Positions 1 to 64,000 of a stretch of DNA of 64,000 nucleotides are shown here, piece by piece. The translations under genes were made by a program, and so were the position numbers. The notes under the pieces were generated by a model. That model worked only from the letters and a program-made list of their open reading frames with translations. It ran no database searches and had not been told where the DNA came from. Source of the stretch: Streptomyces sp. NBC_01244 (lineage in GTDB: Bacteria; Actinomycetota; Actinomycetes; Streptomycetales; Streptomycetaceae); assembly GCF_035987325.1 (NCBI RefSeq), contig NZ_CP108488.1:4898001-4962000 (forward strand). The letters are read 5' to 3'. How positions within the stretch are numbered: the first letter of the stretch is position 1; each line of letters begins with the position of its first letter.

Positions 1-3000
1 GGCGAGTTCCCCCACGTGAGGGGCGCGGAGCATCGACCAGTGGTCCCCGCTCACTCCCCGGACCGTCAGGCCGCCCGGGTACAGGCCGCTGATGTCGCGG
101 CGCAGGAGCTCCGCCCCGGACGCGTCCACCCCGACCTTCAGCACCACGGCCGGGCAGCCGACCGGACGCGGCCGGTACCGGGAGAGCACCCGGAACTTGT
201 CCATCAGGAGACCGCGCAGGGCGGGGTTGCGCCGGGCCTGCGCTCCGACCCGGCCGATGCCCAGCACCGCGCTCGCCATGAGGCTCAGGTGCCCGAGGAC
301 GAACTCGGGGTCGGAGCCGATGGTCCGGCCCGCGCGGCCGGGTACGTAGGCGTCGAGGCACACGAGCATGTCGACCCGCTCGCCCCTGGCGGCCAGTTGG
401 AGGGCCATCTCGTGGGCCACGACGGCGCCGAAGGACCAGCCGCCGAGGGTGTAGGGGCCCTCGGGCTGGGCCTTCAGCAGCGCCTGGAGGTGGTGGGCCG
501 CGGAGGCCTCGACGGACATCCGTGACGAGTTCGCCACCTGCGGTTCGAGCCCGTGGACCGGGCGCGCGGTGTCCAGGCTCGCGGCCAGGGCGCGGTAGCT
601 GAGGGAGGATTCGGCGGCGTCGGCCACCAGGAACAGGGGCCGTCCGGTGCCCTCCTTGAGGACGACGGCGCCCGTGGCGGGCGCCGAAGCGGCGGTGCCC
701 CGCTGCTGCTCGGCCAGTTCGAGCAGGTGCCCGAAGGTGGGCCCGCGCAGGAACTCGGCGGCCGATACGACGACTCCCGCCTTCTCGCGAAGCTGGGTCA
801 TCAGGTTCAGCACCATCAGGGATTCGCCGCCGAGGGCGAAGAAGTCGTCCTCGGCGGACGCCGAGGACACGCCCAGCGCCCGGCACCACAGCTGCTCGAC
901 CTGCCCGCGTACGGGCACCGTCCGGTCGGCCGCGGGCGTACGGCGCTGCGTGCGCGCGACCTGGGTCGCCTGGCCGGCCTGCGGGTCCTGAAGGGCGAAG
1001 GGGTGGCCCGGCAAGGAGCACAGGAAGGGACGCTCCCCGGTGCCCGCCAGCGTTTCCTCCACGAGGTCCAGGCCGTGCTCCCACAGGGTTCCCAGCGCGC
1101 GCAGCAGCCCGCGCTCCCCGTCCTCGGGCCTGCCCAGCATCGGCACGCTCGCGTACGAGGGGTCCCACTCCCCGCGGAACCGCAGGGCGCCGAGCATGGT
1201 GCTGCCCGGCCCGAGCTCGATGAACGTGTCGCAGTCCGAACCGAGCAGGGTCTTCATGCCGTCGTCGAGCAGCACCGGCCGGCGTACCTGCGCGGCCCAG
1301 TACGCGGGATCGCACACGGCTTGGGGGTCGGCCCAGTCGCCGGTCACGTTCGAGACGAGGCGCAGGTCGGGAAGGTGGGTGCGGGTGGCGCCGATCAGCT
1401 CGGTCAGCCGGTCGGCGACGGGGGCCTGGATGTCGCAGTGGGCGGCCCGGTCCACGTTCAGCGGACGCAGGTCCAGGCCGGTGAGGGCGTCGCCCTCCAG
1501 AAGCCGCGTCATCTCCCGCGCGGGTCCGGACAGCACCACGCCACCGCGGCTGATCATGGAAACGGCGATCCTGCCGTCCAGGGGCACCCGGCGGGCCACC
1601 TCGTCCAGGGGGGCGTTGACGGCCACCATCCGGCCGGGCTCGGTGGCGCGCAGCCCCTGGGCCCGCTCGTAGACCAGGACCGCGGCCTCCGTCGGGGACC
1701 ACACCCCGGCGAGGGCGGCGGCGGCGTACTCGCCGACGCTGTTGCCGAACAGGGCGGCGGGCTTGATGCCCCAGTCGCCCAGCTGGCGGCCGAGCGAGTA
1801 GCCGATGGCGAACAGGCCCACCTGCTGGTGCGCCCAGTCGTCGAACCACTCGCGCGGTGCGCCCGCCTCGGTCACGATCGGCGACAGGTCCACCCCGTAG
1901 GTGTCGCGGACGAACCCGCCGATCTCGTCGAAGCAGGAACGGAACTCCGGCAGCAGCCGGTGGGCCGCCGCACCGGCGGCGTGCCGCAGCACTCCGTGCC
2001 CGGGGAAGAGGAACGCCACCTGCGACAGGGACCTGGCGGCGGCGGGCCGCGGCGCCTCGCGCAGCAGCTCCGCGGCCCGGGCCCGGTCCTGTGCGACGAA
2101 GGCCTGACGGTGGCCGTAGCCCCGCCGGGAAGCGAGCGCGCGGGCGGTCTGTGCCAGGTCCGGGGCGTCATCGGCCTCCAGGCGGGCGGCCAGGTCCCGG
2201 CGCAGTCGGGCGAGCGCGTCGTCGGACGCCGCCGACAGGGTGAGCACGGGCGGCCGGGGCCCGGCGGCGGGCTGCTCCCGGTCGGGGGCGGCCTGCAGGA
2301 TGACGTGCGCGTTGGTGCCGCCGACGCCGAAGGCGCTCACCGCGGCCGTGGGGGTTCCGCCCTCGGGCCAGGACCGGGTCTCGGTGCACACCCGGAACGG
2401 CGAGGAGTCGAGGTCGAGCAGGGGGTTGGGGCTGGTGAAGTGGAGGGTCGGGACGAGTTCCCGGTGCTCCAGCATCAGCACCGTCTTGATGAAGCCCGCG
2501 ACACCCGCGGCCGCGCTGGTGTGGCCGATGTTGCTCTTGACCGCGCCCAGCCATGTCGTGGGGTCCCCTTCGCGGGCCTCGAAGGCGTCCGTCAGCGCGG
2601 CCACCTCCACGGGGTCGCCCATCGGGGTCGCCGTGCCGTGGCACTCGACGTAGTGGATTTGCTGGGGTGTGACGGCGGCGACCTCGTGCGCGCGCCGGAT
2701 CACCTCGCTCTGGCCGGGGATGGACGGGGCGGTGAAGCCCAGCTTGTCGCCGCCGTCGTTGTTGAGCGCCGAACCGCGGATGACCGCGGCGATCCGGTCG
2801 CCGTCGCGCAGGGCGTCCGCCAGGCGCTTGAGGACGACGACCCCGACGCCCTCGCTGGGGATGGTGCCGGCGGCCTTCGCGTCGAAGGGACGGCAGTGGC
2901 CGTCGGGCGACAGGATGCTGCCCTGTTCGTGGAGGTAGCCCCACTCTCCCGGCGGCGACACCGCCACCCCGCCCGCGAGGGCCGCGTCGCATTCGCCGCC

Positions 3001-3585
3001 GCGCAGCGCCTGGGCGGCCATGTGGATGGCGGTGAGCGAGGTGGAGCAGGCCGTCTGCACGGTGACCGCGGGGCCCCGCAGGCCGAGCTTGTAGGCGACC
3101 CGGGTGGCCACGAAGTCCTTCTCGCGGCTGACGACCCGTACCAGCGGGCTCAGATCGTCCCCGGAGTCCAGCAGCGTCCGGTCGGAACCGGCGTACACGC
3201 CGATCCGGCCGGAGAAGCGGCCCGGGTCGATGCCCGCGTCGTCGATCGCGGTCGAGGCGCATTCGAGGAACACCCGCTGCTGCGGATCGATGTGCGAGGC
3301 GTCGGCCCGGTTGTACCGGAAGAACGTCCAGTCGAACATCCGGGAGCCTTCCAGCACTCCCTTGGCCCCGACGAACTCCGGACGCCGTACGAGGTCCGGG
3401 TCCGCGCCCTTCGCGATGAGGTCGGCGGTCTCGAAGTGGGTGATCCCCTCGACTCCGCCGCGCAGCAGCTCCCAGAACTCCCTTACGTCGGCGGCGCCGG
3501 GGTAGCGGCACGCCATCCCGATGACGGCCACCGCGTCGTCCGCGGCCCTGCGGGCCGTCTCCTTCTCCTGTGCCGGGGTGCTCAC
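1..3585 (-). CDS. Type I polyketide synthase, KS-AT-ACP-TE, cut at the left edge
   Basis: The frame is open from a GTG at 3585, which overlaps the stop of the NRPS gene (GTGA), down to base 1, giving 1195 codons without a stop. The ketosynthase has a TACSTS active site (Cys180), HGTATPMGDP and NIGHTSAAAG. The acyltransferase has GNSVGEYAAA (Ser616), in which the usual His before the nucleophile is Asn. An acyl carrier follows (LGGESLM, Ser922), then a thioesterase (GWSFGAV, Ser1051). There is no ketoreductase or dehydratase, so one unreduced extension followed by release is expected. Being last in the leftward operon, after the PCP-C-A-PCP protein, it most likely extends and releases the peptidyl chain. 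The missing 3' end probably holds only the last part of the thioesterase. Domain calls are firm; extender-unit choice (malonyl or methylmalonyl) was not determined. Confidence 0.93.
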   Translation of the reverse strand, partial: MSTPAQEKETARRAADDAVAVIGMACRYPGAADVREFWELLRGGVEGITHFETADLIAKGADPDLVRRPEFVGAKGVLEGSRMFDWTFFRYNRADASHIDPQQRVFLECASTAIDDAGIDPGRFSGRIGVYAGSDRTLLDSGDDLSPLVRVVSREKDFVATRVAYKLGLRGPAVTVQTACSTSLTAIHMAAQALRGGECDAALAGGVAVSPPGEWGYLHEQGSILSPDGHCRPFDAKAAGTIPSEGVGVVVLKRLADALRDGDRIAAVIRGSALNNDGGDKLGFTAPSIPGQSEVIRRAHEVAAVTPQQIHYVECHGTATPMGDPVEVAALTDAFEAREGDPTTWLGAVKSNIGHTSAAAGVAGFIKTVLMLEHRELVPTLHFTSPNPLLDLDSSPFRVCTETRSWPEGGTPTAAVSAFGVGGTNAHVILQAAPDREQPAAGPRPPVLTLSAASDDALARLRRDLAARLEADDAPDLAQTARALASRRGYGHRQAFVAQDRARAAELLREAPRPAAARSLSQVAFLFPGHGVLRHAAGAAAHRLLPEFRSCFDEIGGFVRDTYGVDLSPIVTEAGAPREWFDDWAHQQVGLFAIGYSLGRQLGDWGIKPAALFGNSVGEYAAAALAGVWSPTEAAVLVYERAQGLRATEPGRMVAVNAPLDEVARRVPLDGRIAVSMISRGGVVLSGPAREMTRLLEGDALTGLDLRPLNVDRAAHCDIQAPVADRLTELIGATRTHLPDLRLVSNVTGDWADPQAVCDPAYWAAQVRRPVLLDDGMKTLLGSDCDTFIELGPGSTMLGALRFRGEWDPSYASVPMLGRPEDGERGLLRALGTLWEHGLDLVEETLAGTGERPFLCSLPGHPFALQDPQAGQATQVARTQRRTPAADRTVPVRGQVEQLWCRALGVSSASAEDDFFALGGESLMVLNLMTQLREKAGVVVSAAEFLRGPTFGHLLELAEQQRGTAASAPATGAVVLKEGTGRPLFLVADAAESSLSYRALAASLDTARPVHGLEPQVANSSRMSVEASAAHHLQALLKAQPEGPYTLGGWSFGAVVAHEMALQLAARGERVDMLVCLDAYVPGRAGRTIGSDPEFVLGHLSLMASAVLGIGRVGAQARRNPALRGLLMDKFRVLSRYRPRPVGCPAVVLKVGVDASGAELLRRDISGLYPGGLTVRGVSGDHWSMLRAPHVGELA

Positions 3586-6500
3586 TTGGTCACGGCCTTC
3601 GCTACGAGGAGTACGACGCCGGCCGGGGTGGGGGAGAGCAGCAGCGCGCGCAGCTTCAGCGTCACGCCCAGCCGTTCCTTGACCAGCCGGATCAGCTGTA
3701 CGGCGCCCAGTGAGGTGCCGCCGCAGGCGAAGAAGTCGGTGTCGGCGGCGATCGCGTGCGCCTCGCCGTCCGAGCGGCCGCCGGTGCGCTCGATGGCCTC
3801 CGCGAAGAGGGCCGAGACCTGCGCCAGTACGTCCTCGGCCGCCGACCGCTCGACCGCCGTGGCGGCCGGGGCCGACCGGACGGCCGGCCCGGCGACCGCG
3901 GCGAGGGCCTTGCGGTCGACCTTGCCGTTGGGCGTCAGCGGGATGTTCTCCACGAGCGCCCACAGCGTCGGCACCATGTAGGACGGCAGCGTGCCGGAGA
4001 GCAGGTCGCGCAGTTCGCCCGTGCCGAGCTCGGTGCCCGGCTCGCTTTCCGGCCCGGTGCGCGGGGTGGGGACGACGGCCGCGACGAGCCGCTTCTCGGC
4101 GCTGTTGTCGCCGGTGACGACGACCACCGAGTCCTTGACCTGCGGGTGAGCCTTCAACGCGTCGGAGATCGCGCTCAGTTCGATGCGGTAGCCGCGGAGC
4201 TTGACCTGGTCGTCGGCGCGGCCGAGGTAGGCGAGGCGGCCCTGCGTGTCGAGACGTACGACGTCACCCGTGCGGTACAGCCGCTCCTGGACGTCGGCCG
4301 AGAAGTGGCCGAAGCTCCGGGCGCTCTCCGCCTCGTCGCCCACGTAGCCGTCGGCCAGTCCTTCGCCGCCGGTGTACAGCTCGCCGACCGCACCGGGCGG
4401 GACCAGGCGCCCGCGCGCGTCGAGTACGTACACCCGGGTGCCCGGGACCGGTGTGCCGATGGGCAGCGGTCCGCAGACGTCCTCGGGCCGGCGCACCGTG
4501 TGCGTGGTGGTGAAGGTGGTGTTCTCGGTCGGTCCGTAGCCGTTGGTGACGACCAGGCCGGGATGGCGGGCGAGTGCGCGTGCGGCGTGGTCGTGCGGGA
4601 CGACGTCACCGCCCGTCAGCAGCTGCTTCAGCTTGCCGAAGGAGGCGGGGGCGAACTCCTCGACCAGCCGGAAGAGGCCGGCGGTCAGCCAGGCGACCGT
4701 CACCTCGCGTTCGAGCAGGAACGTGCCCAGTTCGGACGGGGAGGGCAGCGCGTCCGCCGGGTACACCTCCAGGGTGGCGCCGGTCAGCAGTGCGCCCCAC
4801 AGCTCCAGGGTGGAGGCGTCGAAGGCCAGCGGCGAGAGCCGGAGCATGGTCTCGCCCGGCCCCGTCCGGACGTATCCGGCCTCGTGGACGAGCCGGATGA
4901 CGGCGCGGTGCGGAACGCCGACGCCCTTCGGTTCGCCCGTGGATCCGGACGTGAAGGCCACGTAGGCCTGCCGTGCCGGGTCCGTCTTGGGCAGATCGAC
5001 CGGCTCGAGCGGCTCGAGCGGCTCGACCGGCTCGAGCGGCTCGACCGGCTCGAGCGGCTCGTCGGCCGCGGGCGACCACGAGGCGTCCCAGGTGGCGGCG
5101 AGCGTGACGCCCCGCAGCCCCTCGTGCCCGGCCGCCGCGGGGGAGACCAGCGCCGCGGCCGGTGCCGCCTTCGCGACGATCAGCCGGGTGTGCGCGGGGG
5201 GCAGGCTCAGGTCCACACCGACGTAGGCGGCGCCGGCGGTGAGGATGCCCAGGACGGCGACCGCCTCGGCGACGGACCGCTCGACACCGATCAGCACCGT
5301 GTCGCCCTGCCGGACCCCGGCCTCGCCGAGCAGGCGGGCCTGCTCGGCGACGGCCCGCGCCAGCTCCGCGTAGGTCAGCTCGACCGATCCGTCGCGGACC
5401 GCGACCAGGTCGGGGAAGCGCCGCGCCGTGTCCCGGAACATCTCGTCCAGGGAGGTGACGGGGAAGTCCTCGCGCACGGCGTTGACCGAATCCAGCAGAG
5501 CCCGGCGCTCGCCGGACAGGCAGCGCACGTCTTCCAGTACGAGGTCGCCACCGGTGGCCAGCCGCTCGGCGGCCGCCCGGAAGTCCGCGATGAAACCGAC
5601 GGCTTCGGCCTCGTTCCACACCGCGGTCGCGTACTCCACGTGGCCGGCGAGCGAGGGCTCGGCCCGGCCGATCAGCAGGGTCAGGTCGAACTGCGCGCCG
5701 CCGCCGTGGCCCTCCTCGATCCGCAGGTCCAGCGGACCCGCGGCCAGGCGCTGCGGCACGAGCTGGTCGTGCATGCCGAAGCACACCTGGACGAGGGGGT
5801 GGCAGCCGATGCTCCGCTCCAGGCCGAGGCGGGCGACGAGCTCCTCGAACGGCAGCCGGCCGGCGTCGATGCTCAGCGTGAGGGAGCGCTGCACCGAGCG
5901 GAGGTAGTCCGCCGCCGTCGCGTCGTCGTCGATGTCGATCCGGACGGGTACGAGGTTGCCCGCGACCCCGACCAGGCGCTCCAGCTCGTTGCTGCCGCGC
6001 CCCAGCAGGGGCACGCCGACGAGCAGGCTGCGCGAGCCGGTCGTCCGGCTCAGGGTCAGGCCGAAGGCGCCGAGCAGCAGGGCGAAGGGGGTGATGCCGA
6101 GTTCGCGGGCGCGCCGGGTGACCGCGGCGCTCGCGCCGTCGCCGAGGTCGACCGGGGTACGGGAGCCCGCGGCGTCCTGGACGGGGGGCCGCTGCCGGTC
6201 GGCGGGCAGTTCGAGGACCGTGGGGACTCCGGCCAGGTGGCCCGTCCAGAACCGGGCCTGCTCGTCCCACAGGCCCCCGGCCCGCTCGGAGTCCTGGATG
6301 CGGATGAGCTCGCTCAGCGGGACGCCGGGCCCGAAGGCGGTGGGAGCGCCGCCCGCGAGTTCCTCGTAGCGGGCGAAGATCTCCTTCAGCACGAGACCCA
6401 CCGACCAGCCGTCCAGCACCATGTGGTGGGCCGTCAGTACGAGGGCGCTGCGGCCGGCCGGATGCGTGAAGTGCAGGAACCGCACGGCCGGGGCCGCCGT

Positions 6501-7088
6501 CAGGTCGAACGGACGGCGGGACTCCACCTCGGTGGTCCGGCGGACGTACGCCTCGAAGGCGGCCGCTTCGCCGTCGTGCGTGAAGCCGGTGAACTCGGGG
6601 GCGTGGTCGGCGAGTACCTCGCGGACCACGCCGTCGTCGCCTTCGGCGAAGACGGTCCGCAGCCCCTCGTTGCGCGCGACGGTCGCGTCGACCGCGGCAC
6701 GCAGCAGGCCGGGCTCCGGCTCTCCCGCGTCGGCGAAGGCGGTGAAGACCAGGTTGTACGGAGAGCCGCCGGTGATGCTCTCGATGAGCCACATGCCGCG
6801 CTGGGCGTGCGAGAGCCCCTTCAGCGCGGCGTCCGAGGGGGCGGGGGCCGTGGCGGGTACCGGCCCGTCCGCGGGAGCGGCCTCGGCCCCGCCGAGGACG
6901 GCTGCCAGCGGCTCGCCGCCGAGCAGGGACTTCACGGATATCTTCAGGCCGAGCTGTTCCCTGGCCATGGCCTCCAGGCGCATGGCACGGAGCGAGTCCC
7001 CGCCGAGCTCGATGAAGCTCCGCGTTCTGAAACCCGTAGTGTCCGTACCCACGCCCAGAATGGCGGAAGCAAGATCATCAAGCGTCAT
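3582..7088 (-). CDS. Non-ribosomal peptide synthetase, PCP-C-A-PCP
   Basis: The protein has 1168 residues. It begins with a carrier domain (LGGDSLRA, Ser32), then a condensation domain (HHMVLDG, His221-Gly227), an adenylation domain (TSGSTGEPKG, FDASTLELW from residue 756, YGPTENTTF, YRTGD, NGKVDR) and a second carrier (CGGTSLGA, Ser1126). Aligning the adenylation pocket by eye to GrsA PheA gives D-A-L-W-L-G-G-T-F-(K). This differs from the published valine code DAFWIGGTFK by two conservative changes, so valine is inferred. An acidic proline repeat (PLEPVEPLEPVEP) sits just before core A3 and is encoded by a 9-bp tandem DNA repeat. The gene overlaps the downstream PKS by 3 bp and follows the C-PCP gene by 60 bp, so one transcript is likely. 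An N-terminal PCP directly after an upstream C-PCP protein is unusual. Confidence 0.95.
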   Translation of the reverse strand: MTLDDLASAILGVGTDTTGFRTRSFIELGGDSLRAMRLEAMAREQLGLKISVKSLLGGEPLAAVLGGAEAAPADGPVPATAPAPSDAALKGLSHAQRGMWLIESITGGSPYNLVFTAFADAGEPEPGLLRAAVDATVARNEGLRTVFAEGDDGVVREVLADHAPEFTGFTHDGEAAAFEAYVRRTTEVESRRPFDLTAAPAVRFLHFTHPAGRSALVLTAHHMVLDGWSVGLVLKEIFARYEELAGGAPTAFGPGVPLSELIRIQDSERAGGLWDEQARFWTGHLAGVPTVLELPADRQRPPVQDAAGSRTPVDLGDGASAAVTRRARELGITPFALLLGAFGLTLSRTTGSRSLLVGVPLLGRGSNELERLVGVAGNLVPVRIDIDDDATAADYLRSVQRSLTLSIDAGRLPFEELVARLGLERSIGCHPLVQVCFGMHDQLVPQRLAAGPLDLRIEEGHGGGAQFDLTLLIGRAEPSLAGHVEYATAVWNEAEAVGFIADFRAAAERLATGGDLVLEDVRCLSGERRALLDSVNAVREDFPVTSLDEMFRDTARRFPDLVAVRDGSVELTYAELARAVAEQARLLGEAGVRQGDTVLIGVERSVAEAVAVLGILTAGAAYVGVDLSLPPAHTRLIVAKAAPAAALVSPAAAGHEGLRGVTLAATWDASWSPAADEPLEPVEPLEPVEPLEPLEPVDLPKTDPARQAYVAFTSGSTGEPKGVGVPHRAVIRLVHEAGYVRTGPGETMLRLSPLAFDASTLELWGALLTGATLEVYPADALPSPSELGTFLLEREVTVAWLTAGLFRLVEEFAPASFGKLKQLLTGGDVVPHDHAARALARHPGLVVTNGYGPTENTTFTTTHTVRRPEDVCGPLPIGTPVPGTRVYVLDARGRLVPPGAVGELYTGGEGLADGYVGDEAESARSFGHFSADVQERLYRTGDVVRLDTQGRLAYLGRADDQVKLRGYRIELSAISDALKAHPQVKDSVVVVTGDNSAEKRLVAAVVPTPRTGPESEPGTELGTGELRDLLSGTLPSYMVPTLWALVENIPLTPNGKVDRKALAAVAGPAVRSAPAATAVERSAAEDVLAQVSALFAEAIERTGGRSDGEAHAIAADTDFFACGGTSLGAVQLIRLVKERLGVTLKLRALLLSPTPAGVVLLVAKAVTK
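4996..5060. repeat. 9-bp tandem repeat inside the adenylation domain
   Basis: About seven imperfect copies of cggctcgag or cggctcgac lie here. On the minus strand they encode alternating LEP and VEP units in the loop before core A3. Copy number could vary between strains without breaking the frame because the unit is a multiple of three. Confidence 0.85.
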
Positions 7089-7148
7089 TGGTTCACTCTC
7101 CGGTGAGGAAGGTGGCTACGGCCCGCGCGTCGCGGGCCGTAGCCCTGG

Positions 7149-8768
7149 TCAGCCCTGGCCGCCGGCCCGTACCGCGCCGATCAGGCGGTCACGGGCGCTG
7201 CCGCCGGAGCCGGCCGCGGCGCCCGCGGCCGGGGCGGCGAGCAGCTCGGCGTGTCCGCGTACCGTTCCGGCCCGGAAGATGTCCATCGTCTTGAGGGCGC
7301 GGCCGGAGGTCTGGGTCAGACGCTCGACGAGGACGATGAGGAGCAGCGAGTCGCCGCCCACATCGAAGAAGCTGGCGTCATCGGCCACTTCGTCGATCTT
7401 GAGGATCTCCTTCCACAGGGAGCGCACGAGCTCGATGCGCGCCTCGGGGGTGGAGACATCCACGGCGGTGGCGGACGGGTCGGACACGGTTTCCTCCAGG
7501 GAGTGGGAGAGGGAGAGAGCGCTGCGCCGCAGGTCCGAAAGGAATCCGGCGACGGAGTCGCGCGCGTACAGGGCCTGCGTGTAGTCGACGGAGAGTTCCA
7601 GCCGGCGACGGCCGGACTCCTCGTTCAGGCAGACGAAAAGACCGAGGTCGTACTTCATGTGCAGCGACGGCAGCGGCTGGAGCCGGCCCACGACTCCGGG
7701 CGCCAGCTCCATGTCCTTCGGAACCTCGGCCATGTTGACCAGCACGGCCGACAGGGGCGGCCAGATGGCATCGCGTTCCGGCTTGAGCGCGGCCGTCACG
7801 GCGTCCAGGGGGACGTCGCCGTCCATGAACGCTTCCATCGCGGAGATCCGCGCGGTGCGCAGGAGCTCGCGCCAGGTGGTGGTGTCGTCGAGCGACACCC
7901 TGATCATGACGGTGTTCATGAACATGCCGATGGCCTCGGCGACGGCCGGATCGGACCGGCCGGGCCAGCCGAAGGCGAAGAGGAAGTCCCGCTGGCCGCC
8001 GGTCCTGGCGAGCGTCCCGGCGAGCAGGGCGACACCGGCCATGAACGGCGTGCAGCCTTCCTCGCCGGCTGCCGCCAGGAGGGCCTCGGTGAGCTCCTCG
8101 TCGAACCGCGTGGCCAGGGTGGCCCCGGCCAGGGAGGTGTCGTCGGTGTCCCGGCGGAACGGCACGTCCACCGCGATGGGGGCCCCGGCCAGCCGCTCGA
8201 CGACGTCCGGCAGGCGGTCGGCCAGCTCGTCGGCCGCCAGCATCGTGACGACCTCGCTGGGGTGCGGCGGCGAGCTGAGCACGGGCTCGAGTCCGGCCGC
8301 CGACGCCCGGTAGACCGCGGCGATCTCGGCCATGAGGAGGCTGCGCGACCAGCCGTCGCAGACGATGTGGTGCACGGTGAGGACGAGCAGGGTGGACTGC
8401 TCGAGGCGGATCACTTCCGCCCGGACCGGCGCCTCGGTTCCGAGGTCGAAGGGCGTGTAGCACAGGAGCTCGACCAGCCGCTCCAGCTCCTCCCGCGACC
8501 ATCCTTCCGCCGCGGCGTCGATGAACCCGGCCTCGGCCGGCGCGCCGTCGGTGCGGTACTCGATCCTGCGGTGCTCGATGTCGAGCCGGAACAGGGACCG
8601 CAGGGCCGGATGCCGGCCGAGCACCCGCCGGACCGCCGCGACGAGCAGGTCGTGGTCGACGTCCCCGGTGAATTCCATGACGGTGGGGATGAGGCTGGTG
8701 GGCCGGAGCTGCTCGACCTGGTCGAGGACCCACAGCCCCTTCTGCGCGGGATTTGCTTCGTACCACAC
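7149..8768 (-). CDS. NRPS condensation-carrier didomain (C-PCP)
   Basis: The 539-residue protein has a condensation domain with HHIVCDG at residues 133-139 and a C-terminal carrier domain with GGDSLLL (Ser474). No adenylation domain is present, so its carrier must be charged in trans, either by the A domain of the next gene or by an enzyme outside the window. It lies 9 bp downstream of the P450 and upstream of the PCP-C-A-PCP gene. The N-terminus (residues 1-20, with NPAQKGLWVLDQ) is the usual C1 region, so the domain is complete. It may join a starter acyl or aminoacyl group to the chain. Its product-level role is inferred. Confidence 0.92.
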   Translation of the reverse strand: MWYEANPAQKGLWVLDQVEQLRPTSLIPTVMEFTGDVDHDLLVAAVRRVLGRHPALRSLFRLDIEHRRIEYRTDGAPAEAGFIDAAAEGWSREELERLVELLCYTPFDLGTEAPVRAEVIRLEQSTLLVLTVHHIVCDGWSRSLLMAEIAAVYRASAAGLEPVLSSPPHPSEVVTMLAADELADRLPDVVERLAGAPIAVDVPFRRDTDDTSLAGATLATRFDEELTEALLAAAGEEGCTPFMAGVALLAGTLARTGGQRDFLFAFGWPGRSDPAVAEAIGMFMNTVMIRVSLDDTTTWRELLRTARISAMEAFMDGDVPLDAVTAALKPERDAIWPPLSAVLVNMAEVPKDMELAPGVVGRLQPLPSLHMKYDLGLFVCLNEESGRRRLELSVDYTQALYARDSVAGFLSDLRRSALSLSHSLEETVSDPSATAVDVSTPEARIELVRSLWKEILKIDEVADDASFFDVGGDSLLLIVLVERLTQTSGRALKTMDIFRAGTVRGHAELLAAPAAGAAAGSGGSARDRLIGAVRAGGQG

Positions 8769-8777
8769 GTGGCATTC

Positions 8778-9977
8778 CTACTTACGGAGTCGTGCCGTGA
8801 TGGGCACATGCTTGTAACCGGACGCGAAATTCGAGATCAGCCGTTCGGGCTTGCCGGCCAGCCGGAAATCCTCGTAACGGCCCAGCAATTCCTCGAAGAG
8901 GATGCTGATGGTGACCCGGGCGACGCTGTGGCCCACGCAGTAGTGCGGCCCGATTCCGAAGGCGAGGTGCTTATTGGGCTTGCGGCGGATATCGAAGGTG
9001 TGGCTGTTCTCGAAGACCTCTTCGTCACGGTTGGCGGCGCCCAGCCAGGCGACGACCGCGTCTCCGGCGGATATCTTCGTGCCCCGCACCTCGGTGTCCC
9101 GCGTGGCATACCGCAGAATGTGGTTGACCGGAGAGGCCCAGCGCAGCGCCTCCTCGTAAGCCGTGGTGTGCACCTCCGGGTGGGCCGCCCAGTCGGCCAG
9201 CACATCGGTTTCCGTGAATTCGGCCATCACGAAGGTCGGCGCGTGCGGCGTGGTCACGTTGGCACCGAGCAGCAGGCTGTAGCAGTTCGCCACGATCTCG
9301 CTGGCGGACATCAGCCGGCCCTCGAAGCGCGTGGAGATCAGCACGCTGAGCAGGTCGTCGCCAAGGTTCTCCCGGCGGTGGCGCATGAGGTCCTGGAAGT
9401 ACCCGAAGAGCTCCCGGTGGGCCGACTTGAGCGTGGCCTCCTTGCCGCCCTCGTCCTGGAACTCCGGGTCGTCGGCGGCGATGCACACGGTGGTGAGGCG
9501 GCTGAGCCAGGCCCAGTCCTCCTCCGGCAGGCCCATCATCGTGCCGGTGACCGACATGGGCAGCCCCAGCATGGCCGCGCCGAAGTCGAAGGAACCGCCG
9601 TCGCCGAGCGGTTCGAGCAGGTCGACGACCTTGGGCCGGATCATCTCCCGCTGGCGGTCCACGGCCCGGACGGCCAGGGCCTTCTTCAGCCGGGCCTGCC
9701 GTTCGGTGTGCCGCGGCGGATCGGTGACGGCGAGCTGCTGGCCGCCGGCCGGATCATCCGTGCCGAGGAGATCGAGAAGGGTGCCCCGCTCGGAGGTGAA
9801 AGTATCGGTGTCGCGCAGGACCAGGTCCGTATCGGCGTACTTCACGACCGACCAGAATCCGCGCTCTTCGTCCACCTGGTGCCAGCCGAGGCCGTCCACC
9901 TCGCGCATTCGGCGCCAGATTTCCTGCGTGTTCCCGTCGCTGTAGAGATTCGGGTCGATGAGATCGGCGGATCCCAT
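8778..9977 (-). CDS. Cytochrome P450 of the NRPS-PKS cluster
   Basis: The 399-residue soluble P450 carries the heme loop FGIGPHYCVG, a K-helix EALR and the C-terminal beta region expected for a bacterial class I enzyme. The I-helix reads GANVTTP where most P450s have AGxET or AGxDT, so the acidic proton-relay residue is replaced by Val while the Thr is kept. This suggests specialised chemistry or a substrate that supplies the missing function. It is the first gene of the leftward operon, 9 bp from the C-PCP gene, and probably oxidises a carrier-bound amino acid or the released product. The ferredoxin at 11224 is the likely electron donor. No strong Shine-Dalgarno sequence precedes the ATG at 9977. 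Confidence 0.93.
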   Translation of the reverse strand: MGSADLIDPNLYSDGNTQEIWRRMREVDGLGWHQVDEERGFWSVVKYADTDLVLRDTDTFTSERGTLLDLLGTDDPAGGQQLAVTDPPRHTERQARLKKALAVRAVDRQREMIRPKVVDLLEPLGDGGSFDFGAAMLGLPMSVTGTMMGLPEEDWAWLSRLTTVCIAADDPEFQDEGGKEATLKSAHRELFGYFQDLMRHRRENLGDDLLSVLISTRFEGRLMSASEIVANCYSLLLGANVTTPHAPTFVMAEFTETDVLADWAAHPEVHTTAYEEALRWASPVNHILRYATRDTEVRGTKISAGDAVVAWLGAANRDEEVFENSHTFDIRRKPNKHLAFGIGPHYCVGHSVARVTISILFEELLGRYEDFRLAGKPERLISNFASGYKHVPITARLRK

Positions 9978-10729
9978 GTCGACCGGGCATCCGGACGTAC
10001 GACGAGTTTCTTGGGTGGAGATGACCGAATCCTTTCACTAGGCGCCGGAAACGGCCGGTGAACCGGACTGGCCGGCCTCTGCGGTCGCAGCATGACCGGA
10101 CTCTACGGTCGGCCGATTGACCCGAGAGAGGACTGGCAAGTAGATGCCACCCGGCGGTCCGCGGAGCCCGGCCGAGCCAACTCCCCACCGCGCCCACGGC
10201 CTGGCAATTCGCGGCGGACGGCACGGGAACCGGCCTCCACGGTCCCTTCGGAAGCCCATTGACAACTTTCTCGCCGTGCCTACAAGATTTCGCTCGACCC
10301 GCAGCCCGGCATTCCCCGAGCGCCCCCGAGCGTCGGCCTTCCACCCGGACCCGGCGGACGGTTCGCCGCTCCTCGGCGTCGCCTTCCGACAGGCCACCCC
10401 CATCGCTTCGAGCGGAGATTCCCCGTGCATGACGACGACCAAGAGGCAGGGCAGACCCGCCAGTCCGCAGACGGCACGCACCGGATGGAGACGTTCGAGC
10501 GCCCGGCCGCCCGTACGCCCTTCCGTTCCCACCACCGGACCGGACACACCCCCGACGGCGTCGGCTGCGGCAGCAACGACCCGCTCTCCTGGGGGCTCTG
10601 AACAACGCCGGGCGGGTCAGCCGCCCGGTTCGGCAACCGCGCACCCACGGCCCCCGGTACGGCGATCCCGTGCGAGGGCAGGGGACTTCACCGAATCTCA
10701 CATCGCATCACCGTCGAGGAGAAACCGAA
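9978..10729. promoter_or_regulatory. Divergent intergenic region of the biosynthetic cluster
   Basis: This 752-bp gap separates the leftward P450 operon from the rightward genes. I found no convincing coding region: the open frames here lack Shine-Dalgarno sites and family motifs. It should hold promoters for both directions and any pathway regulator sites; one candidate promoter is listed separately. Confidence 0.6.
10259..10288 (+). promoter_or_regulatory. Candidate housekeeping promoter for the rightward genes
   Basis: A perfect TTGACA (10259-10264) is followed after 16 bases by TACAAG (10281-10286), or after 18 by CAAGAT. It reads towards the gene at 10730 and would leave a leader of about 430 bases. 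The -10 match is only moderate. Confidence 0.45.
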
Positions 10730-11212
10730 GTGGCCGTCCAGGAAGAACTCTTGGGGACCGCCGATACCGCCGTCGTCGACCCCCTCTCGCTGTACCGGAT
10801 CGCCGTCGGCCACACACCGAAGGCCGTGGCCCTGCGGGACGCGGTGCGGACGGGCAGGCTGCGCCTGGTCACACCCTCCGTCGCCTTCGCCGTCGCCTGC
10901 GCCATGCGCAACTGCTGGGACGAGGAGTGCACCCAGGCCCACCAGGGCGGCACGGGCGTCCCGCTCCGGAAGTTCCAGGAGGGCGGGGGCGTGGAGATCG
11001 TCGACCTGAGCCCCGCGGACACGGTCTCCGCCGGACAGCTGTACGCCGGCTGTTCGGACCGCAGGGTCGTGGGCCCGGAGGTCCTGGCGGCCTGCCACTC
11101 CCTCCTGCTCGCCACATCGCGGCGCTTCCCGCTCGTTTCGGCGGCACGTGCCGCCTACTGCTACTCGGCCCTCGCTGACGTGGGGACGAGCTACCGCATA
11201 GACCTGATCTGA
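10730..11212 (+). CDS. PIN-like protein of unknown function in the biosynthetic cluster
   Basis: The GTG start is preceded by GAGGAG at 10713-10718, which supports this start over the one 60 bases upstream. The 160-residue protein has the outline of actinobacterial PIN-domain proteins: VVDPLSL near residue 17, a central LVTPSVAFAVAC helix, VEIVDLSPAD, and a final LLLATSRRFPLVSA strand. Several positions that are acidic in active PIN nucleases are Cys, Ala or Ser here, so nuclease activity is doubtful. The gene starts the rightward operon and is followed after 11 bp by ferredoxin. It may be regulatory or structural. The family call rests on pattern only. Confidence 0.75.
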   Translation: MAVQEELLGTADTAVVDPLSLYRIAVGHTPKAVALRDAVRTGRLRLVTPSVAFAVACAMRNCWDEECTQAHQGGTGVPLRKFQEGGGVEIVDLSPADTVSAGQLYAGCSDRRVVGPEVLAACHSLLLATSRRFPLVSAARAAYCYSALADVGTSYRIDLI

Positions 11213-11223
11213 GGAACAGCAGA

Positions 11224-11547
11224 GTGACCTACGTAATCGCCCAGCCCTGCGCGGACATCAAGGACAAGGCCTGCATCGACGAATGCCCGGTCGACTGCAT
11301 CTACGAGGGCCGGCGGTCCTTGTACATCCAGCCGGACGAATGCGTCGACTGCGGTGCCTGTGAGCCGGTCTGCCCGGTCGAAGCCATCTTCTACGAGGAC
11401 GACACCCCCGAGGAATGGCAGGGCTACCGCGAGGCCAACGCGGGCTTCTTCGACGACCTCGGCTCGCCCGGCGGCGCGTCGAAGCTGGGCCTGATCGAGC
11501 GCGACCACCCCCTCATCGAGGCGCTGCCCGTGCAGACGCCCGCCTGA
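11224..11547 (+). CDS. fdxA: Seven-iron ferredoxin (3Fe-4S/4Fe-4S)
   Basis: The 107-residue protein starts with GTG after GAGGAAC. It has a first cysteine set in CADIKDKACIDECPVDC and a second complete CxxCxxCxxxCP set (CVDCGACEPVCP). The length and the tail beginning DDTPEEWQGY are those of the FdxA family of actinobacteria. It lies between the PIN-like gene and the thioesterase in the biosynthetic cluster and most likely passes electrons to the P450 at 8778-9977. A general housekeeping role is possible because many Streptomyces genomes have several copies. Confidence 0.95.
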   Translation: MTYVIAQPCADIKDKACIDECPVDCIYEGRRSLYIQPDECVDCGACEPVCPVEAIFYEDDTPEEWQGYREANAGFFDDLGSPGGASKLGLIERDHPLIEALPVQTPA

Positions 11548-11559
11548 GGGGGAGCAGAG

Positions 11560-12315
11560 ATGTCACCGTCACCCTCGGCCTGGCTCAAGTACCTCAATCC
11601 GTCCGGCAGTACGCCCGACCGTGCTCCCCAGCTCGTGTGCTTCCCGCACTCGGGAGGCGCGGCAAGCGTCTACCGTCCCCTGGCCCGCGAACTCGAGGGG
11701 GACGCTCAGGTCGTCGCCGTGCAGTACCCGGGACGCCAGGACCGCCACGAGGAACCGGTCATCACCGACCTGCACCAGCTGGCCGACCGCACCGCCGAGG
11801 CGCTGCGCCGCAATCCCGTCGATGTGCCGCGCGTCTTCTTCGGGCACAGCATGGGCGCGATCCTCGCGTACGAGGTCGCCCAGCGGCTCGGCGACGAGGG
11901 CCCGCAGGCACTGATCGCCTCCGGCCGCCCCGCCCCCTCACGGGTCCGTGTCACCACGTCGTACCTGCTGGACGACACGGCGCTCGCGGACCAGGTCGTC
12001 CGGCTCGGCGGTACGGCGGCCGAGCTGCTGGAGCACCCGGAGATGCGTTCGCTGCTCCTGCCGCTGATCCGCGGCGACTACCAGGCCAGCGAAACCTACC
12101 GGCACCGCGGCGACGCACCACTGAGCTGCACCCTCGTCGCCCTGGGCGGCGACGCGGACCCGGTGGCGACCTTCGACGACCTGAGCGCCTGGTCCCCGCA
12201 CACCGTGGGCCGGTTCCGGCAGGAGACCCTCACCGGCGACCACTTCTACCTCCAGCACCACTGGCCCGAGGTCGCGGACCTCGTCCGCTCCGTCGCGCCG
12301 GTACGGAGCAGCTGA
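11560..12315 (+). CDS. Type II (editing) thioesterase
   Basis: The 251-residue alpha/beta hydrolase has GHSMGA for the nucleophile Ser, the aspartate region GGDADP and the catalytic His in TGDHFYL. The start FPHSGGAAS is typical of stand-alone thioesterases of NRPS and PKS clusters, which remove stalled or wrong acyl groups from carrier domains. A GGGGGAG Shine-Dalgarno precedes the ATG. It sits 12 bp after ferredoxin and 2 bp before the phosphopantetheinyl transferase, so these are probably one transcript. Confidence 0.95.
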   Translation: MSPSPSAWLKYLNPSGSTPDRAPQLVCFPHSGGAASVYRPLARELEGDAQVVAVQYPGRQDRHEEPVITDLHQLADRTAEALRRNPVDVPRVFFGHSMGAILAYEVAQRLGDEGPQALIASGRPAPSRVRVTTSYLLDDTALADQVVRLGGTAAELLEHPEMRSLLLPLIRGDYQASETYRHRGDAPLSCTLVALGGDADPVATFDDLSAWSPHTVGRFRQETLTGDHFYLQHHWPEVADLVRSVAPVRSS

Positions 12316-12317
12316 TC

Positions 12318-13100
12318 ATGGCGTCCGCCATGGCGCCGGCGATGGTGATGGCGCCGGCGATGGCCGAGGCATCGGAGTTCGGCTTCCGAGAGCGGCCCGA
12401 GGCCGTCCGGCGCCGCATTGCCGCGGACACGCGGGCCGGGCTGCCGTCCCTGTGGACCGTGGACGCGGCGCGGCACGGGGCGGCCGCCGCGAGGCTGGCT
12501 CCCGGCGTTCTCGGCGAGGAGGAGCTCGGGCGGGCGGCCCGCTTCGCCGGGAGCAGGACGCGCCGCTGCTTTCTCGTCGCACACGTGGCCCTGCGCCTGC
12601 TGCTCGGCGCCCGCCTGGGAACCGGGCCCGGCGCCGTCCGTCTGGTCCGGGAGCCCTGCCCCACCTGCGGCGGCCCGCACGGCCGCCCCGCGGTGGACGG
12701 CGCGGGCACGCACTTCTCGCTGTCCCACAGCGGCGATCTCGTGCTGGTCGGGATCGCCGGCACACCGGTGGGCGTGGACGTGGAGGAAGTGCCGGCGCTG
12801 GACCTCGCCGTCGGCACCTCCACGCTCCTGCACCCCGCCGAGACCGCGGAAGTGGCCGCCGCACCGGATCACGTCAAGCCGAGGGCCTTCGCCCGGGCCT
12901 GGGTGCGCAAGGAGTCCTACCTCAAGGGCCTCGGCACCGGCCTGTCCCGTGATCCCTCGCTCGATTACGTGGGCGCCGGGCGGCTGCCCGCGCCGGGCCC
13001 CCCGGGCTGGGTCCTGGAAGATGTGCTGGTGCCCCCGGGCCACGTCGCGGCGTTCGCCGTCCGTGCGCCCGGCCACAAGTCGAAGCTGCGGTCGAAGTGA
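12318..13100 (+). CDS. Sfp-type 4'-phosphopantetheinyl transferase
   Basis: The ATG at 12318 follows the thioesterase stop by 2 bp and yields 260 residues. The protein has FSLSHSGDLVLVGI, the metal-binding GVDVEEV and the WVRKESYLKGLG motif of the Sfp group. It would attach phosphopantetheine to the carrier domains of the neighbouring synthases. The first 15 residues are an Ala-Met-Pro repeat (MASAMAPAMVMAPAMAEAS) with several possible internal starts, so the true start may be later. Confidence 0.95.
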   Translation: MASAMAPAMVMAPAMAEASEFGFRERPEAVRRRIAADTRAGLPSLWTVDAARHGAAAARLAPGVLGEEELGRAARFAGSRTRRCFLVAHVALRLLLGARLGTGPGAVRLVREPCPTCGGPHGRPAVDGAGTHFSLSHSGDLVLVGIAGTPVGVDVEEVPALDLAVGTSTLLHPAETAEVAAAPDHVKPRAFARAWVRKESYLKGLGTGLSRDPSLDYVGAGRLPAPGPPGWVLEDVLVPPGHVAAFAVRAPGHKSKLRSK

Positions 13101-14269
13101 GGATGCGTCGCGTGATCTCCGAAGAGAACGTCACCCCGTTCCGGATCGACATCCCCCAAGCCGATCTGGACGATCTCCACGAACGCCTGGATCGCACCCG
13201 GTGGCCGGACGAGATCCCCGGCTCGGGCTGGGCGTACGGAGTTCCGGGCGGGCACCTGAAGGAACTGGTGCGGTACTGGCGGCACACATACGACTGGCGG
13301 GCCGCCGAAGCCAAGCTGAACGAATGGCCGCAGTTCACCACCGAGATCGACGGGGCGCACGTCCACTTCGCGCACATACGGTCTCCGGAGCCGGACGCCA
13401 CCCCGCTGCTCATGACCCACGGATGGCCGGGCTCGATCGTCGAGTTCACCGACGCCGTCGGCCCGCTCACCGACCCGGCCGCCCACGGCGGCGACCCGGC
13501 CGACGCCTTCCATCTGGTCCTGCCGAGCATCCCCGGCTTCGGCCTGTCCGGGCCGACCCGGGAGGCGGGGTGGGAATTCCGGCGCGTCGCCGCGGCCTTC
13601 GCCGAGCTGATGAGGCGGCTCGGATACGAGCGGTACGGGGTCCAGGGCGGCGACTGGGGCGCGGCCATCTCCCGCGAGATCGGCCGCACGCGGCCCGAGG
13701 TGATCGGCGTCCACCTGAATCTGATTCCGAACGCCTACATGGCACGGGAACCGGAACCGGCCGACCTGCTGGGCCTGTCCCCGGAGCAGGCCGCGCGCAC
13801 CCGGCTCTCCTGGGAGCGGTTCAAGGAATGGGCCCGCGACCGGCAGGGGTACGCGGACATCCAGTCCACCCGCCCGCAGACCCTCGCGTACGGCCTGACC
13901 GACTCGCCCGTCGGCCAGCTCGCCTGGATCGCGGAGAAGTTCCACGAGTGGACGGGCTCTCCCGTCGACCGCGACCTGCTCCTCACGAACGTGATGCTCT
14001 ACTGGCTGACGGCCACGGCGGGCTCCTCGGCGCGTCTCTACTACGAGCGCGCGCACGCCGACTACTGGGGCGCACCGCCCGAGCCGTCGAAGGCGCCCAC
14101 CGCCCTGGCCCACTTCCCGCACGAGAACTTCGTCCTGCTGCGACACCTCGCCGAGCAGACGAACAACATCGTGCAGTGGACCGAGTTCGACCGGGGCGGC
14201 CACTTCGCCGCCCTGGAAGAGCCCGAGTTGCTGGTCGGAGACGTCAGGCGCTTCTTCCGCTCCCGCTGA
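13097..14269 (+). CDS. Epoxide hydrolase family protein
   Basis: The coding region opens at GTG 13097, overlapping the previous stop, though ATG 13103 or GTG 13112 are equally possible. The first 110 residues form the epoxide hydrolase N-terminal domain (DLDDLHERLDRTRWPDEIP). An alpha/beta hydrolase core follows, with HGWPGS at the oxyanion hole, the nucleophile Asp in GGDWGAA and the catalytic His in GGHFAALEEPE. It is last in the rightward operon. If it belongs to the pathway, it may open an epoxide made by the P450 or hydrolyse an ester; this is inferred from position only. Confidence 0.92.
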   Translation: MRMRRVISEENVTPFRIDIPQADLDDLHERLDRTRWPDEIPGSGWAYGVPGGHLKELVRYWRHTYDWRAAEAKLNEWPQFTTEIDGAHVHFAHIRSPEPDATPLLMTHGWPGSIVEFTDAVGPLTDPAAHGGDPADAFHLVLPSIPGFGLSGPTREAGWEFRRVAAAFAELMRRLGYERYGVQGGDWGAAISREIGRTRPEVIGVHLNLIPNAYMAREPEPADLLGLSPEQAARTRLSWERFKEWARDRQGYADIQSTRPQTLAYGLTDSPVGQLAWIAEKFHEWTGSPVDRDLLLTNVMLYWLTATAGSSARLYYERAHADYWGAPPEPSKAPTALAHFPHENFVLLRHLAEQTNNIVQWTEFDRGGHFAALEEPELLVGDVRRFFRSR

Positions 14270-14728
14270 GCGCGCTCACCGGGTGGGTCTGAGGAACCGG
14301 GGGCCTACGGGAGCCGGGCGGCGGGCTTCGCCGTGGGCTTGGCCGTGGGCTTGGGCGTGGGCTTCGGGACGGGCTTGGTGGCCGGCCCAGCCGTCGCCCG
14401 GCTTCCAGTCGGCGGCGACGGCGCGGATCCAGACCTCGGGGCCCTCGGCGCCGTTGCGCAGCACCGCCAGGGTGCGACTCCTTGAAGCATTGTCCGGGAA
14501 GAGGTGGAGAGTCGCATGCCGCGGTGTCGCTGTCGGGGTTTCGTCCGGTCAGGTCTGCGGGGCTGCTGATGAGAAATCTACGGATCTTGATCGGCCGGAA
14601 CGTGGGATTGCCGTCCTGGATGCGTAACAGGGAACGGCCCGGTGACCAGCGCACCCTCCGGGCGCCGTCCTCTACCTTTGGGTCGATGTGACGAGCACTT
14701 AAGAACGTTATGGCTGAGGAGAGTTCGG
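14270..14728. other. Intergenic region with a decayed coding fragment
   Basis: This 459-bp stretch marks the boundary between the biosynthetic cluster and core genes. It contains the fragment listed next, and two 7-bp inverted arms (gcgactc at about 14474 and gagtcgc at about 14509). I see no intact gene in it. Confidence 0.55.
14280..14465 (-). pseudogene. Frameshifted C-terminal gene fragment
   Basis: One minus-strand frame reads AVLRNGAEGPEVWIRAVAADWK and continues to GDGWAGH. The neighbouring frame continues with a regular (K-P-T-P/A) repeat ending ATKPVPKPTPKPTAKPTAKP. Joining the two by one frameshift gives a plausible protein tail with a Lys-Pro linker, as in secreted or wall proteins. 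Neither frame has a start or an upstream domain, so a decayed 3' remnant is the best reading. I do not recognise the parent family. Confidence 0.4.
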
Positions 14729-15547
14729 ATGACCGTGGAAGCCAGGACCACCGAGAAGGCCCTGCGGCTGCGTGAGCTGGGTGCGTCGCTGATCGTTCTC
14801 CCCAATGCCTGGGACGCGGGCAGCGCGGCGGTGATCGAGTCGGCCGGGGCGCAGGCCATCGCCACCACCAGTGGTGGCGTGGCCTGGTCGATCGGGCGCG
14901 GGGACGGGCAGCACGCGACGGCGCCGGAGATGCTCGCGGTGGCCGCGCGGATCGTGGCGGCCGTGGACGTCCCGGTCACCGTGGACATCGAGGGGGGATA
15001 CGAGGATGTCGCGGCCACCGTGCGCGAGGTGGTGGCGGTGGGCGCCGTCGGGATCAACCTGGAGGACTCGAAGGCGTCCGACGGTTCGCTCCACACCGCC
15101 TCGGAACAGGCCGAACGGATCCGCGCCGCCCGCGAGGCGGCCGCCGGGGCGGGGCTGCCGGAGCTGGTGATCAACGCCCGTACCGACGTCTTCCTGTTCG
15201 GGATCGGGGAGGAGTCCGGCCGCCTCGCCGACGTACTGGCGCGGGTGGAGGCGTACGCCGCCGCGGGGGCCGACGGGATCTTCGTGCCGGGGCTGCTGGA
15301 CCTGGACGCCCTGAGCGAGATCGCGCGGGGCCCGCTGCCGGTCAACGTCCTGGCCGGGCCGGGCGGCCCGTCCGTCGCCGAGCTGGCGAAGGCCGGGGTG
15401 CGCCGGGTCAGTGTCGGGACCGGGGTGGCGCAGGCGGCGTACACCGCGGCCCGCGCCGCGGCGGTGGAGGTGCTGGAGCAGGGGACGTACGGGGCGCTCG
15501 ACGGCGCGGTCGACTACGGCACGCTCAACGGCCTCTTCGTGAAGTAA
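14729..15547 (+). CDS. PEP mutase/isocitrate lyase family enzyme
   Basis: The ATG at 14729 is preceded by GAGGAGAG and gives 272 residues. The TIM-barrel markers PNAWDAGSA, TTSGGVAWS, the metal-binding VDIEGGY, NLEDSK and NARTD are those of the oxaloacetate decarboxylase/methylisocitrate lyase-like branch. The KKCGH active-site loop of true isocitrate lyases is absent. It probably cleaves or decarboxylates a small 2-oxo or 2-hydroxy acid; the substrate cannot be read. It stands alone, with a strong terminator at 15564 and a parS site beyond. Confidence 0.9.
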   Translation: MTVEARTTEKALRLRELGASLIVLPNAWDAGSAAVIESAGAQAIATTSGGVAWSIGRGDGQHATAPEMLAVAARIVAAVDVPVTVDIEGGYEDVAATVREVVAVGAVGINLEDSKASDGSLHTASEQAERIRAAREAAAGAGLPELVINARTDVFLFGIGEESGRLADVLARVEAYAAAGADGIFVPGLLDLDALSEIARGPLPVNVLAGPGGPSVAELAKAGVRRVSVGTGVAQAAYTAARAAAVEVLEQGTYGALDGAVDYGTLNGLFVK

Positions 15548-15563
15548 CGGTCTTTTCGTGAAA

Positions 15564-15604
15564 CGGCTGTGGGCCGCTCCGGTGTGCGGAGCGGCCCACA
15601 GCCG
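15564..15604. terminator. Bidirectional hairpin terminator
   Basis: A perfect 18-bp stem (15564-15581 with 15587-15604) with a 5-base loop lies between the convergent lyase-family and MFS genes. Confidence 0.85.
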
Positions 15605-15642
15605 TGTCCAGGGTCCTCCTCGGTCAGCCCGACCTCGTCCTG

Positions 15643-15670
15643 CCCGATGTTTCACGTGAAACATCGGGCG
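15643..15670. other. parS: parS chromosome-segregation site
   Basis: The core GTTTCACGTGAAAC at 15650-15663 is the ParB-binding parS consensus of Streptomyces. Here it sits within a perfect 28-bp palindrome from GCCCGA to TCGGGC. It is between convergent genes, 5 bp past the MFS stop. Confidence 0.93.
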
Positions 15671-15674
15671 GGGG

Positions 15675-17180
15675 TCACCGGCGCCGGCCGGTCCGCAGCA
15701 GGGTTGCCGCCACTACGAGCGCCGTGAGCATCAGGCCGGCTCCGATACCGAAGGCCAGGTGGTAGCCGGAGGTCAGTGCCGCGGCGCGGTCGAGGCCGGT
15801 GGAGAGCAGGGAGTCGGTGCGGGCGGCCGCCAGGGTGGAGAGGACGGCGACGCCGAGGGCCATGCCGATCTGCTGGGTGGTGTTGAACAGGCCCGAGGCG
15901 AGGCCCGCGTCCCGCTCGTCGGCGCCGGACATGCCCAGCGCGGTGAGGGCGGGCAGGGCCAGGCCGAAGCCGGCGGCCAGCAGCATCACGGGGAGCAGGT
16001 CGGTGACGTAGTCGGCGCGGACCGGGAGCCGGGTCAGCAGGCCGAGGGCGGCGACGAGCAGGGCCAGCCCGGCCAGGAGGACGCTCCGTTCACCGAAGCG
16101 GGCGTTCAGCGGGGCCGAGGCGAAGAGGGAGACCCCGCCGATGACCACGGCCGCGGGGAGCATCGCCAGGCCGGTCTCGGCGGCTCCGTAGCCGAGCACG
16201 TTCTGGAGGTACAGGGCGACCAGGACCTGGAAGGAGAACAGCGCGGCCACCATCAGCATCTGGACCAGGTTCGCGCCGACCACGGTCCGCGAGCGGAAGA
16301 TCCGCAGCGGTACCAGCGGGGTGCGGGTCTTGGCCTGGCGGGCGGTGAATCCGGCGAGCAGGGCGACCGAGAGGGTGCCGAGGCCGAGGGTGTGCGCGGA
16401 GACCCAGCCGTAGCGCTCCACCTCGACGACGGTGAAGATGCCGAGCATCAGGCCCGCGGTGACCAGGAGGGCGCCGATGACGTCGGCTCCGGCGCGCAGA
16501 CCCAGTCCCCGATCGGTGGGGAGCGCGGGCAGGGCCAGTACGAGGGCGGCGAGCCCTATGGGCAGGTTGATGAAGAAGATCCAGTGCCAGTCGAGGGCAT
16601 CGGTCAGGACCCCGCCGAGCACCTGGCCCAGGGAGGCTCCGGCAGCCCCGGTGAAGGAGAAGACGGCGATGGCCTTGGCCCGCTCGCGGGGCTCGGTGAA
16701 CAGCGTGATCAGGATGCCCAGGCTGACGGCCGCGGCCATGGCGCTGCCTACGCCCTGCAGGAACCGGGCGGCGATCAGTACCTCGGGCGAGCCGGCGAAC
16801 CCGGCGAGCAGGGAGGCTCCGGTGAAGACGCCGGTCCCGGCCAGGAACATCCGCTTGCGGCCGATGAGGTCGCCGAGCCGGCCGGCGAGGAGCAGCAGGC
16901 TGCCGAAGGCGATCAGGTAGGCGTTGACGACCCAGCTGAGTCCGGCGGGGGTGAAGCCGAGGTCCTTCTGGATGGCCGGCATCGCGACGGTGACGATGCT
17001 GCCGTCGAGGACCGTCATCAGGACGCCGGTGGACAGCACCCCGAGGGCGGTCCACCGGGAGCGCAGCCCGCGCGGGGCTGCCGGGGAGGCAGGGGCGGAG
17101 GCGGACCCGGCGCGGGTGGTGGGCGTGGTGGGCGTGGTGGGAGGAGCGGCGGGAGCTGCGGGAGCGGAAGTGGCAGGCAT
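15675..17180 (-). CDS. MFS drug exporter, 14-TM DHA2 (EmrB/QacA) type
   Basis: The start at ATG 17180 gives 501 residues with a Pro/Ala/Thr-rich cytoplasmic N-terminus of about 45 residues. Motif A (GRLGDLIGRKRMF) follows the second helix, and the first helix has the LMTVLDGSIVTVAMP (motif D1) pattern of DHA2 exporters. Hydrophobic segments fit 14 membrane helices. It is divergent from a MarR gene, the usual layout for a regulated multidrug exporter. It could also export the nearby cluster product, but parS and terminator elements separate it from that cluster. Confidence 0.93.
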   Translation of the reverse strand: MPATSAPAAPAAPPTTPTTPTTRAGSASAPASPAAPRGLRSRWTALGVLSTGVLMTVLDGSIVTVAMPAIQKDLGFTPAGLSWVVNAYLIAFGSLLLLAGRLGDLIGRKRMFLAGTGVFTGASLLAGFAGSPEVLIAARFLQGVGSAMAAAVSLGILITLFTEPRERAKAIAVFSFTGAAGASLGQVLGGVLTDALDWHWIFFINLPIGLAALVLALPALPTDRGLGLRAGADVIGALLVTAGLMLGIFTVVEVERYGWVSAHTLGLGTLSVALLAGFTARQAKTRTPLVPLRIFRSRTVVGANLVQMLMVAALFSFQVLVALYLQNVLGYGAAETGLAMLPAAVVIGGVSLFASAPLNARFGERSVLLAGLALLVAALGLLTRLPVRADYVTDLLPVMLLAAGFGLALPALTALGMSGADERDAGLASGLFNTTQQIGMALGVAVLSTLAAARTDSLLSTGLDRAAALTSGYHLAFGIGAGLMLTALVVAATLLRTGRRR

Positions 17181-17227
17181 CTGTGTCCCCAGTCGGTGAG
17201 CGGCGGGCTGGCGTAGTAAGACCGTAT

Positions 17228-17253
17228 CAGATAGTTCCGTTGCGGACGATCTG
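17228..17253. promoter_or_regulatory. Candidate MarR operator
   Basis: An interrupted dyad with CAGAT and ATCTG outer arms lies in the 102-bp divergent region. Eight of the first ten half-site positions are symmetric. Binding by the adjacent MarR protein is inferred. Confidence 0.5.
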
Positions 17254-17282
17254 TTGAGGACTGAATTGCTAGACTGGCGGCC

Positions 17283-17762
17283 ATGACAGCCATGGCACCC
17301 GCCCGGAACGAGCCGGACCTCTCCTTCCTCCTGGACCACACCAGCCACGTCCTGCGCACCCGGATGGCGGTGGCCCTTGACCGGATCGGGCTCACGGCAC
17401 GGATGCACTGCGTGCTCGTGCACGCCCTGGGGGAGGAGCGGACCCAGATCCAGCTCGCCGAGATCGGGGGCATGGACAAGACGACGATGGTCGTCACCGT
17501 CGACGCCCTGGAGAAGGCCGGCCTGGCCGAGCGGCGGCAGTCGAGCACCGACCGCAGGGCCCGCGTCATCGTCGTCACGGAGAAGGGCGCCGCCCTGGCG
17601 CAGGAGAGCAGCCGCATCGTGGACGAGGTGCACGCCGACGCGCTCGCCTCCCTCGCGGACGCGGACCGCGAGGCCGTGCTGCGCGTGCTGAACCTGCTGG
17701 TGAAGGGCGATCTGGGAACCCCGTCGGAGAGCCCGAGGCCGGCCCGCAGGGCCCGCCAGTAG
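17283..17762 (+). CDS. MarR-family transcriptional regulator
   Basis: The 159-residue protein has a winged helix with QIQLAEIGGMDKTTMVVTVDAL as recognition region and the wing RRQSSTDRRARVI, both classic MarR. It lies divergent from the exporter and probably represses it and itself until a ligand binds. A Met at residue 4 is an alternative start. Confidence 0.93.
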   Translation: MTAMAPARNEPDLSFLLDHTSHVLRTRMAVALDRIGLTARMHCVLVHALGEERTQIQLAEIGGMDKTTMVVTVDALEKAGLAERRQSSTDRRARVIVVTEKGAALAQESSRIVDEVHADALASLADADREAVLRVLNLLVKGDLGTPSESPRPARRARQ

Positions 17763-17876
17763 TAGCCCGGCATCCCCCGGATGGCCCCGTCACAGGGCCG
17801 TCCCGGGCCTTCTGGCAGAGAGTGGAACAAGGCACTCAAGCCCAGGGGGGCACCACCATGCCGGAGGCGTACGCAC

Positions 17877-18383
17877 ATGGGACTGTTCGACTTCATGAGG
17901 TCCGACAAGAAGAAGGAACAAGCCGAGAAGGCCGCACAAAAGGCGGCTGAGCAGGTGCAACAGCAGGCCGCGGACGCCCCGGCGCCCCCGTCCGCGATGC
18001 CCGCCGACGCCGGGAGCAAGTACACCGACTCGGCGGCGGCGACCAAGGCGGCCGCCGAGCGCATGGCGGCAGCGGCGCCGCCCAAGGCGGCCCCGGCCCC
18101 GCCCAAGGCCGCGGCGGCGCCCCCCGTCGCGCGGCCGGCCCCGCACACACCCACCCCGACGTCCGCCGCGCACAAGGCGGTGCCCGCGGCGCCGATGCCG
18201 AAGCCCGCGCCCAAGGCGCAGCGCACGTACACCGTCCGCCCGGGCGACTCGCTCTCCGCGATCGCCCGCCGCGAGCTCGGCAACGAGGGCCGCTGGCGCG
18301 AGCTCTACGCGATGAACAAGGGCGTCATCGGCTCGAACCCCGACATGATCCACCCGGGGATGAAGCTCAACCTCCCCGGCTAG
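17877..18383 (+). CDS. LysM-domain protein
   Basis: The 168-residue protein has a charged N-terminus (MGLFDFMRSDKKKEQAEKAA), a long Ala/Pro/Lys linker and one C-terminal LysM domain (YTVRPGDSLSAIARRELGN ... IHPGMKLNLPG). LysM binds peptidoglycan or related glycans. No signal peptide is visible, so it is either cytoplasmic, like the BON/LysM proteins of this family, or exported by another route. It ends 14 bp before a strong terminator. Confidence 0.92.
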   Translation: MGLFDFMRSDKKKEQAEKAAQKAAEQVQQQAADAPAPPSAMPADAGSKYTDSAAATKAAAERMAAAAPPKAAPAPPKAAAAPPVARPAPHTPTPTSAAHKAVPAAPMPKPAPKAQRTYTVRPGDSLSAIARRELGNEGRWRELYAMNKGVIGSNPDMIHPGMKLNLPG

Positions 18384-18396
18384 CGAGGGGGAACAT

Positions 18397-18440
18397 GAGA
18401 GTGGGGCCCGGATCCTCTCCAGGATCCGGGCCCCACTCTC
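18397..18440. terminator. Strong bidirectional terminator
   Basis: A perfect 20-bp stem (18397-18416 with 18421-18440) with loop CTCC lies between the convergent LysM and DUF5324 genes. Confidence 0.92.
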
Positions 18441-18465
18441 GTGTCACGCTCTCGTCCACGCCGTC

Positions 18466-19245
18466 TCAGCGGTGCTTGCGCTTCGCGTCCTCCGCGTCGA
18501 TCCGCTCCTGCGCGGCCTCGGCCTCCTCTTCCAGGCTGGACACGAACTCCGTGCCGGTGTCGCGCTCCTTCGCCGCCGGCTCCTCGTCGAAGGAGGCCGC
18601 AGCCTCCTCCCGCGCCGACAGCTCGGTGGCGGCCGGCGGCTCGACGAGCCAGTCCGGGTTCGACTGCTGGTCCCACCAGCGCCACGCGGCGTAGGCCCCG
18701 CCGGCGAGGACGCCGACCACCGCCGCGCCCTTGAACCACCGGCCGCAGCGCGCGCGCCGCTCGTGGCTGCGTACGAGCTTCCGGACTTCCTTGGCCGATA
18801 CCTGGCCTCGCAGCGCCGCGAGCGCCGCCGTCGACCGGGACGCGGCCTCCTCGGCCACCGGCTGGGCCGCCGCGAGGGCGCTCTCCAGCCGCGGCTGCGT
18901 GTACTCAACCGTGTGCCGGGCCGCCAGGCGGGTCTGCTTCACGGCATGGGACGCCGCCCGGTCGACATTCGGCGGCACGTGGGCACGCGCCGCCTTGATC
19001 CGGGGCTGTACGTGGCAGCCGTACGTCTGGCGGGCTTGTTTGGCAGCCTCGCCGGCCGCGTAAGACACCTTCGGTGCGAGCCGTTCATTTGCTTCGTGGG
19101 CGTAATGCACCGCAGCGTGCTTGGCGGATTCCGCGTACGGCGCCACCACTTCCGCTGCGTGCCGCGCCGTATCCCTGGCACTTGATGCTGCCAGGCGCAC
19201 GCTTTCCTTGCGGGTCACGGGATCCTCCTCCTCGGTGGCGGACAC
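18466..19245 (-). CDS. DUF5324 family protein
   Basis: The 259-residue protein starts at ATG 19245. Its first 165 residues are Ala-rich amphipathic helices with repeated A-x-x-x-A-x-x patterns, followed by one membrane helix (GAAVVGVLAGGAYAAW) and a C-terminal acidic coiled segment (EEEAEAAQERIDAEDAK). This matches the Streptomyces DUF5324 family, found next to the cyclophilin gene in this conserved block. The function is unknown; a membrane-anchored helical scaffold is one possibility. Confidence 0.85.
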   Translation of the reverse strand: MSATEEEDPVTRKESVRLAASSARDTARHAAEVVAPYAESAKHAAVHYAHEANERLAPKVSYAAGEAAKQARQTYGCHVQPRIKAARAHVPPNVDRAASHAVKQTRLAARHTVEYTQPRLESALAAAQPVAEEAASRSTAALAALRGQVSAKEVRKLVRSHERRARCGRWFKGAAVVGVLAGGAYAAWRWWDQQSNPDWLVEPPAATELSAREEAAASFDEEPAAKERDTGTEFVSSLEEEAEAAQERIDAEDAKRKHR

Positions 19246-19394
19246 AGTTCACCTTTCCACCCTTTGTCGGATCATGCCTCCCATACCGCCGACCGGCATG
19301 CGCGACAGGGCATACGAGTGGACGATTTCCGTCCGGTGCAGCTCTCCGTGGGAGGATCTGAAACCGACAGTGACGACGAGAGGAAGGCAGATCC

Positions 19395-19922
<528 letters not shown>

Positions 19923-19944
19923 CCGCAGGGGAACCTTTCGGCCC

Positions 19945-19978
19945 CGCCCGTCCGTCCTCGATACGTACCGGACGGGCG
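19945..19978. terminator. Hairpin after the cyclophilin gene
   Basis: CGCCCGTCCG at 19945-19954 pairs with CGGACGGGCG at 19969-19978 around a 14-base loop. There is no T-run, so the call is moderate. Confidence 0.5.
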
Positions 19979-20030
19979 CGGGCGGATCCGCCGTCCCCGC
20001 CGCCGTGTTCTGCGCCGAACGAGGGGACCG

Positions 20031-20915
20031 ATGGACAACGACCGTCTTCCGGGCTGCCACCGGCACCCGGACCGCGAGGCCGGGGTCAGCTGTACGCGCT
20101 GTGAGCGGCCGATCTGCCCCGAGTGCATGATCAACGCCTCGGTCGGCTTCCAGTGCCCCGAGTGCGTCCGCGGGGGCTCGGGAACGGGCCACGGCCCCGC
20201 GGCCAACACCCCGCGCACCATCGCGGGCGGGGTCGTCGCCGCCGATCCGTACCTGGTCACCAAGATCCTTATCGGGATCAACGTGGCGGTGTTCCTTGCG
20301 GGCTTCGTCTTCCCCGGGATGGTCATCCAGCTGGAGCTGCTGGGCCGGTACCGGGAGCAGGTGGGCTGGCCACTCGAAGGCGTCTCCACCGGCGAGTACC
20401 ACCGGCTGCTGACCTCGGCGTTCCTGCACGTCAAGCTGTGGCACATCTTCGGCAACATGCTCGCCCTGTGGTACATCGGCGGACCGCTGGAGCAGGCCCT
20501 CGGCCGGGCCCGCTACCTCACCGTGTACCTGCTGTCCGCCCTGGGCGGCAGCGCCGTGGTCTATCTGCTGACCGAGCCGAACGTCGCGACCCTCGGTGCC
20601 TCCGGCGCCGTCTTCGGCCTGCTCGGCGCCACGGTGGTGCTGTTCCGGCGGATGCGGTACGAAATGCGCCCGCTGATCACCATGGCGGTGTTCATGCTGG
20701 TACTGACCTTCCTGCCGGGGCTGAACGTGTCCTGGCAGGCCCATATCGGTGGTCTGGTCACCGGTGTGCTGGTCGCGGCGGGCTTCCTGTGGCCCACCAA
20801 GGACATGGGCGCGCGGAATCGCAAATTCGTCCAGTGGAGCACCTGTGTGGCGGTGTTCCTGCTGGCCACAGCCCTGATCGCGATCCGGACGGCCGAACTT
20901 TCCGCACTCACCTGA
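20031..20915 (+). CDS. Rhomboid intramembrane serine protease with N-terminal zinc-binding motif
   Basis: The 294-residue protein begins with a B-box-like cysteine/histidine segment (CHRHPDREAGVSCTRCERPICPECM ... CPEC) likely to bind zinc. Six or seven membrane helices follow. The catalytic serine is in GASGAVFGL and the catalytic histidine in WQAHIGGLVTG; HIFGNMLALW is the usual rhomboid loop. It cleaves membrane helices of unknown substrates. It is next to crgA but convergent with it, across a DnaA-box-like region. Confidence 0.96.
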   Translation: MDNDRLPGCHRHPDREAGVSCTRCERPICPECMINASVGFQCPECVRGGSGTGHGPAANTPRTIAGGVVAADPYLVTKILIGINVAVFLAGFVFPGMVIQLELLGRYREQVGWPLEGVSTGEYHRLLTSAFLHVKLWHIFGNMLALWYIGGPLEQALGRARYLTVYLLSALGGSAVVYLLTEPNVATLGASGAVFGLLGATVVLFRRMRYEMRPLITMAVFMLVLTFLPGLNVSWQAHIGGLVTGVLVAAGFLWPTKDMGARNRKFVQWSTCVAVFLLATALIAIRTAELSALT

Positions 20916-20930
20916 TCACACCGGCGTCAA

Positions 20931-20994
20931 CTCTCCACAGAGTTATCCACAGATCTTCTGTCTTTTCCTCAGGTGTGGATGACGCTGTGGATAA
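20931..20994. promoter_or_regulatory. Cluster of DnaA-box-like sequences
   Basis: TTATCCACA occurs at 20943-20951 and, inverted, at 20986-20994 (TGTGGATAA). A one-mismatch inverted copy is at 20974-20982, and a weaker CTCTCCACA at 20931-20939. This is a non-coding 106-bp gap between two convergent genes. DnaA binding is inferred from the consensus. Confidence 0.65.
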
Positions 20995-21021
20995 CTCATG
21001 GGGAGAGCTTGCGGAGCCGGG

Positions 21022-21276
21022 CTACTTCCACTGCGTGGAGACGCCGAATCCTGCCGCAATGAAGCCGAATCCGACCACAATGTTCCAATTTCCGAGGGCT
21101 TCGATCGGAAGCTGGGTCTCGGACAGATAAAAAACGACGATCCATGCCAGGCCGACCAAGAAGAACGCCAGCATGACCGGGGCGACCCAGTTGCGGTTCG
21201 TCAGCTTGATCGACTGCGGCGTCCGCGTGGGGGGCGGCGTGTAGTCGTCCTTCTTGCGGATACGTGACTTCGGCAC
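21022..21276 (-). CDS. crgA: Cell-division protein CrgA
   Basis: The 84-residue protein has a charged N-terminus ([13 protein letters not shown]), the [21 protein letters not shown] first membrane helix and a second helix ([13 protein letters not shown]) ending STQWK. Length and both helices match CrgA, which coordinates FtsZ and septation in sporulating Streptomyces. It is transcribed opposite to its neighbours, as in other species. Confidence 0.97.
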
Positions 21277-21367
21277 GAGGGGCTCTCCTGTCGATGGGCT
21301 GGGGACCTTGCCTGCCCCGGGCGTCCGTTAGCGTAGTGGACCTGTGGCGTTGAAGGAGAAGGGTACG

Positions 21368-22144
21368 TTGAGCAATTCCGACGACTCCTCCGCGGGTCCC
21401 CGTCGCCGTGCCAGACCGGTCCGGCTGCTCACGGCCGCCGTTTTCGCCCTGGCCGGCTTGATCTTCGTCACCAGCTTCAACACCTCCAAGGGTACGAACA
21501 TCCGGACGGACGCCTCGCTCCTCAAGCTGTCCGACCTGATCCAGGAGCGCAGCCAGAACAATCTGGAGCTGGAGAAGAGCACCGCCACCGCACGCGACCA
21601 GGTCGACGCCCTCGCCGCCCGCGACAACGGGAGCACCAGGGCCGAGGAGGCCAAGCTGGCCGCCCTGCGCGCCGCCTCCGGCACCGAGGAGATCACCGGC
21701 AAGGCCGTGACGGTCACCCTGAACGACGCGCCCCCGAACGCCACGGCCCGCATCCCCAACGTCCCCGAACCGCAGCCCAACGACCTGGTGATCCACCAGC
21801 AGGACCTCCAGGCCGTGGTCAACGCCCTCTGGCAGGGCGGCGCCCAGGGCATCCAGGTCATGGACCAGCGCCTGATCTCCACCAGCGCCGTGCGCTGCGT
21901 GGGCAACACCCTGATCCTCCAGGGCCGGGTCTACTCGCCCCCGTACAAGGTGTCGGCGGTCGGCGACCCCGGCGCGCTGAAGAAGGCCCTCGCGGCCTCC
22001 CCGGCGCTGCAGAACTACCAGCTGTACGTGAACGCGTACGGGCTCGGCTGGAAAGTGGACGAGCACAAGGCGCTGACACTGCCGGGCTACTCCGGCACAG
22101 TGGACCTCCACTATGCGAAGCCGCTGGAGCCCGCCACCCCGTGA
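21368..22144 (+). CDS. DUF881 family membrane-anchored protein
   Basis: TTG at 21368 is preferred because GGAG lies about 10 bases upstream and the sequence then begins MSNSDDSS; GTG 21344 is an alternative. The protein has one N-terminal helix (LLTAAVFALAGLIFVTSF), a coiled coil (residues about 50-95) and the DUF881 fold with VTVTLNDAP, HQQDLQAVVNALW and GAQGIQVMDQR. It is probably anchored in the membrane facing out. Its function is unknown, but it is conserved beside crgA and the sortases. Confidence 0.9.
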   Translation: MSNSDDSSAGPRRRARPVRLLTAAVFALAGLIFVTSFNTSKGTNIRTDASLLKLSDLIQERSQNNLELEKSTATARDQVDALAARDNGSTRAEEAKLAALRAASGTEEITGKAVTVTLNDAPPNATARIPNVPEPQPNDLVIHQQDLQAVVNALWQGGAQGIQVMDQRLISTSAVRCVGNTLILQGRVYSPPYKVSAVGDPGALKKALAASPALQNYQLYVNAYGLGWKVDEHKALTLPGYSGTVDLHYAKPLEPATP

Positions 22145-22157
22145 CCGTGACGTCGAC

Positions 22158-22856
22158 GTGCCGCGCCTGCTGGTACGGACGTTCAGCGAGGTGTGTCTGA
22201 CCGCGGGCTCGCTCATCGTGCTCTTCGTCGTCTACGTCTTGCTGTGGACCGGGGTCAAGGCCGACCAGGCCATGGCCGGGGAGATGGCCCGCATGAGGGA
22301 CGGCTGGTCCGCGGCGCCCGCGGCCGCCCCGCAGCCCGCCCCCGCGCCGTCGACGGCCCCGGCCGCCCCGGAGACCGCCGCGTACCCGCCGGGCCGGGCC
22401 TTCGCCGAGATGTACGTCCCGCGCTTCGGCCGCGACTGGAACAAGCCCGTCCTGGAGGGCACGGGCACGGAGCTGCTGAAAAAGGGCCTGGGCCACTACG
22501 CCGGCACGGCCCGGCTCGGCGGCACCGGGAACTTCGCGGTGGCCGGCCACCGGCGCACGTACGGGGACCCCTTCAAGGACGTCCCCAAGCTGCGCACCGG
22601 CGACCTGGTGATCCTCAAGGACGCCACCGGCTGGTACACGTACACCGTCCGCGCGCAGGCGCTGCGCACGCTCCCCACGGAGGTCGGCGTCGTCGATCCG
22701 GTGCCGGCCCGCTCGCCCTTCACCGGGCCGGGCAAGTACCTGACGCTGACCACCTGCGACCCGGAATGGGGCCACAGCCACCGGCTCGTGGTCTGGGCCG
22801 AACTGACCGGTATGCGGACCCTCGCCCAGGGAGTACCGGAGGGTTTGGCAAGGTGA
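22158..22856 (+). CDS. Class E sortase (first of three)
   Basis: GTG at 22158 gives 232 residues; ATG 22113, which would overlap DUF881 by 32 bp, is possible. There is an N-terminal membrane helix (GSLIVLFVVYVLLWTG), a Pro/Ala linker and a sortase domain with the catalytic His in FAVAGHRRT and Cys in LTLTTCDPEW. Class E sortases of Streptomyces attach LAxTG proteins such as long chaplins to the wall. It lacks a strong Shine-Dalgarno and is likely translated from the DUF881 transcript. Confidence 0.92.
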   Translation: MPRLLVRTFSEVCLTAGSLIVLFVVYVLLWTGVKADQAMAGEMARMRDGWSAAPAAAPQPAPAPSTAPAAPETAAYPPGRAFAEMYVPRFGRDWNKPVLEGTGTELLKKGLGHYAGTARLGGTGNFAVAGHRRTYGDPFKDVPKLRTGDLVILKDATGWYTYTVRAQALRTLPTEVGVVDPVPARSPFTGPGKYLTLTTCDPEWGHSHRLVVWAELTGMRTLAQGVPEGLAR

Positions 22857-22921
22857 CCCTCCGCGCCGGGCGGGTGGCTTTAGGCTGTGGACGTACCGCC
22901 CCTGCGGTGCGTTGAACGATC

Positions 22922-23122
22922 GTGGACGAAAAGGACAAAGGCGGCATGTACGGCTGGATCTGGCGGCATTTGCCGGGTAACGCGTGGGTACGCGTGATGA
23001 TCTCCCTCGTGCTGGTGCTCGCGGTGGTGTTCGTGCTGTTCCAGTACGTCTTCCCGTGGGCCGAGCCGCTGCTTCCGTTCAACGATGTGACGGTGGACGA
23101 GGGATCGGGAGCGACTCCGTGA
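22922..23122 (+). CDS. Small single-helix membrane protein
   Basis: The 66-residue protein starts at GTG 22922. It has a short charged N-terminus, a GMYGWIWRHLPG amphipathic patch and one membrane helix (VMISLVLVLAVVFVLFQYVF) followed by an acidic outer tail. Its stop overlaps the start of the amidotransferase (GTGA). It is small but well placed in the operon. Function unknown. Confidence 0.85.
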   Translation: MDEKDKGGMYGWIWRHLPGNAWVRVMISLVLVLAVVFVLFQYVFPWAEPLLPFNDVTVDEGSGATP

Positions 23123-23757
23123 GCGCGCGCATTCTGGTTGTCGACAATTACGACAGCTTTGTCTTCAACCTGGTCCAGTACCTCTATCAGCTCGGCGCCG
23201 AGTGCGAGGTGCTGCGCAACGACGAGGTCGAGCTCGCCCACGCCCAGGACGGCTTCGACGGCGTACTGCTCTCCCCGGGCCCGGGCACGCCCGAAGAGGC
23301 CGGGGTCTGCGTGGACATGGTCCGCCACTGTGCCGACACGGGCGTACCGGTCTTCGGTGTCTGCCTCGGCATGCAGTCGATGGCCGTCGCCTACGGAGGC
23401 GTCGTCGGCCGGGCTCCGGAACTGCTGCACGGCAAGACCTCGCCGGTGGTCCACGAGGGCCTCGGAGTCTTCGAAGGACTTCCCTCGCCCTTCACCGCGA
23501 CCCGGTACCACTCCCTCGCGGCCGAGCCGCCGACCCTCCCGGACACGCTGGAGGTCACGGCGCGGACCGAGGACGGGATCATCATGGGTCTGCGTCACCG
23601 CGAGCACGACGTCGAGGGCGTGCAGTTCCACCCCGAGTCCGTGCTGACCGAGTGGGGCCACCGGATGCTCGCGAACTGGCTGGTGCGCTGCGGTGACGCG
23701 GGCGCGGTGGAGCGCTCGGTGGGGCTCGCCCCGGTGGTGGGCAAGGCCGTCGCGTGA
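23119..23757 (+). CDS. pabA/trpG: Glutamine amidotransferase, anthranilate/aminodeoxychorismate synthase component II
   Basis: The 212-residue class I amidotransferase has VDNYDSFVFNLVQYL, LSPGPGTPEEAG, the nucleophile Cys in GVCLGMQ and the His/Glu pair in GVQFHPESVLTEWG. It supplies ammonia from glutamine to a chorismate-using partner subunit located elsewhere, for folate or tryptophan. The sequence alone does not separate PabA from TrpG. Its position among sortase genes, overlapping both neighbours by 4 bp, is conserved in Streptomyces. Confidence 0.95.
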   Translation: MSARILVVDNYDSFVFNLVQYLYQLGAECEVLRNDEVELAHAQDGFDGVLLSPGPGTPEEAGVCVDMVRHCADTGVPVFGVCLGMQSMAVAYGGVVGRAPELLHGKTSPVVHEGLGVFEGLPSPFTATRYHSLAAEPPTLPDTLEVTARTEDGIIMGLRHREHDVEGVQFHPESVLTEWGHRMLANWLVRCGDAGAVERSVGLAPVVGKAVA

Positions 23758-24566
23758 CGGCGCTCGCGCCGTCCGCGCCCACCGAGGGCCGGGCAGCGCG
23801 ACGCAGGGCGGCACAGGAGGCCGCGAAACGCACGCGCGCGCGGGGCCGGGGCCGGCGGCGCAGGCGGCCGGCCTCGGGCGGGCCGGTGGTGGTCGTCAGC
23901 AGGCTCGCGGGGGAGCTGTTCATCACGCTGGGCCTGGTGATGCTGCTCTTCGTCGGCTACCAGCTCTGGTACACGAACTTCCTGGCGGGCCGCACGGCCG
24001 ATGACGCGGCCGGATCCCTGCTCCAGACCTGGGACCGCGATCCGGCCGGGGCGGCGGCCCCGCCCGTGGCGGCGTTCGAGCCGGGACAGGGCTTCGCGAT
24101 CCTGTACATCCCGAAGCTGGACGTGAAGGTGCCGGTCGCGGAGGGCACGAACAAGGCGAAGGTCCTCGACAAGGGCATGGTCGGCCACTACTCCGAGGCG
24201 CCGCTCGCGACCGCGATGCCCGGCGATCCCCAGGGCAACTTCGCGCTGGCGGGCCACCGGAACACGCACGGAGAACCGTTCCGCTACATCAACCGGCTGG
24301 TGCCGGGGGACAAGATCGTGGTGGAGACGCGGGACGCGTACTACACCTACGAGACGAGCACGCAGCTCGCGCAGACCCCGCCGTCGAACGTGTCGGTGAT
24401 CAAGCCGGTGCCGGCCGGATCGGGATTCACCTCTCCGGGCCGGTACATCACGCTGACCACCTGCACCCCGGAGTTCACCAGCACCTACCGGCTGATCGTA
24501 TGGGGCAGGATGACCGCTGAACGCCCCCGCAGCCAGGGTGCTCCGCCCGAGCTGACCAGCCCGTAG
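23754..24566 (+). CDS. Class E sortase (second of three)
   Basis: The 270-residue protein starts with GTG overlapping the amidotransferase stop. A basic Arg/Lys-rich cytoplasmic segment (RARGRGRRRRRPA) precedes the membrane helix (ELFITLGLVMLLFVGYQLW). The sortase domain has the His in FALAGHRNTHG and the Cys in ITLTTCTPEFTSTYR. It should cross-link LAxTG substrates to peptidoglycan. By order it matches the srtE1/srtE2 pair of S. coelicolor. Confidence 0.95.
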   Translation: MTALAPSAPTEGRAARRRAAQEAAKRTRARGRGRRRRRPASGGPVVVVSRLAGELFITLGLVMLLFVGYQLWYTNFLAGRTADDAAGSLLQTWDRDPAGAAAPPVAAFEPGQGFAILYIPKLDVKVPVAEGTNKAKVLDKGMVGHYSEAPLATAMPGDPQGNFALAGHRNTHGEPFRYINRLVPGDKIVVETRDAYYTYETSTQLAQTPPSNVSVIKPVPAGSGFTSPGRYITLTTCTPEFTSTYRLIVWGRMTAERPRSQGAPPELTSP

Positions 24567-24576
24567 AGGATCCGCA

Positions 24577-25296
24577 GTGTCACGTGCCGCACCGCCCCCG
24601 CACCGCAGCGCCGTCGCGGGGTTCCTGAGCCTGCTGGGCGAGGTCCTGATCACCGTGGGCCTGGTGCTCGGGCTGTTCGTGGCGTACTCGCTGTGGTGGA
24701 CGAACGTCCTGGCGGACCGGGACGCCTCCGCGCGCGGGGACGCGGTGCGCGAGCAGTGGGACCGGGCGGCGCCCTCGCAGACGGCGGCTGCGGCGCCGGG
24801 CGCGCTGGACGTCCAGGGCGGGATCGGCTTCCTGCACGTGCCGGCGATGAAGAACGGCGAGGTGCTGGTCAAGCGGGGCACCGGCTCGGATGTCCTGAAC
24901 GACGGCGTCGCCGGCTACTACACGGAGCCGGTCAAGTCGGCGCTGCCGTGGGACCCGGCAGGGGGCAATTTCGCGCTGGCGGCCCACCGCGACGGGCACG
25001 GGGCCAAGTTCCACAACATCGACAAGCTGAAGAACGGCGACGCGGTCGTCTTCGAGACCCGCGACACCTGGTTCGTGTACAAGGTCTTCGCCGAGCTGAG
25101 CCAGACCTCGAAGTACAACGTGGACGCGATCAGCCCGGTCCCCAAGGAGTCGGGCCGCACCGCGCCGGGCCGCTACATCACCCTGACGACCTGCACGCCC
25201 GTGTACACCTCGAAGTACCGCTACATCGTGTGGGGCGAGCTGGTCCGCACGGAGAAGGTCGACGCGAAGCGGAGCCTCCCGGCGGAGCTGCGCTGA
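24577..25296 (+). CDS. Class E sortase (third of three)
   Basis: The 239-residue protein begins at GTG 24577, 10 bp after the second sortase. It has a membrane helix (EVLITVGLVLGLFVAYSLWW), a His in FALAAHRDGHG and a Cys in ITLTTCTPVYTSKYR. The His loop reads AAHRD where the others have AGHR. Its stop codon lies in the left arm of the hairpin at 25290. Confidence 0.95.
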   Translation: MSRAAPPPHRSAVAGFLSLLGEVLITVGLVLGLFVAYSLWWTNVLADRDASARGDAVREQWDRAAPSQTAAAAPGALDVQGGIGFLHVPAMKNGEVLVKRGTGSDVLNDGVAGYYTEPVKSALPWDPAGGNFALAAHRDGHGAKFHNIDKLKNGDAVVFETRDTWFVYKVFAELSQTSKYNVDAISPVPKESGRTAPGRYITLTTCTPVYTSKYRYIVWGELVRTEKVDAKRSLPAELR

Positions 25297-25334
25297 CTTC
25301 GAAAGCGACAGCCTGTCTCTTTCGAAGTCAGCGC
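25290..25334. terminator. Bidirectional terminator containing both convergent stop codons
   Basis: A perfect 16-bp stem (25290-25305 with 25319-25334) and a 13-base loop. TGA of the sortase is in the left arm and the stop of the restriction-type gene is in the right arm. Confidence 0.88.
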
Positions 25335-26365
25335 AGGACCTGGAGCCGTACACCGGCACTCCAAGCCTCCAGAAGGCCCCTGTGCACGGCCGTGACACCG
25401 CCCTGGGCGGCAATGGCCAAGGACTCGCGCGTGAAGGCGCAGGTGGCGACGTAGAGGGCCACATCGGCCTGGTGGAGGACCTTGGAGGCCCCGAGGAACT
25501 TCTGCATCTCGCCGCTGAGCACGTGCCGGAAGGGCGCGAAGTTCTTGCACTGGACGGCGACCGAGCGTCCGTCCGCCGTCTTGGCGCTGATGTCGACCCC
25601 GCGGTCGCCGCCGTGCCCGCCGTACACCTCCACGCCGGTGCAGCCGTCGCGGCGCAGCAGGCCGGCGACGTGCTGCTGGAATTCCCGCCAGTGCATGGCG
25701 TCGATGGTTCCGATGACCCCGGTGAGGGCCTTTGTGTCCTGGCCGCGCTGGAGGCGGCTGAGCTGGAGGTCGTGCTCGATGAGCCGCTGCTGGATCTGCC
25801 GGACGTCCTCCCGGAGGGAGATCAGCTCGTGGCGCTGTTCGCCGGAGGTCTCGATGAGGACGTTCAGCATCGGCACGACGGTCTTGCCGAGCACGTCGGT
25901 GATGCGGTTGTCGATCCGCTCGTCGAGCTCGTCCCAACTAGGCTTGTGGATAAGGTTGTCCACAGGTCGTGTGTGGACCTCGGCCTCGGCGTCGAGGAGG
26001 TGGTTACGCACCTGACGTGCGACTTCGCTGTCCCTGAGGAGCATCCCGACGTTCAGGACGGCCCGACGGTGGAATACCGCGAGTGACGAAGCCTGTGACG
26101 GAATGTCACCGAGTTGCTTGAAGTAACTCAGTTCTGTACCTGTCAGAACCCGGTAGCCGTTGGACTCCAGTTCCTCGCGGTGGTCGAACAGCAGGGCGCG
26201 AATCACGACCTGGGTGACCTCGTAGTACGCCGCCACCATCGCCGTCGTCACATGCAGCCCGTCCGGCAGGAGTGACAGCACCTTCACCCTGTCCAGTACT
26301 TCCGTCCGCTCCAGGACGCTCGTGCGCAAGGTCTTGGACTCCAGCAGCACCGTTTCGTTGATCAT
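25328..26365 (-). CDS. Mrr-like restriction endonuclease fold protein
   Basis: The 345-residue protein has a C-terminal PD-(D/E)XK nuclease domain of the Mrr type: WREFQQHVAGLLRRDG, then GGHGGDRGVDISAK and VAVQCKNF, which carry the catalytic Asp and Gln-x-Lys. The N-terminal 80 residues (VTTAMVAAYYEVTQVVIRALL) look like a helix-turn-helix recognition module, and a coiled middle region joins the two. It may cut modified or foreign DNA. It stands alone with no methyltransferase nearby, as expected for a modification-dependent enzyme. Its leader contains a GTCC tandem repeat. Confidence 0.88.
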   Translation of the reverse strand: MINETVLLESKTLRTSVLERTEVLDRVKVLSLLPDGLHVTTAMVAAYYEVTQVVIRALLFDHREELESNGYRVLTGTELSYFKQLGDIPSQASSLAVFHRRAVLNVGMLLRDSEVARQVRNHLLDAEAEVHTRPVDNLIHKPSWDELDERIDNRITDVLGKTVVPMLNVLIETSGEQRHELISLREDVRQIQQRLIEHDLQLSRLQRGQDTKALTGVIGTIDAMHWREFQQHVAGLLRRDGCTGVEVYGGHGGDRGVDISAKTADGRSVAVQCKNFAPFRHVLSGEMQKFLGASKVLHQADVALYVATCAFTRESLAIAAQGGVTAVHRGLLEAWSAGVRLQVLR

Positions 26366-26366
26366 G

Positions 26367-26386
26367 GTCCGTCCGTCCGTCCGTCC
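26367..26386. repeat. Tetranucleotide repeat in the leader of the restriction-type gene
   Basis: Five copies of GTCC (GGAC on the coding strand) lie between a GGGAGG sequence and the ATG at 26365. Variation in copy number would change the Shine-Dalgarno spacing. Confidence 0.8.
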
Positions 26387-26425
26387 CTCCCGGGCGGGCT
26401 CTGCTGCCCACCCCCGTCCGGGCTA

Positions 26426-26436
26426 ACGAATTTCGT
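26426..26436. promoter_or_regulatory. Short palindrome upstream of the restriction-type gene
   Basis: ACGAATTTCGT is an 11-bp palindrome with a one-base centre, in a low-GC stretch 60 bp before the start. It may be part of a promoter or operator. Confidence 0.3.
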
Positions 26437-26455
26437 ACATATGAAGACACGCACG

Positions 26456-26496
26456 GAAAAAGGGTCCGGCCCCTCTCGTGGAGAGGGGCCGGACCC
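26456..26496 (-). terminator. Rho-independent terminator of the pknB operon
   Basis: A perfect 16-bp stem (26462-26477 with 26481-26496) and a 3-base loop are followed, on the minus strand, by a run of five T (26456-26460 plus). It lies 22 bp past the pknB stop. Confidence 0.92.
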
Positions 26497-26518
26497 GTTG
26501 GTGCTCGTTCCTGCGCGG

Positions 26519-28537
26519 TCAGCCGCCCAAGCCTCCGAAGAAGCCGCCGCCGTCGTTGCCGCCGTTCTGCTGGCCGTCGGGCGCCGTGTTCACGTTGATC
26601 ACCTGGCCGGGGGCCACCGGGCTGCCGACGGGCGGGTCCGTGCTCAGGATCCTCGCCTTGCCGTCCGAGGAGCCCGACAGGATGGAGCCGAAGACCAGAC
26701 CCTTGGCGGCCAGCAGTTCCCTGGCCTGGTTGACGGTCCTGCCGACCAGGTTCGGGACCACGAGCTGCTGGACCGGCTTGGCGACGGAGATGTTGACCGT
26801 CGAGCCGACGTCGACCTGGCTGTTGATGCCGGGGTCCTGGCCGACGACCGTCTTGGGGGCGGTGCCCGGGGGCGCGTCCACCTCCGTGACGCTGCCGAGC
26901 TTCAGCTTGAGGGCCTGCAGGGCCTTCGAAGCATCGGCCTGGCTCTTGCCGGTCAGGTCCGGGACGGTCACCTTGGAGATTTCCTTGGCCACCGTCAGCT
27001 CGATGGTCGAGCCCTTCTCGGCTTCGCCGCTCTTCGGGTTCTGCTCGATGACGGTGCCGGCGGGCCGCTCGGACTCGACCGTCTTCTTCTCGATCTGGAA
27101 GCCCTTGCCCTGGAGCTCCTTCTCCGCGTCGGCGATCGCCAGGTTGATCACGTTCGGGACGAGGACCTTGGGCGCGCCGGTGGAGACCTTCACCTTGACG
27201 ACGGAGTTCTTGTCGACCTTGAGGCCCTCGGCCGGGGACTGCTCGCAGACGCTGCCCTTGGGGACGGCGTCGCAGGGCATCTCACCGTCCTGCTGGACGA
27301 CGAGACCGACGTTGTCCCCGTTGGCCTTGGCGGCCTCCAGGGTTTCGCCGATGAGCTTGGGGACCACGGGCCGGTTGTCGGCGGTGGTCTCGAAGATGGA
27401 GCGCCCGATCAGGATCGCGCCGACCAGGACGAGGATGCCGGCGGTGACCAGCAGGATCGTGGAGGCCTTGCTCTTCTTCTGCGGACGCCGGCCGCGGCCG
27501 CCCTGGTCGTAGCCGCCCTGGTCCCCGTAGCCGTAGCCGCCGTCGCCCGGGGGCATCGGCGGGAGCATGGAGGTCTGGTTCGGGTCGGCGGTGCGCAGGG
27601 CGGTGGTGGGCTGGTCGTAGCCCTGGTGTCCGTAGCCGTGGCCCTGGTCGGGGTAGCCGTAGCCGGCGGCGCCCATGGAGGCGGTGGCCGCGACGGGCTG
27701 GCCGTCGAGGCAGGCCTCGATGTCGGCGCGCATCTCGTCGGCGGACTGGTAGCGGTAGTCGGCGTCCTTGACCAGCGCCTTCAACACGATCGCGTCCATC
27801 TCGGGCGTGATCTCGGAGTCGAAGTTCGACGGGGGCTGGGGCTCTTCCCGTACGTGCTGGTAGGCGACGGCGACCGGGGAGTCCCCGATGAACGGCGGAC
27901 GGACGGCGAGGAGCTCGTACAGCAGGCAGCCGGCCGAGTAGAGGTCGGACCGCGCGTCGACCTGCTCGCCCCTGGCCTGCTCCGGGGAGAGGTACTGGGC
28001 GGTGCCGATGACGGCGGCGGTCTGCGTCATGGTCATGCCGGAGTCGCCCATGGCGCGGGCGATGCCGAAGTCCATGACCTTGACCTGGCCGGTGCGGGTG
28101 AGCATGACGTTGGCGGGCTTGATGTCGCGGTGCACGATGCCGGCGCGGTGCGAGTACTCCAGCGCCTGGAGGATGCCGATGCACATCTCCAGGGTGCGCT
28201 CGGGCAGCAGCTTGCGGCCGGAGTGCAGGAGCTCGCGCAGGGTCGAGCCGTCGACGTACTCCATCACGATGTACGGGATGGAGATGTTGTCGACGTAGTC
28301 CTCGCCGGTGTCGTACACGGCGACGATCGCCGGGTGGTTGAGCGATGCGGCCGACTGGGCCTCGCGGCGGAACCTGGCCTGGAAGGACGGGTCGCGGGCG
28401 AGGTCGGCGCGCAGGGTCTTGACGGCGACGGTACGGCCGAGCCGGGTGTCGTGGGCGAGGTAGACCTCGGCCATGCCACCGCGGCCGAGCACGTGGCTCA
28501 GCTCGTACCGGCCGCCGAGGCGACGCGGCTCTTCCAT
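26519..28537 (-). CDS. pknB: Ser/Thr protein kinase with four PASTA domains (PknB/PkaF type)
   Basis: The start at ATG 28537 is chosen because GGAGAGGG lies about 12 bases upstream. The kinase domain (residues about 10-275) has GRGGMAEVYLA, VAVKTL, HRDIKPAN, DFGIAR and TAQYLSPEQ. A Gly/Tyr/Gln-rich linker is followed by one membrane helix (ILLVTAGILVLVGAILIG) and four extracellular PASTA repeats, which bind muropeptides. It phosphorylates cell-wall and division proteins, including the FHA proteins of the same operon, and is opposed by the PP2C phosphatase. It is the last gene before the terminator. Confidence 0.97.
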   Translation of the reverse strand: MEEPRRLGGRYELSHVLGRGGMAEVYLAHDTRLGRTVAVKTLRADLARDPSFQARFRREAQSAASLNHPAIVAVYDTGEDYVDNISIPYIVMEYVDGSTLRELLHSGRKLLPERTLEMCIGILQALEYSHRAGIVHRDIKPANVMLTRTGQVKVMDFGIARAMGDSGMTMTQTAAVIGTAQYLSPEQARGEQVDARSDLYSAGCLLYELLAVRPPFIGDSPVAVAYQHVREEPQPPSNFDSEITPEMDAIVLKALVKDADYRYQSADEMRADIEACLDGQPVAATASMGAAGYGYPDQGHGYGHQGYDQPTTALRTADPNQTSMLPPMPPGDGGYGYGDQGGYDQGGRGRRPQKKSKASTILLVTAGILVLVGAILIGRSIFETTADNRPVVPKLIGETLEAAKANGDNVGLVVQQDGEMPCDAVPKGSVCEQSPAEGLKVDKNSVVKVKVSTGAPKVLVPNVINLAIADAEKELQGKGFQIEKKTVESERPAGTVIEQNPKSGEAEKGSTIELTVAKEISKVTVPDLTGKSQADASKALQALKLKLGSVTEVDAPPGTAPKTVVGQDPGINSQVDVGSTVNISVAKPVQQLVVPNLVGRTVNQARELLAAKGLVFGSILSGSSDGKARILSTDPPVGSPVAPGQVINVNTAPDGQQNGGNDGGGFFGGLGG

Positions 28538-28752
28538 AACGTTGCAGCCCTCTCCGTCAGTCCCGACCGCACCGGTGTGTGGTCCGGCGGTGTGCTGTTC
28601 GCGCAAAGGCTACCGGCCGATCGTCGGTGATCGGTTCGTGACCACAGGCTGATACCGGACCGGTACCGTACGCTCGGATCCGGGCGGGGACAGTGACCCG
28701 GATCACATCTGTGGGCCCCTTGCGGCTCTCGCGTGGCCTTCCGCCCCGCCCG

Positions 28753-30219
28753 TTACCCCTTGTTGCTCTTGAGCACGGCTTCCATGACCGCCTTGGCGAC
28801 CGGGGCGGCGAGGCCGGCGCCGCTGATGTCCTCGCGGTCCGCGCCGCTGTCCTCGATCACGACGGCGACGGCGACCGGCGAGCTGCCGTCCGGGTTCTCG
28901 ACGTAGGAGATGAACCAGGCGTACGGGCGCTTCTTGTTGCCCTCGCCGTGCTGGGCGGTGCCGGTCTTGCCGCCGACGACGGCGTTCTTGATCCGGGCGG
29001 TCCTGCCGGTGCCGTTCTCGACGACGTTGACCATCATGTCCCGGACCTTCTTCGCGTTCTCGGCGGAGAGGGGACGGCTCATTTCCTGCGGCTCGTGCTT
29101 CTCGATGACGTCGACGTTGGGCGACTGCAGCTGGTCGACCATGTACGGCTTCATCAGCTTGCCGTTGTTGGCGATGGCGGCGGTGACCATGGCCATCTGG
29201 AGCGGGGTGGCCGCGGTGTTGAACTGGCCGATGGAGCTGAGGGCGTTGCCGTCCTTGCCCATGGTCTTGTCGTAGACGCTGGCGAAGGCGCGGACCGGGG
29301 TGTCGATCTTGTCGTTGTTGAAGCCGAACTTCTCGGCGGTCTTCACCATGTTGTCCCGCCCCACCTTGTCGCCCATGTTGGCGAAGACGGAGTTGCAGGA
29401 GACCTGGAGGGCGTAGTTGAGGGTGGCCTTGCCGCAGTTCGGGGCGTGGTTGACCATCTCGGTCTTGGTGCCCGGGAGGATGTACGGGTCCTCGGTGTCG
29501 GTCGGCGCGTTGACGTCGGTGACGACGCCGTGCTCCAGGGCCGCGGCGGCGGTGACCACCTTGAAGGTGGAGCCGGGCGGGTAGGTCTCGCGCAGGGCGC
29601 GGTTGACCAGCTTCTTGTCCTCGCTGTCCTTGAGCTCGACCCAGGCCTTCTCGTCGGCCTTCGAGTTGCCCGCGAAGGACGTGGGGTCGTACGAGGGGGT
29701 GCTGACCAGGGCGAGGATCGCGCCGGTGCGCGGGTCGATCGCCGCGACGGCGCCCTTCTTGTCGCCGAGCTTGTCGAACGCGGCCTTCTGCGCGGCGGCG
29801 TTGAGCGTCGTGACGACGTTGCCGCCCTGCTTCTTCTCGCCGGTGAACATGCCGATGGTGCGGTCGAAGAAGAGCCGGTCGTCGTTGCCGGTGAGGATGC
29901 CGTCCTCGAGGGACTCGAGCTGCGTGGAACCGAAGGCCTGCGAGGCGTAGCCGGTCACGGGGGACCAGAGCGGACCGTCCATGTAGGTCCGCTTGAACTT
30001 GTAGTCGCTGCCGTCGGTGACGGCGGAGCCGGTGATCGGCTTGCCCTCGACGATGATGTTGCCGCGCTCGGTGGCGTACTGGGCGATCTGGACCCGCCGG
30101 TTCTCCTTGCGGGTGCTCAGTTCCTCGGCCTTGACGTACTGGATCCAGTTGGTCCGCACGAGCAGTGCCAGGACGAGCAGCCCGCAGAAGATCGAGATGC
30201 GGCGCAGGGGCTTGTTCAT
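28753..30219 (-). CDS. pbpA: Class B penicillin-binding protein (PbpA)
   Basis: The 488-residue protein has an N-terminal membrane anchor (ISIFCGLLVLALLVRTNW) and a transpeptidase domain with STFK, SCN and KTGT, the three active-site motifs. It cross-links peptidoglycan with its SEDS partner FtsW/RodA, whose gene overlaps it by 4 bp. The 215-bp gap to pknB contains a weak GATCCGGG hairpin (28677-28704) and may hold a separate pknB promoter. Confidence 0.96.
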   Translation of the reverse strand: MNKPLRRISIFCGLLVLALLVRTNWIQYVKAEELSTRKENRRVQIAQYATERGNIIVEGKPITGSAVTDGSDYKFKRTYMDGPLWSPVTGYASQAFGSTQLESLEDGILTGNDDRLFFDRTIGMFTGEKKQGGNVVTTLNAAAQKAAFDKLGDKKGAVAAIDPRTGAILALVSTPSYDPTSFAGNSKADEKAWVELKDSEDKKLVNRALRETYPPGSTFKVVTAAAALEHGVVTDVNAPTDTEDPYILPGTKTEMVNHAPNCGKATLNYALQVSCNSVFANMGDKVGRDNMVKTAEKFGFNNDKIDTPVRAFASVYDKTMGKDGNALSSIGQFNTAATPLQMAMVTAAIANNGKLMKPYMVDQLQSPNVDVIEKHEPQEMSRPLSAENAKKVRDMMVNVVENGTGRTARIKNAVVGGKTGTAQHGEGNKKRPYAWFISYVENPDGSSPVAVAVVIEDSGADREDISGAGLAAPVAKAVMEAVLKSNKG

Positions 30220-31640
30220 GACGGGCGGACCACCTGGGTCATCTCGGAGTCGGGGGACGGAGCCGGGGCCGGGGCAGGGCGGCGTGCGGTGTCGCTGATC
30301 CGGATGAGGATGGCGATGAGGATCCAGTTCGCGAGGACGGACGAGCCGCCGGACGCGAGGAAGGGCATGGTCATGCCGGTCAGGGGGATGAGGCCCATGA
30401 CTCCGCCGGCGACCACGAAGATCTGGAGCGCGAAGGCACCGGAGAGGCCGATCGCGAAGAGCTTGCCGAAGGGGTCGCGGGCGGCGAGGGCGGTGCGCAC
30501 GCCCCGCTCGATGATCAGGCCGTAGAGCAGGAGGAAGGCCATGACCCCGGCGAGCCCGAGCTCCTCGCCGACGGTGGAGAAGATGAAGTCGGAGTTGGCG
30601 GCGAAGCCGATGAGGTCGGAGTTGCCCTGTCCCCAGCCGGTGCCGAGGACCCCGCCGGAGCCGAAGCTCATGATCGACTGGCCGACCTGCTCGCAGGCGC
30701 CGGACTTCTGGTAGCAGGCGAAGGGGTCGAGCCAGGCGGTGACGCGGGCCTTGACGTGGCTGGCGGTGGCGCCGACCACGGTGGCCCCGCCGACGCTCAT
30801 GAGCAGGCCGATGACGATCCAGCTCGTCCGCTCGGTGGCCACGTACAGCATGATCACGAACATGCCGAAGAAGAGCAGCGAGGTGCCGAGGTCGTTCTCG
30901 AAGACCAGGACGAGCAGGCTCATCGCCCAGATCATCAGGATCGGGCCGAGGTCGCGGCCGCGCGGCAGGTAGAGGCCCATGAAGCGGCGGCTGGCGAGTG
31001 CCAGGGCGTCGCGCTTGACCATGAGGTAGCCGGCGAAGAAGACGGCGATGACGATCTTCGCGAACTCGCCGGGCTGGATCGAGAACCCGCCGACGCTGAT
31101 CCAGATCTTGGCGCCGAAGACGTCGGCCCCCAGACCCGGGACCACGGGCAGGATCAGCAGCACGAGCGAGGCGGCCATCGAGATGTACGTGAACCGCTGG
31201 AGCACGCGGTGGTCCTTGAGGACCAGCAGCACGACGGCGAACAGCGCGATGGCCAGCGCCGTGTACATCATCTGCCGGGGCGAGGACTCGGAGAAGGCCC
31301 CGAACTGCCGCTTCGCGAGGTTCTGCAGCCGCTCGGACTGGTCGAGGCGCCAGATCAGGACGAGGCCCAGCCCGTTGAGGAGCGTGGCGATCGGCAGCAG
31401 CAACGGGTCGGAGTACTTGGCGTAGCGCCGTACGACGAAGTGGGCGATGCCCGCCAGCACGGCGAGGCCGAGCCCGTAGGTGAACATGCCCGGGGGCAGT
31501 TCGCCGTCGATCGACAGGCCCGCGTTGGCGTAGGCGAAGATCGTGATGACCACGGCGAAGGCGAGCAGCAGGAGCTCGGTGTTCCGCCGGCTCGGCGCCT
31601 CGATGGCGCCGATGGTGGTCGTGTTGGTGACAACGCTCAT
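30216..31640 (-). CDS. ftsW/rodA: SEDS-family peptidoglycan glycosyltransferase (FtsW/RodA)
   Basis: The 474-residue integral membrane protein has about 11-12 helices. It contains GAKIWISVGGFSIQPGEFAKI, the FENDLGTSLLFF loop carrying the conserved acidic residue, and GLIPLTGMTMPFLASGGSS, all typical of SEDS proteins. It polymerises lipid II with PbpA. The C-terminus is a short Pro/Ala tail. The start ATG is 31 bp after the phosphatase stop. Confidence 0.96.
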   Translation of the reverse strand: MSVVTNTTTIGAIEAPSRRNTELLLLAFAVVITIFAYANAGLSIDGELPPGMFTYGLGLAVLAGIAHFVVRRYAKYSDPLLLPIATLLNGLGLVLIWRLDQSERLQNLAKRQFGAFSESSPRQMMYTALAIALFAVVLLVLKDHRVLQRFTYISMAASLVLLILPVVPGLGADVFGAKIWISVGGFSIQPGEFAKIVIAVFFAGYLMVKRDALALASRRFMGLYLPRGRDLGPILMIWAMSLLVLVFENDLGTSLLFFGMFVIMLYVATERTSWIVIGLLMSVGGATVVGATASHVKARVTAWLDPFACYQKSGACEQVGQSIMSFGSGGVLGTGWGQGNSDLIGFAANSDFIFSTVGEELGLAGVMAFLLLYGLIIERGVRTALAARDPFGKLFAIGLSGAFALQIFVVAGGVMGLIPLTGMTMPFLASGGSSVLANWILIAILIRISDTARRPAPAPAPSPDSEMTQVVRPS

Positions 31641-31671
31641 GGTGTGGCGGGCCCCCTGTGCCCGCGTATGT

Positions 31672-33147
31672 CTACTGCTTCTCGCACAGGCCGACGACCT
31701 GCTGCTCGGCGGCAGTCAGGACGGGGCCGGGTGTTTGGTTGCCCTTGGCCTCGGCGGCACGCCGTTCCTCGTCCTTCTTGCACGCGGAGGTCTGGGTGCC
31801 CAGCTCGTCGATCTTCGTCCGGGCGGCGTCGAGGCTGCCTTCGCTGATCGTGTCCACGACCTGCTTGCGCTTGAAGGGCGGCAGGTACTTCAGTTCGATG
31901 TCGGGGCGGTCGGTCTCCACCTTGGAGAGCTCCAGCGGCCCCAGCTTCTGGCTGATCCCGCGGAAGAGCGCGACGTGCTCGTCCTTGACTCCGACGTAGA
32001 ACTGCGTCTGGGTCCAGCGGTAGCCCGCGTACAGGCCGCCGCCGATGACACCGAGGACCACGAGCAGCGTCAGCGTCCGCGCGGTCCACTTGCGCCCTTT
32101 GCCGCGGCGCCTGCGCGGGTGGTCGTACGTGTCCTCGTACCCGGAGTCCCCGTCGTACGGGTCCGGGTCGCCGAAGCTGCCGTACGCGTCGGCTCCGCCG
32201 CCCTGTCCCTGGGCGCCGTAACCGCCGTAACCCGGGGCCTCGCCGCTGCCGGGGGGGCCGAAGGCGCCGGCGGGCGGGGAGCTCTGGCGGCCGAGCCCGG
32301 AGGCGCGGCCGGCCGGGGTCTGCATGGCGTTGCCGCCGTCGAAGAGCTGGTGGTGCTGGTTCTCGGCGACCGCGCCGACGACGACCGGGGTGTCGTTGAC
32401 CTGGGCGGCCAGGGTGTCGCCGCTGTCGGTGTCGAGGACGTCGGCCACGATGCAGGTGATGTTGTCGGGGCCGCCGCCGCGCAGTGCGAGCTGGATGAGC
32501 GAGGCCACGGTCTCGCGGGGGCCGTGGTAGTCGGCGAGGGTCTCTTCCAGGGTCTGGTGGGAGACCACGCCGGAGAGCCCGTCGGAGCAGATCAGGTAGC
32601 GGTCGCCGACCCGGACCTCGCGGATGGAGAGGTCGGGCTCGACGATGTCGCCGCTGCCCAGGGCCCTCATCAGCAGGGAGCGCTGCGGGTGGGTGGTGGC
32701 TTCCTCTTCGGTGATCCGGCCCTCGTCGACGAGGCGCTGCACCCAGGTGTGGTCCTGGGTGATCTGCGTGAGGACGCCGTCGCGGAGCAGATAGGCGCGG
32801 GAGTCGCCGACGTGGACCAGGCCGAGGCGCTGGCCCGTCCACAGCAGGGCGGTGAGCGTGGTGCCCATGCCCTCCAGCTGGGGGTCCTCCTCGACCATGA
32901 CGCGCAACTGGTCGTTGGCGCGCTGCACGGCGGTGCTGAGCGCGGTGAGCATGTCGGAGCCCGGGACGTCGTCGTCGAGCTGCACGAGGGCGGAGATCAC
33001 CTCGGAACTGGCGACTTCACCGGCGGCCTGGCCGCCCATGCCGTCGGCGATCGCGAGGAGACGGGGCCCGGCGTAGCCGGAGTCCTCGTTGCCCTCGCGG
33101 ATCATGCCCTTGTGCGATCCGGCGGCGAACCGCAGGGACAGACTCAT
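31672..33147 (-). CDS. pstP: PP2C-type Ser/Thr phosphatase
   Basis: ATG 33147 gives 491 residues beginning MSLSLRF; the longer GTG start at 33204 is less likely because it adds a non-conserved segment. The metal-binding motifs REGNEDSGY, ADGMGG, GDSRAYLL, SDGLSG and GGPDNIT are all present. After the catalytic domain (about 240 residues) comes a Gly/Tyr/Ser linker, a membrane helix (LLVVLGVIGGGLYAGY) and an extracellular region of about 130 residues. It removes phosphates placed by PknB. Confidence 0.96.
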   Translation of the reverse strand: MSLSLRFAAGSHKGMIREGNEDSGYAGPRLLAIADGMGGQAAGEVASSEVISALVQLDDDVPGSDMLTALSTAVQRANDQLRVMVEEDPQLEGMGTTLTALLWTGQRLGLVHVGDSRAYLLRDGVLTQITQDHTWVQRLVDEGRITEEEATTHPQRSLLMRALGSGDIVEPDLSIREVRVGDRYLICSDGLSGVVSHQTLEETLADYHGPRETVASLIQLALRGGGPDNITCIVADVLDTDSGDTLAAQVNDTPVVVGAVAENQHHQLFDGGNAMQTPAGRASGLGRQSSPPAGAFGPPGSGEAPGYGGYGAQGQGGGADAYGSFGDPDPYDGDSGYEDTYDHPRRRRGKGRKWTARTLTLLVVLGVIGGGLYAGYRWTQTQFYVGVKDEHVALFRGISQKLGPLELSKVETDRPDIELKYLPPFKRKQVVDTISEGSLDAARTKIDELGTQTSACKKDEERRAAEAKGNQTPGPVLTAAEQQVVGLCEKQ

Positions 33148-33288
33148 GCGCACCTGCCCTGTCGACGCCTCGGGGTACAACCGGTCTCGAGCCACACTGC
33201 CCACCCTCCGGCCTGGAGCGCGCTCTGGTCCGTGTCCCCGGTGGGACGGACCGCTGCGGCTCGCTCGCTCCGCTCGCTCATTCTCGTA

Positions 33289-33792
33289 CTACTTCCGCAG
33301 CTCGATGACGGTCTTGCCGATGCGGATCGGGGCGCCCGGCGGAATGGGCGTCGGGGTGGTCAGCCGGGTCCGGTCGAGATACGTGCCGTTGGTGGACCCG
33401 AGATCCTCGACGATCCACTGGCCGTCACGGTCGGGGTAGATCCTGGCATGCCTGCTGGAGGCGTAGTCGTCGTCCAGCACGATCGTGGAGTCGTGGGCGC
33501 GGCCCAAGGTGATCGTCTGGCCGGCGAGGGCCACCGTGGTGCCCGTGAGGGTGCCCTCGGAGACGACGAGTTTGGTGGGCGCACCGCGGCGCTGGCGCTG
33601 CTGCGGTGGGGCCGCCGGCTGGCGGCCCTGCTGCGTCGGGGCGCCGGAAGCGCCCCCGCCGCGTCGGGAACCGCGCTGCGTGACTCTCGTACCGAAGAGA
33701 TCGCTGCGGATGACCTGGACGGCCACGATGACGAACAGCCACAGAACGGCCAGGAAACCCAACCGCATGACCGTCAGGGTCAGCTCTGACAT
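33289..33792 (-). CDS. fhaB: Membrane-anchored FHA-domain protein (FhaB/FipA type)
   Basis: ATG 33792 gives 167 residues. An N-terminal helix (MRLGFLAVLWLFVIVAVQVI) is followed by a Gln/Arg/Pro-rich linker and a C-terminal FHA domain with LGRAHDSTIVL, SSRHARI and LGSTNGTYLD. FHA domains read phospho-threonine marks, here probably those of PknB. The 11-bp gap to fhaA and the shared direction place it in the operon. Confidence 0.95.
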   Translation of the reverse strand: MSELTLTVMRLGFLAVLWLFVIVAVQVIRSDLFGTRVTQRGSRRGGGASGAPTQQGRQPAAPPQQRQRRGAPTKLVVSEGTLTGTTVALAGQTITLGRAHDSTIVLDDDYASSRHARIYPDRDGQWIVEDLGSTNGTYLDRTRLTTPTPIPPGAPIRIGKTVIELRK

Positions 33793-33802
33793 TGCCCCCG
33801 CT

Positions 33803-34660
33803 TCACCCTTCGGCTTGCCGGTAAATGATGGTGGTGGAACCCACGACGATCCTCGAACCGTCGCGGAGCGTAGCGCGGGTGGTGTGCTGCCCGTCCACCA
33901 CGATGCCGTTGGTGGACCCGAGATCCTGGATCGTCGAGGGCGTTCCGGTCCGGATCTCACAGTGCCGGCGCGATACGCCGGGGTCGTCGATCCGCACGTC
34001 GGCTTCGGTGCTTCGGCCGAGTACGAGCGTAGGGCGCGAGATCTGGTGGCGGGTGCCGTTGATCTCGATCCAGTGGCGCCGGACGGCGCCGCCGGTGGGC
34101 ACGGGAGCCGGTCCGCCCGGTCCTCCGTGTGCGCCGGGACCCTGTCGGCGCGCACCGGGACCGCCCGGGGGCGGTCCGGCGGGCATGGGCGGCGCGGAGG
34201 TCGGAGGGTATCCGTAGCCTCCGGGCTGGGCCGGGGGGGCCTGGTGGCCCTGACCCTGGCCTTGCTGGCCGGGGGACTGGGAGGTGCTGGAGGCGAGCGT
34301 GCGGCTGCGGACCCGGTAGAGCCCGGTGTCCAGGTCGTCGGCCTTCTCCAGCTGGACCTTGATGGGGCCCATGAAGCTGTAGCGCTGCTGCTTGGCGTAG
34401 TCGCGGACGAGGCCCGCGAGCTCGTCGCCGAGCTGGCCCGAGTAGGGGCTCAGGCGCTCGTAGTCGCCCGTGCTCAGCTCCACGATGAAGTCGTTGGGGA
34501 CGACCGTTCGCTCGCGGTTCCAGATGGTGGCGTTGTTGTCGCACTCGCGCTGGAGGGCGCCCGCGATCTCCACCGGCTGGACCTCGGACTTGAACACCTT
34601 GGCGAAGGTGCCGTTCACCAGACCTTCGAGTCGCTGCTCGAACCGCTTCAGGACTCCCAT
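33803..34660 (-). CDS. fhaA: FhaA: DUF3662 plus FHA domain protein
   Basis: ATG 34660 is preceded by GGAGGAGGT, which decides the start and gives 285 residues. Residues 1-120 are DUF3662 (VLKRFEQRLEGLVNGTFAKVF). A Pro/Gly/Gln-rich linker follows, then an FHA domain with LGRSTEADVRI, SRRHCEI and LGSTNGIVVD. It is the first gene of the fhaA-fhaB-pstP-ftsW/rodA-pbpA-pknB operon. In mycobacteria FhaA affects peptidoglycan synthesis and binds MviN/MurJ. Confidence 0.95.
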   Translation of the reverse strand: MGVLKRFEQRLEGLVNGTFAKVFKSEVQPVEIAGALQRECDNNATIWNRERTVVPNDFIVELSTGDYERLSPYSGQLGDELAGLVRDYAKQQRYSFMGPIKVQLEKADDLDTGLYRVRSRTLASSTSQSPGQQGQGQGHQAPPAQPGGYGYPPTSAPPMPAGPPPGGPGARRQGPGAHGGPGGPAPVPTGGAVRRHWIEINGTRHQISRPTLVLGRSTEADVRIDDPGVSRRHCEIRTGTPSTIQDLGSTNGIVVDGQHTTRATLRDGSRIVVGSTTIIYRQAEG

Positions 34661-34952
34661 GGGGCACCTCCTCCGTCGTTGTCGCCCTGTACTGCTTACT
34701 GATCGTATCCACGCATGGCGGATTCGGGTGGTTCCCCATCGGTCACGTGCGCAGGAGTGTTGGTCCTCACAAGCGATCGTAGGGGCGCCCCGAGGACAGT
34801 GTCCCGCACCGGCGGCCGAGTACGGGAGGGGCGGTCGTCGGCGGGAGCCGGGAGAGCACGAAAAGCGATGTGAATCCACCCCATCCGACGTGCTAATGTT
34901 CCGATGTCGCCAGGGGAACGGCCCGCAAGGGAAGAACCGCTGGTAGCCACTT
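34661..34952. promoter_or_regulatory. Divergent promoter region between fhaA and tRNA-Leu
   Basis: This 292-bp gap must contain the leftward promoter of the six-gene fhaA operon and the rightward tRNA promoter. I see no clear -35/-10 pair of good match and no coding region. Confidence 0.45.
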
Positions 34953-35035
34953 GCGCGAGTGGCGGAACGGCAGACGCGCTGGCTTCAGGTGCCAGTGTCC
35001 TTCGGGACGTGGGGGTTCAAATCCCCCCTCGCGCA
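34953..35035 (+). tRNA. tRNA-Leu (anticodon CAG)
   Basis: The acceptor stem GCGCGAG (34953-34959) pairs with CTCGCGC (35028-35034), with discriminator A. The anticodon stem CTGGC/GCCAG frames loop TTCAGGT with CAG at 34986-34988. A long variable arm and the GGTTCAAAT T-loop fit a class II leucine tRNA. CCA is not encoded. Confidence 0.97.
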
Positions 35036-35043
35036 CAGTTGAG

Positions 35044-35083
35044 AGAGCCCCCGCTCCGGAGAGATCCGGAGCGGGGGCTCTTT
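35044..35083 (+). terminator. Terminator after tRNA-Leu
   Basis: A perfect 17-bp stem (35044-35060 with 35065-35081), a GAGA tetraloop and a short T-run. Confidence 0.93.
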
Positions 35084-35387
35084 CGTTGTGTCCGGGGGTG
35101 CGGGCCGGGGGTCCGGGGTGCGGGCGGGGCGTGACGAGGGTCTCGGGTGGCCGGTGGCCGGTGACCGGCGCGTGCTGCGTGGTGCGCCCGCGGGTCGGAG
35201 GAATGAGGGGCCGGACCCTCCTCTCGGCGGGCGCACATTCCAGACCGATAAAAACCGGGAAATTCACGGGGGCGGCGGACTCCGGCCGTGGTCGTCGAGG
35301 CGAGGCCGGGCGATGAGCGCGGCCCGCGCTGCGCCGGGAGACTTTCGTTGAGGGGGGCGCGACTAAAGAGGGCAGCCCGGTGGCGGG
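35084..35387. other. Intergenic region upstream of the two-component system
   Basis: About 300 bp without a supported gene. It contains GC-rich low-complexity sequence (35095-35170) and a lower-GC patch near 35245-35268 that could contain the histidine-kinase promoter. I cannot define the promoter. Confidence 0.4.
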
Positions 35388-37091
35388 GTGGTGTCTAGGG
35401 TCGGCCGGGTGGATGTGACGGCGAGGGCGCGTGCGGGATGGGACTGGGTGAAGGGGCCCGAGCCCTGGACCCGGCGGATGCTGGCGGGGGATCTCGCGCT
35501 GGCCGTGGTGCTGGTGCTGCTCGGGGTGGGGGTCGAGGAGCTCGACAAGGGCTCCACGACCCGGATGGTGGCCAGCGCCGTGTCCGTGGTGGTGCTGACC
35601 CTGCTGCGGCGGCGGCTTCCGGTGTTCACGCTGGTGGTCGGTTCGGCCGTCGGCGCGTACCTTCCCGGGGCGTTCCTCGTGGCGATCCCGCTCGGCTGGT
35701 CGGCGGGGCGGCGCATCGTCGGCGTCGGGCGGGCCCTCGGCGCCTTCACCGCGGCCTTCGCCGCGGTGGTGGGCCTCTCCGTGTTCAAGGAGTGGTCGCA
35801 GGGGCAGCCGGTGCTGATCGTCGTCTTCGGCACCCTGATGTTCCTGGCCATGGTGGTCATGCCCGGTCTGGCCAGCCGCTACTGGTCCCAGCGCGGCACG
35901 CTGCTGCGCGCCCTCCAGGAGCGCAACACCCAACTGCTGCGCGAACGGGCGATGGTCGCGGGCCAGGCCCGGCTGCGCGAACGCCAGCGCATCGCCCAGG
36001 ACATGCACGACAGCCTCGGCCACCAGCTCGCGCTGATCTCGGTGCACACCGGTGCGCTGGAGGTCGATCCCGTCCTGACCGACCGGCAGCGGGAGGCGGT
36101 GGGCGTGCTGCGCCAGGCCTCGGTCGCCGCCATGCACGAGCTGCGCGAGGTCGTCGGGATCCTGCGGGACGGGGTGGAGGCGCCGCTGCCGGTCGAGGAG
36201 GCGCAGCCCGCCGCGCGCGGGGTGGCGGGCATCGCCGGGATCGTGGAGTCGGCGCGGAGCGCGGGGACGGACGTACGGCTCACCACCGCGGGGCAGCCCA
36301 GGCCGCTGGTCGCGGCGTGCGACCACGCGGCGTACCGGATCGCGCAGGAGGCGCTGACCAACGCCTACAAGCACGCGCCGGGCGCGCCCATCACGGTGGA
36401 ACTGCGCTACGAGGACGACTCCTTGGTGGTGGAGATCGCCAACGGTCCGGCCGCCGGTCCGGGCGCCGGTGAGGTGGTGTCCGGCGGGCAGGGGCTGACC
36501 GGGCTGCGCGAACGGGCCCGGCTGGTCGGCGGCATGGTCTACGCGGGGGCCGCGGAGGGCGGCGGATTCCGGGTGGCCGGGGTGCTCCCGTACGGGACCG
36601 AGCCGGCCGGGGCGCAGGAGGCCTGGGCGGAGGAGGTCGCCGACGACTTCGGACAGCGGGGGCGGGGCGGTGGGCAGGCTCCGATCGACTGGGAAGCGGT
36701 CGACCGGAAGCTGCTGAGCGGGGGCGGACGGGCCGGGGGCGTGACGCTGGGCTGCGGGATCGCGATCGCGGCCATGGTGGTGCTGGTGATCGTGATCGGG
36801 GCCGCGGTGGCGTTGCTGGTGGGCTCGGTGGGCGATGCGATGCTCGGCAAGGACGAGTACGACGCCGTCCACGTGGGCGACGCGGAGGACGCGGTGCGGT
36901 CGAGGCTGCCCAGTGGGGACAGCGTCTTGACCGAGGGGCTCGACCGGAAGGGGCCGCCGCGTCCGAAGGGCGCGACGTGTCTGGCCTTCCTGGCGGACGA
37001 TGACACCGACCTCGGCACCGACAGCGTTTTCCGGTTCTGCTTCAAGGACGGCAAGCTCGTCGACAAGCAGGCGTACCAGGCCAAGCAGTAG
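35388..37091 (+). CDS. NarL-type sensor histidine kinase with an extra C-terminal membrane domain
   Basis: The start is uncertain: GTG 35388, 35409 and 35415 are all in frame. Four or five membrane helices come first, then the dimerisation helix ERQRIAQDMHDSLGHQLALI with the phospho-accepting His, and an ATPase domain with QEALTNAYKHAPGA and GLTGLRERARLVGG. Unusually, about 150 more residues follow: a Gly/Arg linker, another membrane helix (AIAAMVVLVIVIGAAVALLVG) and a small outer domain with two Cys (residues about 490-567). It pairs with the regulator 8 bp downstream. The signal is unknown. Confidence 0.92.
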   Translation: MVSRVGRVDVTARARAGWDWVKGPEPWTRRMLAGDLALAVVLVLLGVGVEELDKGSTTRMVASAVSVVVLTLLRRRLPVFTLVVGSAVGAYLPGAFLVAIPLGWSAGRRIVGVGRALGAFTAAFAAVVGLSVFKEWSQGQPVLIVVFGTLMFLAMVVMPGLASRYWSQRGTLLRALQERNTQLLRERAMVAGQARLRERQRIAQDMHDSLGHQLALISVHTGALEVDPVLTDRQREAVGVLRQASVAAMHELREVVGILRDGVEAPLPVEEAQPAARGVAGIAGIVESARSAGTDVRLTTAGQPRPLVAACDHAAYRIAQEALTNAYKHAPGAPITVELRYEDDSLVVEIANGPAAGPGAGEVVSGGQGLTGLRERARLVGGMVYAGAAEGGGFRVAGVLPYGTEPAGAQEAWAEEVADDFGQRGRGGGQAPIDWEAVDRKLLSGGGRAGGVTLGCGIAIAAMVVLVIVIGAAVALLVGSVGDAMLGKDEYDAVHVGDAEDAVRSRLPSGDSVLTEGLDRKGPPRPKGATCLAFLADDDTDLGTDSVFRFCFKDGKLVDKQAYQAKQ

Positions 37092-37099
37092 GAGCTCGG

Positions 37100-37759
37100 G
37101 TGACAGCCAAGGTGATCCGCGTGGTGATCGCTGACGACGAACCGCTGATCCGGGCCGGGATCAGGATGATCCTGACCTCGGCGGCGGACATCGAGGTCGT
37201 CGCCGAGGCGGCGAACGGCCGGGAGGCGGTGGAACTGGCCCGGGCGCACGGCCCGGACGTGATGCTGCTGGACATCCAGATGCCGGTGATGGACGGGCTG
37301 ACGGCGCTTGCCGAGCTCGGGCGGGCGGCGCCCGAGGTGCGGGCGCTGATCCTGACCACCTTCGGGGAGAAGGAGAACGTGCTGCGGGCGCTGAGCGGCG
37401 GCGGTGCGGGGTTCCTGCTGAAGGACTCGGCGCCCGGCGAACTCATCGGCGCGGTGCGGGCGGCCGCGATGGGTGACGCGTACCTGTCCCCGGCGGCTAC
37501 CCGGCACGTGGTGGACCAGCTCGCGTCCGGCCGGACGGCCGGCCGCGACGAGCAGGCGAGGCGCAGGGTGGCCGAACTGAGCGAGCGGGAACGGGGAGTG
37601 CTGGCGCTGCTGGGGGAGGGGCTGTCGAACGCGGACGCGGGGCGGCGGCTGCACATGAGCGAGGCCACGGTGAAGACGTACGTGAGCCGGATCCTGGCGA
37701 AACTGGAATGCGAGAACCGGGTACAGGCGGCCCTGCTGGCCAGGGACGCCGGCCTCTAG
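37100..37759 (+). CDS. LuxR/NarL-family response regulator
   Basis: The 219-residue protein has a receiver domain with IADDEPLIRAG, the phospho-accepting Asp in VMLLDIQMPVMDG and Lys in FLLKDSAPGEL. The C-terminal helix-turn-helix has LSERERGVLALLGEGLSNADAG and SEATVKTYVSRILAKL. It is the partner of the histidine kinase, starting at GTG 8 bp after its stop. Confidence 0.96.
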   Translation: MTAKVIRVVIADDEPLIRAGIRMILTSAADIEVVAEAANGREAVELARAHGPDVMLLDIQMPVMDGLTALAELGRAAPEVRALILTTFGEKENVLRALSGGGAGFLLKDSAPGELIGAVRAAAMGDAYLSPAATRHVVDQLASGRTAGRDEQARRRVAELSERERGVLALLGEGLSNADAGRRLHMSEATVKTYVSRILAKLECENRVQAALLARDAGL

Positions 37760-37803
37760 GTACGGTCGGGCCGAAATCCGATGGCGATCAGGGGGCGGGG
37801 CGC

Positions 37804-39252
37804 ATGACGGTGGTAGCGCAGCAGCGGGGCGTGGGACCGGAGTCGAAGGTACGGATCCCGGAGGTCGAGGGGTTCGCTCCGCGGCACTCGGGTTCGTCGG
37901 CGGGGTCGCCCGCCGGCTCCCCCCGGGAGGCGGGCAAGGCGCTGCGGACGCGGGTGCCCCGGGCGGCGCACGCACGGTTCGAGGCCCCGGCCGACCGGCC
38001 GGACGCGGTGCGGGCGGTGGAGGAGTCAAACGTCGGACGGGTCGCCGAGCTCACGCCGATACGGGTCGGCCGGATGGCCGCCAACCCCTTCGCCTTCCTG
38101 CGCGGGGCGGCCGGTCTGATGGCCCACGACCTCTCCGGCGGTCCCGTGACCGGGATCGGCGCGCAGATCTGCGGCGACGCTCACGCGGCCAACTTCGGTC
38201 TGTACGGGGACGCGCGAGGCCGGCTGGTCATCGACCTCAACGACTTCGACGAGACGGTCTTCGGCCCGTGGGAGTGGGACCTCAAGCGGCTGGCCACCTC
38301 GCTGGTCCTGGCGGGCCGGGTGGCCGGCGCGGACGAGGCCACCTGCCGGGCGGCCGCGCACGACACGGTGGGCGCCTACCGGCGCACGATGCGCCTGCTG
38401 GCCAAACTGCCGGCCCTCGACGCGTGGAACGCCATCGCGGACGAGGAACTGGTCTCGCACACCGACGCCCGTGACCTGCTGGGCACCCTGGAACGGGTCT
38501 CGGAGAAGGCCCGCAACAACACCTCCGCCCGGTTCGCCGCGAAGTCCACCGAGCCCACGCCCGACGGGGGCCGGGCCTTCGTGGACGCGCTGCCCGTGCT
38601 GCGCCGGGTCGGAGACGGGGAGGCGGCGGCCGTGGCGGCCGCGCTGGGCCCGTACCTGGAGACCCTGCAGGGCGACCGGCTGCCGCTGCTGGCCCGGTAC
38701 GCGATCCACGACGTGGCCTTCCGGGTGGTGGGCACGGGCAGCGTCGGCACCCGCTCGTACGTGGTGCTGCTGCTCGACCACCGGGGTGAAGCGCTGGTCC
38801 TCCAGGTGAAGGAGGCCCGGCCCTCCGCCCTGCTGCCGCACCTGCCCGGGCTCGGCTTCGTCTCCCCGCCGGAGGAGCACGAGGGCCGCCGGGTGGTGGC
38901 CGGGCAGAAGCGGATGCAGGTGGTCTCCGACATCCTGCTGGGCTGGACGACGGTGGAGGGGCGGCCCTTCCAGGTCCGCCAGTTCCGCAACCGCAAGGGC
39001 AGCGTGGACCCGGCGGCACTGGCCGCCGACCAGTTCGACGACTACGGGCGGATGACCGGAGCCCTGCTGGCGAGGGCGCACGCGCACAGCGCGGATCCGC
39101 GGCTGCTGTCCGGGTACTGCGGCAAGAGCGACGAGCTGGACGAGGCGATCGCCGGCTTCGCCGTGGCCTACGCCGACCGGAGCGAGGCCGACCACGCGGT
39201 GCTGGTGGCGGCCGTGCGGTCGGGGCGGATCGCGGCGACGACTGGAGTCTGA
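37804..39252 (+). CDS. DUF2252 family protein
   Basis: ATG 37804 gives 482 residues. The family's kinase-like core is visible in GAQICGDAHAANFG, VIDLNDFDETVFGPWEWDLKRL and VQVKEARPS. DUF2252 proteins share features with aminoglycoside phosphotransferase-like folds, but no substrate is established. It starts 44 bp after the response regulator and may be co-transcribed. A short tandem duplication of GGGGTCTGAGCGGCC (39259-39290) follows the stop. Confidence 0.92.
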   Translation: MTVVAQQRGVGPESKVRIPEVEGFAPRHSGSSAGSPAGSPREAGKALRTRVPRAAHARFEAPADRPDAVRAVEESNVGRVAELTPIRVGRMAANPFAFLRGAAGLMAHDLSGGPVTGIGAQICGDAHAANFGLYGDARGRLVIDLNDFDETVFGPWEWDLKRLATSLVLAGRVAGADEATCRAAAHDTVGAYRRTMRLLAKLPALDAWNAIADEELVSHTDARDLLGTLERVSEKARNNTSARFAAKSTEPTPDGGRAFVDALPVLRRVGDGEAAAVAAALGPYLETLQGDRLPLLARYAIHDVAFRVVGTGSVGTRSYVVLLLDHRGEALVLQVKEARPSALLPHLPGLGFVSPPEEHEGRRVVAGQKRMQVVSDILLGWTTVEGRPFQVRQFRNRKGSVDPAALAADQFDDYGRMTGALLARAHAHSADPRLLSGYCGKSDELDEAIAGFAVAYADRSEADHAVLVAAVRSGRIAATTGV

Positions 39253-39317
39253 GCAGACGGGGTCTGAGCGGCCGGGGTCTGAGCGGCCGGGGCCCGGGAC
39301 CGGGTCCGCAGCCGGGA

Positions 39318-39333
39318 TGTTTCACGTGAAACC
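39318..39333. other. parS: parS site, first of a pair
   Basis: The perfect core GTTTCACGTGAAAC is at 39319-39332, in the gap between the DUF2252 and J-domain-like genes. Confidence 0.95.
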
Positions 39334-39339
39334 GGTGGA

Positions 39340-39355
39340 TGTTTCACGTGAAACA
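39340..39355. other. parS: parS site, second of a pair
   Basis: The perfect 16-bp TGTTTCACGTGAAACA lies with its centre 22 bp from the first site, about two helix turns apart and therefore on roughly the same face. Confidence 0.95.
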
Positions 39356-39384
39356 CCCGGGCCCCTGGGCCTTAGGCTGGCCGG

Positions 39385-40230
39385 GTGAGCGAGCAGACAG
39401 TTCCCGAAGCGTCCGAGCCCGGCTCCGGCGAAGGCCCCGGCCCCGCTGCCGACGAGCGGCCCGAGGCGCGCCTGGAGCGCGCCGTGCGGGCTGCCGAGCA
39501 GGCACTGATCGAGTTCGAGATCGCGGTGGAGACCTTCCGGGTGGAGGTCGAGAACTTCTCCCGCCTCCACCACCAGAAGCTCGGGCCGATGTACTCGCGG
39601 CTCGACGAGCTCGACGCCCTGATCGCCGAGGCGAAGGCGGCGAGGACCGGGGATCCGGAGGACCTGCGCCGTGCGCGCGATGCCCGCTCGCTGGTGATGC
39701 CGATGCCCGGGGTGGACGAGCTGTTCCACGACTGGCTGGACGGCGACGGGATGTCCGACGACGCCTCCGCGATGCTCACCGACCGCGCGGTGCGGCCGCC
39801 GGATCGGGTGCGCCCCTCGGAGGAGGTGCGCCGCCTCTACCGCGAGCTGGTCCGCCAGGCGCATCCCGACCTCGCTCAGGACGAGGCCGAGCGCGAGCGG
39901 CGCGATGCGTTCATCGTGCGGGTCAACGCGGCCTACGGACGTGGCGAGGAGCAGGTGCTGCGCGAGCTGGCGCAGGAGTGGGCGGCGGGCCCGGCACCGG
40001 CCGAACCGCGGCTGAGCGAGAGCGAGGAACTGTACGAGCGCCTCGAGTGGCTCTCGCGCCGCAAGGAGCTGCTGTCGGTGGTGGCCCGGGAGCTCGAGGA
40101 GAGCGCGATCGGGTCGATGCTGCGGATGGCCCCGGAGGACCCGGACCGGCTGCTGGAGGAGATCGCCGAGCAGCTGCTCGGCGACGTCGAGAAGCGCGAG
40201 GCGGAGCTGGCGGCGCTCGCCGCCGAGTGA
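39385..40230 (+). CDS. J-domain-like coiled-coil protein
   Basis: The 281-residue protein starts at GTG 39385. Residues 25-110 form a coiled coil, residues about 140-190 resemble a J domain (RRLYRELVRQAHPDLA with the HPD tripeptide, then FIVRVNAAYGRG), and a second coiled coil ends the protein. J domains activate Hsp70 (DnaK) proteins. The J-like segment is central rather than N-terminal and short, so a full co-chaperone role is uncertain. Confidence 0.85.
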   Translation: MSEQTVPEASEPGSGEGPGPAADERPEARLERAVRAAEQALIEFEIAVETFRVEVENFSRLHHQKLGPMYSRLDELDALIAEAKAARTGDPEDLRRARDARSLVMPMPGVDELFHDWLDGDGMSDDASAMLTDRAVRPPDRVRPSEEVRRLYRELVRQAHPDLAQDEAERERRDAFIVRVNAAYGRGEEQVLRELAQEWAAGPAPAEPRLSESEELYERLEWLSRRKELLSVVARELEESAIGSMLRMAPEDPDRLLEEIAEQLLGDVEKREAELAALAAE

Positions 40231-40322
40231 CCCCGGGGCGGCCGGCGCCGGCGGCCGGACGGGCCGGCCGGCCGGGTCGGATAGGTTGGCTCAGCTATCC
40301 GTGACGAGAGAAGGCGACAGAC

Positions 40323-40667
40323 ATGAACTCCGGACCGCTTCCCTCGGTGGCCGCCTCCGCATTGCCCTCCGAAGCCCTTGTCCTCGACGTTCGCGAGAAC
40401 GACGAATGGGCGGCCGGCCACGCCGAGGGCGCGCTGCACATCCCGATGAGCGAGTTCGTGGCGCGCATCGGTGAGCTGACCGAGAAGATCGAGGACGAGC
40501 GCCCGGTCTACGTGATGTGCCGGGTCGGCGGACGCTCCGCCCAGGTGGCCCAGTACCTGCGGGGCCAGGACATCGACGCCGTGAACGTGGCCGGCGGCAT
40601 GCAGGACTGGGAGGCCGCGGGCCGCCCGGTCGTCACCGACGCGGGCACCCCGGGCTTCGTCGTCTGA
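40323..40667 (+). CDS. Rhodanese-like sulfurtransferase
   Basis: The 114-residue single-domain protein has LDVRENDEWAAGHAEGALHIPM, the active-site Cys in YVMCRVGGRSAQVA and AVNVAGGMQDWEAAG. It is a GlpE-size rhodanese that transfers sulfur from persulfide. AGAAGG precedes the ATG. It is convergent with the acyl-CoA dehydrogenase 25 bp downstream. Confidence 0.96.
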   Translation: MNSGPLPSVAASALPSEALVLDVRENDEWAAGHAEGALHIPMSEFVARIGELTEKIEDERPVYVMCRVGGRSAQVAQYLRGQDIDAVNVAGGMQDWEAAGRPVVTDAGTPGFVV

Positions 40668-40692
40668 GGCCACTGCCGCCGAAGGTAACGGC

Positions 40693-41844
40693 CTAGGCGA
40701 GGGGGTGGGCGGCCAGCAGGTCGCCCAGGGCCTCCTCGTGGGCCGCGGCCGGGCCGAGCTGGAGCTCCAGCTGCTTGGCCCAGGCGTGGTAGCGGTGGAG
40801 CGGGTAGTCGGTGTCGGCGCCGAAGCCGCCGTGCAGGTGCTGTGCGGTCTGTACGACGCGGCGTACGCCCTCCGAGGCCCAGATCTTGGCCACGGCCACA
40901 TCACCGGCGCTCGGCAGCGGTCCGCCCGCTCCGCCCGTGGAGGCGTCGAGTCGCCAGGCGGCCTGCCAGAGGGTGACCTCCATGGCGCGCAGGTCGATGT
41001 AGCGGTCGGCGGCCTGGACGGCGACGGCCTGGAAGCTGGCCACCGGGAAGCCGAACTGCTCGCGCTTGCTCGTGTACTGGCTGGTCATGGTGAGCACGTT
41101 CTCGCCGAGGCCGAGCGCGAGCGCGCAGGTCCCGGTGGCCAGGAGCTGGCGCAGGTGGTCCCAGACGCCGGGCGCTTCGATCAGGTGCGCGGCCGGGACC
41201 CGTACGCCGTCGAGGGTGAGCTCGGCGAGCCGCTCCCCGCTGGTGGAGTACTGCTCCGCGAGGGACAGGCCCTCGGCGCCCCGGGGGACGAACGCGAGGA
41301 CGGCCTCGCCCTCCCCGGTGTGGGCCGGTACGGCGGTCCAGTCGGCGCTGTGCGCCCAGGCGACGGCCGTCTGGAGCCCCTCCAGGACCCAGGTGTCGGC
41401 GTCCTGTCGTTCCTGCCGTGCGGTGACGGCCAGTTCGGCCGGGTCGTGGCCGCTGCGGCCGTGCGCGGCGACGGTGAGGACGACGCTGCCCTGCCCGGCG
41501 CCGGGCAGCAGGGCGCCGGTCAGCTCGGGGCTGCCGTGGGCCTGGACGGTCATGGCGGTGGCGCAGTGCTCCAGCAGCGGCACCCGGGCCAGTACCTTCG
41601 CGGCCTCGCGCAGGACCAGGCACAGGGCGATGGCGTCGAGTCCGGAGCCGCCGTGCTCCTCGGTGAGGACCAGGCTCAGCAGGTCGGAGTCGGCGAGCTT
41701 GGCCCACAGCTCGCGGTCGAACTCCTCGGCCACCGCCCTCGGCGTGAGTGCGGGGCTGGGCACGCCGTCGGGGACCACGTCCGCGAACACGGCCTTGGCC
41801 GCCTCGACGGCGGCCTGCTGCTCCTCGGTGAAGGTGAAGTCCAC
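40693..41844 (-). CDS. Acyl-CoA dehydrogenase
   Basis: GTG 41844 is preceded by GGGAGG, giving 383 residues (VDFTFTEEQQAAV). It has LTEEHGGSGLDAI in the N-terminal domain, the flavin-domain SKREQFGFPVASFQAV and a C-terminal HLHGGFGADTDYPLHRY. The usual Glu-containing catalytic segment is not obvious, as in the steroid/FadE-like subgroup whose members work as heteromers. A KstR-like palindrome lies 53 bp upstream. It probably oxidises a ring- or side-chain CoA thioester. Confidence 0.9.
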   Translation of the reverse strand: MDFTFTEEQQAAVEAAKAVFADVVPDGVPSPALTPRAVAEEFDRELWAKLADSDLLSLVLTEEHGGSGLDAIALCLVLREAAKVLARVPLLEHCATAMTVQAHGSPELTGALLPGAGQGSVVLTVAAHGRSGHDPAELAVTARQERQDADTWVLEGLQTAVAWAHSADWTAVPAHTGEGEAVLAFVPRGAEGLSLAEQYSTSGERLAELTLDGVRVPAAHLIEAPGVWDHLRQLLATGTCALALGLGENVLTMTSQYTSKREQFGFPVASFQAVAVQAADRYIDLRAMEVTLWQAAWRLDASTGGAGGPLPSAGDVAVAKIWASEGVRRVVQTAQHLHGGFGADTDYPLHRYHAWAKQLELQLGPAAAHEEALGDLLAAHPLA

Positions 41845-41896
41845 TGCCTGTCCTCCCGCGTACCCGAATCGTGCTCTGCCTGACGGTGCGTCAAGA

Positions 41897-41911
41897 TAGA
41901 ACACGTTTCTA
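41897..41911. promoter_or_regulatory. Candidate TetR-type (KstR-like) operator
   Basis: TAGAACACGTTTCTA has TAGAA/TTCTA arms. It is one inserted T away from TAGAACACGTTCTA, a perfect match to the KstR consensus TnnAACnnGTTnnA. It is upstream of the acyl-CoA dehydrogenase. Confidence 0.5.
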
Positions 41912-42002
41912 AAAAAGCACAGCCTGGAAATTTGACAGGGGGACGGCAGCGGGACGGGAGAGGACGGTCGGGGTGACGGCCAGGGCCGCGCCGTCACCCT
42001 CC

Positions 42003-43184
42003 TCAGCGGTCGAAGTCGATCTCCACGTCCTCCGACACCGGGTGCGACTGGCAGGCCAGCACGAACCCGGCCTCCGTCTCCTGCTCCTCCAGCGCGAAGT
42101 TGCGGTCCATCCGCACCTCGCCCGAGACGACGAACGCCCGGCAGGTGCCGCACACCCCGCCCTTGCAGGCGTACGGGGCGTCCGCGCGGGCCCGGAGCAC
42201 CGCGTCGAGCAGGGATTCGCCGTCGCGCACGGGCCAGGTGCCCGAGCGGCCGTCGAGCCGCGCGGTGACCCGGCCGCGCGTGGTGTCGGCCGAAGCGGGG
42301 CGCGCGGGCGGGGCGGTGTCCTCGACGTGGAAGACCTCTTCGTGGACCCGGGTGCGGAGCACGCCGAGCGCGCTCAGCGCCTTCTCCGCTCCCGTCACCA
42401 GACCGTACGGTCCGCACAGGAACCAGCCCGTCACCTCCGCGACCGGCAGCAGCGCGGGGAGCAGTTCGGTCAGCCGCTCCTCGCCGAGCCGGCCCGAGGG
42501 CAGCCCGGCCTCCTGCTCCTCCCGGGACAGCACGGTGACGAGCTGGAACCGGTCGGGATAGCGGTCCTTGAGGTCGGCCACCTCCTCCAGGAACATCGTC
42601 GAGGCCGCGCTGCGGTCGCTGCGCACCAGGCAGAACCGGGCGTCGGGGCGGGCGGCGAGGAGGGTGGCGGCGATCGACAGCACCGGGGTGATGCCGCTGC
42701 CGCCGACGATCGCGGCGTAGTGCGCGGCGGCCGGAGCCGCCGCGGGCTCCAGGATGAACCGGCCGGCCGGGACCATCACGTCCAGGACGTCCCCGGCGGC
42801 GATCTCCTTGTGGGCGAAGGAGGAGAACTCCCCGCCCTCCACCAGCCGCACCCCGACCCGCAGCGCGGCGGGGCCGGGCCCGTCCGCGGCCGGGGCGGGG
42901 GAGCAGATCGAGTAGGTCCGCCGCACCTCCGGTGCGGCGGACGTGCCGGCCGCCGCACCGGAACCGCCGCGGCGCAGGGTGAGGTGCTGGCCGGGGGCGT
43001 GCCGGTACTCGGCGCGCAGCTCCGGCGGGACGGCCAGGGTCAGGGCCACGGAGTCCTCGGTGAGCCGGTCGACCGCCGTCACCGTCAAGGTGTGGAAGGC
43101 GCCGTGGCGCGCGGGGCGCGCCGACGCGGTGGCCGCCGGGCCTGCGGGCGCCACCGGCGTGGGCGACGGCGGTGACACGGCCAT
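42003..43184 (-). CDS. paaE: Phenylacetyl-CoA epoxidase reductase subunit PaaE
   Basis: The 393-residue protein has an FAD domain (RRTYSICSP), an NAD domain (AIVGGSGITPVLSI, GWFLCGPYGLV) and a C-terminal plant-type 2Fe-2S domain with CKGGVCGTCRA and a distant ACQSHP cysteine. It passes electrons from NADPH to the PaaAC oxygenase. It is the last gene of paaABCDE, starting directly after the paaD stop. Confidence 0.97.
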   Translation of the reverse strand: MAVSPPSPTPVAPAGPAATASARPARHGAFHTLTVTAVDRLTEDSVALTLAVPPELRAEYRHAPGQHLTLRRGGSGAAAGTSAAPEVRRTYSICSPAPAADGPGPAALRVGVRLVEGGEFSSFAHKEIAAGDVLDVMVPAGRFILEPAAAPAAAHYAAIVGGSGITPVLSIAATLLAARPDARFCLVRSDRSAASTMFLEEVADLKDRYPDRFQLVTVLSREEQEAGLPSGRLGEERLTELLPALLPVAEVTGWFLCGPYGLVTGAEKALSALGVLRTRVHEEVFHVEDTAPPARPASADTTRGRVTARLDGRSGTWPVRDGESLLDAVLRARADAPYACKGGVCGTCRAFVVSGEVRMDRNFALEEQETEAGFVLACQSHPVSEDVEIDFDR

Positions 43185-43703
43185 CTACAGCTCCTTGAAG
43201 TGGTCGAACGGTTCACGGCAGGCGGTGCAGCGGCGCAGCGCCTTGCATGCGGTGGAGGAGAACCGGCTGAGCAGCTCGGTGTCGGTCGATCCGCAGTTCG
43301 GGCAGCGGACGGACAGGGTGAGCGGAACCGGTCCGCCGGCGGCGTGCGGCCGCGGCGGGGCGATGCCGAACTCGGCCAGTTTGCGGCGGCCTTCGGCGCT
43401 GATGTCGTCGGTGGACCAGGCGGGGGCCAGCACGGTCCGCACCCGGACCTCCGGTATGCCGTGGTCGGTCAGGACCCGCTCGATGTCGGCGGACATGGCC
43501 TCGATGGCAGGGCAGCCGGTGTAGGTGGGGGTCAGGGTGACCTCCACGTGGCCGTCCTCGTGCATCCGCACCCCGCGCATCACGCCGAGCTCGGCGAGGG
43601 TGAGCACCGGCAGTTCGGGGTCGGGGACGGAGCCGGCCAGCGCGGCCAGCTCCACCTCCAGCCGGGTCCTGTCGGTGCCGGTTCCGGCACCGGTGCCGGT
43701 CAC
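43185..43703 (-). CDS. paaD: Phenylacetyl-CoA epoxidase accessory protein PaaD
   Basis: GTG 43703 overlaps the paaC stop (GTGA); GTG 43706 is the alternative. The 172-residue protein has the MIP18/DUF59 fold (VPDPELPVLTLAELGV, YTGCPA) and a C-terminal zinc-type cysteine set (CPNCGSTDTEL ... CRRC-like pattern CTAC). PaaD is thought to help assemble iron centres of the epoxidase. Confidence 0.95.
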   Translation of the reverse strand: MTGTGAGTGTDRTRLEVELAALAGSVPDPELPVLTLAELGVMRGVRMHEDGHVEVTLTPTYTGCPAIEAMSADIERVLTDHGIPEVRVRTVLAPAWSTDDISAEGRRKLAEFGIAPPRPHAAGGPVPLTLSVRCPNCGSTDTELLSRFSSTACKALRRCTACREPFDHFKEL

Positions 43704-44446
43704 CACGATGCCCCCGGGTGGCTGCGGTGCAGGTGCTGCATCTCCGCGAGCAGGCGGCCGAACGACTCGGTGTGCAGTCCCTGCCGGCCGGCTCCCGCGG
43801 CCCAGGCGCCGTGCCGCGGCCCCTGGGGCAGCTCCAGCCCGGCCCGCTCCAGTACGCCGCCCAGCGCGGCCAGCCAACGGCTTTCCAGGGCGGCCCAGTC
43901 GATCTCTTCGAGCCCGTCCACCGGCCGGAACATCTCCCCGGTGTACTTCCACAGCCCGTCCAGACCGGCCCGCATCCGGCGCCGGCTCTCCTCGGTGCCG
44001 TCGCCGAGCCGCAGCGTCCACTGCTCGGCGTGGTCGCGGTGGTAGGCGGTCTCCTTGACCGCCTTGGCGGCGAGCGGCGCGAACGGGCCCTCGCCGAGGG
44101 CGAGCTCCCCGTAGAGCTCGTGCTGGTAGAACGAGAAGTAGAGCTGGCGCGCGATGGTGTGGGCGAAGTCGCCGTTCGGCTGCTCGACCAGCTGGAGGTT
44201 GCGGAAGGACCGCTCCTCGCGGAGGTAGGCCAGCTCGTCCTCGTCGCCGGCCGTCGACAGCAGGATGCGGGCCTGGCCGAGCAGGTCGAGGGCGATGTTG
44301 GCGAGGGCGACCTCCTCCTCCAGGACGGGCGCGTGGCCCGCCCACTCGCCGAGGCGGTGCGAAAGGATCAGCGCGTCGTCGCCGAGGGCCAGGGCCGCCG
44401 CCACGGCGGCCGTCCCCGATGCGGTGCTCGTCTCGGTGCTGGTCAC
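43700..44446 (-). CDS. paaC: Phenylacetyl-CoA epoxidase subunit PaaC
   Basis: GTG 44446 overlaps the paaB stop and gives 248 residues. The ferritin-like helical protein has HRLGEWAGHAPVLEEEVALAN, FSFYQHELYG and AYHRDHAEQW, typical of PaaC. It is the structural partner of the catalytic PaaA subunit and lacks a complete di-iron ligand set. Confidence 0.96.
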   Translation of the reverse strand: MTSTETSTASGTAAVAAALALGDDALILSHRLGEWAGHAPVLEEEVALANIALDLLGQARILLSTAGDEDELAYLREERSFRNLQLVEQPNGDFAHTIARQLYFSFYQHELYGELALGEGPFAPLAAKAVKETAYHRDHAEQWTLRLGDGTEESRRRMRAGLDGLWKYTGEMFRPVDGLEEIDWAALESRWLAALGGVLERAGLELPQGPRHGAWAAGAGRQGLHTESFGRLLAEMQHLHRSHPGASW

Positions 44447-44727
44447 AGGTGCTGCACCCCCTCGGGGATCTCGTAGAAGGTGGGGTGCCGGTAGGGCTTG
44501 TCGGCGGACGGGGCGAAGAACGGGTCCCGCTCGTCCGGGGAGGAGGCGGTGATCTCCGTGGAGGGCACCACCCAGATGGAGATGCCCTCGCCCCGCCGGG
44601 TGTAGAGATCGCGGGCGTTGCGCAGGGCCATCTCCGCGTCGGGGGCGTGCAGGCTGCCCGCGTGCGTGTGCGAGAGGCCGCGCCGCGAGCGGACGAACAC
44701 CTCCCACAGGGGCCAGTTCCGCGTCAT
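44443..44727 (-). CDS. paaB: Phenylacetyl-CoA epoxidase subunit PaaB
   Basis: ATG 44727 overlaps the paaA stop and gives 94 residues. [31 protein letters not shown] is diagnostic of PaaB, which bridges PaaAC dimers. It is complete at the usual length. Confidence 0.97.
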
Positions 44728-45776
44728 ACCCGAGCCTCGCTTCCGATTGCCGCCGCGGCGGCCGTGGCCGCCGCCTGCTTCTCCGCGTACGCCGCGGCCG
44801 CGTCGCGCACCCAGGCGCCTTCTTCGTGCGCCGCGCGGCGCTGTCCGATCCGCTCTTCGTTGCACGGGCCGTTGCCCTTGAGCACCTCCCAGAACTCCGC
44901 CCAGTCGATGGCTCCGAAGTCGTGGTGCCCGCGCTCCTCGTTCCACTTCAGGTCCGGGTCGGGCAGGGTCAGCCCCAGCGACTCGGCCTGCGGCACGGCG
45001 ATGTCCACGAAGCGCTGGCGCAGATCGTCATTGGTGTGGCGCTTGATCCGCCAGGCCATCGACTGCGCCGAGTGCCCCGACTCGGCGTCCGGCGGGCCGA
45101 ACATCATCAGCGAGGGCCACCACCAGCGGTCGACGGCGTCCTGCGCCATCGCGTGCTGGGCCTGGGTGCCCCGGGAGAGGGCGAGGAGCAGCTCGTACCC
45201 CTGGCGCTGGTGGAAGGACTCCTCCTTGCAGATCCGGACCATGGCCCGCGCGTACGGCCCGTAGGAGCAGCGGCAGATCGGGACCTGGTTGGTGATCGCC
45301 GCGCCGTCCACGAGCCAGCCGATCGCGCCGACGTCGGCCCAGGTCAGCGTGGGGTAGTTGAAGATCGAGGAGTACTTCTGCTTCCCGGCGTGGAGCTTGT
45401 CGAGGAGCTCGTCGCGGCTGGTGCCCAGGGTCTCGGCGGCGCTGTACAGGTACAGGCCGTGTCCGGCCTCGTCCTGGACCTTCGCCATCAGGATCGCCTT
45501 GCGGCGCAGGGAGGGCGCGCGGGTGATCCAGTTCGCCTCGGGCTGCATGCCGATGATCTCGGAGTGGGCGTGCTGGGCCATCTGGCGGACCAGTGAGGCG
45601 CGGTACTCGTCGGGCATCCAGTCGCGCGGTTCCACCCGCTCGTCGGCCGCCACGGCCGCGTCGAAGGCGGCCGCGAGCTGCGCGCCGAGGTCGGCGGTCA
45701 CGCCGATCCCCGCGTCCTGCCCCGCGTCCCGCCCCTCCGTCCCCGATGTCACTGCCGGGGTCACTGCCACCATCAC
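44724..45776 (-). CDS. paaA: Phenylacetyl-CoA epoxidase catalytic subunit PaaA
   Basis: The 350-residue protein has the di-iron four-helix bundle, with [12 protein letters not shown] and [11 protein letters not shown] carrying Glu/His ligands. It epoxidises the ring of phenylacetyl-CoA as the first oxidative step. ATG 45776 and ATG 45773 are adjacent starts. It heads the operon, and an operator-like 18-mer lies 41 bp upstream. Confidence 0.97.
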
Positions 45777-45816
45777 GGCCCCCTGTCAGAGGTCATTTCC
45801 CGCCTCGTCCCGCCCG

Positions 45817-45834
45817 ACCGACCGATCGTTCGGT
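45817..45834. promoter_or_regulatory. Operator-like palindrome before paaA
   Basis: ACCGACCGATCGTTCGGT has ACCGA/TCGGT arms around CGATCG. Its reverse complement matches the site at 50706 in 17 of 18 bases. It fits TetR/PaaR-type operators. Confidence 0.75.
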
Positions 45835-45918
45835 TCATGCTCTTCAATGGTGGGACGAGGGCCCGTAGGGTGTCAACCTCTGTGGTCAACCCTGTGGACA
45901 CCGGATGATCGGGGCGGG

Positions 45919-46617
45919 ATGGATTCGAACGAGCGCGAGCCCCTCGAAGGAGCGGCTCCACCCCCGTCCAGGGCGCCCGGAATCGCCGGCCTGTCCAAGC
46001 CGTACCGGGTCGTCACGGCCCTCGCGCTCGGCGCGGTGGCGGTGGCAGCATGCTGGCACCTGACCCTCGTCTTCCTGCACGTGGCCCCGTCCAACACGGT
46101 CAGCAAGCAGCACGCGGGGGTGATCGACTGGTGGATCTACCCCGAGTTCGAACAGAACTGGAAGCTCTTCGCACCCAACCCGCTCCAGCAGAACATCGCC
46201 GTGGAAGTGCGCGCGGAAGTGCGGACGGACGACGGCATGCTGGTGACGGGCAACTGGCGCGGGCTGTCCGCCGAGGACGGCGCGGCCATCCACCACAGCC
46301 TGCTGCCGAGCCACACCGAGCAGAACGAGCTCCGCCGGGCCTGGGACTTCTTCACCACCTCCCACGACGAGGACAACAAGTCCACCGGCGAGCGCGGCGC
46401 GCTCTCCGAGGAGTACCTGCGCCGGATCGCCCTGGACCGGCTGGACCCGCGCACACCGGCAGATACGTCCGTGGGCAAGGGCGGGCACTTGGCAGAGGGC
46501 CGGATCGTACGGATCCAGCTGCGCGGGGCGACGACGGAGGTCTCCGCACCCAAGTGGTCGGACGAGAAGGCCGACACCCAGACGTACTACCGGGAGCTGC
46601 CGTGGTGGATGGTCTGA
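45919..46617 (+). CDS. DUF5819 family membrane protein
   Basis: ATG 45919 gives 232 residues with one N-terminal helix (ALALGAVAVAACWHLTLVFL). A short motif PEFEQNWKLFAPNP follows, and most of the protein is predicted outside the membrane. This motif is typical of DUF5819 proteins, which usually sit beside an HTTM-domain gene, as here. The last 12 bp overlap the HTTM start, so translation is coupled. The function is unknown, but the pairing suggests a two-part membrane system. Confidence 0.9.
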   Translation: MDSNEREPLEGAAPPPSRAPGIAGLSKPYRVVTALALGAVAVAACWHLTLVFLHVAPSNTVSKQHAGVIDWWIYPEFEQNWKLFAPNPLQQNIAVEVRAEVRTDDGMLVTGNWRGLSAEDGAAIHHSLLPSHTEQNELRRAWDFFTTSHDEDNKSTGERGALSEEYLRRIALDRLDPRTPADTSVGKGGHLAEGRIVRIQLRGATTEVSAPKWSDEKADTQTYYRELPWWMV

Positions 46618-47855
46618 GGAGGTTCAGGGCCTCGGCCGGCCGGGCGCTCGCCCGGGTCAGCGGGCAGGCGCTGGGCCCGTACCAGAGCGCCGTGGTCCGC
46701 ATCGGCTTCGCGGGCACCTGGCTGTTCTTCCTGCTGCGCGAGTTCCCCCACCGCCACGAGCTGTACGGGCCGGACGGACCGTGGAGCTGGGAGCTGGCGG
46801 AGCGGCTGATCGACACGAACCGCGCCTTCACGGTGCTGATGTGGTCGGACTCGGCGCTCTGGTTCGAGATCGTCTACGCCGTGGCCGTGCTGGCGGCCGC
46901 CCTGCTGATGCTGGGCTGGCGAACCCGGGCGACCTCCGTGGTGTTCATGGTCGGCGTGCTGTCCCTGCAGAACCGCAGCGTCTTCATGGGCGACGGCGGG
47001 GACAACGTCATCCACCTGATGGCGATCTACCTCGTGCTGACCCGCTGCGCGCAGGTCTGGTCGCTGGACGCCCGCCGCGCCCGGCGCCTGGGCGCGGTGT
47101 CGGCCGGGCGGGCGGGGCCGGTGCTGTGGGGCGTGCTCGGCGCGGTGTTCGCGTACGGGGCCGTGACCGGGGGGTTCAGCACCAACTGGCTGGTGATCTT
47201 CGCGGCCCTGTGGGTGCTCGGCGCGCTGTGGTGGATGGTCGACCGCTACGAGCCGGAGGGTGAGGGGCGAGCCGTCCTCGACGTCCTGGCCAACCTGCTG
47301 CACAACGCCGGGATGCTCGTGATCATGGTGGAGGTCTGCCTGATCTACGCGACGGCCGGCTGGTACAAGATCCAGGGCTCGCGGTGGCAGGACGGCACGG
47401 CGCTGTACTACCCGCTGAACCTGGACTACTTCACCCCGTGGCCCGGACTCTCGGCCTTCCTCGCGAGCAGCGGCACGCTGGTCATGCTGCTGTCCTACGG
47501 GACGGTCGCGGTCCAGGTGGCCTTTCCGTTCACCCTGTTCAACCGGCGGATCAAGAACGTGCTGCTGGCGCTGATGATGCTGGAGCACGCGGGGATCGCG
47601 GTGCTGCTGGGACTGCCGTTCTTCTCGATGGCGATGATCGCCGCCGATGCGGTGTTTCTGCCGACCGGGTTTTTGGTCTGGGTCGGCGCGCGGGTCGCTG
47701 CGCGGCGGGTTCGTGGGGGGCGGGCCGTTCCGGGGCCGGAGCCGGCCCAGGACCCGGCCCAGGCCCAGGACCCGGCCCAGGCCCCGGACCCGGCCCAGGC
47801 CCCGGAGCCGTACGCGGATCCGGAGTCGGCGCTTCCCAGCCCGGCCCCGCGCTGA
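46605..47855 (+). CDS. HTTM-domain membrane protein (vitamin K carboxylase-like)
   Basis: The start is GTG 46605 or 46602. The 416-residue protein has about nine membrane helices and the HTTM signature VFMGDGGDNVIHLMAIYL, later TAGWYKIQGSRWQDGTALYY. The Lys in this second motif aligns with the catalytic Lys218 region (AGVKKLDADW) of human gamma-glutamyl carboxylase. HTTM proteins share that membrane fold, but bacterial substrates are mostly unknown. The C-terminal 45 residues are a Pro-Ala-Gln repeat (PAQDPAQAPDPAQAPEP). DUF5819 is its partner. Confidence 0.92.
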   Translation: MDGLRRFRASAGRALARVSGQALGPYQSAVVRIGFAGTWLFFLLREFPHRHELYGPDGPWSWELAERLIDTNRAFTVLMWSDSALWFEIVYAVAVLAAALLMLGWRTRATSVVFMVGVLSLQNRSVFMGDGGDNVIHLMAIYLVLTRCAQVWSLDARRARRLGAVSAGRAGPVLWGVLGAVFAYGAVTGGFSTNWLVIFAALWVLGALWWMVDRYEPEGEGRAVLDVLANLLHNAGMLVIMVEVCLIYATAGWYKIQGSRWQDGTALYYPLNLDYFTPWPGLSAFLASSGTLVMLLSYGTVAVQVAFPFTLFNRRIKNVLLALMMLEHAGIAVLLGLPFFSMAMIAADAVFLPTGFLVWVGARVAARRVRGGRAVPGPEPAQDPAQAQDPAQAPDPAQAPEPYADPESALPSPAPR

Positions 47856-48149
47856 GGGCCGGCCCTGCGGGGCGGAGTCCCCTACCCGCCCTTCGCCCGT
47901 TCCCCGGGCTCTGCCCGGACCCGGTCCTCAAACGCCGGACGGGCTGAAGCGTCCTGGGGCTCCGCCCCAGACCCCGCTCCTCAAACGCCGGAGGGGCTGG
48001 AAGGGCGCCGGGCGGGCTGGAGGATTGCCGGAGGGGCTGGAAGGGCGCCGGGCGGGCTGGAAGATTGCCGGAGGGGCTGGAAGAGCGGCGGACGGGCTGG
48101 AAGATCGCTGGTGGGGGCGGGGCTGGTCGGGGGGTCGTAGGGTCGCCGT
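47856..48149. repeat. Intergenic repeat region
   Basis: Copy A of the dispersed element (47864-47998) carries TCCTCAAACGCCGGA twice and a CTGGGGC/GCCCCAG hairpin (47954-47970). It is followed by tandem copies of a roughly 30-bp unit related to GGGCTGGAAGGGCGCCGGGC (47992-48110). No gene is supported. Confidence 0.85.
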
Positions 48150-48923
48150 ATGAGTGAGCAGCGCGGGGAAACCGATGGCATCGAGGACACCGAACGGCAG
48201 TGGCGGGAGATTGCCGGGCGGGAGGAGCTCGTGCTGCTCGACGGGTTCCACGCGCTGAAGCACGCCCTGCGGTTCGGGGCGGAGGTCCGGCTGGCCGTCG
48301 CCGAGGACCCGGACGCCGTACGGGGCCTCGCGCGCGAGCTGGCTCCGGACGTGGAGGCGCAGGTGGCCCGGCTGGTGCGGCGCGCTCCGCTCAAGGGGCT
48401 GCTGGCGCGGGTGCACCCCACCGGAGTGGCGGCCCTCGCGGTCCGGCCCGGCCGGGCCGAGGGACGGGCCCGGCTCGACGCACGGCCCAGGACGGCCCCG
48501 ATCGTGGTGCTCGACAACCCCCGCAACCTGGGCAACGTCGGAGCCGTCGTCCGGCTCGCCGCCGGCTTCGGCGCCACCGGCGTGATCACCCGGGGGGATC
48601 TGGACCCCTGGCACCCCCATGTGGTCCGGGCCGGCGCGGGGCTGCACTACGCCACCACCGTGGACCGGGTGGAGCTCGGCACGCTGCCGTCCGGCCCGCT
48701 GTACGCCCTCGACCCGGAGGGCGAGGACATCCGCGCCCTCACCCTCCCGGACGAGGCCCTGCTCGCCTTCGGCTCCGAACGCCACGGCATCTCGCCCGAG
48801 CTGCGCGCCCGCGCCGATCACCTGGTGTCCCTGCCGATGCGGCCGCAGGTCTCCAGCTACAACCTGGCCACAAGCGTGGCCATGGCCCTCTTCCACTGGG
48901 GCGGGCCCAGGGAGAACGCCTAG
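48150..48923 (+). CDS. SpoU/TrmH-family RNA 2'-O-methyltransferase
   Basis: The 257-residue protein has the SPOUT knot motifs NPRNLGNVGAVVRLA, FGSERHGIS and LPMRPQVSSYNLATSVAMAL. The N-terminal 90 residues are a substrate-binding domain with FHALKHALRFGAEV. It should methylate a ribose in rRNA or tRNA using AdoMet. Its TAG stop overlaps the TAG stop of the convergent paaN in one CTAG. Confidence 0.95.
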   Translation: MSEQRGETDGIEDTERQWREIAGREELVLLDGFHALKHALRFGAEVRLAVAEDPDAVRGLARELAPDVEAQVARLVRRAPLKGLLARVHPTGVAALAVRPGRAEGRARLDARPRTAPIVVLDNPRNLGNVGAVVRLAAGFGATGVITRGDLDPWHPHVVRAGAGLHYATTVDRVELGTLPSGPLYALDPEGEDIRALTLPDEALLAFGSERHGISPELRARADHLVSLPMRPQVSSYNLATSVAMALFHWGGPRENA

Positions 48924-50617
48924 CCCTGGCGGCGGACCTCCACCACGCGGAAGCGGTTCGACACGAACGCCCCGTCGCACAGTGCGGCGTTCGCAGCGGG
49001 GTTGCCGCCGGAGCCGTGGAAGTCGGAGAAGGCCGCGGTCTGGTTCACATAGACCCCGCCCGTCAGGTTCAGCGAGAGCTGCGCCGACTCCTCGAGGCAG
49101 ACCTCCTCGATGGCCCGCTCGGTGTCCGCGGACGTGGTGTACGCCCCGACCGTCATGGCGCCCTTCTCGCGGATGGTGCGCCGCAGCAGTTCGAGGGCGC
49201 TCTGCGTGGAGTCGACCGCGACCGCGAAGGAGACCGGGCCGAAGCACTCGGAGAGGTAGGGGGCGGACTCGTCGGCCCCATCCCAATATTTCGGCGCGGA
49301 GTCCAGCTTCACCATCACCGGCGTGCGCACCACGGCGTCCGGGAACTCCGGGTTCGTGACCTCGCGCGAGGCCAGCGCGACCTCGCCGAGCCCGGCCGCG
49401 GCCTCCAGGCGGGCCTTCACGTCCGGGTTGACCAGCGCGCCGAGCAGGGCGTTGGCCCGCGCGTCGTCGCCGAGCAGGCCGCCGACCGCGCCCGCGAGGT
49501 CGGAGACGACCTCGTCGTAGGACTTGTGCCCGGCGTCGGTCTCGATGCCGTCGCGCGGGATCAGCAGGTTCTGCGGGGTGGTGCACATCTGGCCGCTGTA
49601 GAGGGAGAGGGAGAAGGCCAGGTTGGAGAGCATGCCCTTGTAGTTGTCGGTGGAGTCCAGGACGACGGTGTTGACGCCGGCCTTCTCCGTGTAGACCTGC
49701 GCCTGGCGGGCGTTGGTCTCCAACCAGTCGCCGAACTCGGTGGACCCGGTGTAGTCGATGACCTTGATCTCGGGGCGGACGGCGAGCTCCTTGGCGATGC
49801 CCTCGCCCGGACGCTCCACGGCCAGCGCGACCAGGTTCGGGTCGAAGCCGGCGTCCGCCAGAACCTCGCGGGCCACCTGGACGGTCAGCGCCAGCGGGAG
49901 CACGGCGCGCGGGTGCGGCTTGACCAGCACCGGGTTACCCGTGGCCAGAGAGGCGAAGATGCCCGGGTAGCCGTTCCAGGTGGGGAAGGTGTTGCAGCCG
50001 ATCATCAGGGAGATGCCGCGCGGCACGGCCGTGAAGGTCTTGCCGAGCTCCAGCGGGTCCTTCTTGCCCTGCGGCTTCGACCAGTCGGCCTGCCCGGGGA
50101 CGCGGGTCTGCTCCTCGTAGGCGTAGGCGATGGCCTCCAGGCCGCGGTCCTGTGCGTGCGGGCCGCCCGCCTGGAACGCCATCATGAAGGCCTGGCCGCT
50201 GGTGTGCATGACCGCGTGCGCGAACTCGTGCGTCCGCGCCGAGATCCGGGCCAGGATCTCGATGCAGACCAGGGCGCGCGCTTCGGGCCCGGCATCGCGC
50301 CAGGCACCCATGCCGGCCCGCATGGCGGGCAGCAGCACCTCCGGGTCCACGTGCGGGTACTCGACGCCGAGCTCCACGCCGTAGGGGGAGGTCTCCGCGC
50401 CCGTCCAGCCGTCGGTGCCGGGCTGTCCGAGGTCGAGCCGGGTGCCGCGCAGCGCCTCGAAGGCGGCGAGGCCGTCGGCCGGCGCGGTCTCCCCGTACGC
50501 CTTGGGGTGCTCGGGGTGCGGGGACCAGTAGGCGCGGCTGCGGATCGTGGCCAGCGCCTGGTCCAGGGTGGGCCGGTGCTTGGCGGACAGCTGGGGGACG
50601 GTGAGCTCGGCGGCCAT
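48920..50617 (-). CDS. paaN: Phenylacetic acid degradation aldehyde dehydrogenase PaaN
   Basis: ATG 50617 is preceded by GAGGAG and gives 565 residues. It is an aldehyde dehydrogenase with GCNTFPTWNGYPGIFASLATGNPVLVK cofactor region (residues about 210-235) and the nucleophile Cys in YSGQMCTTPQN. There is no MaoC-type hydratase domain, so it is the actinobacterial PaaN form and not PaaZ. It probably oxidises the aldehyde made after ring opening. It is divergent from paaH across an operator-like site. Confidence 0.94.
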   Translation of the reverse strand: MAAELTVPQLSAKHRPTLDQALATIRSRAYWSPHPEHPKAYGETAPADGLAAFEALRGTRLDLGQPGTDGWTGAETSPYGVELGVEYPHVDPEVLLPAMRAGMGAWRDAGPEARALVCIEILARISARTHEFAHAVMHTSGQAFMMAFQAGGPHAQDRGLEAIAYAYEEQTRVPGQADWSKPQGKKDPLELGKTFTAVPRGISLMIGCNTFPTWNGYPGIFASLATGNPVLVKPHPRAVLPLALTVQVAREVLADAGFDPNLVALAVERPGEGIAKELAVRPEIKVIDYTGSTEFGDWLETNARQAQVYTEKAGVNTVVLDSTDNYKGMLSNLAFSLSLYSGQMCTTPQNLLIPRDGIETDAGHKSYDEVVSDLAGAVGGLLGDDARANALLGALVNPDVKARLEAAAGLGEVALASREVTNPEFPDAVVRTPVMVKLDSAPKYWDGADESAPYLSECFGPVSFAVAVDSTQSALELLRRTIREKGAMTVGAYTTSADTERAIEEVCLEESAQLSLNLTGGVYVNQTAAFSDFHGSGGNPAANAALCDGAFVSNRFRVVEVRRQG

Positions 50618-50705
50618 CAGGGACCAACTCCTCTTTGAGCCGGGCGGGATCAGGCGATCGGGGCAGGCAAGAAGGGATGAACAAGAGCAGACTGGAGTTA
50701 GAGTA

Positions 50706-50723
50706 ACCGAACGATCGGTCGGG
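50706..50723. promoter_or_regulatory. Operator-like palindrome between paaN and paaH
   Basis: ACCGAACGATCGGTCGGG matches the reverse complement of the paaA site in 17 of 18 bases. It lies 88 bp from the paaN start and 51 bp from the paaH start. Confidence 0.78.
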
Positions 50724-50774
50724 ACAAGAGGGCCCGGCAGGCCTGTGGACAAGTCGGTGCGGGAGGATCTGGGC

Positions 50775-52313
50775 ATGACAGCAATCGAGCGGTCCCGCAC
50801 AGTGGCGGTCGTCGGCGCCGGCACCATGGGGCAGGGCATCGCCCAAGTCGCCCTCCTCGCAGGTCACCCCGTGCTGATCTACGACATCAACGCCACGCTC
50901 GCCGCCGACGCGGTCGGCTTCGTCCAGGACCGCGTCGAGCGGATGGCCGCCAAGGGCCGGCTGGACCGCGCCGAGGCCGAGCACGCGATCGGCCGGATCG
51001 CATCGGCGGCCGGGCTCGCGGAGCTGGCCGGCGCGGCCCTCGTGGTGGAGGCGGTCGTCGAGGACGCCGCCGTCAAGCGGGCCCTGTTCGCGGCGCTCGA
51101 AGAGGTGGTTTCACCGGAGGCCCTGCTGGCCACGAACACCTCCTCCCTCTCGGTCACCGAGCTCGCCGCCGGACTCGCGCACCCCGGCCGCTTCCTGGGC
51201 CTGCACTTCTTCAACCCGGCCCCGCTGCTCCCGCTGGTCGAGGTGGTCTCCGGGTTCGCGACGGACCCCGCCGCCGCGAGCCGCGCGTACTCCACCGTCC
51301 TGGGCTGGGGGAAGACGCCGGTGCGCTGCGCCGACACCCCGGGCTTCATCGTCAACCGGATCGCCCGGCCCTTCTACGCCGAGGCCTTCGCGGTGTACGA
51401 GGAGCAGGGCGCCGACCCGGCGACCATCGACGCCGTGCTCCGCGAGAGCGGCGGCTTCAAGATGGGCCCCTTCGCGCTGACCGACCTGATCGGCCAGGAC
51501 GTCAACGAGGCCGTCACCCGCTCGGTGTGGGAGTCCTTCTTCCGCAGCCCCAAGTTCACCCCCTCGCTCGCGCAGCGCCGGCTGGTCCAGTCGGGCCGCC
51601 TCGGCCGCAAGTCGGGTCACGGCTGGTACCCCTATGGCCCGGACGCGAAGGCCCCGGCCCCGCACACCGCAGGCCCCGAGGACGCGCCCGCCAAGGTGAC
51701 CGTCGTCGGTGACCTCGGACCGGCGGCCGGCCTCCTCGACCTCCTGGAGGAGGCCGGGATCGCGGTCACGGCCGTCGAGCACGGGGGCCCGTACATCCAG
51801 CTCCCCGGCGAGGGGCAGCTCGTGCTCGCCGACGGCAAGACGGCGATCGAGTTCGCCGACGTCGTCTACTTCGACCTCGCCTTCGACTACCGCGGTGCCA
51901 CCCGGATCGCGCTCTCCGTCAGTGAGGACACCAGCGAGCGGACGCTCGCCGAGGCCGTCGGGCTGTTCCAGAAGCTCGGCAAGAAGGTCTCCGTGATCGG
52001 CGACGTCCCGGGCATGATCGTCGCCCGGACCGTCGCGATGCTGATCGACCTCACCGCCGACGCCGTCGCGCGCGGGGTGGCGGGCGCCGAGGACATCGAC
52101 ACGGCGATGCGGCTCGGGGTCAACTACCCGGCGGGCCCCGCCGAATGGCACGACCGGCTGGGCCGCGACTGGGCGTACGACCTGCTGCACCACCTCGACG
52201 AGCGCTGCCCCGGCGGCCGGTACGCGCCCTCGCTGGCGCTGTACAAGCTGGGCTACGCGGCCGGGTCCGAGGACGAAGAGGGCGCCGACGACGAGGCGGG
52301 GGAGACGGCATGA
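50775..52313 (+). CDS. paaH: 3-hydroxyacyl-CoA dehydrogenase PaaH
   Basis: ATG 50775 with GGGAGG upstream gives 512 residues. The first domain has the NAD motif VGAGTMGQGIAQ, NTSSLSVTE and HFFNPAPLLPLVEV, then GFIVNRIARPF. A second copy of the C-terminal dehydrogenase domain (residues about 330-500, PGMIVARTVAML and GVNYPAGPAEW) completes the PaaH/PaaC layout. It oxidises 3-hydroxyadipyl-CoA to 3-oxoadipyl-CoA in phenylacetate breakdown. It overlaps the TetR gene (ATGA). Confidence 0.94.
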   Translation: MTAIERSRTVAVVGAGTMGQGIAQVALLAGHPVLIYDINATLAADAVGFVQDRVERMAAKGRLDRAEAEHAIGRIASAAGLAELAGAALVVEAVVEDAAVKRALFAALEEVVSPEALLATNTSSLSVTELAAGLAHPGRFLGLHFFNPAPLLPLVEVVSGFATDPAAASRAYSTVLGWGKTPVRCADTPGFIVNRIARPFYAEAFAVYEEQGADPATIDAVLRESGGFKMGPFALTDLIGQDVNEAVTRSVWESFFRSPKFTPSLAQRRLVQSGRLGRKSGHGWYPYGPDAKAPAPHTAGPEDAPAKVTVVGDLGPAAGLLDLLEEAGIAVTAVEHGGPYIQLPGEGQLVLADGKTAIEFADVVYFDLAFDYRGATRIALSVSEDTSERTLAEAVGLFQKLGKKVSVIGDVPGMIVARTVAMLIDLTADAVARGVAGAEDIDTAMRLGVNYPAGPAEWHDRLGRDWAYDLLHHLDERCPGGRYAPSLALYKLGYAAGSEDEEGADDEAGETA

Positions 52314-52897
52314 CCACGGCCAAGCGGGACACGTACACGCCCGAAACGCTCCTGTCCGTCGCCGTCCAGGTCTTCAACGAGCGCGGCTACGACGGCACCT
52401 CGATGGAGCACCTCTCCAAGGCCGCCGGCATCTCGAAGTCCTCGATCTACCACCACGTCGCGGGCAAGGAGGAGCTGCTCCGCCGCGCCGTCAGCCGGGC
52501 CCTGGACGAGCTCTTCACGGTCCTGGCGGAGCCGGGGGCGATACGGGGGCGCGCGGTCGAGCGCGTCGAGTACGTCACGCGCCGCACGGTCGAGGTCCTC
52601 GTCGCGGAGCTCCCCTACGTGACCCTGCTGCTGCGGGTCCGGGGCAACACCCGCACCGAGCGCTGGGCCCTGGAGCGCCGCCGCGAGTTCGACCACCAGG
52701 TCGCGGAGCTGCTGAAGGCCGCCGCCGCCGAGGGCGATCTGCGCGCCGACGTGGACATCCGGCTCGCCACCCGGCTGCTCTTCGGCATGGTCAACTCCCT
52801 GGTCGAGTGGTATCGCCCGCACCCGGGCACCACCCCCGACCAGCTCGCGGACGCCGTGGTCAGCATGGCCCTGGACGGCCTGCGCACGGTCCGCTGA
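52310..52897 (+). CDS. TetR-family regulator, probable PaaR
   Basis: The 195-residue protein has the N-terminal helix-turn-helix TSMEHLSKAAGISKSSIYHHVAGKEEL and a C-terminal ligand domain. It is co-transcribed with paaH, and operator-like sequences lie before paaA, paaN/paaH and bkdA. It probably represses these until a CoA thioester such as phenylacetyl-CoA or a relative binds. The ligand and the name PaaR are inferred. Confidence 0.93.
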   Translation: MTTAKRDTYTPETLLSVAVQVFNERGYDGTSMEHLSKAAGISKSSIYHHVAGKEELLRRAVSRALDELFTVLAEPGAIRGRAVERVEYVTRRTVEVLVAELPYVTLLLRVRGNTRTERWALERRREFDHQVAELLKAAAAEGDLRADVDIRLATRLLFGMVNSLVEWYRPHPGTTPDQLADAVVSMALDGLRTVR

Positions 52898-53342
52898 CCC
52901 CTCGGTCCGCGGTGTGCCCGGGACGGCTCCGCAGCCGCCACAGCAGGACGGTGCCGGCCGCGACGGCCAAGGTCAGCGCGCCGTACCCGTAGAGGAGCGT
53001 CAGGTCCGGCCGGTACGCCAGGCCCGCGCGGATGCCGAGGAAGACGGGCCCCGCGGCGATGACGGCGTCCCACTCCAGGTGGTGGGCCACCCGGCGCACG
53101 ATCAGGAACGCCCAGAAGCCGAGCACGGCCCACGCGGTCAGGTACGGCCACGGCGAGCCCGGCAGGGGTTCCAGGGGCATGCCCGCCCCGGCGCCCGCCC
53201 AGCGGTGGGCCGCGTACCCCGCGGCCACGACGGCGACCGTCATGGCCGAGGACCAGCACAGGGAGCGCAGCGGCTCGGGCAGGCGCTGCGGGGGTGTGGG
53301 CAAGGGTGCGGGACCGGTGTCGGGGGCGGTGCTGGTGTTCAT
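52860..53342 (-). CDS. Small integral membrane protein
   Basis: ATG 53342 gives 160 residues. About four membrane helices are seen (AMTVAVVAAGYAAHRW, LTAWAVLGFWAFLIV, VIAAGPVFLGIRAGL, YGYGALTLAVAAGTVLLW). Its 3' end overlaps the convergent TetR gene by 38 bp. I do not recognise the family. The hydrophobic pattern is too regular for a shadow frame, but confidence is moderate. Confidence 0.7.
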   Translation of the reverse strand: MNTSTAPDTGPAPLPTPPQRLPEPLRSLCWSSAMTVAVVAAGYAAHRWAGAGAGMPLEPLPGSPWPYLTAWAVLGFWAFLIVRRVAHHLEWDAVIAAGPVFLGIRAGLAYRPDLTLLYGYGALTLAVAAGTVLLWRLRSRPGHTADRGVSGPCAGRPGPC

Positions 53343-53432
53343 GTCCGGGCAGACGGGCCCCCGGGGCCTCCGGTTGTCATACGCGAGGAGGAGGGCCCCT
53401 GCCGGCACTAGACGGCCCCTCGGCGGCGGACT

Positions 53433-54020
53433 TCAGTCCTCGGTGATCGTGGGGCCGGCGCTCTGGTCGCGGGCCAGCAGATCCGTTTCCTCGAAGACCA
53501 GCAGGGTGCGCGTGGAGAGGACCTCCGGGATGGACTGGAGGCGGGTCAGGACCAGCTCGCGCAGGGTGCGGTTGTCCGGGGTGTGGACCAGGAGCAGGAC
53601 GTCGAAATCGCCGCTCACCAGGGCGATGTGGGCGGCGCCGGGGAGCTCGCGGAGCTGTTCGCGGACCGTGCGCCAGGAGTTCTGGACGATCTTCAGGGTG
53701 ATATAGGCGGAGGCGCCCTGACCTGCTCGTTCGTGGTTGACGCGGGCGGTGAACCCCCGGATCACCCCGTCGTCGATGAGCCGGTTGATCCGGGCGTAGG
53801 CATTGGCCCGGGACACGTGGACCTGCTCGGCGACGGAACGTATCGAGGCGCGGCCGTCCGCCTGGAGCAGCCGCACGATCGACCGGTCGATCGGGTCGAG
53901 GGGGCGGGGTGGCGCCGACGGCGGCCCGGGGGCTACCGGCGGTACGGGCGCGCCCCCGAGTGCGCCCCCCGCTCCGGAACCGGCCCCGGAACCCGCTCCG
54001 GCCATTTGTTCATCCGTCAT
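53433..54020 (-). CDS. bkdR: Lrp/AsnC-family regulator, probable BkdR
   Basis: ATG 54020 gives 195 residues. A Gly/Ala/Pro-rich N-terminal extension of about 40 residues precedes the helix-turn-helix (DPIDRSIVRLLQADGRASIRSVAEQVHVSRANAYARINRL) and the RAM ligand domain (GDFDVLLLVHTPDNRTL). It is divergent from bkdABC, the usual place for BkdR, which controls branched-chain amino-acid breakdown. Met 6 is an alternative start. Confidence 0.93.
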   Translation of the reverse strand: MTDEQMAGAGSGAGSGAGGALGGAPVPPVAPGPPSAPPRPLDPIDRSIVRLLQADGRASIRSVAEQVHVSRANAYARINRLIDDGVIRGFTARVNHERAGQGASAYITLKIVQNSWRTVREQLRELPGAAHIALVSGDFDVLLLVHTPDNRTLRELVLTRLQSIPEVLSTRTLLVFEETDLLARDQSAGPTITED

Positions 54021-54121
54021 CGCCCGATGCCTGCCTCTCCTGGACGTCCTGCACCCATACCAGGGCGTCGACGCCACTTTGTCCACAGCCTGGCGCCGCC
54101 TGTAGCCAAATTGCCCGGGCA

Positions 54122-54139
54122 ACCGAACAATCGGTAGGT
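54122..54139. promoter_or_regulatory. Operator-like palindrome before bkdA
   Basis: ACCGAACAATCGGTAGGT matches the idealised paa site ACCGAACGATCGGTCGGT in 16 of 18 bases. It lies 59 bp before the bkdA start, in the divergent bkdR-bkdA region. Confidence 0.6.
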
Positions 54140-54197
54140 GAGGGGCCTCACACCCGAGGCCTTCCTGCCCGCTTCCCACGAGGAGGTGTACGCCGCC

Positions 54198-55349
54198 ATG
54201 ACGGTCCAAGAGCTGCCCGGTGCCGGTGCGTCCCACCGCTCCACCCCGCCGCCCGCCTGGAGGCCCCGTACGGATGCCGCCCCGCTGCTCCCGGACCCCG
54301 AGCCGTACCGGGTGCTGGGCACCCCGGCCGCCGACCGGCTCGACCCCGAGCTGATGCGCCGGTGCTACGCCGAGCTGGTGCGCGGCCGCCGCTACAACGC
54401 CCAGGCCACCGCCCTCACCCGGCAGGGCCGTCTGGCCGTATATCCCTCCACCGTCGGCCAGGAGGCGTGCGAGATCGCCGCCGCGATGGTCCTGGAGGAG
54501 CAGGACTGGCTCTTCCCGAGCTACCGCGACACCCTGGCGGCCGTGGCGCGCGGACTGGATCCCGTGCAGGCCCTGACGCTGCTGCGCGGCGACTGGCACA
54601 CCGGGTACGACCCGCGCGAGCACCGGATAGCCCCCCTCTCGACGCCCCTCGCCACCCAGCTGCCGCACGCGGTCGGTCTGGCGCACGCCGCCCGGCTGCG
54701 CGGTGACGACGTGGTCGCCCTCGCCATGGTCGGCGACGGCGGCACCAGCGAGGGCGATTTCCACGAGGCCATGAACTTCGCCGCCGTCTGGCAGGCGCCG
54801 GTCGTCTTCCTCGTGCAGAACAACGGCTTCGCGATCTCCGTCCCGCTCGCCAAGCAGACCGCCGCCCCGACCCTCGCCCACAAGGCCGTGGGGTACGGGA
54901 TGCCCGGCCGCCTCGTCGACGGCAACGACATCGCCGCCATGCACGAGGTGCTGTCCGAGGCGGTCCGGCGGGCCCGGTCCGGCGGCGGACCGACCATGAT
55001 CGAGGCCGTCACGTACCGCATCGAGGCCCACACCAACGCCGACGACGCCACCCGCTACCGGGGCGACGCCGAGGTCGAGGCCTGGAAGGCGCACGACCCG
55101 ATCGAGCTGCTGGAGCGCGAGCTCACCGCGCGCGGGCTGCTGGACGAGGCGGGCATCAAGGCCGCCAAGGACGCGGCCGAGACGATGGCGGCGGAGCTCC
55201 GCGACGCGATGAACGCGGAGCCCGTGCTCGACCCGATGGACCTCTTCGAAAACGTCTACGCGGAGCAGACCGGCCGGCTGCGCGAACAGGCGGCCATGCT
55301 CCGTGCCGAGCTGGACGCGGCAGAGCAGGAAGAGGGGGACGGATCATGA
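54198..55349 (+). CDS. bkdA: Branched-chain 2-oxoacid dehydrogenase E1 alpha
   Basis: ATG 54198 is chosen because GAGGAGGTG ends 9 bases upstream; an ATG-less longer frame opens at 54138. The 383-residue protein has the thiamine diphosphate motif GDGGTSEGDFHEAMNFAAVW...NN and the phosphorylation-loop-like YRIEAHTNADDATRYR. It decarboxylates 2-oxo acids of Val, Leu and Ile, supplying branched starter units for fatty acids and polyketides. Confidence 0.96.
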   Translation: MTVQELPGAGASHRSTPPPAWRPRTDAAPLLPDPEPYRVLGTPAADRLDPELMRRCYAELVRGRRYNAQATALTRQGRLAVYPSTVGQEACEIAAAMVLEEQDWLFPSYRDTLAAVARGLDPVQALTLLRGDWHTGYDPREHRIAPLSTPLATQLPHAVGLAHAARLRGDDVVALAMVGDGGTSEGDFHEAMNFAAVWQAPVVFLVQNNGFAISVPLAKQTAAPTLAHKAVGYGMPGRLVDGNDIAAMHEVLSEAVRRARSGGGPTMIEAVTYRIEAHTNADDATRYRGDAEVEAWKAHDPIELLERELTARGLLDEAGIKAAKDAAETMAAELRDAMNAEPVLDPMDLFENVYAEQTGRLREQAAMLRAELDAAEQEEGDGS

Positions 55350-56359
55350 CCACGGTGGCGGTGAAGACGGCGACCACGAAGCCGGCGACCATGGCGCAGG
55401 CCCTGAACCGGGCGATGCGCGACGCGATGGCCGAGGACCCGGCCGTCCACGTCATGGGCGAGGACGTCGGGGCGCTCGGCGGGGTCTTCCGCATCACGGA
55501 CGGCCTCGCGAAGGAGTTCGGCGAGGACCGCTGTACGGACACCCCGCTCGCCGAGGCCGGAATCCTCGGCGCGGCCGTCGGCATGGCCATGTACGGGCTG
55601 CGGCCGGTCGTGGAGATGCAGTTCGACGCGTTCGCGTACCCGGCCTTCGAGCAGCTGATCTCGCACGTGGCCAAGATGCGCAACCGCACGCGGGGCGCGA
55701 TGCCGCTCCCGATCACGATCCGGGTGCCCTACGGCGGCGGGATCGGCGGCGTGGAGCACCACTGCGACTCCTCCGAGGCGTACTACGTGGCCACCCCCGG
55801 CCTCACCGTCGTGACCCCGGCGACGGTCGAGGACGCGTACGGACTGCTGCGCGCCTCGATAGCCAGCGACGACCCGGTGATCTTCCTGGAGCCGAAGCGG
55901 CTGTACTGGTCCAAGTCCGACTGGTCGCCCGAAGCGCCCGCGGCGGTCCCCGGGATCGGCAAGGCACTGGTCCGCCGGACCGGCACCAGCGCGACGCTGA
56001 TCACCTACGGGCCCTCCCTGCCGGTGTGTATGGAGGCGGCCGAGGCGGCCCGCCAGGAGGGCTGGGACCTGGAGGTCGTGGACCTGCGCTCGCTGGTCCC
56101 CTTCGACGAGGAGACCGTCGTGGCCTCCGTACGCCGGACCGGGCGCGCGGTGGTGGTCCACGAGTCCGGCGGCTTCGGCGGACCGGGCGCGGAGATCGCC
56201 GCCCGCGTCACGGAGCGGTGCTTCCACCACCTGGAGGCGCCCGTGCTGCGCGTCACCGGCTTCGACATCCCGTATCCGCCGCCGATGCTGGAGAAGCACC
56301 ACCTGCCCGGCGTGGACCGGATCCTGGACACCGTGGCCCGTCTGCAGTGGGAGAACTGA
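55346..56359 (+). CDS. bkdB: Branched-chain 2-oxoacid dehydrogenase E1 beta
   Basis: The 337-residue protein overlaps bkdA by 4 bp. It has VMGEDVGALGGVFRITDGL, TPLAEAGILGAAVGMAMYGLRPV and GGIGGVEHHCDSSEAYY, all typical of the beta subunit. It forms the alpha2-beta2 E1 enzyme with BkdA. Confidence 0.97.
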   Translation: MTTVAVKTATTKPATMAQALNRAMRDAMAEDPAVHVMGEDVGALGGVFRITDGLAKEFGEDRCTDTPLAEAGILGAAVGMAMYGLRPVVEMQFDAFAYPAFEQLISHVAKMRNRTRGAMPLPITIRVPYGGGIGGVEHHCDSSEAYYVATPGLTVVTPATVEDAYGLLRASIASDDPVIFLEPKRLYWSKSDWSPEAPAAVPGIGKALVRRTGTSATLITYGPSLPVCMEAAEAARQEGWDLEVVDLRSLVPFDEETVVASVRRTGRAVVVHESGGFGGPGAEIAARVTERCFHHLEAPVLRVTGFDIPYPPPMLEKHHLPGVDRILDTVARLQWEN

Positions 56360-57696
56360 TGCCGCAGGTCATGGAGTTCAAGCTGCCGGACCTGGGAGAA
56401 GGGCTCACCGAGGCGGAGATCGTCCGCTGGCTGGTGGCGGTCGGCGACGTCGTCGCCATCGACCAGCCCGTCGTCGAGGTCGAGACGGCCAAGGCGATGG
56501 TGGAGGTGCCCTGCCCGTACGGGGGCGTGGTCACCGCGCGCTTCGGCGAGGAGGGGACCGAACTGCCCGTCGGCGCCCCGCTGATCACGGTGGCGGTGGG
56601 GGCGGAGAGCGTGCCGGCCGATTCCGTCGCCTCCGAGGGGGCCGCGGACTCCGCGAACGCGCCCAGGCCCCTGATCGGGTACGGCTCGGACCACTCGCGC
56701 CCGGCGCGTCGGCGACGGGTGCGACCCGTCACCGCCGCGGTGTCGGCGCCGGTGGCTCCGGCCGTACCGGTGGTTCCCGCGGCGCCGGCGGCTCCGGCCG
56801 TACCGGTGGTTCCGGGCGGGTCCGTGCCGGTGATCTCGCCGCTCGTGCGCAAGCTGGCACGGGACGGCGGGGTCGACCTGCGCGGGTTGTCGGGATCGGG
56901 GCCGGACGGGCTGATCATGCGGGCGGACGTCGAGGCGGCGTTGGCGGCCCTGCGTGCGCCGCAGGCGCCCGCCGTTCCGGTGGCGGCTCCGGTCGCTCCG
57001 GCCGCGCGGGGTGACCGTGTGCCGCTCAAGGGCGTGCGGGGCGCGGTCGCGGACAAGCTGTCGCGCAGCCGGCGCGAGATCCCGGACGCCACCTGCTGGG
57101 TCGACGCGGACGCCACCGAGCTGATGGCGGCCCGGGCGGCGATGAACGCCGCGGGCGGCCCCAAGATCTCGGTGCTCGCACTGCTCGCCCGGATCTGCAC
57201 CGCGGCACTGGCCCGCCACCCGGAGCTCAACTCCACGGTGGACCTGGAGGCGAAGGAGATCGTCCGGCTCCCGGCCGTGCACCTGGGCTTCGCCGCGCAG
57301 ACCGAGCGGGGGCTGATGGTCCCGGTGGTCCGGGACGCGCAGGCGCGCAGCGCGGAGTCGCTGTCGGCCGAGTTCGCCCGGCTCACGGAGCTGGCCCGGG
57401 CGGGGAAGCTGGCCCCGGCCGATCTCACCGGCGGCACCTTCACCCTGAACAACTACGGGGTGTTCGGGGTCGACGGCTCCACGCCGATCATCAACCACCC
57501 CGAGGCGGCGATGCTCGGTGTGGGGCGGATCATTGCGAAGCCGTGGGTGCACCAGGGGGAGTTGGCGGTGCGGCAGGTCGTGCAGCTGTCGCTGACGTTT
57601 GATCACCGGGTGTGCGATGGGGGGACCGCGGGTGGGTTCCTGCGGTACGTCGCCGACTGCGTCGAGTCGCCCTCGGTGCTGCTGCGCAGCCTGTAG
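56359..57696 (+). CDS. bkdC: Branched-chain 2-oxoacid dehydrogenase E2 (dihydrolipoyl acyltransferase)
   Basis: The 445-residue protein begins at ATG 56359, sharing a base with the bkdB stop (TGATG). It has one lipoyl domain (VEVETAKAMVEVP with the lipoylated Lys), Ala/Pro/Val linkers, an E3-binding domain (SPLVRKLARDGGVDLRGLSG) and a catalytic domain ending LTFDHRVCDGGTAGGF with the active His. It transfers acyl groups to CoA. No E3 gene is nearby; the general one is probably shared. Confidence 0.97.
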   Translation: MPQVMEFKLPDLGEGLTEAEIVRWLVAVGDVVAIDQPVVEVETAKAMVEVPCPYGGVVTARFGEEGTELPVGAPLITVAVGAESVPADSVASEGAADSANAPRPLIGYGSDHSRPARRRRVRPVTAAVSAPVAPAVPVVPAAPAAPAVPVVPGGSVPVISPLVRKLARDGGVDLRGLSGSGPDGLIMRADVEAALAALRAPQAPAVPVAAPVAPAARGDRVPLKGVRGAVADKLSRSRREIPDATCWVDADATELMAARAAMNAAGGPKISVLALLARICTAALARHPELNSTVDLEAKEIVRLPAVHLGFAAQTERGLMVPVVRDAQARSAESLSAEFARLTELARAGKLAPADLTGGTFTLNNYGVFGVDGSTPIINHPEAAMLGVGRIIAKPWVHQGELAVRQVVQLSLTFDHRVCDGGTAGGFLRYVADCVESPSVLLRSL

Positions 57697-57909
57697 CTCC
57701 GCGCAGTGACCCTTGCCGCTGCGCGGGGCGAAGTCCCCTACCCGCCCTTCCACCGTTCCCAGGGCCGGCCCTGACCCGGTCCTCAAACGCCGGACGGGCT
57801 GGGGAGGGGTGCCCGGGCTGAGCCCCGGACCCTTCGGGGCTCAGCCCCGGACCCCGGTCCTCAAACGCCGGACGGCTGAGAAGGCCCGGAGCCCGGGGCG
57901 CCGGTCAGC
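57697..57909. repeat. Intergenic dispersed repeat, copy B
   Basis: Copy B (57711-57878) contains AGTCCCCTACCCGCCCTTCC and two copies of GTCCTCAAACGCCGGACGG. It lies between the convergent bkdC and quinone oxidoreductase genes and includes the hairpin listed next. Confidence 0.85.
57815..57847. terminator. Hairpin terminator between bkdC and the quinone oxidoreductase gene
   Basis: GGGCTGAGCCCCG (57815-57827) pairs with CGGGGCTCAGCCC (57835-57847) around a 7-base loop. It is part of the dispersed repeat. Confidence 0.75.
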
Positions 57910-58887
57910 TCACGTGGTCAGCAGGAGTTTGCCGACGTGGGTGCTGGATTCCAGGACGCGGTGGGCCTCGGCTGCGTCACGCATGGGGTACGTCGCGTGG
58001 ACCACCGGGTGGATCCGGCCCGCCGCGACGAGGGGCCACACGTGTTCCCGTACGGCCGCGACGATCGCCGCCTTCTCCTCCAGGGGGCGCGCCCGGAGCG
58101 TGGTGGCGGTGATCGCCGCCCGCTTCGCCAGCAGGGCGGCCAGGTTGAGCTCCGCCTTGACGCCGCCCTGGAGTCCGATGATCGCGAGGCGGCCGTTCAC
58201 GGCGAGGGCGTCCACGTTCCGGGTCAGGTACTTCGCGCCCATGATGTCCAGGATCACGTCCGCCCCGGCGCCGTCCGTGGCCGCCCGGAGCACCTCCACG
58301 AAGTCCTGCTCGCGGTAGTCGATCAGGATGTCGGCGCCCAGCTCGGCGCAGCGCGCCAGCTTCTCCTTGCCGCCCGCGGTGACCGCGACCCGTGCGCCCA
58401 CGGCCTTCGCGAGCTGGATCGCCATCGTTCCGATGCCGCTCGATCCGCCGTGCACCAGCAGGGTCTCGCCCGGGCGCAGACCGGCCACCATGAACACGTT
58501 CGACCAGACCGTGGAGACGACCTCCGGCAGGGCCGCCGCCGTCACCAGGTCCACGCCCGCCGGTACCGGCAGCAGTTGGCCCGCGGGGACGGCCACCCGC
58601 TGCGCGTACCCGCCGCCGGCGAGCAGCGCGCACACCTCGTCGCCGACCGACCAGCCGGACACCCCGGGACCGACCTCGGAGATCCGCCCGGAGCACTCCA
58701 GGCCGGGATGGGGCGAGGCGCCGGGCGGAGGGTTGTAGAAACCCTGCCGCTGCAGGACGTCGGCGCGGTTCACGGCGCTCGCCGCCACCTCGACGATGAC
58801 CTCGCCGTCGCCGGCCACCGGGTCGGGTGCTTCGGCCCACACCAGGGACTCGGGGCCGCCGGGCTGTTCGATGGTGATCGCATACAT
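57910..58887 (-). CDS. Zinc-less NAD(P)H:quinone oxidoreductase (MDR family)
   Basis: ATG 58887 gives 325 residues. It has the GroES-like start (MYAITIEQPGGPESL), NRADVLQRQGFYNPPPG, the cofactor motif VHGGSSGIGTMAIQLAKA and a C-terminal HAT-YPMRDAAEAHRVLE segment. Zinc ligand cysteines are absent, as in the TP53I3/quinone reductase branch. It probably reduces quinones or enones. Confidence 0.95.
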   Translation of the reverse strand: MYAITIEQPGGPESLVWAEAPDPVAGDGEVIVEVAASAVNRADVLQRQGFYNPPPGASPHPGLECSGRISEVGPGVSGWSVGDEVCALLAGGGYAQRVAVPAGQLLPVPAGVDLVTAAALPEVVSTVWSNVFMVAGLRPGETLLVHGGSSGIGTMAIQLAKAVGARVAVTAGGKEKLARCAELGADILIDYREQDFVEVLRAATDGAGADVILDIMGAKYLTRNVDALAVNGRLAIIGLQGGVKAELNLAALLAKRAAITATTLRARPLEEKAAIVAAVREHVWPLVAAGRIHPVVHATYPMRDAAEAHRVLESSTHVGKLLLTT

Positions 58888-58925
58888 GGCCCGGAGGCTA
58901 CCGGTCGGGCCCGCCGGACGGAGGG

Positions 58926-59993
58926 CTACTCGGCCGAGCCCAGTACCACCGGCGGTGAACTCGGCGGGACCGCGCGGACGATGGTGATGACACGGTCCGT
59001 CAGCTGGAGGGGGCTCGCGTGCGGATCGTCGTACGGGAGCAGGCGGTGGCCGCGCAGGACGCTGACGACCAGGTCGTTGGTGTCCCGGACCGATTTGCCG
59101 ACCTCCGAGCGGTTCACCGGACGCTCGATCAGGTCGAGCCCGCTGCCCTGCTGGATGAGGTCTTCCATCACCGTGCCCGCGCTCGGGCTGAGCACCGAGA
59201 GGCCGAGCAGCCGGCCCGCCGCGCTCGCGCTGGTGATGACCGCGTCGGCGCCCGACTGGCGCAGCAGCGGCGCGTTCTCCTCTTCCCGGACGGCCGCCAC
59301 GATCTTCGCGCCGCGGTTGAGCTGGCGGGCCGTCAGGGTGACCAGGACCGCCGTGTCGTCGCGCTGGGTGGCGATGACGATCTGACGGGCCTTCTGGATC
59401 TCGGCGCGCAGCAGGACGTCGGAGCGCGTGGCATCGCCGACGACCCCGGTGAACCCCTCCGCGTTGGCGATGTCGATCACCTTGGCGCTGGGGTCGACGA
59501 TGACGACCTGCTCCTTGCTGAGGCCGGTGGCCAGAAGGGTCTGCAGGGCGGAGCGGCCCTTCGTGCCGAAGCCGACGACGACCGTGTGCTCGCGCAAGTT
59601 CTTCCTCCAGCGGCTGAGCCGCCACTCTTCCCTGGTCCGTTCGGTGAGGACTTCCAGGGTGGTGCCGACCAGGATGATCAGGAACAGCACGCGCAGCGGG
59701 GTGATCAGCAGGATGTTGACCAGCCGCGCGCTGTCGCTGTACGGGACGATGTCGCCGTAGCCGGTCGTCGACAGGGTGACGGTCGCGTAGTAGACGCAGT
59801 CGAGGAAGTCGACCTTCTCGTTGGCGTTGTCGTGGTAGCCGCCGCGGTCGATCCACACGATCAGGACCGTCAGGAACATCACGAACAGCGCCATCAACAG
59901 GCGCCGGGACACCTGCCGGAGCGGCTTTTCGACGATGCGCTTGGGCAGTTTGATGCGGCGCGAGACGAGTTTCTCGTCGGCGCCGCGTGCCAT
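58926..59993 (-). CDS. Potassium channel with TrkA/RCK domain
   Basis: I chose ATG 59993 (355 residues, MARGADEKL). ATG 60026 would add 11 residues read through a parS site and overlap moeA. Two membrane helices flank a selectivity filter TTGYGD with pore helix DCVYYATVTL. A cytoplasmic RCK domain follows, with VVGFGTKGRSALQTLLATG and VVGDATRSDVLLRAEI, then a TrkA-C-like region. It conducts K+ under ligand or nucleotide control. Confidence 0.94.
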   Translation of the reverse strand: MARGADEKLVSRRIKLPKRIVEKPLRQVSRRLLMALFVMFLTVLIVWIDRGGYHDNANEKVDFLDCVYYATVTLSTTGYGDIVPYSDSARLVNILLITPLRVLFLIILVGTTLEVLTERTREEWRLSRWRKNLREHTVVVGFGTKGRSALQTLLATGLSKEQVVIVDPSAKVIDIANAEGFTGVVGDATRSDVLLRAEIQKARQIVIATQRDDTAVLVTLTARQLNRGAKIVAAVREEENAPLLRQSGADAVITSASAAGRLLGLSVLSPSAGTVMEDLIQQGSGLDLIERPVNRSEVGKSVRDTNDLVVSVLRGHRLLPYDDPHASPLQLTDRVITIVRAVPPSSPPVVLGSAE

Positions 59994-60009
59994 CGCGTCG
60001 GATCCGTGA

Positions 60010-60025
60010 AGTTTCACGTGAAACA
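60010..60025. other. parS: parS site at the moeA 3' end
   Basis: The perfect core GTTTCACGTGAAAC at 60011-60024 contains the moeA stop codon (TGA, 60014-60016) and the possible upstream start of the channel gene. Confidence 0.94.
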
Positions 60026-61354
60026 TCCCCCCGAGGCCCACGGGAGATCGAGGATCTCCAACTCCTGTCCGGATCGCGCCCCGTTCGGGGGCACGACGGC
60101 CAGCGCGTCCGCGGCGGCCACGCCGCGCAGCATCGCCGGGCCGTTGTAGCGCAGCGGTACGGCGTGGTCCTCGGTCAGCAGGACCGGTACGAGCCGGGTG
60201 TCGTGCGGGTGACCCGGTACGTCGCCCTCCACGGGCACCACGTACCGGGGGCGCGGACGCCGTCCGGCGAGGGCCCGCAGCAGCGGTTCGGCGAGGGTGA
60301 GCAGCCCGGAGACGGCGGCCAGCGGGTTGCCGGGCAGGCCCACCAGGTGACGGCTGTCGGGGCCGTCGCCGAGGCGGGCCAGCAGCATCGGGTGCCCGGG
60401 GCGTACGGCGACCCCGTCGACGAGCAGTTCGGCGCCGGCCCTGGCGAGCACGGGGTGGACGTGGTCGACGGGGCCGGAGGCGGTGCCGCCGGTGGTGATG
60501 ACCACGTCGGCGGTGGAGTCGGTGACGGCCGCCAGCAGCGCCGCTGCGCCCGCCGGGTCGTCGCCGAGCCGCCGGACGGTGACGACTTCGGCGCCGAGCC
60601 GGGTCAGCCAGGGGCCCAGCATCGGGCTCAGCGCGTCGCGGATCAGGCCGTCGTGCGGGGGACCTTCGGTGAGCAGCTCGTCGCCGAGGACCAGGATCTC
60701 CACGCGCGGCCGGGGGCGGGTGGTCAGCTCGTCGTACCCGGCGGCCGCGGCGAGACCGAGGACGGCCGGGGTCACCAGAGAGCCCGCCGGCAGCAGGAGG
60801 TCGCCGGAGCGGCACTCCTGGCCGCGCGGGCGGATGTCCTGGCCGGTGGCGACGGGCCGCTCGGCGTACAGCAGGGTGCCGGACTCGCGGGAGTGCTCGC
60901 TGCGGATCACGGCGGTGGTGTCCGCGGGGATCCGGGCACCGGTGGCGATCCGTACGGCCTCGCCGTCCGCGAGGGGCGCGGGGCGCTCGCTCCCGGCCAG
61001 CGCGCTCTCGCCGGGGCGGACGGTCCAGGGGCCGGGCCCGGCGACGGCCCAGCCGTCCATCGCGGAGGTGTCGAAGGACGGCAGGTCGCCCAGGGCGTCG
61101 AGCGGCTCGGCCAGCACCTCGCCCAGGGCGGCCGCCAGGGGGACCCGGTGGGTGCGGCCGCGGACGGCCGCACCGGCGCGGGTCGCGGTCTCCCGGGCCC
61201 GGAGCCAGGTCGCGGCGCGGTGGCCGCCGGAGGCGCCGCCGCCGGTGCCGGTGCCGTTGGCGGAGTTGGCGGCGTCGGGGCGGGGGGCGCGGCTGACCAG
61301 CGCGAGGGCCTGGTCGAGGGCGCGGTCGGCGTCGGTGCCGGGGTCGGTGGTCAT
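60014..61354 (-). CDS. moeA: Molybdopterin molybdenumtransferase MoeA
   Basis: ATG 61354 overlaps the mobA stop and gives 446 residues. It has the MoeA motifs FDTSAMDGWAV, GQDIRPRGQE, GDELLTEGP and LVGLPGNPLAAV. An N-terminal extension of about 60 residues is Gly/Ala/Thr-rich. It inserts molybdate into adenylated molybdopterin. The final residues GGCFT come from the parS sequence. Confidence 0.95.
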   Translation of the reverse strand: MTTDPGTDADRALDQALALVSRAPRPDAANSANGTGTGGGASGGHRAATWLRARETATRAGAAVRGRTHRVPLAAALGEVLAEPLDALGDLPSFDTSAMDGWAVAGPGPWTVRPGESALAGSERPAPLADGEAVRIATGARIPADTTAVIRSEHSRESGTLLYAERPVATGQDIRPRGQECRSGDLLLPAGSLVTPAVLGLAAAAGYDELTTRPRPRVEILVLGDELLTEGPPHDGLIRDALSPMLGPWLTRLGAEVVTVRRLGDDPAGAAALLAAVTDSTADVVITTGGTASGPVDHVHPVLARAGAELLVDGVAVRPGHPMLLARLGDGPDSRHLVGLPGNPLAAVSGLLTLAEPLLRALAGRRPRPRYVVPVEGDVPGHPHDTRLVPVLLTEDHAVPLRYNGPAMLRGVAAADALAVVPPNGARSGQELEILDLPWASGGCFT

Positions 61355-62259
61355 CCGGAGCCGGTCGCTTCGGGACCGGTGGCCTCGCGACCGGCGGCTT
61401 CCGCGGCTTCGCCTTCCGCGGCCCAGCGCAGGGCCAGTTCGGCGGCCTTGCGGGAGGCCTCGGCCACGGCCTGCTCGGGGTCGGCGCCGGTGGCTTCGGC
61501 GTGGGCCGCCGCGTAGCCGACGAGGAAGGTCGTCAGCGGGGCGGCGGGCCGGGCGACGCCGTGCGCGGCGTCACGGGCGAGGTCGAGCAGGGTCTTGGTG
61601 TCGACGGCGACGTCGATGCCCAGCTCGTTCTTGACGGCGGTGATCCATTGCTCCAGCACGGTTCCATGCTCTCTGATTCGGGCGCGGGCGGCGGCGAGAT
61701 CGTCCCAGGTGTCGCAGTCGAAGGAGGCGAGCGGCGCGGTCGCGGTGACCGGGGCGAGGTCGAGCTCGGCGGTGAGGGCGCGCAGGGGGAGGCCGTTCAC
61801 CGAGCCGTGTTCGGTGGCCAGCAGGGCGATTTCCCTGCGCAGGGGCTCGGCGCGGTACGCGGCGACCAGGGGCTGGTCGCGGCCGCCCGGGTCCCGGAGC
61901 AGGGCTCCGTCCCGGGCGCGCTGCTCGGGCGCGTCGAGGGCTCCGAGCAGGGAGTGGACCGTGTCCCGGTCCAGGAACGGCAGATCGGCGGAGAGTACGA
62001 GGACCAGCGGGGCGGTGGTGTGCCGCAGCCCGGCGTCCAGCGCGGCGAGGGGGCCGCCGCCCGGGGGGTCCTCCCGGGCCCAGTGCACGGGCCGGGACGT
62101 CTGCCTGCGGTCGGCTACGACGACGGTGGTGCGGGCGTCCGCGCAGGCGTCCAGGACGCGGTCGAGGAGGGGGCGGCCGCCGACGAGCAGGCCGGGTTTG
62201 TCGGCTCCGCCGAGTCGGCTTGCGGCGCCGCCGGCCAGGACGATGGCGTCGTAGGTCAT
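61351..62259 (-). CDS. mobA: MobA-like nucleotidyltransferase fused to a C-terminal helical domain
   Basis: The 302-residue protein has the nucleotide-binding start LAGGAASRLGGADKPGLLVGGRPLL and SADLPFLD, as in molybdenum cofactor guanylyltransferase. Residues about 195-290 form a separate helical domain (WITAVKNELGIDVAVDTKTLLDLARDAAHGVARPAAPLTTFLVGYA) that resembles DUF6457, which is more often a small separate protein. With MoeA directly downstream, a role in molybdenum cofactor synthesis is clear. Confidence 0.93.
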   Translation of the reverse strand: MTYDAIVLAGGAASRLGGADKPGLLVGGRPLLDRVLDACADARTTVVVADRRQTSRPVHWAREDPPGGGPLAALDAGLRHTTAPLVLVLSADLPFLDRDTVHSLLGALDAPEQRARDGALLRDPGGRDQPLVAAYRAEPLRREIALLATEHGSVNGLPLRALTAELDLAPVTATAPLASFDCDTWDDLAAARARIREHGTVLEQWITAVKNELGIDVAVDTKTLLDLARDAAHGVARPAAPLTTFLVGYAAAHAEATGADPEQAVAEASRKAAELALRWAAEGEAAEAAGREATGPEATGSG

Positions 62260-62677
62260 TCCCCGAGTATGCGGGGGGTTGGGGCCGGATGGGCTGCGGC
62301 GTTTACCGGGTCCCTACCCGGTGGCCCGGTGGCCCGGTGGCCCGGTGGCCCGGTGGGCCGATGTGCCGCTGCGCGGGGCGGAGTGCCCGCTGCGACCGTT
62401 GCCGCTGCGCGGGGTGGAGTCCCCTACCCGCCCTTCCACCGTTCCCAGGGCTCTGCCCTGACCCGGTCCTCAAGCGCCGGACGGGCGGGAAGGGTGCCGG
62501 GCTGCGCCCGGACCCCCTGGGGCTCCGCCCCAGACCCCGGTCCTCAAACGCCGTACGGCTGAAAGCGGGGTACCCCGGACCCCTGGGGCCGCGCCCCGGG
62601 CCCCCGGCCTCGGCGGCGGGTGGATATGGGTCCGGGGCCGCCGTGGGCGGCCCCGGAGGGGTGGGGCGGGGTGGGGG
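62260..62677. repeat. Intergenic repeats including dispersed copy C
   Basis: A tandem run of about four to five cccggtgg units (62327-62356) is followed by copy C of the dispersed element (62398-62562), with GTCCTCAAGCGCCGGACGGG, GTCCTCAAACGCCGTACGG and a CTGGGGC/GCCCCAG hairpin (62517-62533). No gene is supported. Confidence 0.85.
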
Positions 62678-63217
62678 TTAGAGGTAGGGGCCCGAGCGGA
62701 TGGCGCCGTGGGGGCCGTCCTCGTCGTCCTCGTGGGAGGAGCCCGGCGGGAGGGCGCGGCGCATCTGTTCCAGCTGGGCCCGCGCCGCCATCTGCTGCGC
62801 GAACAGGGCCGTCTGGATGCCGTGGAACAGGCCTTCCAGCCAGCCCACCAACTGCGCCTGGGCGATCCGCAGTTCCGCTTCGGAGGGGATCGCCTCTTCT
62901 GTGAAGGGGAGGGAGAGCCGCTCCAGTTCCTCCACCAGCTCGGGAGCCAGGCCGTCTTCCAGCTCCTTCACCGACGCTGCGTGAATGTCCTTGAGACGGA
63001 CCCGGCTGGCCTCGTCCAGAGGTGCGGCGCGTACCTCTTCCAGGAGTTGCTTGATCATGCTGCCGATCCGCATGACCTTGGCGGGCTGTTCGACCATCTC
63101 CGTCACCGGGACCTCGCGCGACTCGTCATCGGCGCCGCCGACCGGCATCCCGTCCTGCCCCACGATCAGGCCGGGCGGGGGGCTGTCCTGCGACCGTTCA
63201 CTCCTCGGCATCTCCAT
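62678..63217 (-). CDS. bpa: Bacterial proteasome activator Bpa
   Basis: ATG 63217 gives 179 residues; ATG 63211 is also possible. The four-helix core with VMRIGSMIKQLLEEVRAAPLDEASRVRL and LVGWLEGLFHGIQTALFAQQMAARAQLEQM is the Bpa/DUF2587 family. The C-terminus GPYL places Tyr second to last, the HbYX-like signal that opens the 20S proteasome gate. It promotes ATP-independent degradation by the proteasome. Confidence 0.96.
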   Translation of the reverse strand: MEMPRSERSQDSPPPGLIVGQDGMPVGGADDESREVPVTEMVEQPAKVMRIGSMIKQLLEEVRAAPLDEASRVRLKDIHAASVKELEDGLAPELVEELERLSLPFTEEAIPSEAELRIAQAQLVGWLEGLFHGIQTALFAQQMAARAQLEQMRRALPPGSSHEDDEDGPHGAIRSGPYL

Positions 63218-63254
63218 GCCGTCATTCTCTCGCACACCTTCGTATTCACACGGT

Positions 63255-63294
63255 GTGCCCCCGCACGGGCGTGATCCACCCTGTGCGGGGGCAC
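63255..63294 (-). terminator. Hairpin terminator of the FtsX-like permease gene
   Basis: GTGCCCCCGCAC (63255-63266) pairs with GTGCGGGGGCAC (63283-63294) around a 16-base loop, 19 bp past the permease stop and 38 bp before bpa starts. Confidence 0.8.
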
Positions 63295-63312
63295 CAACCG
63301 GCACCGGATTCG

Positions 63313-64000
63313 TCAGACCTCGCGGCGGGCCAGCGCTCCGCTCGACCGGGTGACCAGGGCCGCCAGCAGGGCCGCGCCCACCGGGACCACGATCAGCAGC
63401 CCGCCCAGCGTGGTCCAGGGCACCGCGATCGGGATGTACGGGATGGCCTCGGTGGCCGCCTCGTAGCCGTTCTCGATGCCGTTGCGGACCAGGTCGGCCG
63501 CGGCCCGCCGTTCGGTGAGCCGGAGCCCGACCGCGGGCAGGATCCCGGCCGCCGAGCCGAGGACCACACCCATCAGGGCGACCACCCCGCACTGGAAGCC
63601 GCTGAGCGTGCGCCGCACCCGCGGCGGTGCGCCGACCGCCGCCAGGGTCTTCAGGTCGCCTTCGGCGTCCGCCTGGGCCAGGCCGGTGGCGATGCCGGCC
63701 GCGCCGATGGTGACGAGGCCCGCGAAGACGGTCAGGACGAGCATGACCAGGCTGTCGTCGCCCTCGTAGCCCTTCTCGATCCGGACGCTCGTGTCCACGC
63801 CGAGCTTGTCCAGGGCCCCCTCGAGGCGCTGGCGCTGCTCGGAGCTCGCGCCCCCGTCGAGGGTGAAGTACGAGCCGAAGGGGACGGTGGCGATGCCGGC
63901 GCTCTTCGCGGCCGCGGGCGGCAGCACCAGCTCCACGCCGTAGCCCTTCACCGATTCGGGCACCTGGTACGCGGCGAAGACCTTGTCCTTGCCGGGCGGC
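63313..64000 (-). CDS. FtsX-like ABC transporter permease, 5' end cut
   Basis: The frame is open to the right edge (PESVKGYGVELVLPP and upstream AAYQ). Visible are about 229 residues of the C-terminal half. They comprise an outer segment, then three membrane helices (LVMLVLTVFAGLVTIGAAGI, VVALMGVVLGSAAGILPAVGL, LGGLLIVVPVGAALLAALVT) with GDLKTLAAVGAPPRVRR between the first two, the usual FtsX pattern. It is probably the MacB-type permease of an ABC exporter whose ATPase lies outside the window. Confidence 0.9.
   Translation of the reverse strand, partial: PPGKDKVFAAYQVPESVKGYGVELVLPPAAAKSAGIATVPFGSYFTLDGGASSEQRQRLEGALDKLGVDTSVRIEKGYEGDDSLVMLVLTVFAGLVTIGAAGIATGLAQADAEGDLKTLAAVGAPPRVRRTLSGFQCGVVALMGVVLGSAAGILPAVGLRLTERRAAADLVRNGIENGYEAATEAIPYIPIAVPWTTLGGLLIVVPVGAALLAALVTRSSGALARREV

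Follow-up and report, generated by a model that had tools for sequence, protein, structure and literature searches.

Gene content and extent of the cluster

The window analysed here, a 64,000-nucleotide stretch from Streptomyces sp. NBC_01244, holds only about half of an NRPS-PKS cluster that measures 26.2 kb in total (G000:C1:4886025-4912269) and lies 15-42 kb from dnaA. Cluster limits were set by gene content common with other genomes: the right limit, an epoxide-hydrolase-like gene (EH) ending at window 14269, is common to all three other genomes that carry the unit, and the left limit, an XRE regulator gene at window -11975, to two of the three. About 12 kb of the cluster, with nine further genes, lie left of window base 1 (window coordinate = L009 position minus 19000). 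Extension leftwards, as proposed in an earlier sequence-only reading, completed the PKS gene, which ends at L009:18932 (window -68). That reading had described a compact cluster of nine genes wholly inside bases 1-14269; those genes exist, but the PKS gene crosses base 1, the unit runs on leftwards in the same order in other genomes and the additional genes include a second A domain (A-PCP), so that the compact version has next to no chance of being right. Its placement of the cluster close to oriC was borne out, with a dnaA domain at C1:4870041, gyrA and a DUF3566 gene to the left, and a rhomboid gene, a cyclophilin gene (ppiA, 19395-19922) and ftsW/PBP genes to the right.

Genes left of window base 1:
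L009:7025-8320, minus strand: XRE-TPR regulator, the left limit (Pfam; in 2 of 3 close relatives)
L009:8759-9385, plus strand: 208-aa protein (in 2 of 3 close relatives)
L009:9312-10652, minus strand: MFS 2 (Pfam; in 1 of 3 close relatives)
L009:10658-11941, minus strand: homoserine dehydrogenase, hom (NF004976)
L009:11964-14429, minus strand, start codon chosen by us: stand-alone A-PCP, code DVRHVGVVDK (Pfam)
L009:14426-15223, minus strand: His-less NcmC homologue P0024 (phmmer, Foldseek)
L009:15220-16254, minus strand: NAD-dependent epimerase-like enzyme P0019 (Pfam; 76-82% identity in 3 relatives)
L009:16259-17602, minus strand: P450 b (Pfam; 407 bits to 6kfw)
L009:17599-18945, minus strand: MFS exporter 1 (Pfam)

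Genes inside the window:
1..3585, running on to window -68, minus strand: PKS, KS-AT-ACP-TE (Pfam)
3582..7088, minus strand: NRPS, PCP-C-A-PCP, A code DALWLGGTFK (Pfam)
7149..8768, minus strand: A-less NRPS module, C-PCP (Pfam Condensation and PP-binding; HHIVCDG and GGDS motifs)
8778..9977, minus strand: cytochrome P450 a (Pfam p450)
10670..11212, plus strand: conserved protein of 180 aa, the ninth gene (56-79% in 3 of 3 close relatives)
11224..11547, plus strand: ferredoxin, putative redox partner of the P450s (cysteine motifs read in the translation; 78-91% in 3 of 3 close relatives)
11560..12315, plus strand: type II thioesterase TEII-1, GHSMG (Pfam Thioesterase, 178 bits)
12318..13100, start approximate, plus strand: 4'-phosphopantetheinyl transferase (Pfam ACPS)
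13097..14269, plus strand: epoxide-hydrolase-like alpha/beta hydrolase, EH (Pfam EHN, 144 bits, and Abhydrolase_1)

The genes and domains previously named within the window were found again, most of them by Pfam and the ferredoxin from its cysteine motif only; the Pfam scan covered 16 of the 18 cluster proteins, the other two being the ferredoxin and P0024. The 180-aa protein had no match in Pfam or NCBIfam and a single weak one in a PDB search (E = 0.041). A PDB search with the epimerase-like P0019 returned no match, and since members of its family occur widely across the genus, in 62 of 392 genomes at E <= 1e-60, it gives little clue to the product. The N-terminal piece of the A-PCP was considered as a degenerate C domain, an idea dropped after blastp found no significant similarity to the C domains of the cluster itself.

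No frameshift inactivating the synthase genes, named earlier as grounds for doubting the cluster, was seen: the frames are open, and active-site motifs of KS, AT, C, PCP, TE and P450 are all present (AT, GNSVG; TE, GWSFG). The PKS module has no KR match in Pfam, in line with the single unreduced extension predicted earlier. Judged on these features, the gene set for a small peptide-polyketide is real and apparently intact.

Related loci and apparent mobility

The family comparison comprised nine loci plus two distant ones, fetched from seven distant matches. Three other genomes (G348, G196 and G286) carry the same unit beside different genes, and because of this the cluster looks mobile. The position near oriC, taken earlier as a trait of the cluster, did not hold as such, and a conserved near-oriC insertion site was rejected: over the length of the stretches fetched, each of the four close loci has different neighbours (on the XRE side the stretch from G348 extends about 0.8 kb past the unit; genes were called with a simple script based on GC frame). 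At these unrelated positions, the genes that the four close loci all have in common show 56-96% identity. EH is 81-85% identical in the three relatives, and P450 a is among the best-kept genes, with 88-96% identity in the close group and 71-75% in the sister group. The 4'-phosphopantetheinyl transferase has no match in the three close relatives, and the gap between EH and TEII is 782 bp here versus 25-60 bp in them.

The sister group, Actinosynnema included, has the same core, and the gene order C-PCP, PCP-C-A-PCP, KS-AT-ACP-TE is kept in all nine loci compared. A search with the C-PCP gave 141 relatives at E <= 1e-60, and the 120 among the matches listed are all at least 50% identical; 8 of the family's 394 genomes, ours among them, have a separate C-PCP of at least 54% identity. 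No product name occurs among the C-PCP relatives listed, which agrees with the earlier failure to recognise a known product family; the cluster family is widespread and without a named product in the lists searched.

Adenylation domains, thioesterases and a proposed split module

A-domain codes were read from motif context rather than by a trained predictor, with the tenth residue (Lys) assumed. Read in this way, the code of the PCP-C-A-PCP protein is Val-like and identical in all nine loci, which upholds the valine-like unit of the earlier prediction. For the stand-alone A-PCP, the sister group has a Thr-like code in three of three cases (DFWSVGMVHK, which appears in a section on Thr-activating domains of PMC12283262), and the close group has a serine-like one (DVRHVGVVDK here). 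As that code differs from the published homoserine codes DLKNVGSDVK and DLKNLGTDVK, the case for homoserine as substrate rests on the adjoining hom gene. The A-PCP here may take a serine-like substrate, perhaps homoserine.

The stand-alone A-PCP probably serves the A-less C-PCP. A stand-alone A-T didomain acting with an A-less C-T and a TEII shuttle is an established arrangement, described for LgnA/LgnB/LgnD in PMC8748450, and WS9326A and SyrC/CmaE are further cases of such shuttling as summarised in PMC10956176. Together with this precedent and the conserved core order, the co-occurrence of TEII-1 with the A-PCP argues for a split module: thioesterases of the TEII-1 type (GHSMG, beside P450 a, 43-100% identical to P0013; types assigned by identity and position) occur in seven of seven loci with an A-PCP and in neither of the two loci without one. 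Several observations argue against it. A single extra A domain faces two carriers that lack one, in the C-PCP and at the N terminus of the Val protein, and G239 and Actinosynnema pretiosum keep the C-PCP with no A-PCP nearby. The tree recovers a supported TEII-2 clade, whereas TEII-1 proteins of the close group and those of the sister group do not come together in it; treating the two sets as equivalent rests on identity and position. In the bpd pathway, moreover, TEII deletion was without effect (PMC10956176). TEII-1 is a candidate aminoacyl shuttle or editing enzyme. In distant relatives a C-PCP comes after C-A-PCP and directly before the KS (G203), which suggests that the module order may differ from the one proposed below.

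The best explanation for the whole, to which we give slightly less than an even chance, would be a mobile NRPS-PKS family with a split module and a shuttle. It draws on the observed gene content, motifs, codes, conservation, co-occurrence and His loss. The stand-alone A-PCP would activate a small hydroxy amino acid (homoserine is our guess here, threonine in the sister group), which would be passed from carrier to carrier, onto the A-less C-PCP, by a thioesterase-type enzyme (TEII-1, the His-less P0024 or both). Valine would then be added by the PCP-C-A(Val)-PCP protein and one unreduced C2-type unit by the KS-AT-ACP-TE protein, with release of the chain by the TE. Tailoring may involve P450 a and P450 b (with the ferredoxin), the epoxide hydrolase and the epimerase-like reductase, and the MFS proteins may export the product; the second homoserine dehydrogenase, escaping the usual feedback, would supply homoserine or threonine. 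Module order, shuttle role, A-PCP substrate, feedback relief and tailoring steps are the predicted parts of this scheme.

A Dieckmann cyclase homologue without the catalytic His

P0024 matches NcmC both in sequence (phmmer, 1.2e-35) and in structure (Foldseek TM 0.86, E 1.2e-20); the top four Foldseek matches are NcmC chains with TM 0.85-0.87, and the others among the matches listed reach at most 0.61. Its AF2 model (pLDDT 91) has four long helices at 120-207, giving an alpha/beta hydrolase fold with a four-helix bundle. The family alignment held 23 of 44 proteins; the His count uses 22 of these, leaving out P0146, which seemed to be out of frame towards its C terminus. Active-site Cys, Asp and Tyr are kept in all 22 rows. 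The catalytic His is present in only two of them, versus 16 of 19 other relatives, a contrast that counters an alignment accident as the cause; it is mostly replaced by Thr, as in P0024 itself, which reads Gly-Thr versus the His-His of NcmC. The 19 control rows were those that came as loci among 43 places other than our own, and include L160 with an internal stop, L151, apparently out of frame at the His, and L143, closest to the His-bearing P0179 and P0181. The column was identified by sequence position, and equated by position with H245 of BpdE, itself outside the alignment; PMC10956176 reports BpdE H245N as inactive, i.e. the His as essential. With the catalytic His missing, P0024 is probably not an ordinary cyclase, and could be a shuttle, a cyclase or neither.

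The tetramate mentioned earlier as a possible product gains some interest, as a Dieckmann cyclase homologue does lie left of the window, but this is P0024, without the catalytic His. In a tetramate pathway the C-PCP and A-PCP would form a terminal split NRPS module after the PKS, and an active P0024 would release a 3-acyl tetramate, as in bripiodionen (BpdC/BpdD/BpdE). The NcmC fold, the invariant Cys, Asp and Tyr and the unreduced PKS module are consistent with this, as is the A-PCP gene adjoining the cyclase-like gene in all four close loci and in G681, bpdD and bpdE being described as one gene cassette in the bripiodionen paper. However, the His essential in BpdE is missing from 20 of the 22 family rows, the PKS has a terminal TE of its own with GWSFG intact, and loci that have no such cyclase keep the C-PCP just as well. 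We regard the pathway as possible, if rather unlikely. Also unlikely, and more speculative, is that the P0024 family is a new Cys-based carrier-to-carrier aminoacyl transferase, derived by His loss from a Dieckmann cyclase beside an A-T didomain, that would move homoserine, made by a dedicated feedback-free hom, from the A-PCP to the A-less C-PCP.

Possible homoserine supply and the state of the cluster

The in-cluster hom scores 521 bits against NF004976 (curated cut-off 205) and is 72% identical to the other genomic copy. An extra hom is present in all four close-group genomes, and a single copy in all three sister-group genomes searched, counts that leave aside G043 and A. pretiosum. The cluster homs form one clade (support 99/100). 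With the third copy of G196 left out of the means, mutual identity among the four cluster homs is 84% over residues 1-320 and 62% over the ACT domain; the corresponding values for seven housekeeping homs are 87% and 86%. A kept catalytic part and a diverged ACT domain suggest precursor supply. Literature searches found nothing joining homoserine dehydrogenase with NRPS-PKS, P450 and epoxide hydrolase, or with Dieckmann and biosynthetic gene cluster, and a looser search had no homoserine dehydrogenase among the matches listed.

A duplicated primary-metabolism gene inside a cluster, kept throughout the close group, could also be a self-resistance copy of the target, in which case the product would inhibit threonine/methionine biosynthesis. 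This we consider improbable: conservation of the catalytic part with divergence of the regulatory part is the pattern expected for supply, the A-PCP has a pocket of small hydroxy-amino-acid type, and the MFS proteins already give export. Decay of the cluster, so that it makes nothing, could appeal to the residue lost from P0024, yet it is very improbable given the open frames, the intact synthase motifs, the 56-96% identity across close loci at unrelated positions and a His loss found in 20 of the 22 P0024-family rows rather than peculiar to this strain.

Comparison with known systems

The family offers a natural comparison for amino acid passage between separate carriers, a step left unexplained for bripiodionen in PMC10956176. 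Thr-type and serine/homoserine-type loaders can be set against each other, as can TEII-2 and the NcmC homologue, or loci with and without an A-PCP. A Dieckmann-cyclase fold with Cys and Asp and without His could reveal the role of the His; P0024 resembles the NcmC/TrdC family in fold, Cys, Asp and Tyr, and differs in the catalytic His.

A literature search for the domain string plus P450 and valine gave no match, and lactacystin and other named small NRPS-PKS products were set aside, none of the papers matched being on such a cluster, judged by titles. The closest solved relative of P450 b is CxnD (6kfw), the chuangxinmycin P450, a likeness that concerns one tailoring gene. Detoxin/rimosamide-like systems are alike in being small NRPS-PKS hybrids that build on a branched-chain amino acid plus a single C2 unit, with TE release. 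Their PKS is trans-AT, without an AT domain (PMC12828459), and its module contains a KR (PMC12828459, PMC9503745). A conserved dioxygenase gene is a further feature of theirs. The PKS here is cis-AT and has no KR, and P450s take the place of such a dioxygenase. Membership was rejected on the AT present (GNSVG), the lack of a KR match and the absence of a dioxygenase among the 16 of 18 proteins scanned with Pfam.

Likeness to the Bpd and Lgn systems was judged by description rather than by protein sequence. The bpd cluster (BpdC C-A0-T, BpdD A-T, BpdE) shares an A-T didomain gene near an NcmC-type gene, a split module, an unreduced last PKS module and a TEII; here, in contrast, the NcmC homologue lacks the essential His, the single PKS module ends in a TE and the core NRPS is Val-specific. 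LgnA-LgnB-LgnD (legonmycin/legonindolizidine; A-T didomain, TEII shuttle, A-less C-T) is alike in its stand-alone A-PCP, in an A-less C-PCP gene preceding C-A-PCP, in the co-occurrence of TEII with A-PCP and in the Thr-type A-PCP of our sister group. It is unlike the present cluster, which goes on to a PKS module, also contains P450s, hom and an NcmC homologue, and in the close group has a serine-like A domain.

Extent and gene content of the cluster

The sequence-only reading placed a compact cluster within positions 1-14269 of the window (G000:C1:4898001-4962000 in a 10.0-Mb genome of three contigs). Those limits are too narrow, as the window cuts the PKS gene and further genes lie left of base 1; the leftward extension that the reading had proposed showed the cluster continuing beyond the window edge. 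Pfam bears out the named genes so marked below, and active-site motifs were found in both C domains, KS, AT, TE, the carrier domains and both P450s.

Genes of the cluster (window positions; L009, the stretch reaching left of base 1, converts to window coordinates by subtracting 19000)
13097-14269, epoxide hydrolase (EH), Pfam
about 12318-13100, PPTase, Pfam
11560-12315, type II thioesterase (TEII), Pfam
11224-11547, ferredoxin, cysteine motifs seen
10670-11212, 180-aa protein, the ninth gene
8778-9977, P450 (P450 a), Pfam
7149-8768, C-PCP, Pfam
3582-7088, PCP-C-A-PCP (Val protein), Pfam
from about 3585 leftwards, ending at L009:18932 (window -68), KS-AT-ACP-TE, Pfam
same strand as the PKS, leftwards in order: MFS exporter (MFS1), second P450 (P450 b), NAD-dependent epimerase-like protein, NcmC homologue P0024 (265 aa), stand-alone A-PCP didomain, homoserine dehydrogenase (hom), second MFS protein (MFS2); further on, XRE-TPR regulator
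L009:8759-9385, strand opposite to the PKS-side genes, 208-aa protein

The 180-aa protein, conserved in the close group only (defined below), has no match in Pfam or NCBIfam and a PIN-like look by eye that no model supports. The 208-aa protein is conserved, with a LuxR-like C-terminus by eye and no Pfam match, and is a possible cluster regulator.

Distribution and apparent mobility

C-PCP has a match at E <= 1e-60 in 15 of the 394 genomes searched from the same family. In eight of them, one being our own, it is a separate protein with at least 54% identity; in the other seven it forms part of a larger protein (37-46%). A search of genome contigs left a single clear relative, in Actinosynnema pretiosum (54%), the next standing at 33% or less. 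The protein database holds 141 C-PCP relatives (E <= 1e-60), the 120 listed coming from Streptomyces, Kitasatospora, Saccharothrix, Amycolatopsis, Actinosynnema, Umezawaea, Lentzea and other genera, and, for the Val protein, 192 (E <= 1e-200); no name among the 120 listed in either set points to a characterised product. The cluster is a real, intact-looking and widespread orphan, half of which lay out of sight of the first reading.

We distinguish a close group (our genome, G348, G196 and G286) from a sister group (G223, G320, G043, G239 and A. pretiosum). The sister group shares with the close group P450 a, C-PCP, PCP-C-A-PCP, KS-AT-ACP-TE, MFS1 and P450 b; all five sister loci also carry a thioesterase termed TEII-2 and an aldo/keto reductase (by Pfam in G223, by similarity in the others). 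In three of these five, A-PCP, an SDR and an additional P450 are encoded between the NRPS and PKS genes. The G223 cluster is flanked by a DisA gene and a MutY-like gene, and an ECF sigma factor gene is close by (L114:8869-10038, L115:13508-15279). The close group has RAAHC as its AT motif; RAFH stands in three sister loci, and the remaining two have QASH and LAAH, so extender choice in the PKS module may vary across the family.

Gene order from EH to hom is identical in G348, G196 and G286, except for the PPTase, which is absent from all three; the gap between EH and TEII is 782 bp in our genome versus 25-60 bp in theirs. A 43% relative of the PPTase adjoins A-PCP in G043. The 208-aa and XRE genes recur in two of the three genomes and MFS2 in one. 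Beyond the limits of the unit, the four genomes have no predicted gene in common within the fetched stretches (the XRE side of G348 reaching only about 0.8 kb further); next to the G196 unit lies the sole weak flank match, an MFS gene of distant relationship (27-28%). On the basis of this shared interior and these unshared flanks, we take G000:C1:4886025-4912269 (26.2 kb) as the limits of the cluster, which we view as a putative mobile unit. Its reported insertion close to oriC is real as a location (dnaA domain at C1:4870041; gyrA and ppiA as neighbours), but is no property of the cluster, since the fetched flanks differ in the three relatives. The most interesting parts, a dedicated hom and an NcmC homologue lacking its catalytic His, sit outside the coordinates first assigned.

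Homoserine dehydrogenase

The in-cluster hom and a second copy, at C1:6376688, share 72% identity. Close-group genomes hold 2, 2, 2 and 3 copies, and the three sister-group genomes searched one each. The cluster copies form one clade (support 99/100). Mean identity among these four is 84% over residues 1-320 and 62% over the ACT domain, against 87% and 86% among seven housekeeping copies; between the sets it is 76% and 52%. A relaxed ACT domain beside a conserved catalytic part suggests a feedback-free enzyme that provides homoserine or threonine, not a resistant version of the target. The third G196 copy (L141, G196:C4:6766110-6767342) is more diverged (57%), with a shortened ACT part.

An NcmC homologue without the catalytic histidine

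P0024 matches NcmC in sequence (1.2e-35), and its AF2 model (pLDDT 91) superposes on NcmC chains at TM 0.85-0.87, against 0.61 at most for the other folds listed. In the bripiodionen Dieckmann cyclase BpdE, each of C89A, D116A, Y204F and H245N abolished activity, according to PMC10956176. Cys, Asp and Tyr are present in all 22 rows of the P0024 family (drawn from 44 proteins found), the His in only two, with Thr its usual replacement; of 19 further NcmC-family loci in the genus, 16 retain it. No alignment column retains a His across the family (best column 15/23). Since the His-bearing members, P0179 and P0181, resemble a locus in G681 where a cyclase stands beside an A-PCP, the family probably descends from cyclases already next to an A-T didomain, the base being lost afterwards. 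That locus (L162:12149-17878) has a bripiodionen-like layout, its His-bearing NcmC homologue lying beside a TEII and an A-PCP that is Asn-like by our own reading, compared with the Asn code DATKVGEVGK of PMC3547906.

Adenylation codes, thioesterases and a proposed split module

Codes were read from the context of conserved motifs, with the final Lys assumed. The Val protein has DALWLGGTFK in all nine loci. A-PCP has DFWSVGMVHK in the three sister loci possessing it, a code given in a section of PMC12283262 on Thr-activating domains, and DVRHVGVVDK in all four close loci; among the codes taken from that paper, the latter is nearest to Ser (DVWHLSLVDK) and mismatches homoserine (DLKNVGSDVK/DLKNLGTDVK).

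In the thioesterase tree the TEII-2 clade (support 100/99) occurs in all sister loci and no close locus (0/4), where P0024 takes the equivalent place between P450 b and A-PCP. TEII-1 falls into a close and a sister group, each with support but not joined by the tree; we take them as one type by position beside P450 a and by 43-44% identity to our own TEII-1 (P0013), versus 31-39% for TEII-2. Because TEII-1 is found in 7/7 loci with A-PCP and 0/2 without, it is the first candidate for a putative shuttle.

The proposed module order is uncertain, because in a distant relative, G203 (L124:8016-18305; A-PCP, C-A-PCP-C-PCP, and KS-ACP-reductase with no AT match), C-PCP precedes KS; release there is apparently reductive.

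Comparison with known systems

Membership among detoxin/rimosamide-like clusters is rejected, as these lack an AT and carry a KR and a dioxygenase according to PMC12828459 and PMC9503745. PMC10956176 describes for bripiodionen a split C-A0-T/A-T module and a TEII that proved dispensable. According to PMC8748450, the stand-alone A-T didomain LgnB feeds the A-less C-T protein LgnA via the TEII LgnD; our cluster has a stand-alone A-PCP, an A-less C-PCP and, as candidate shuttle, TEII-1.
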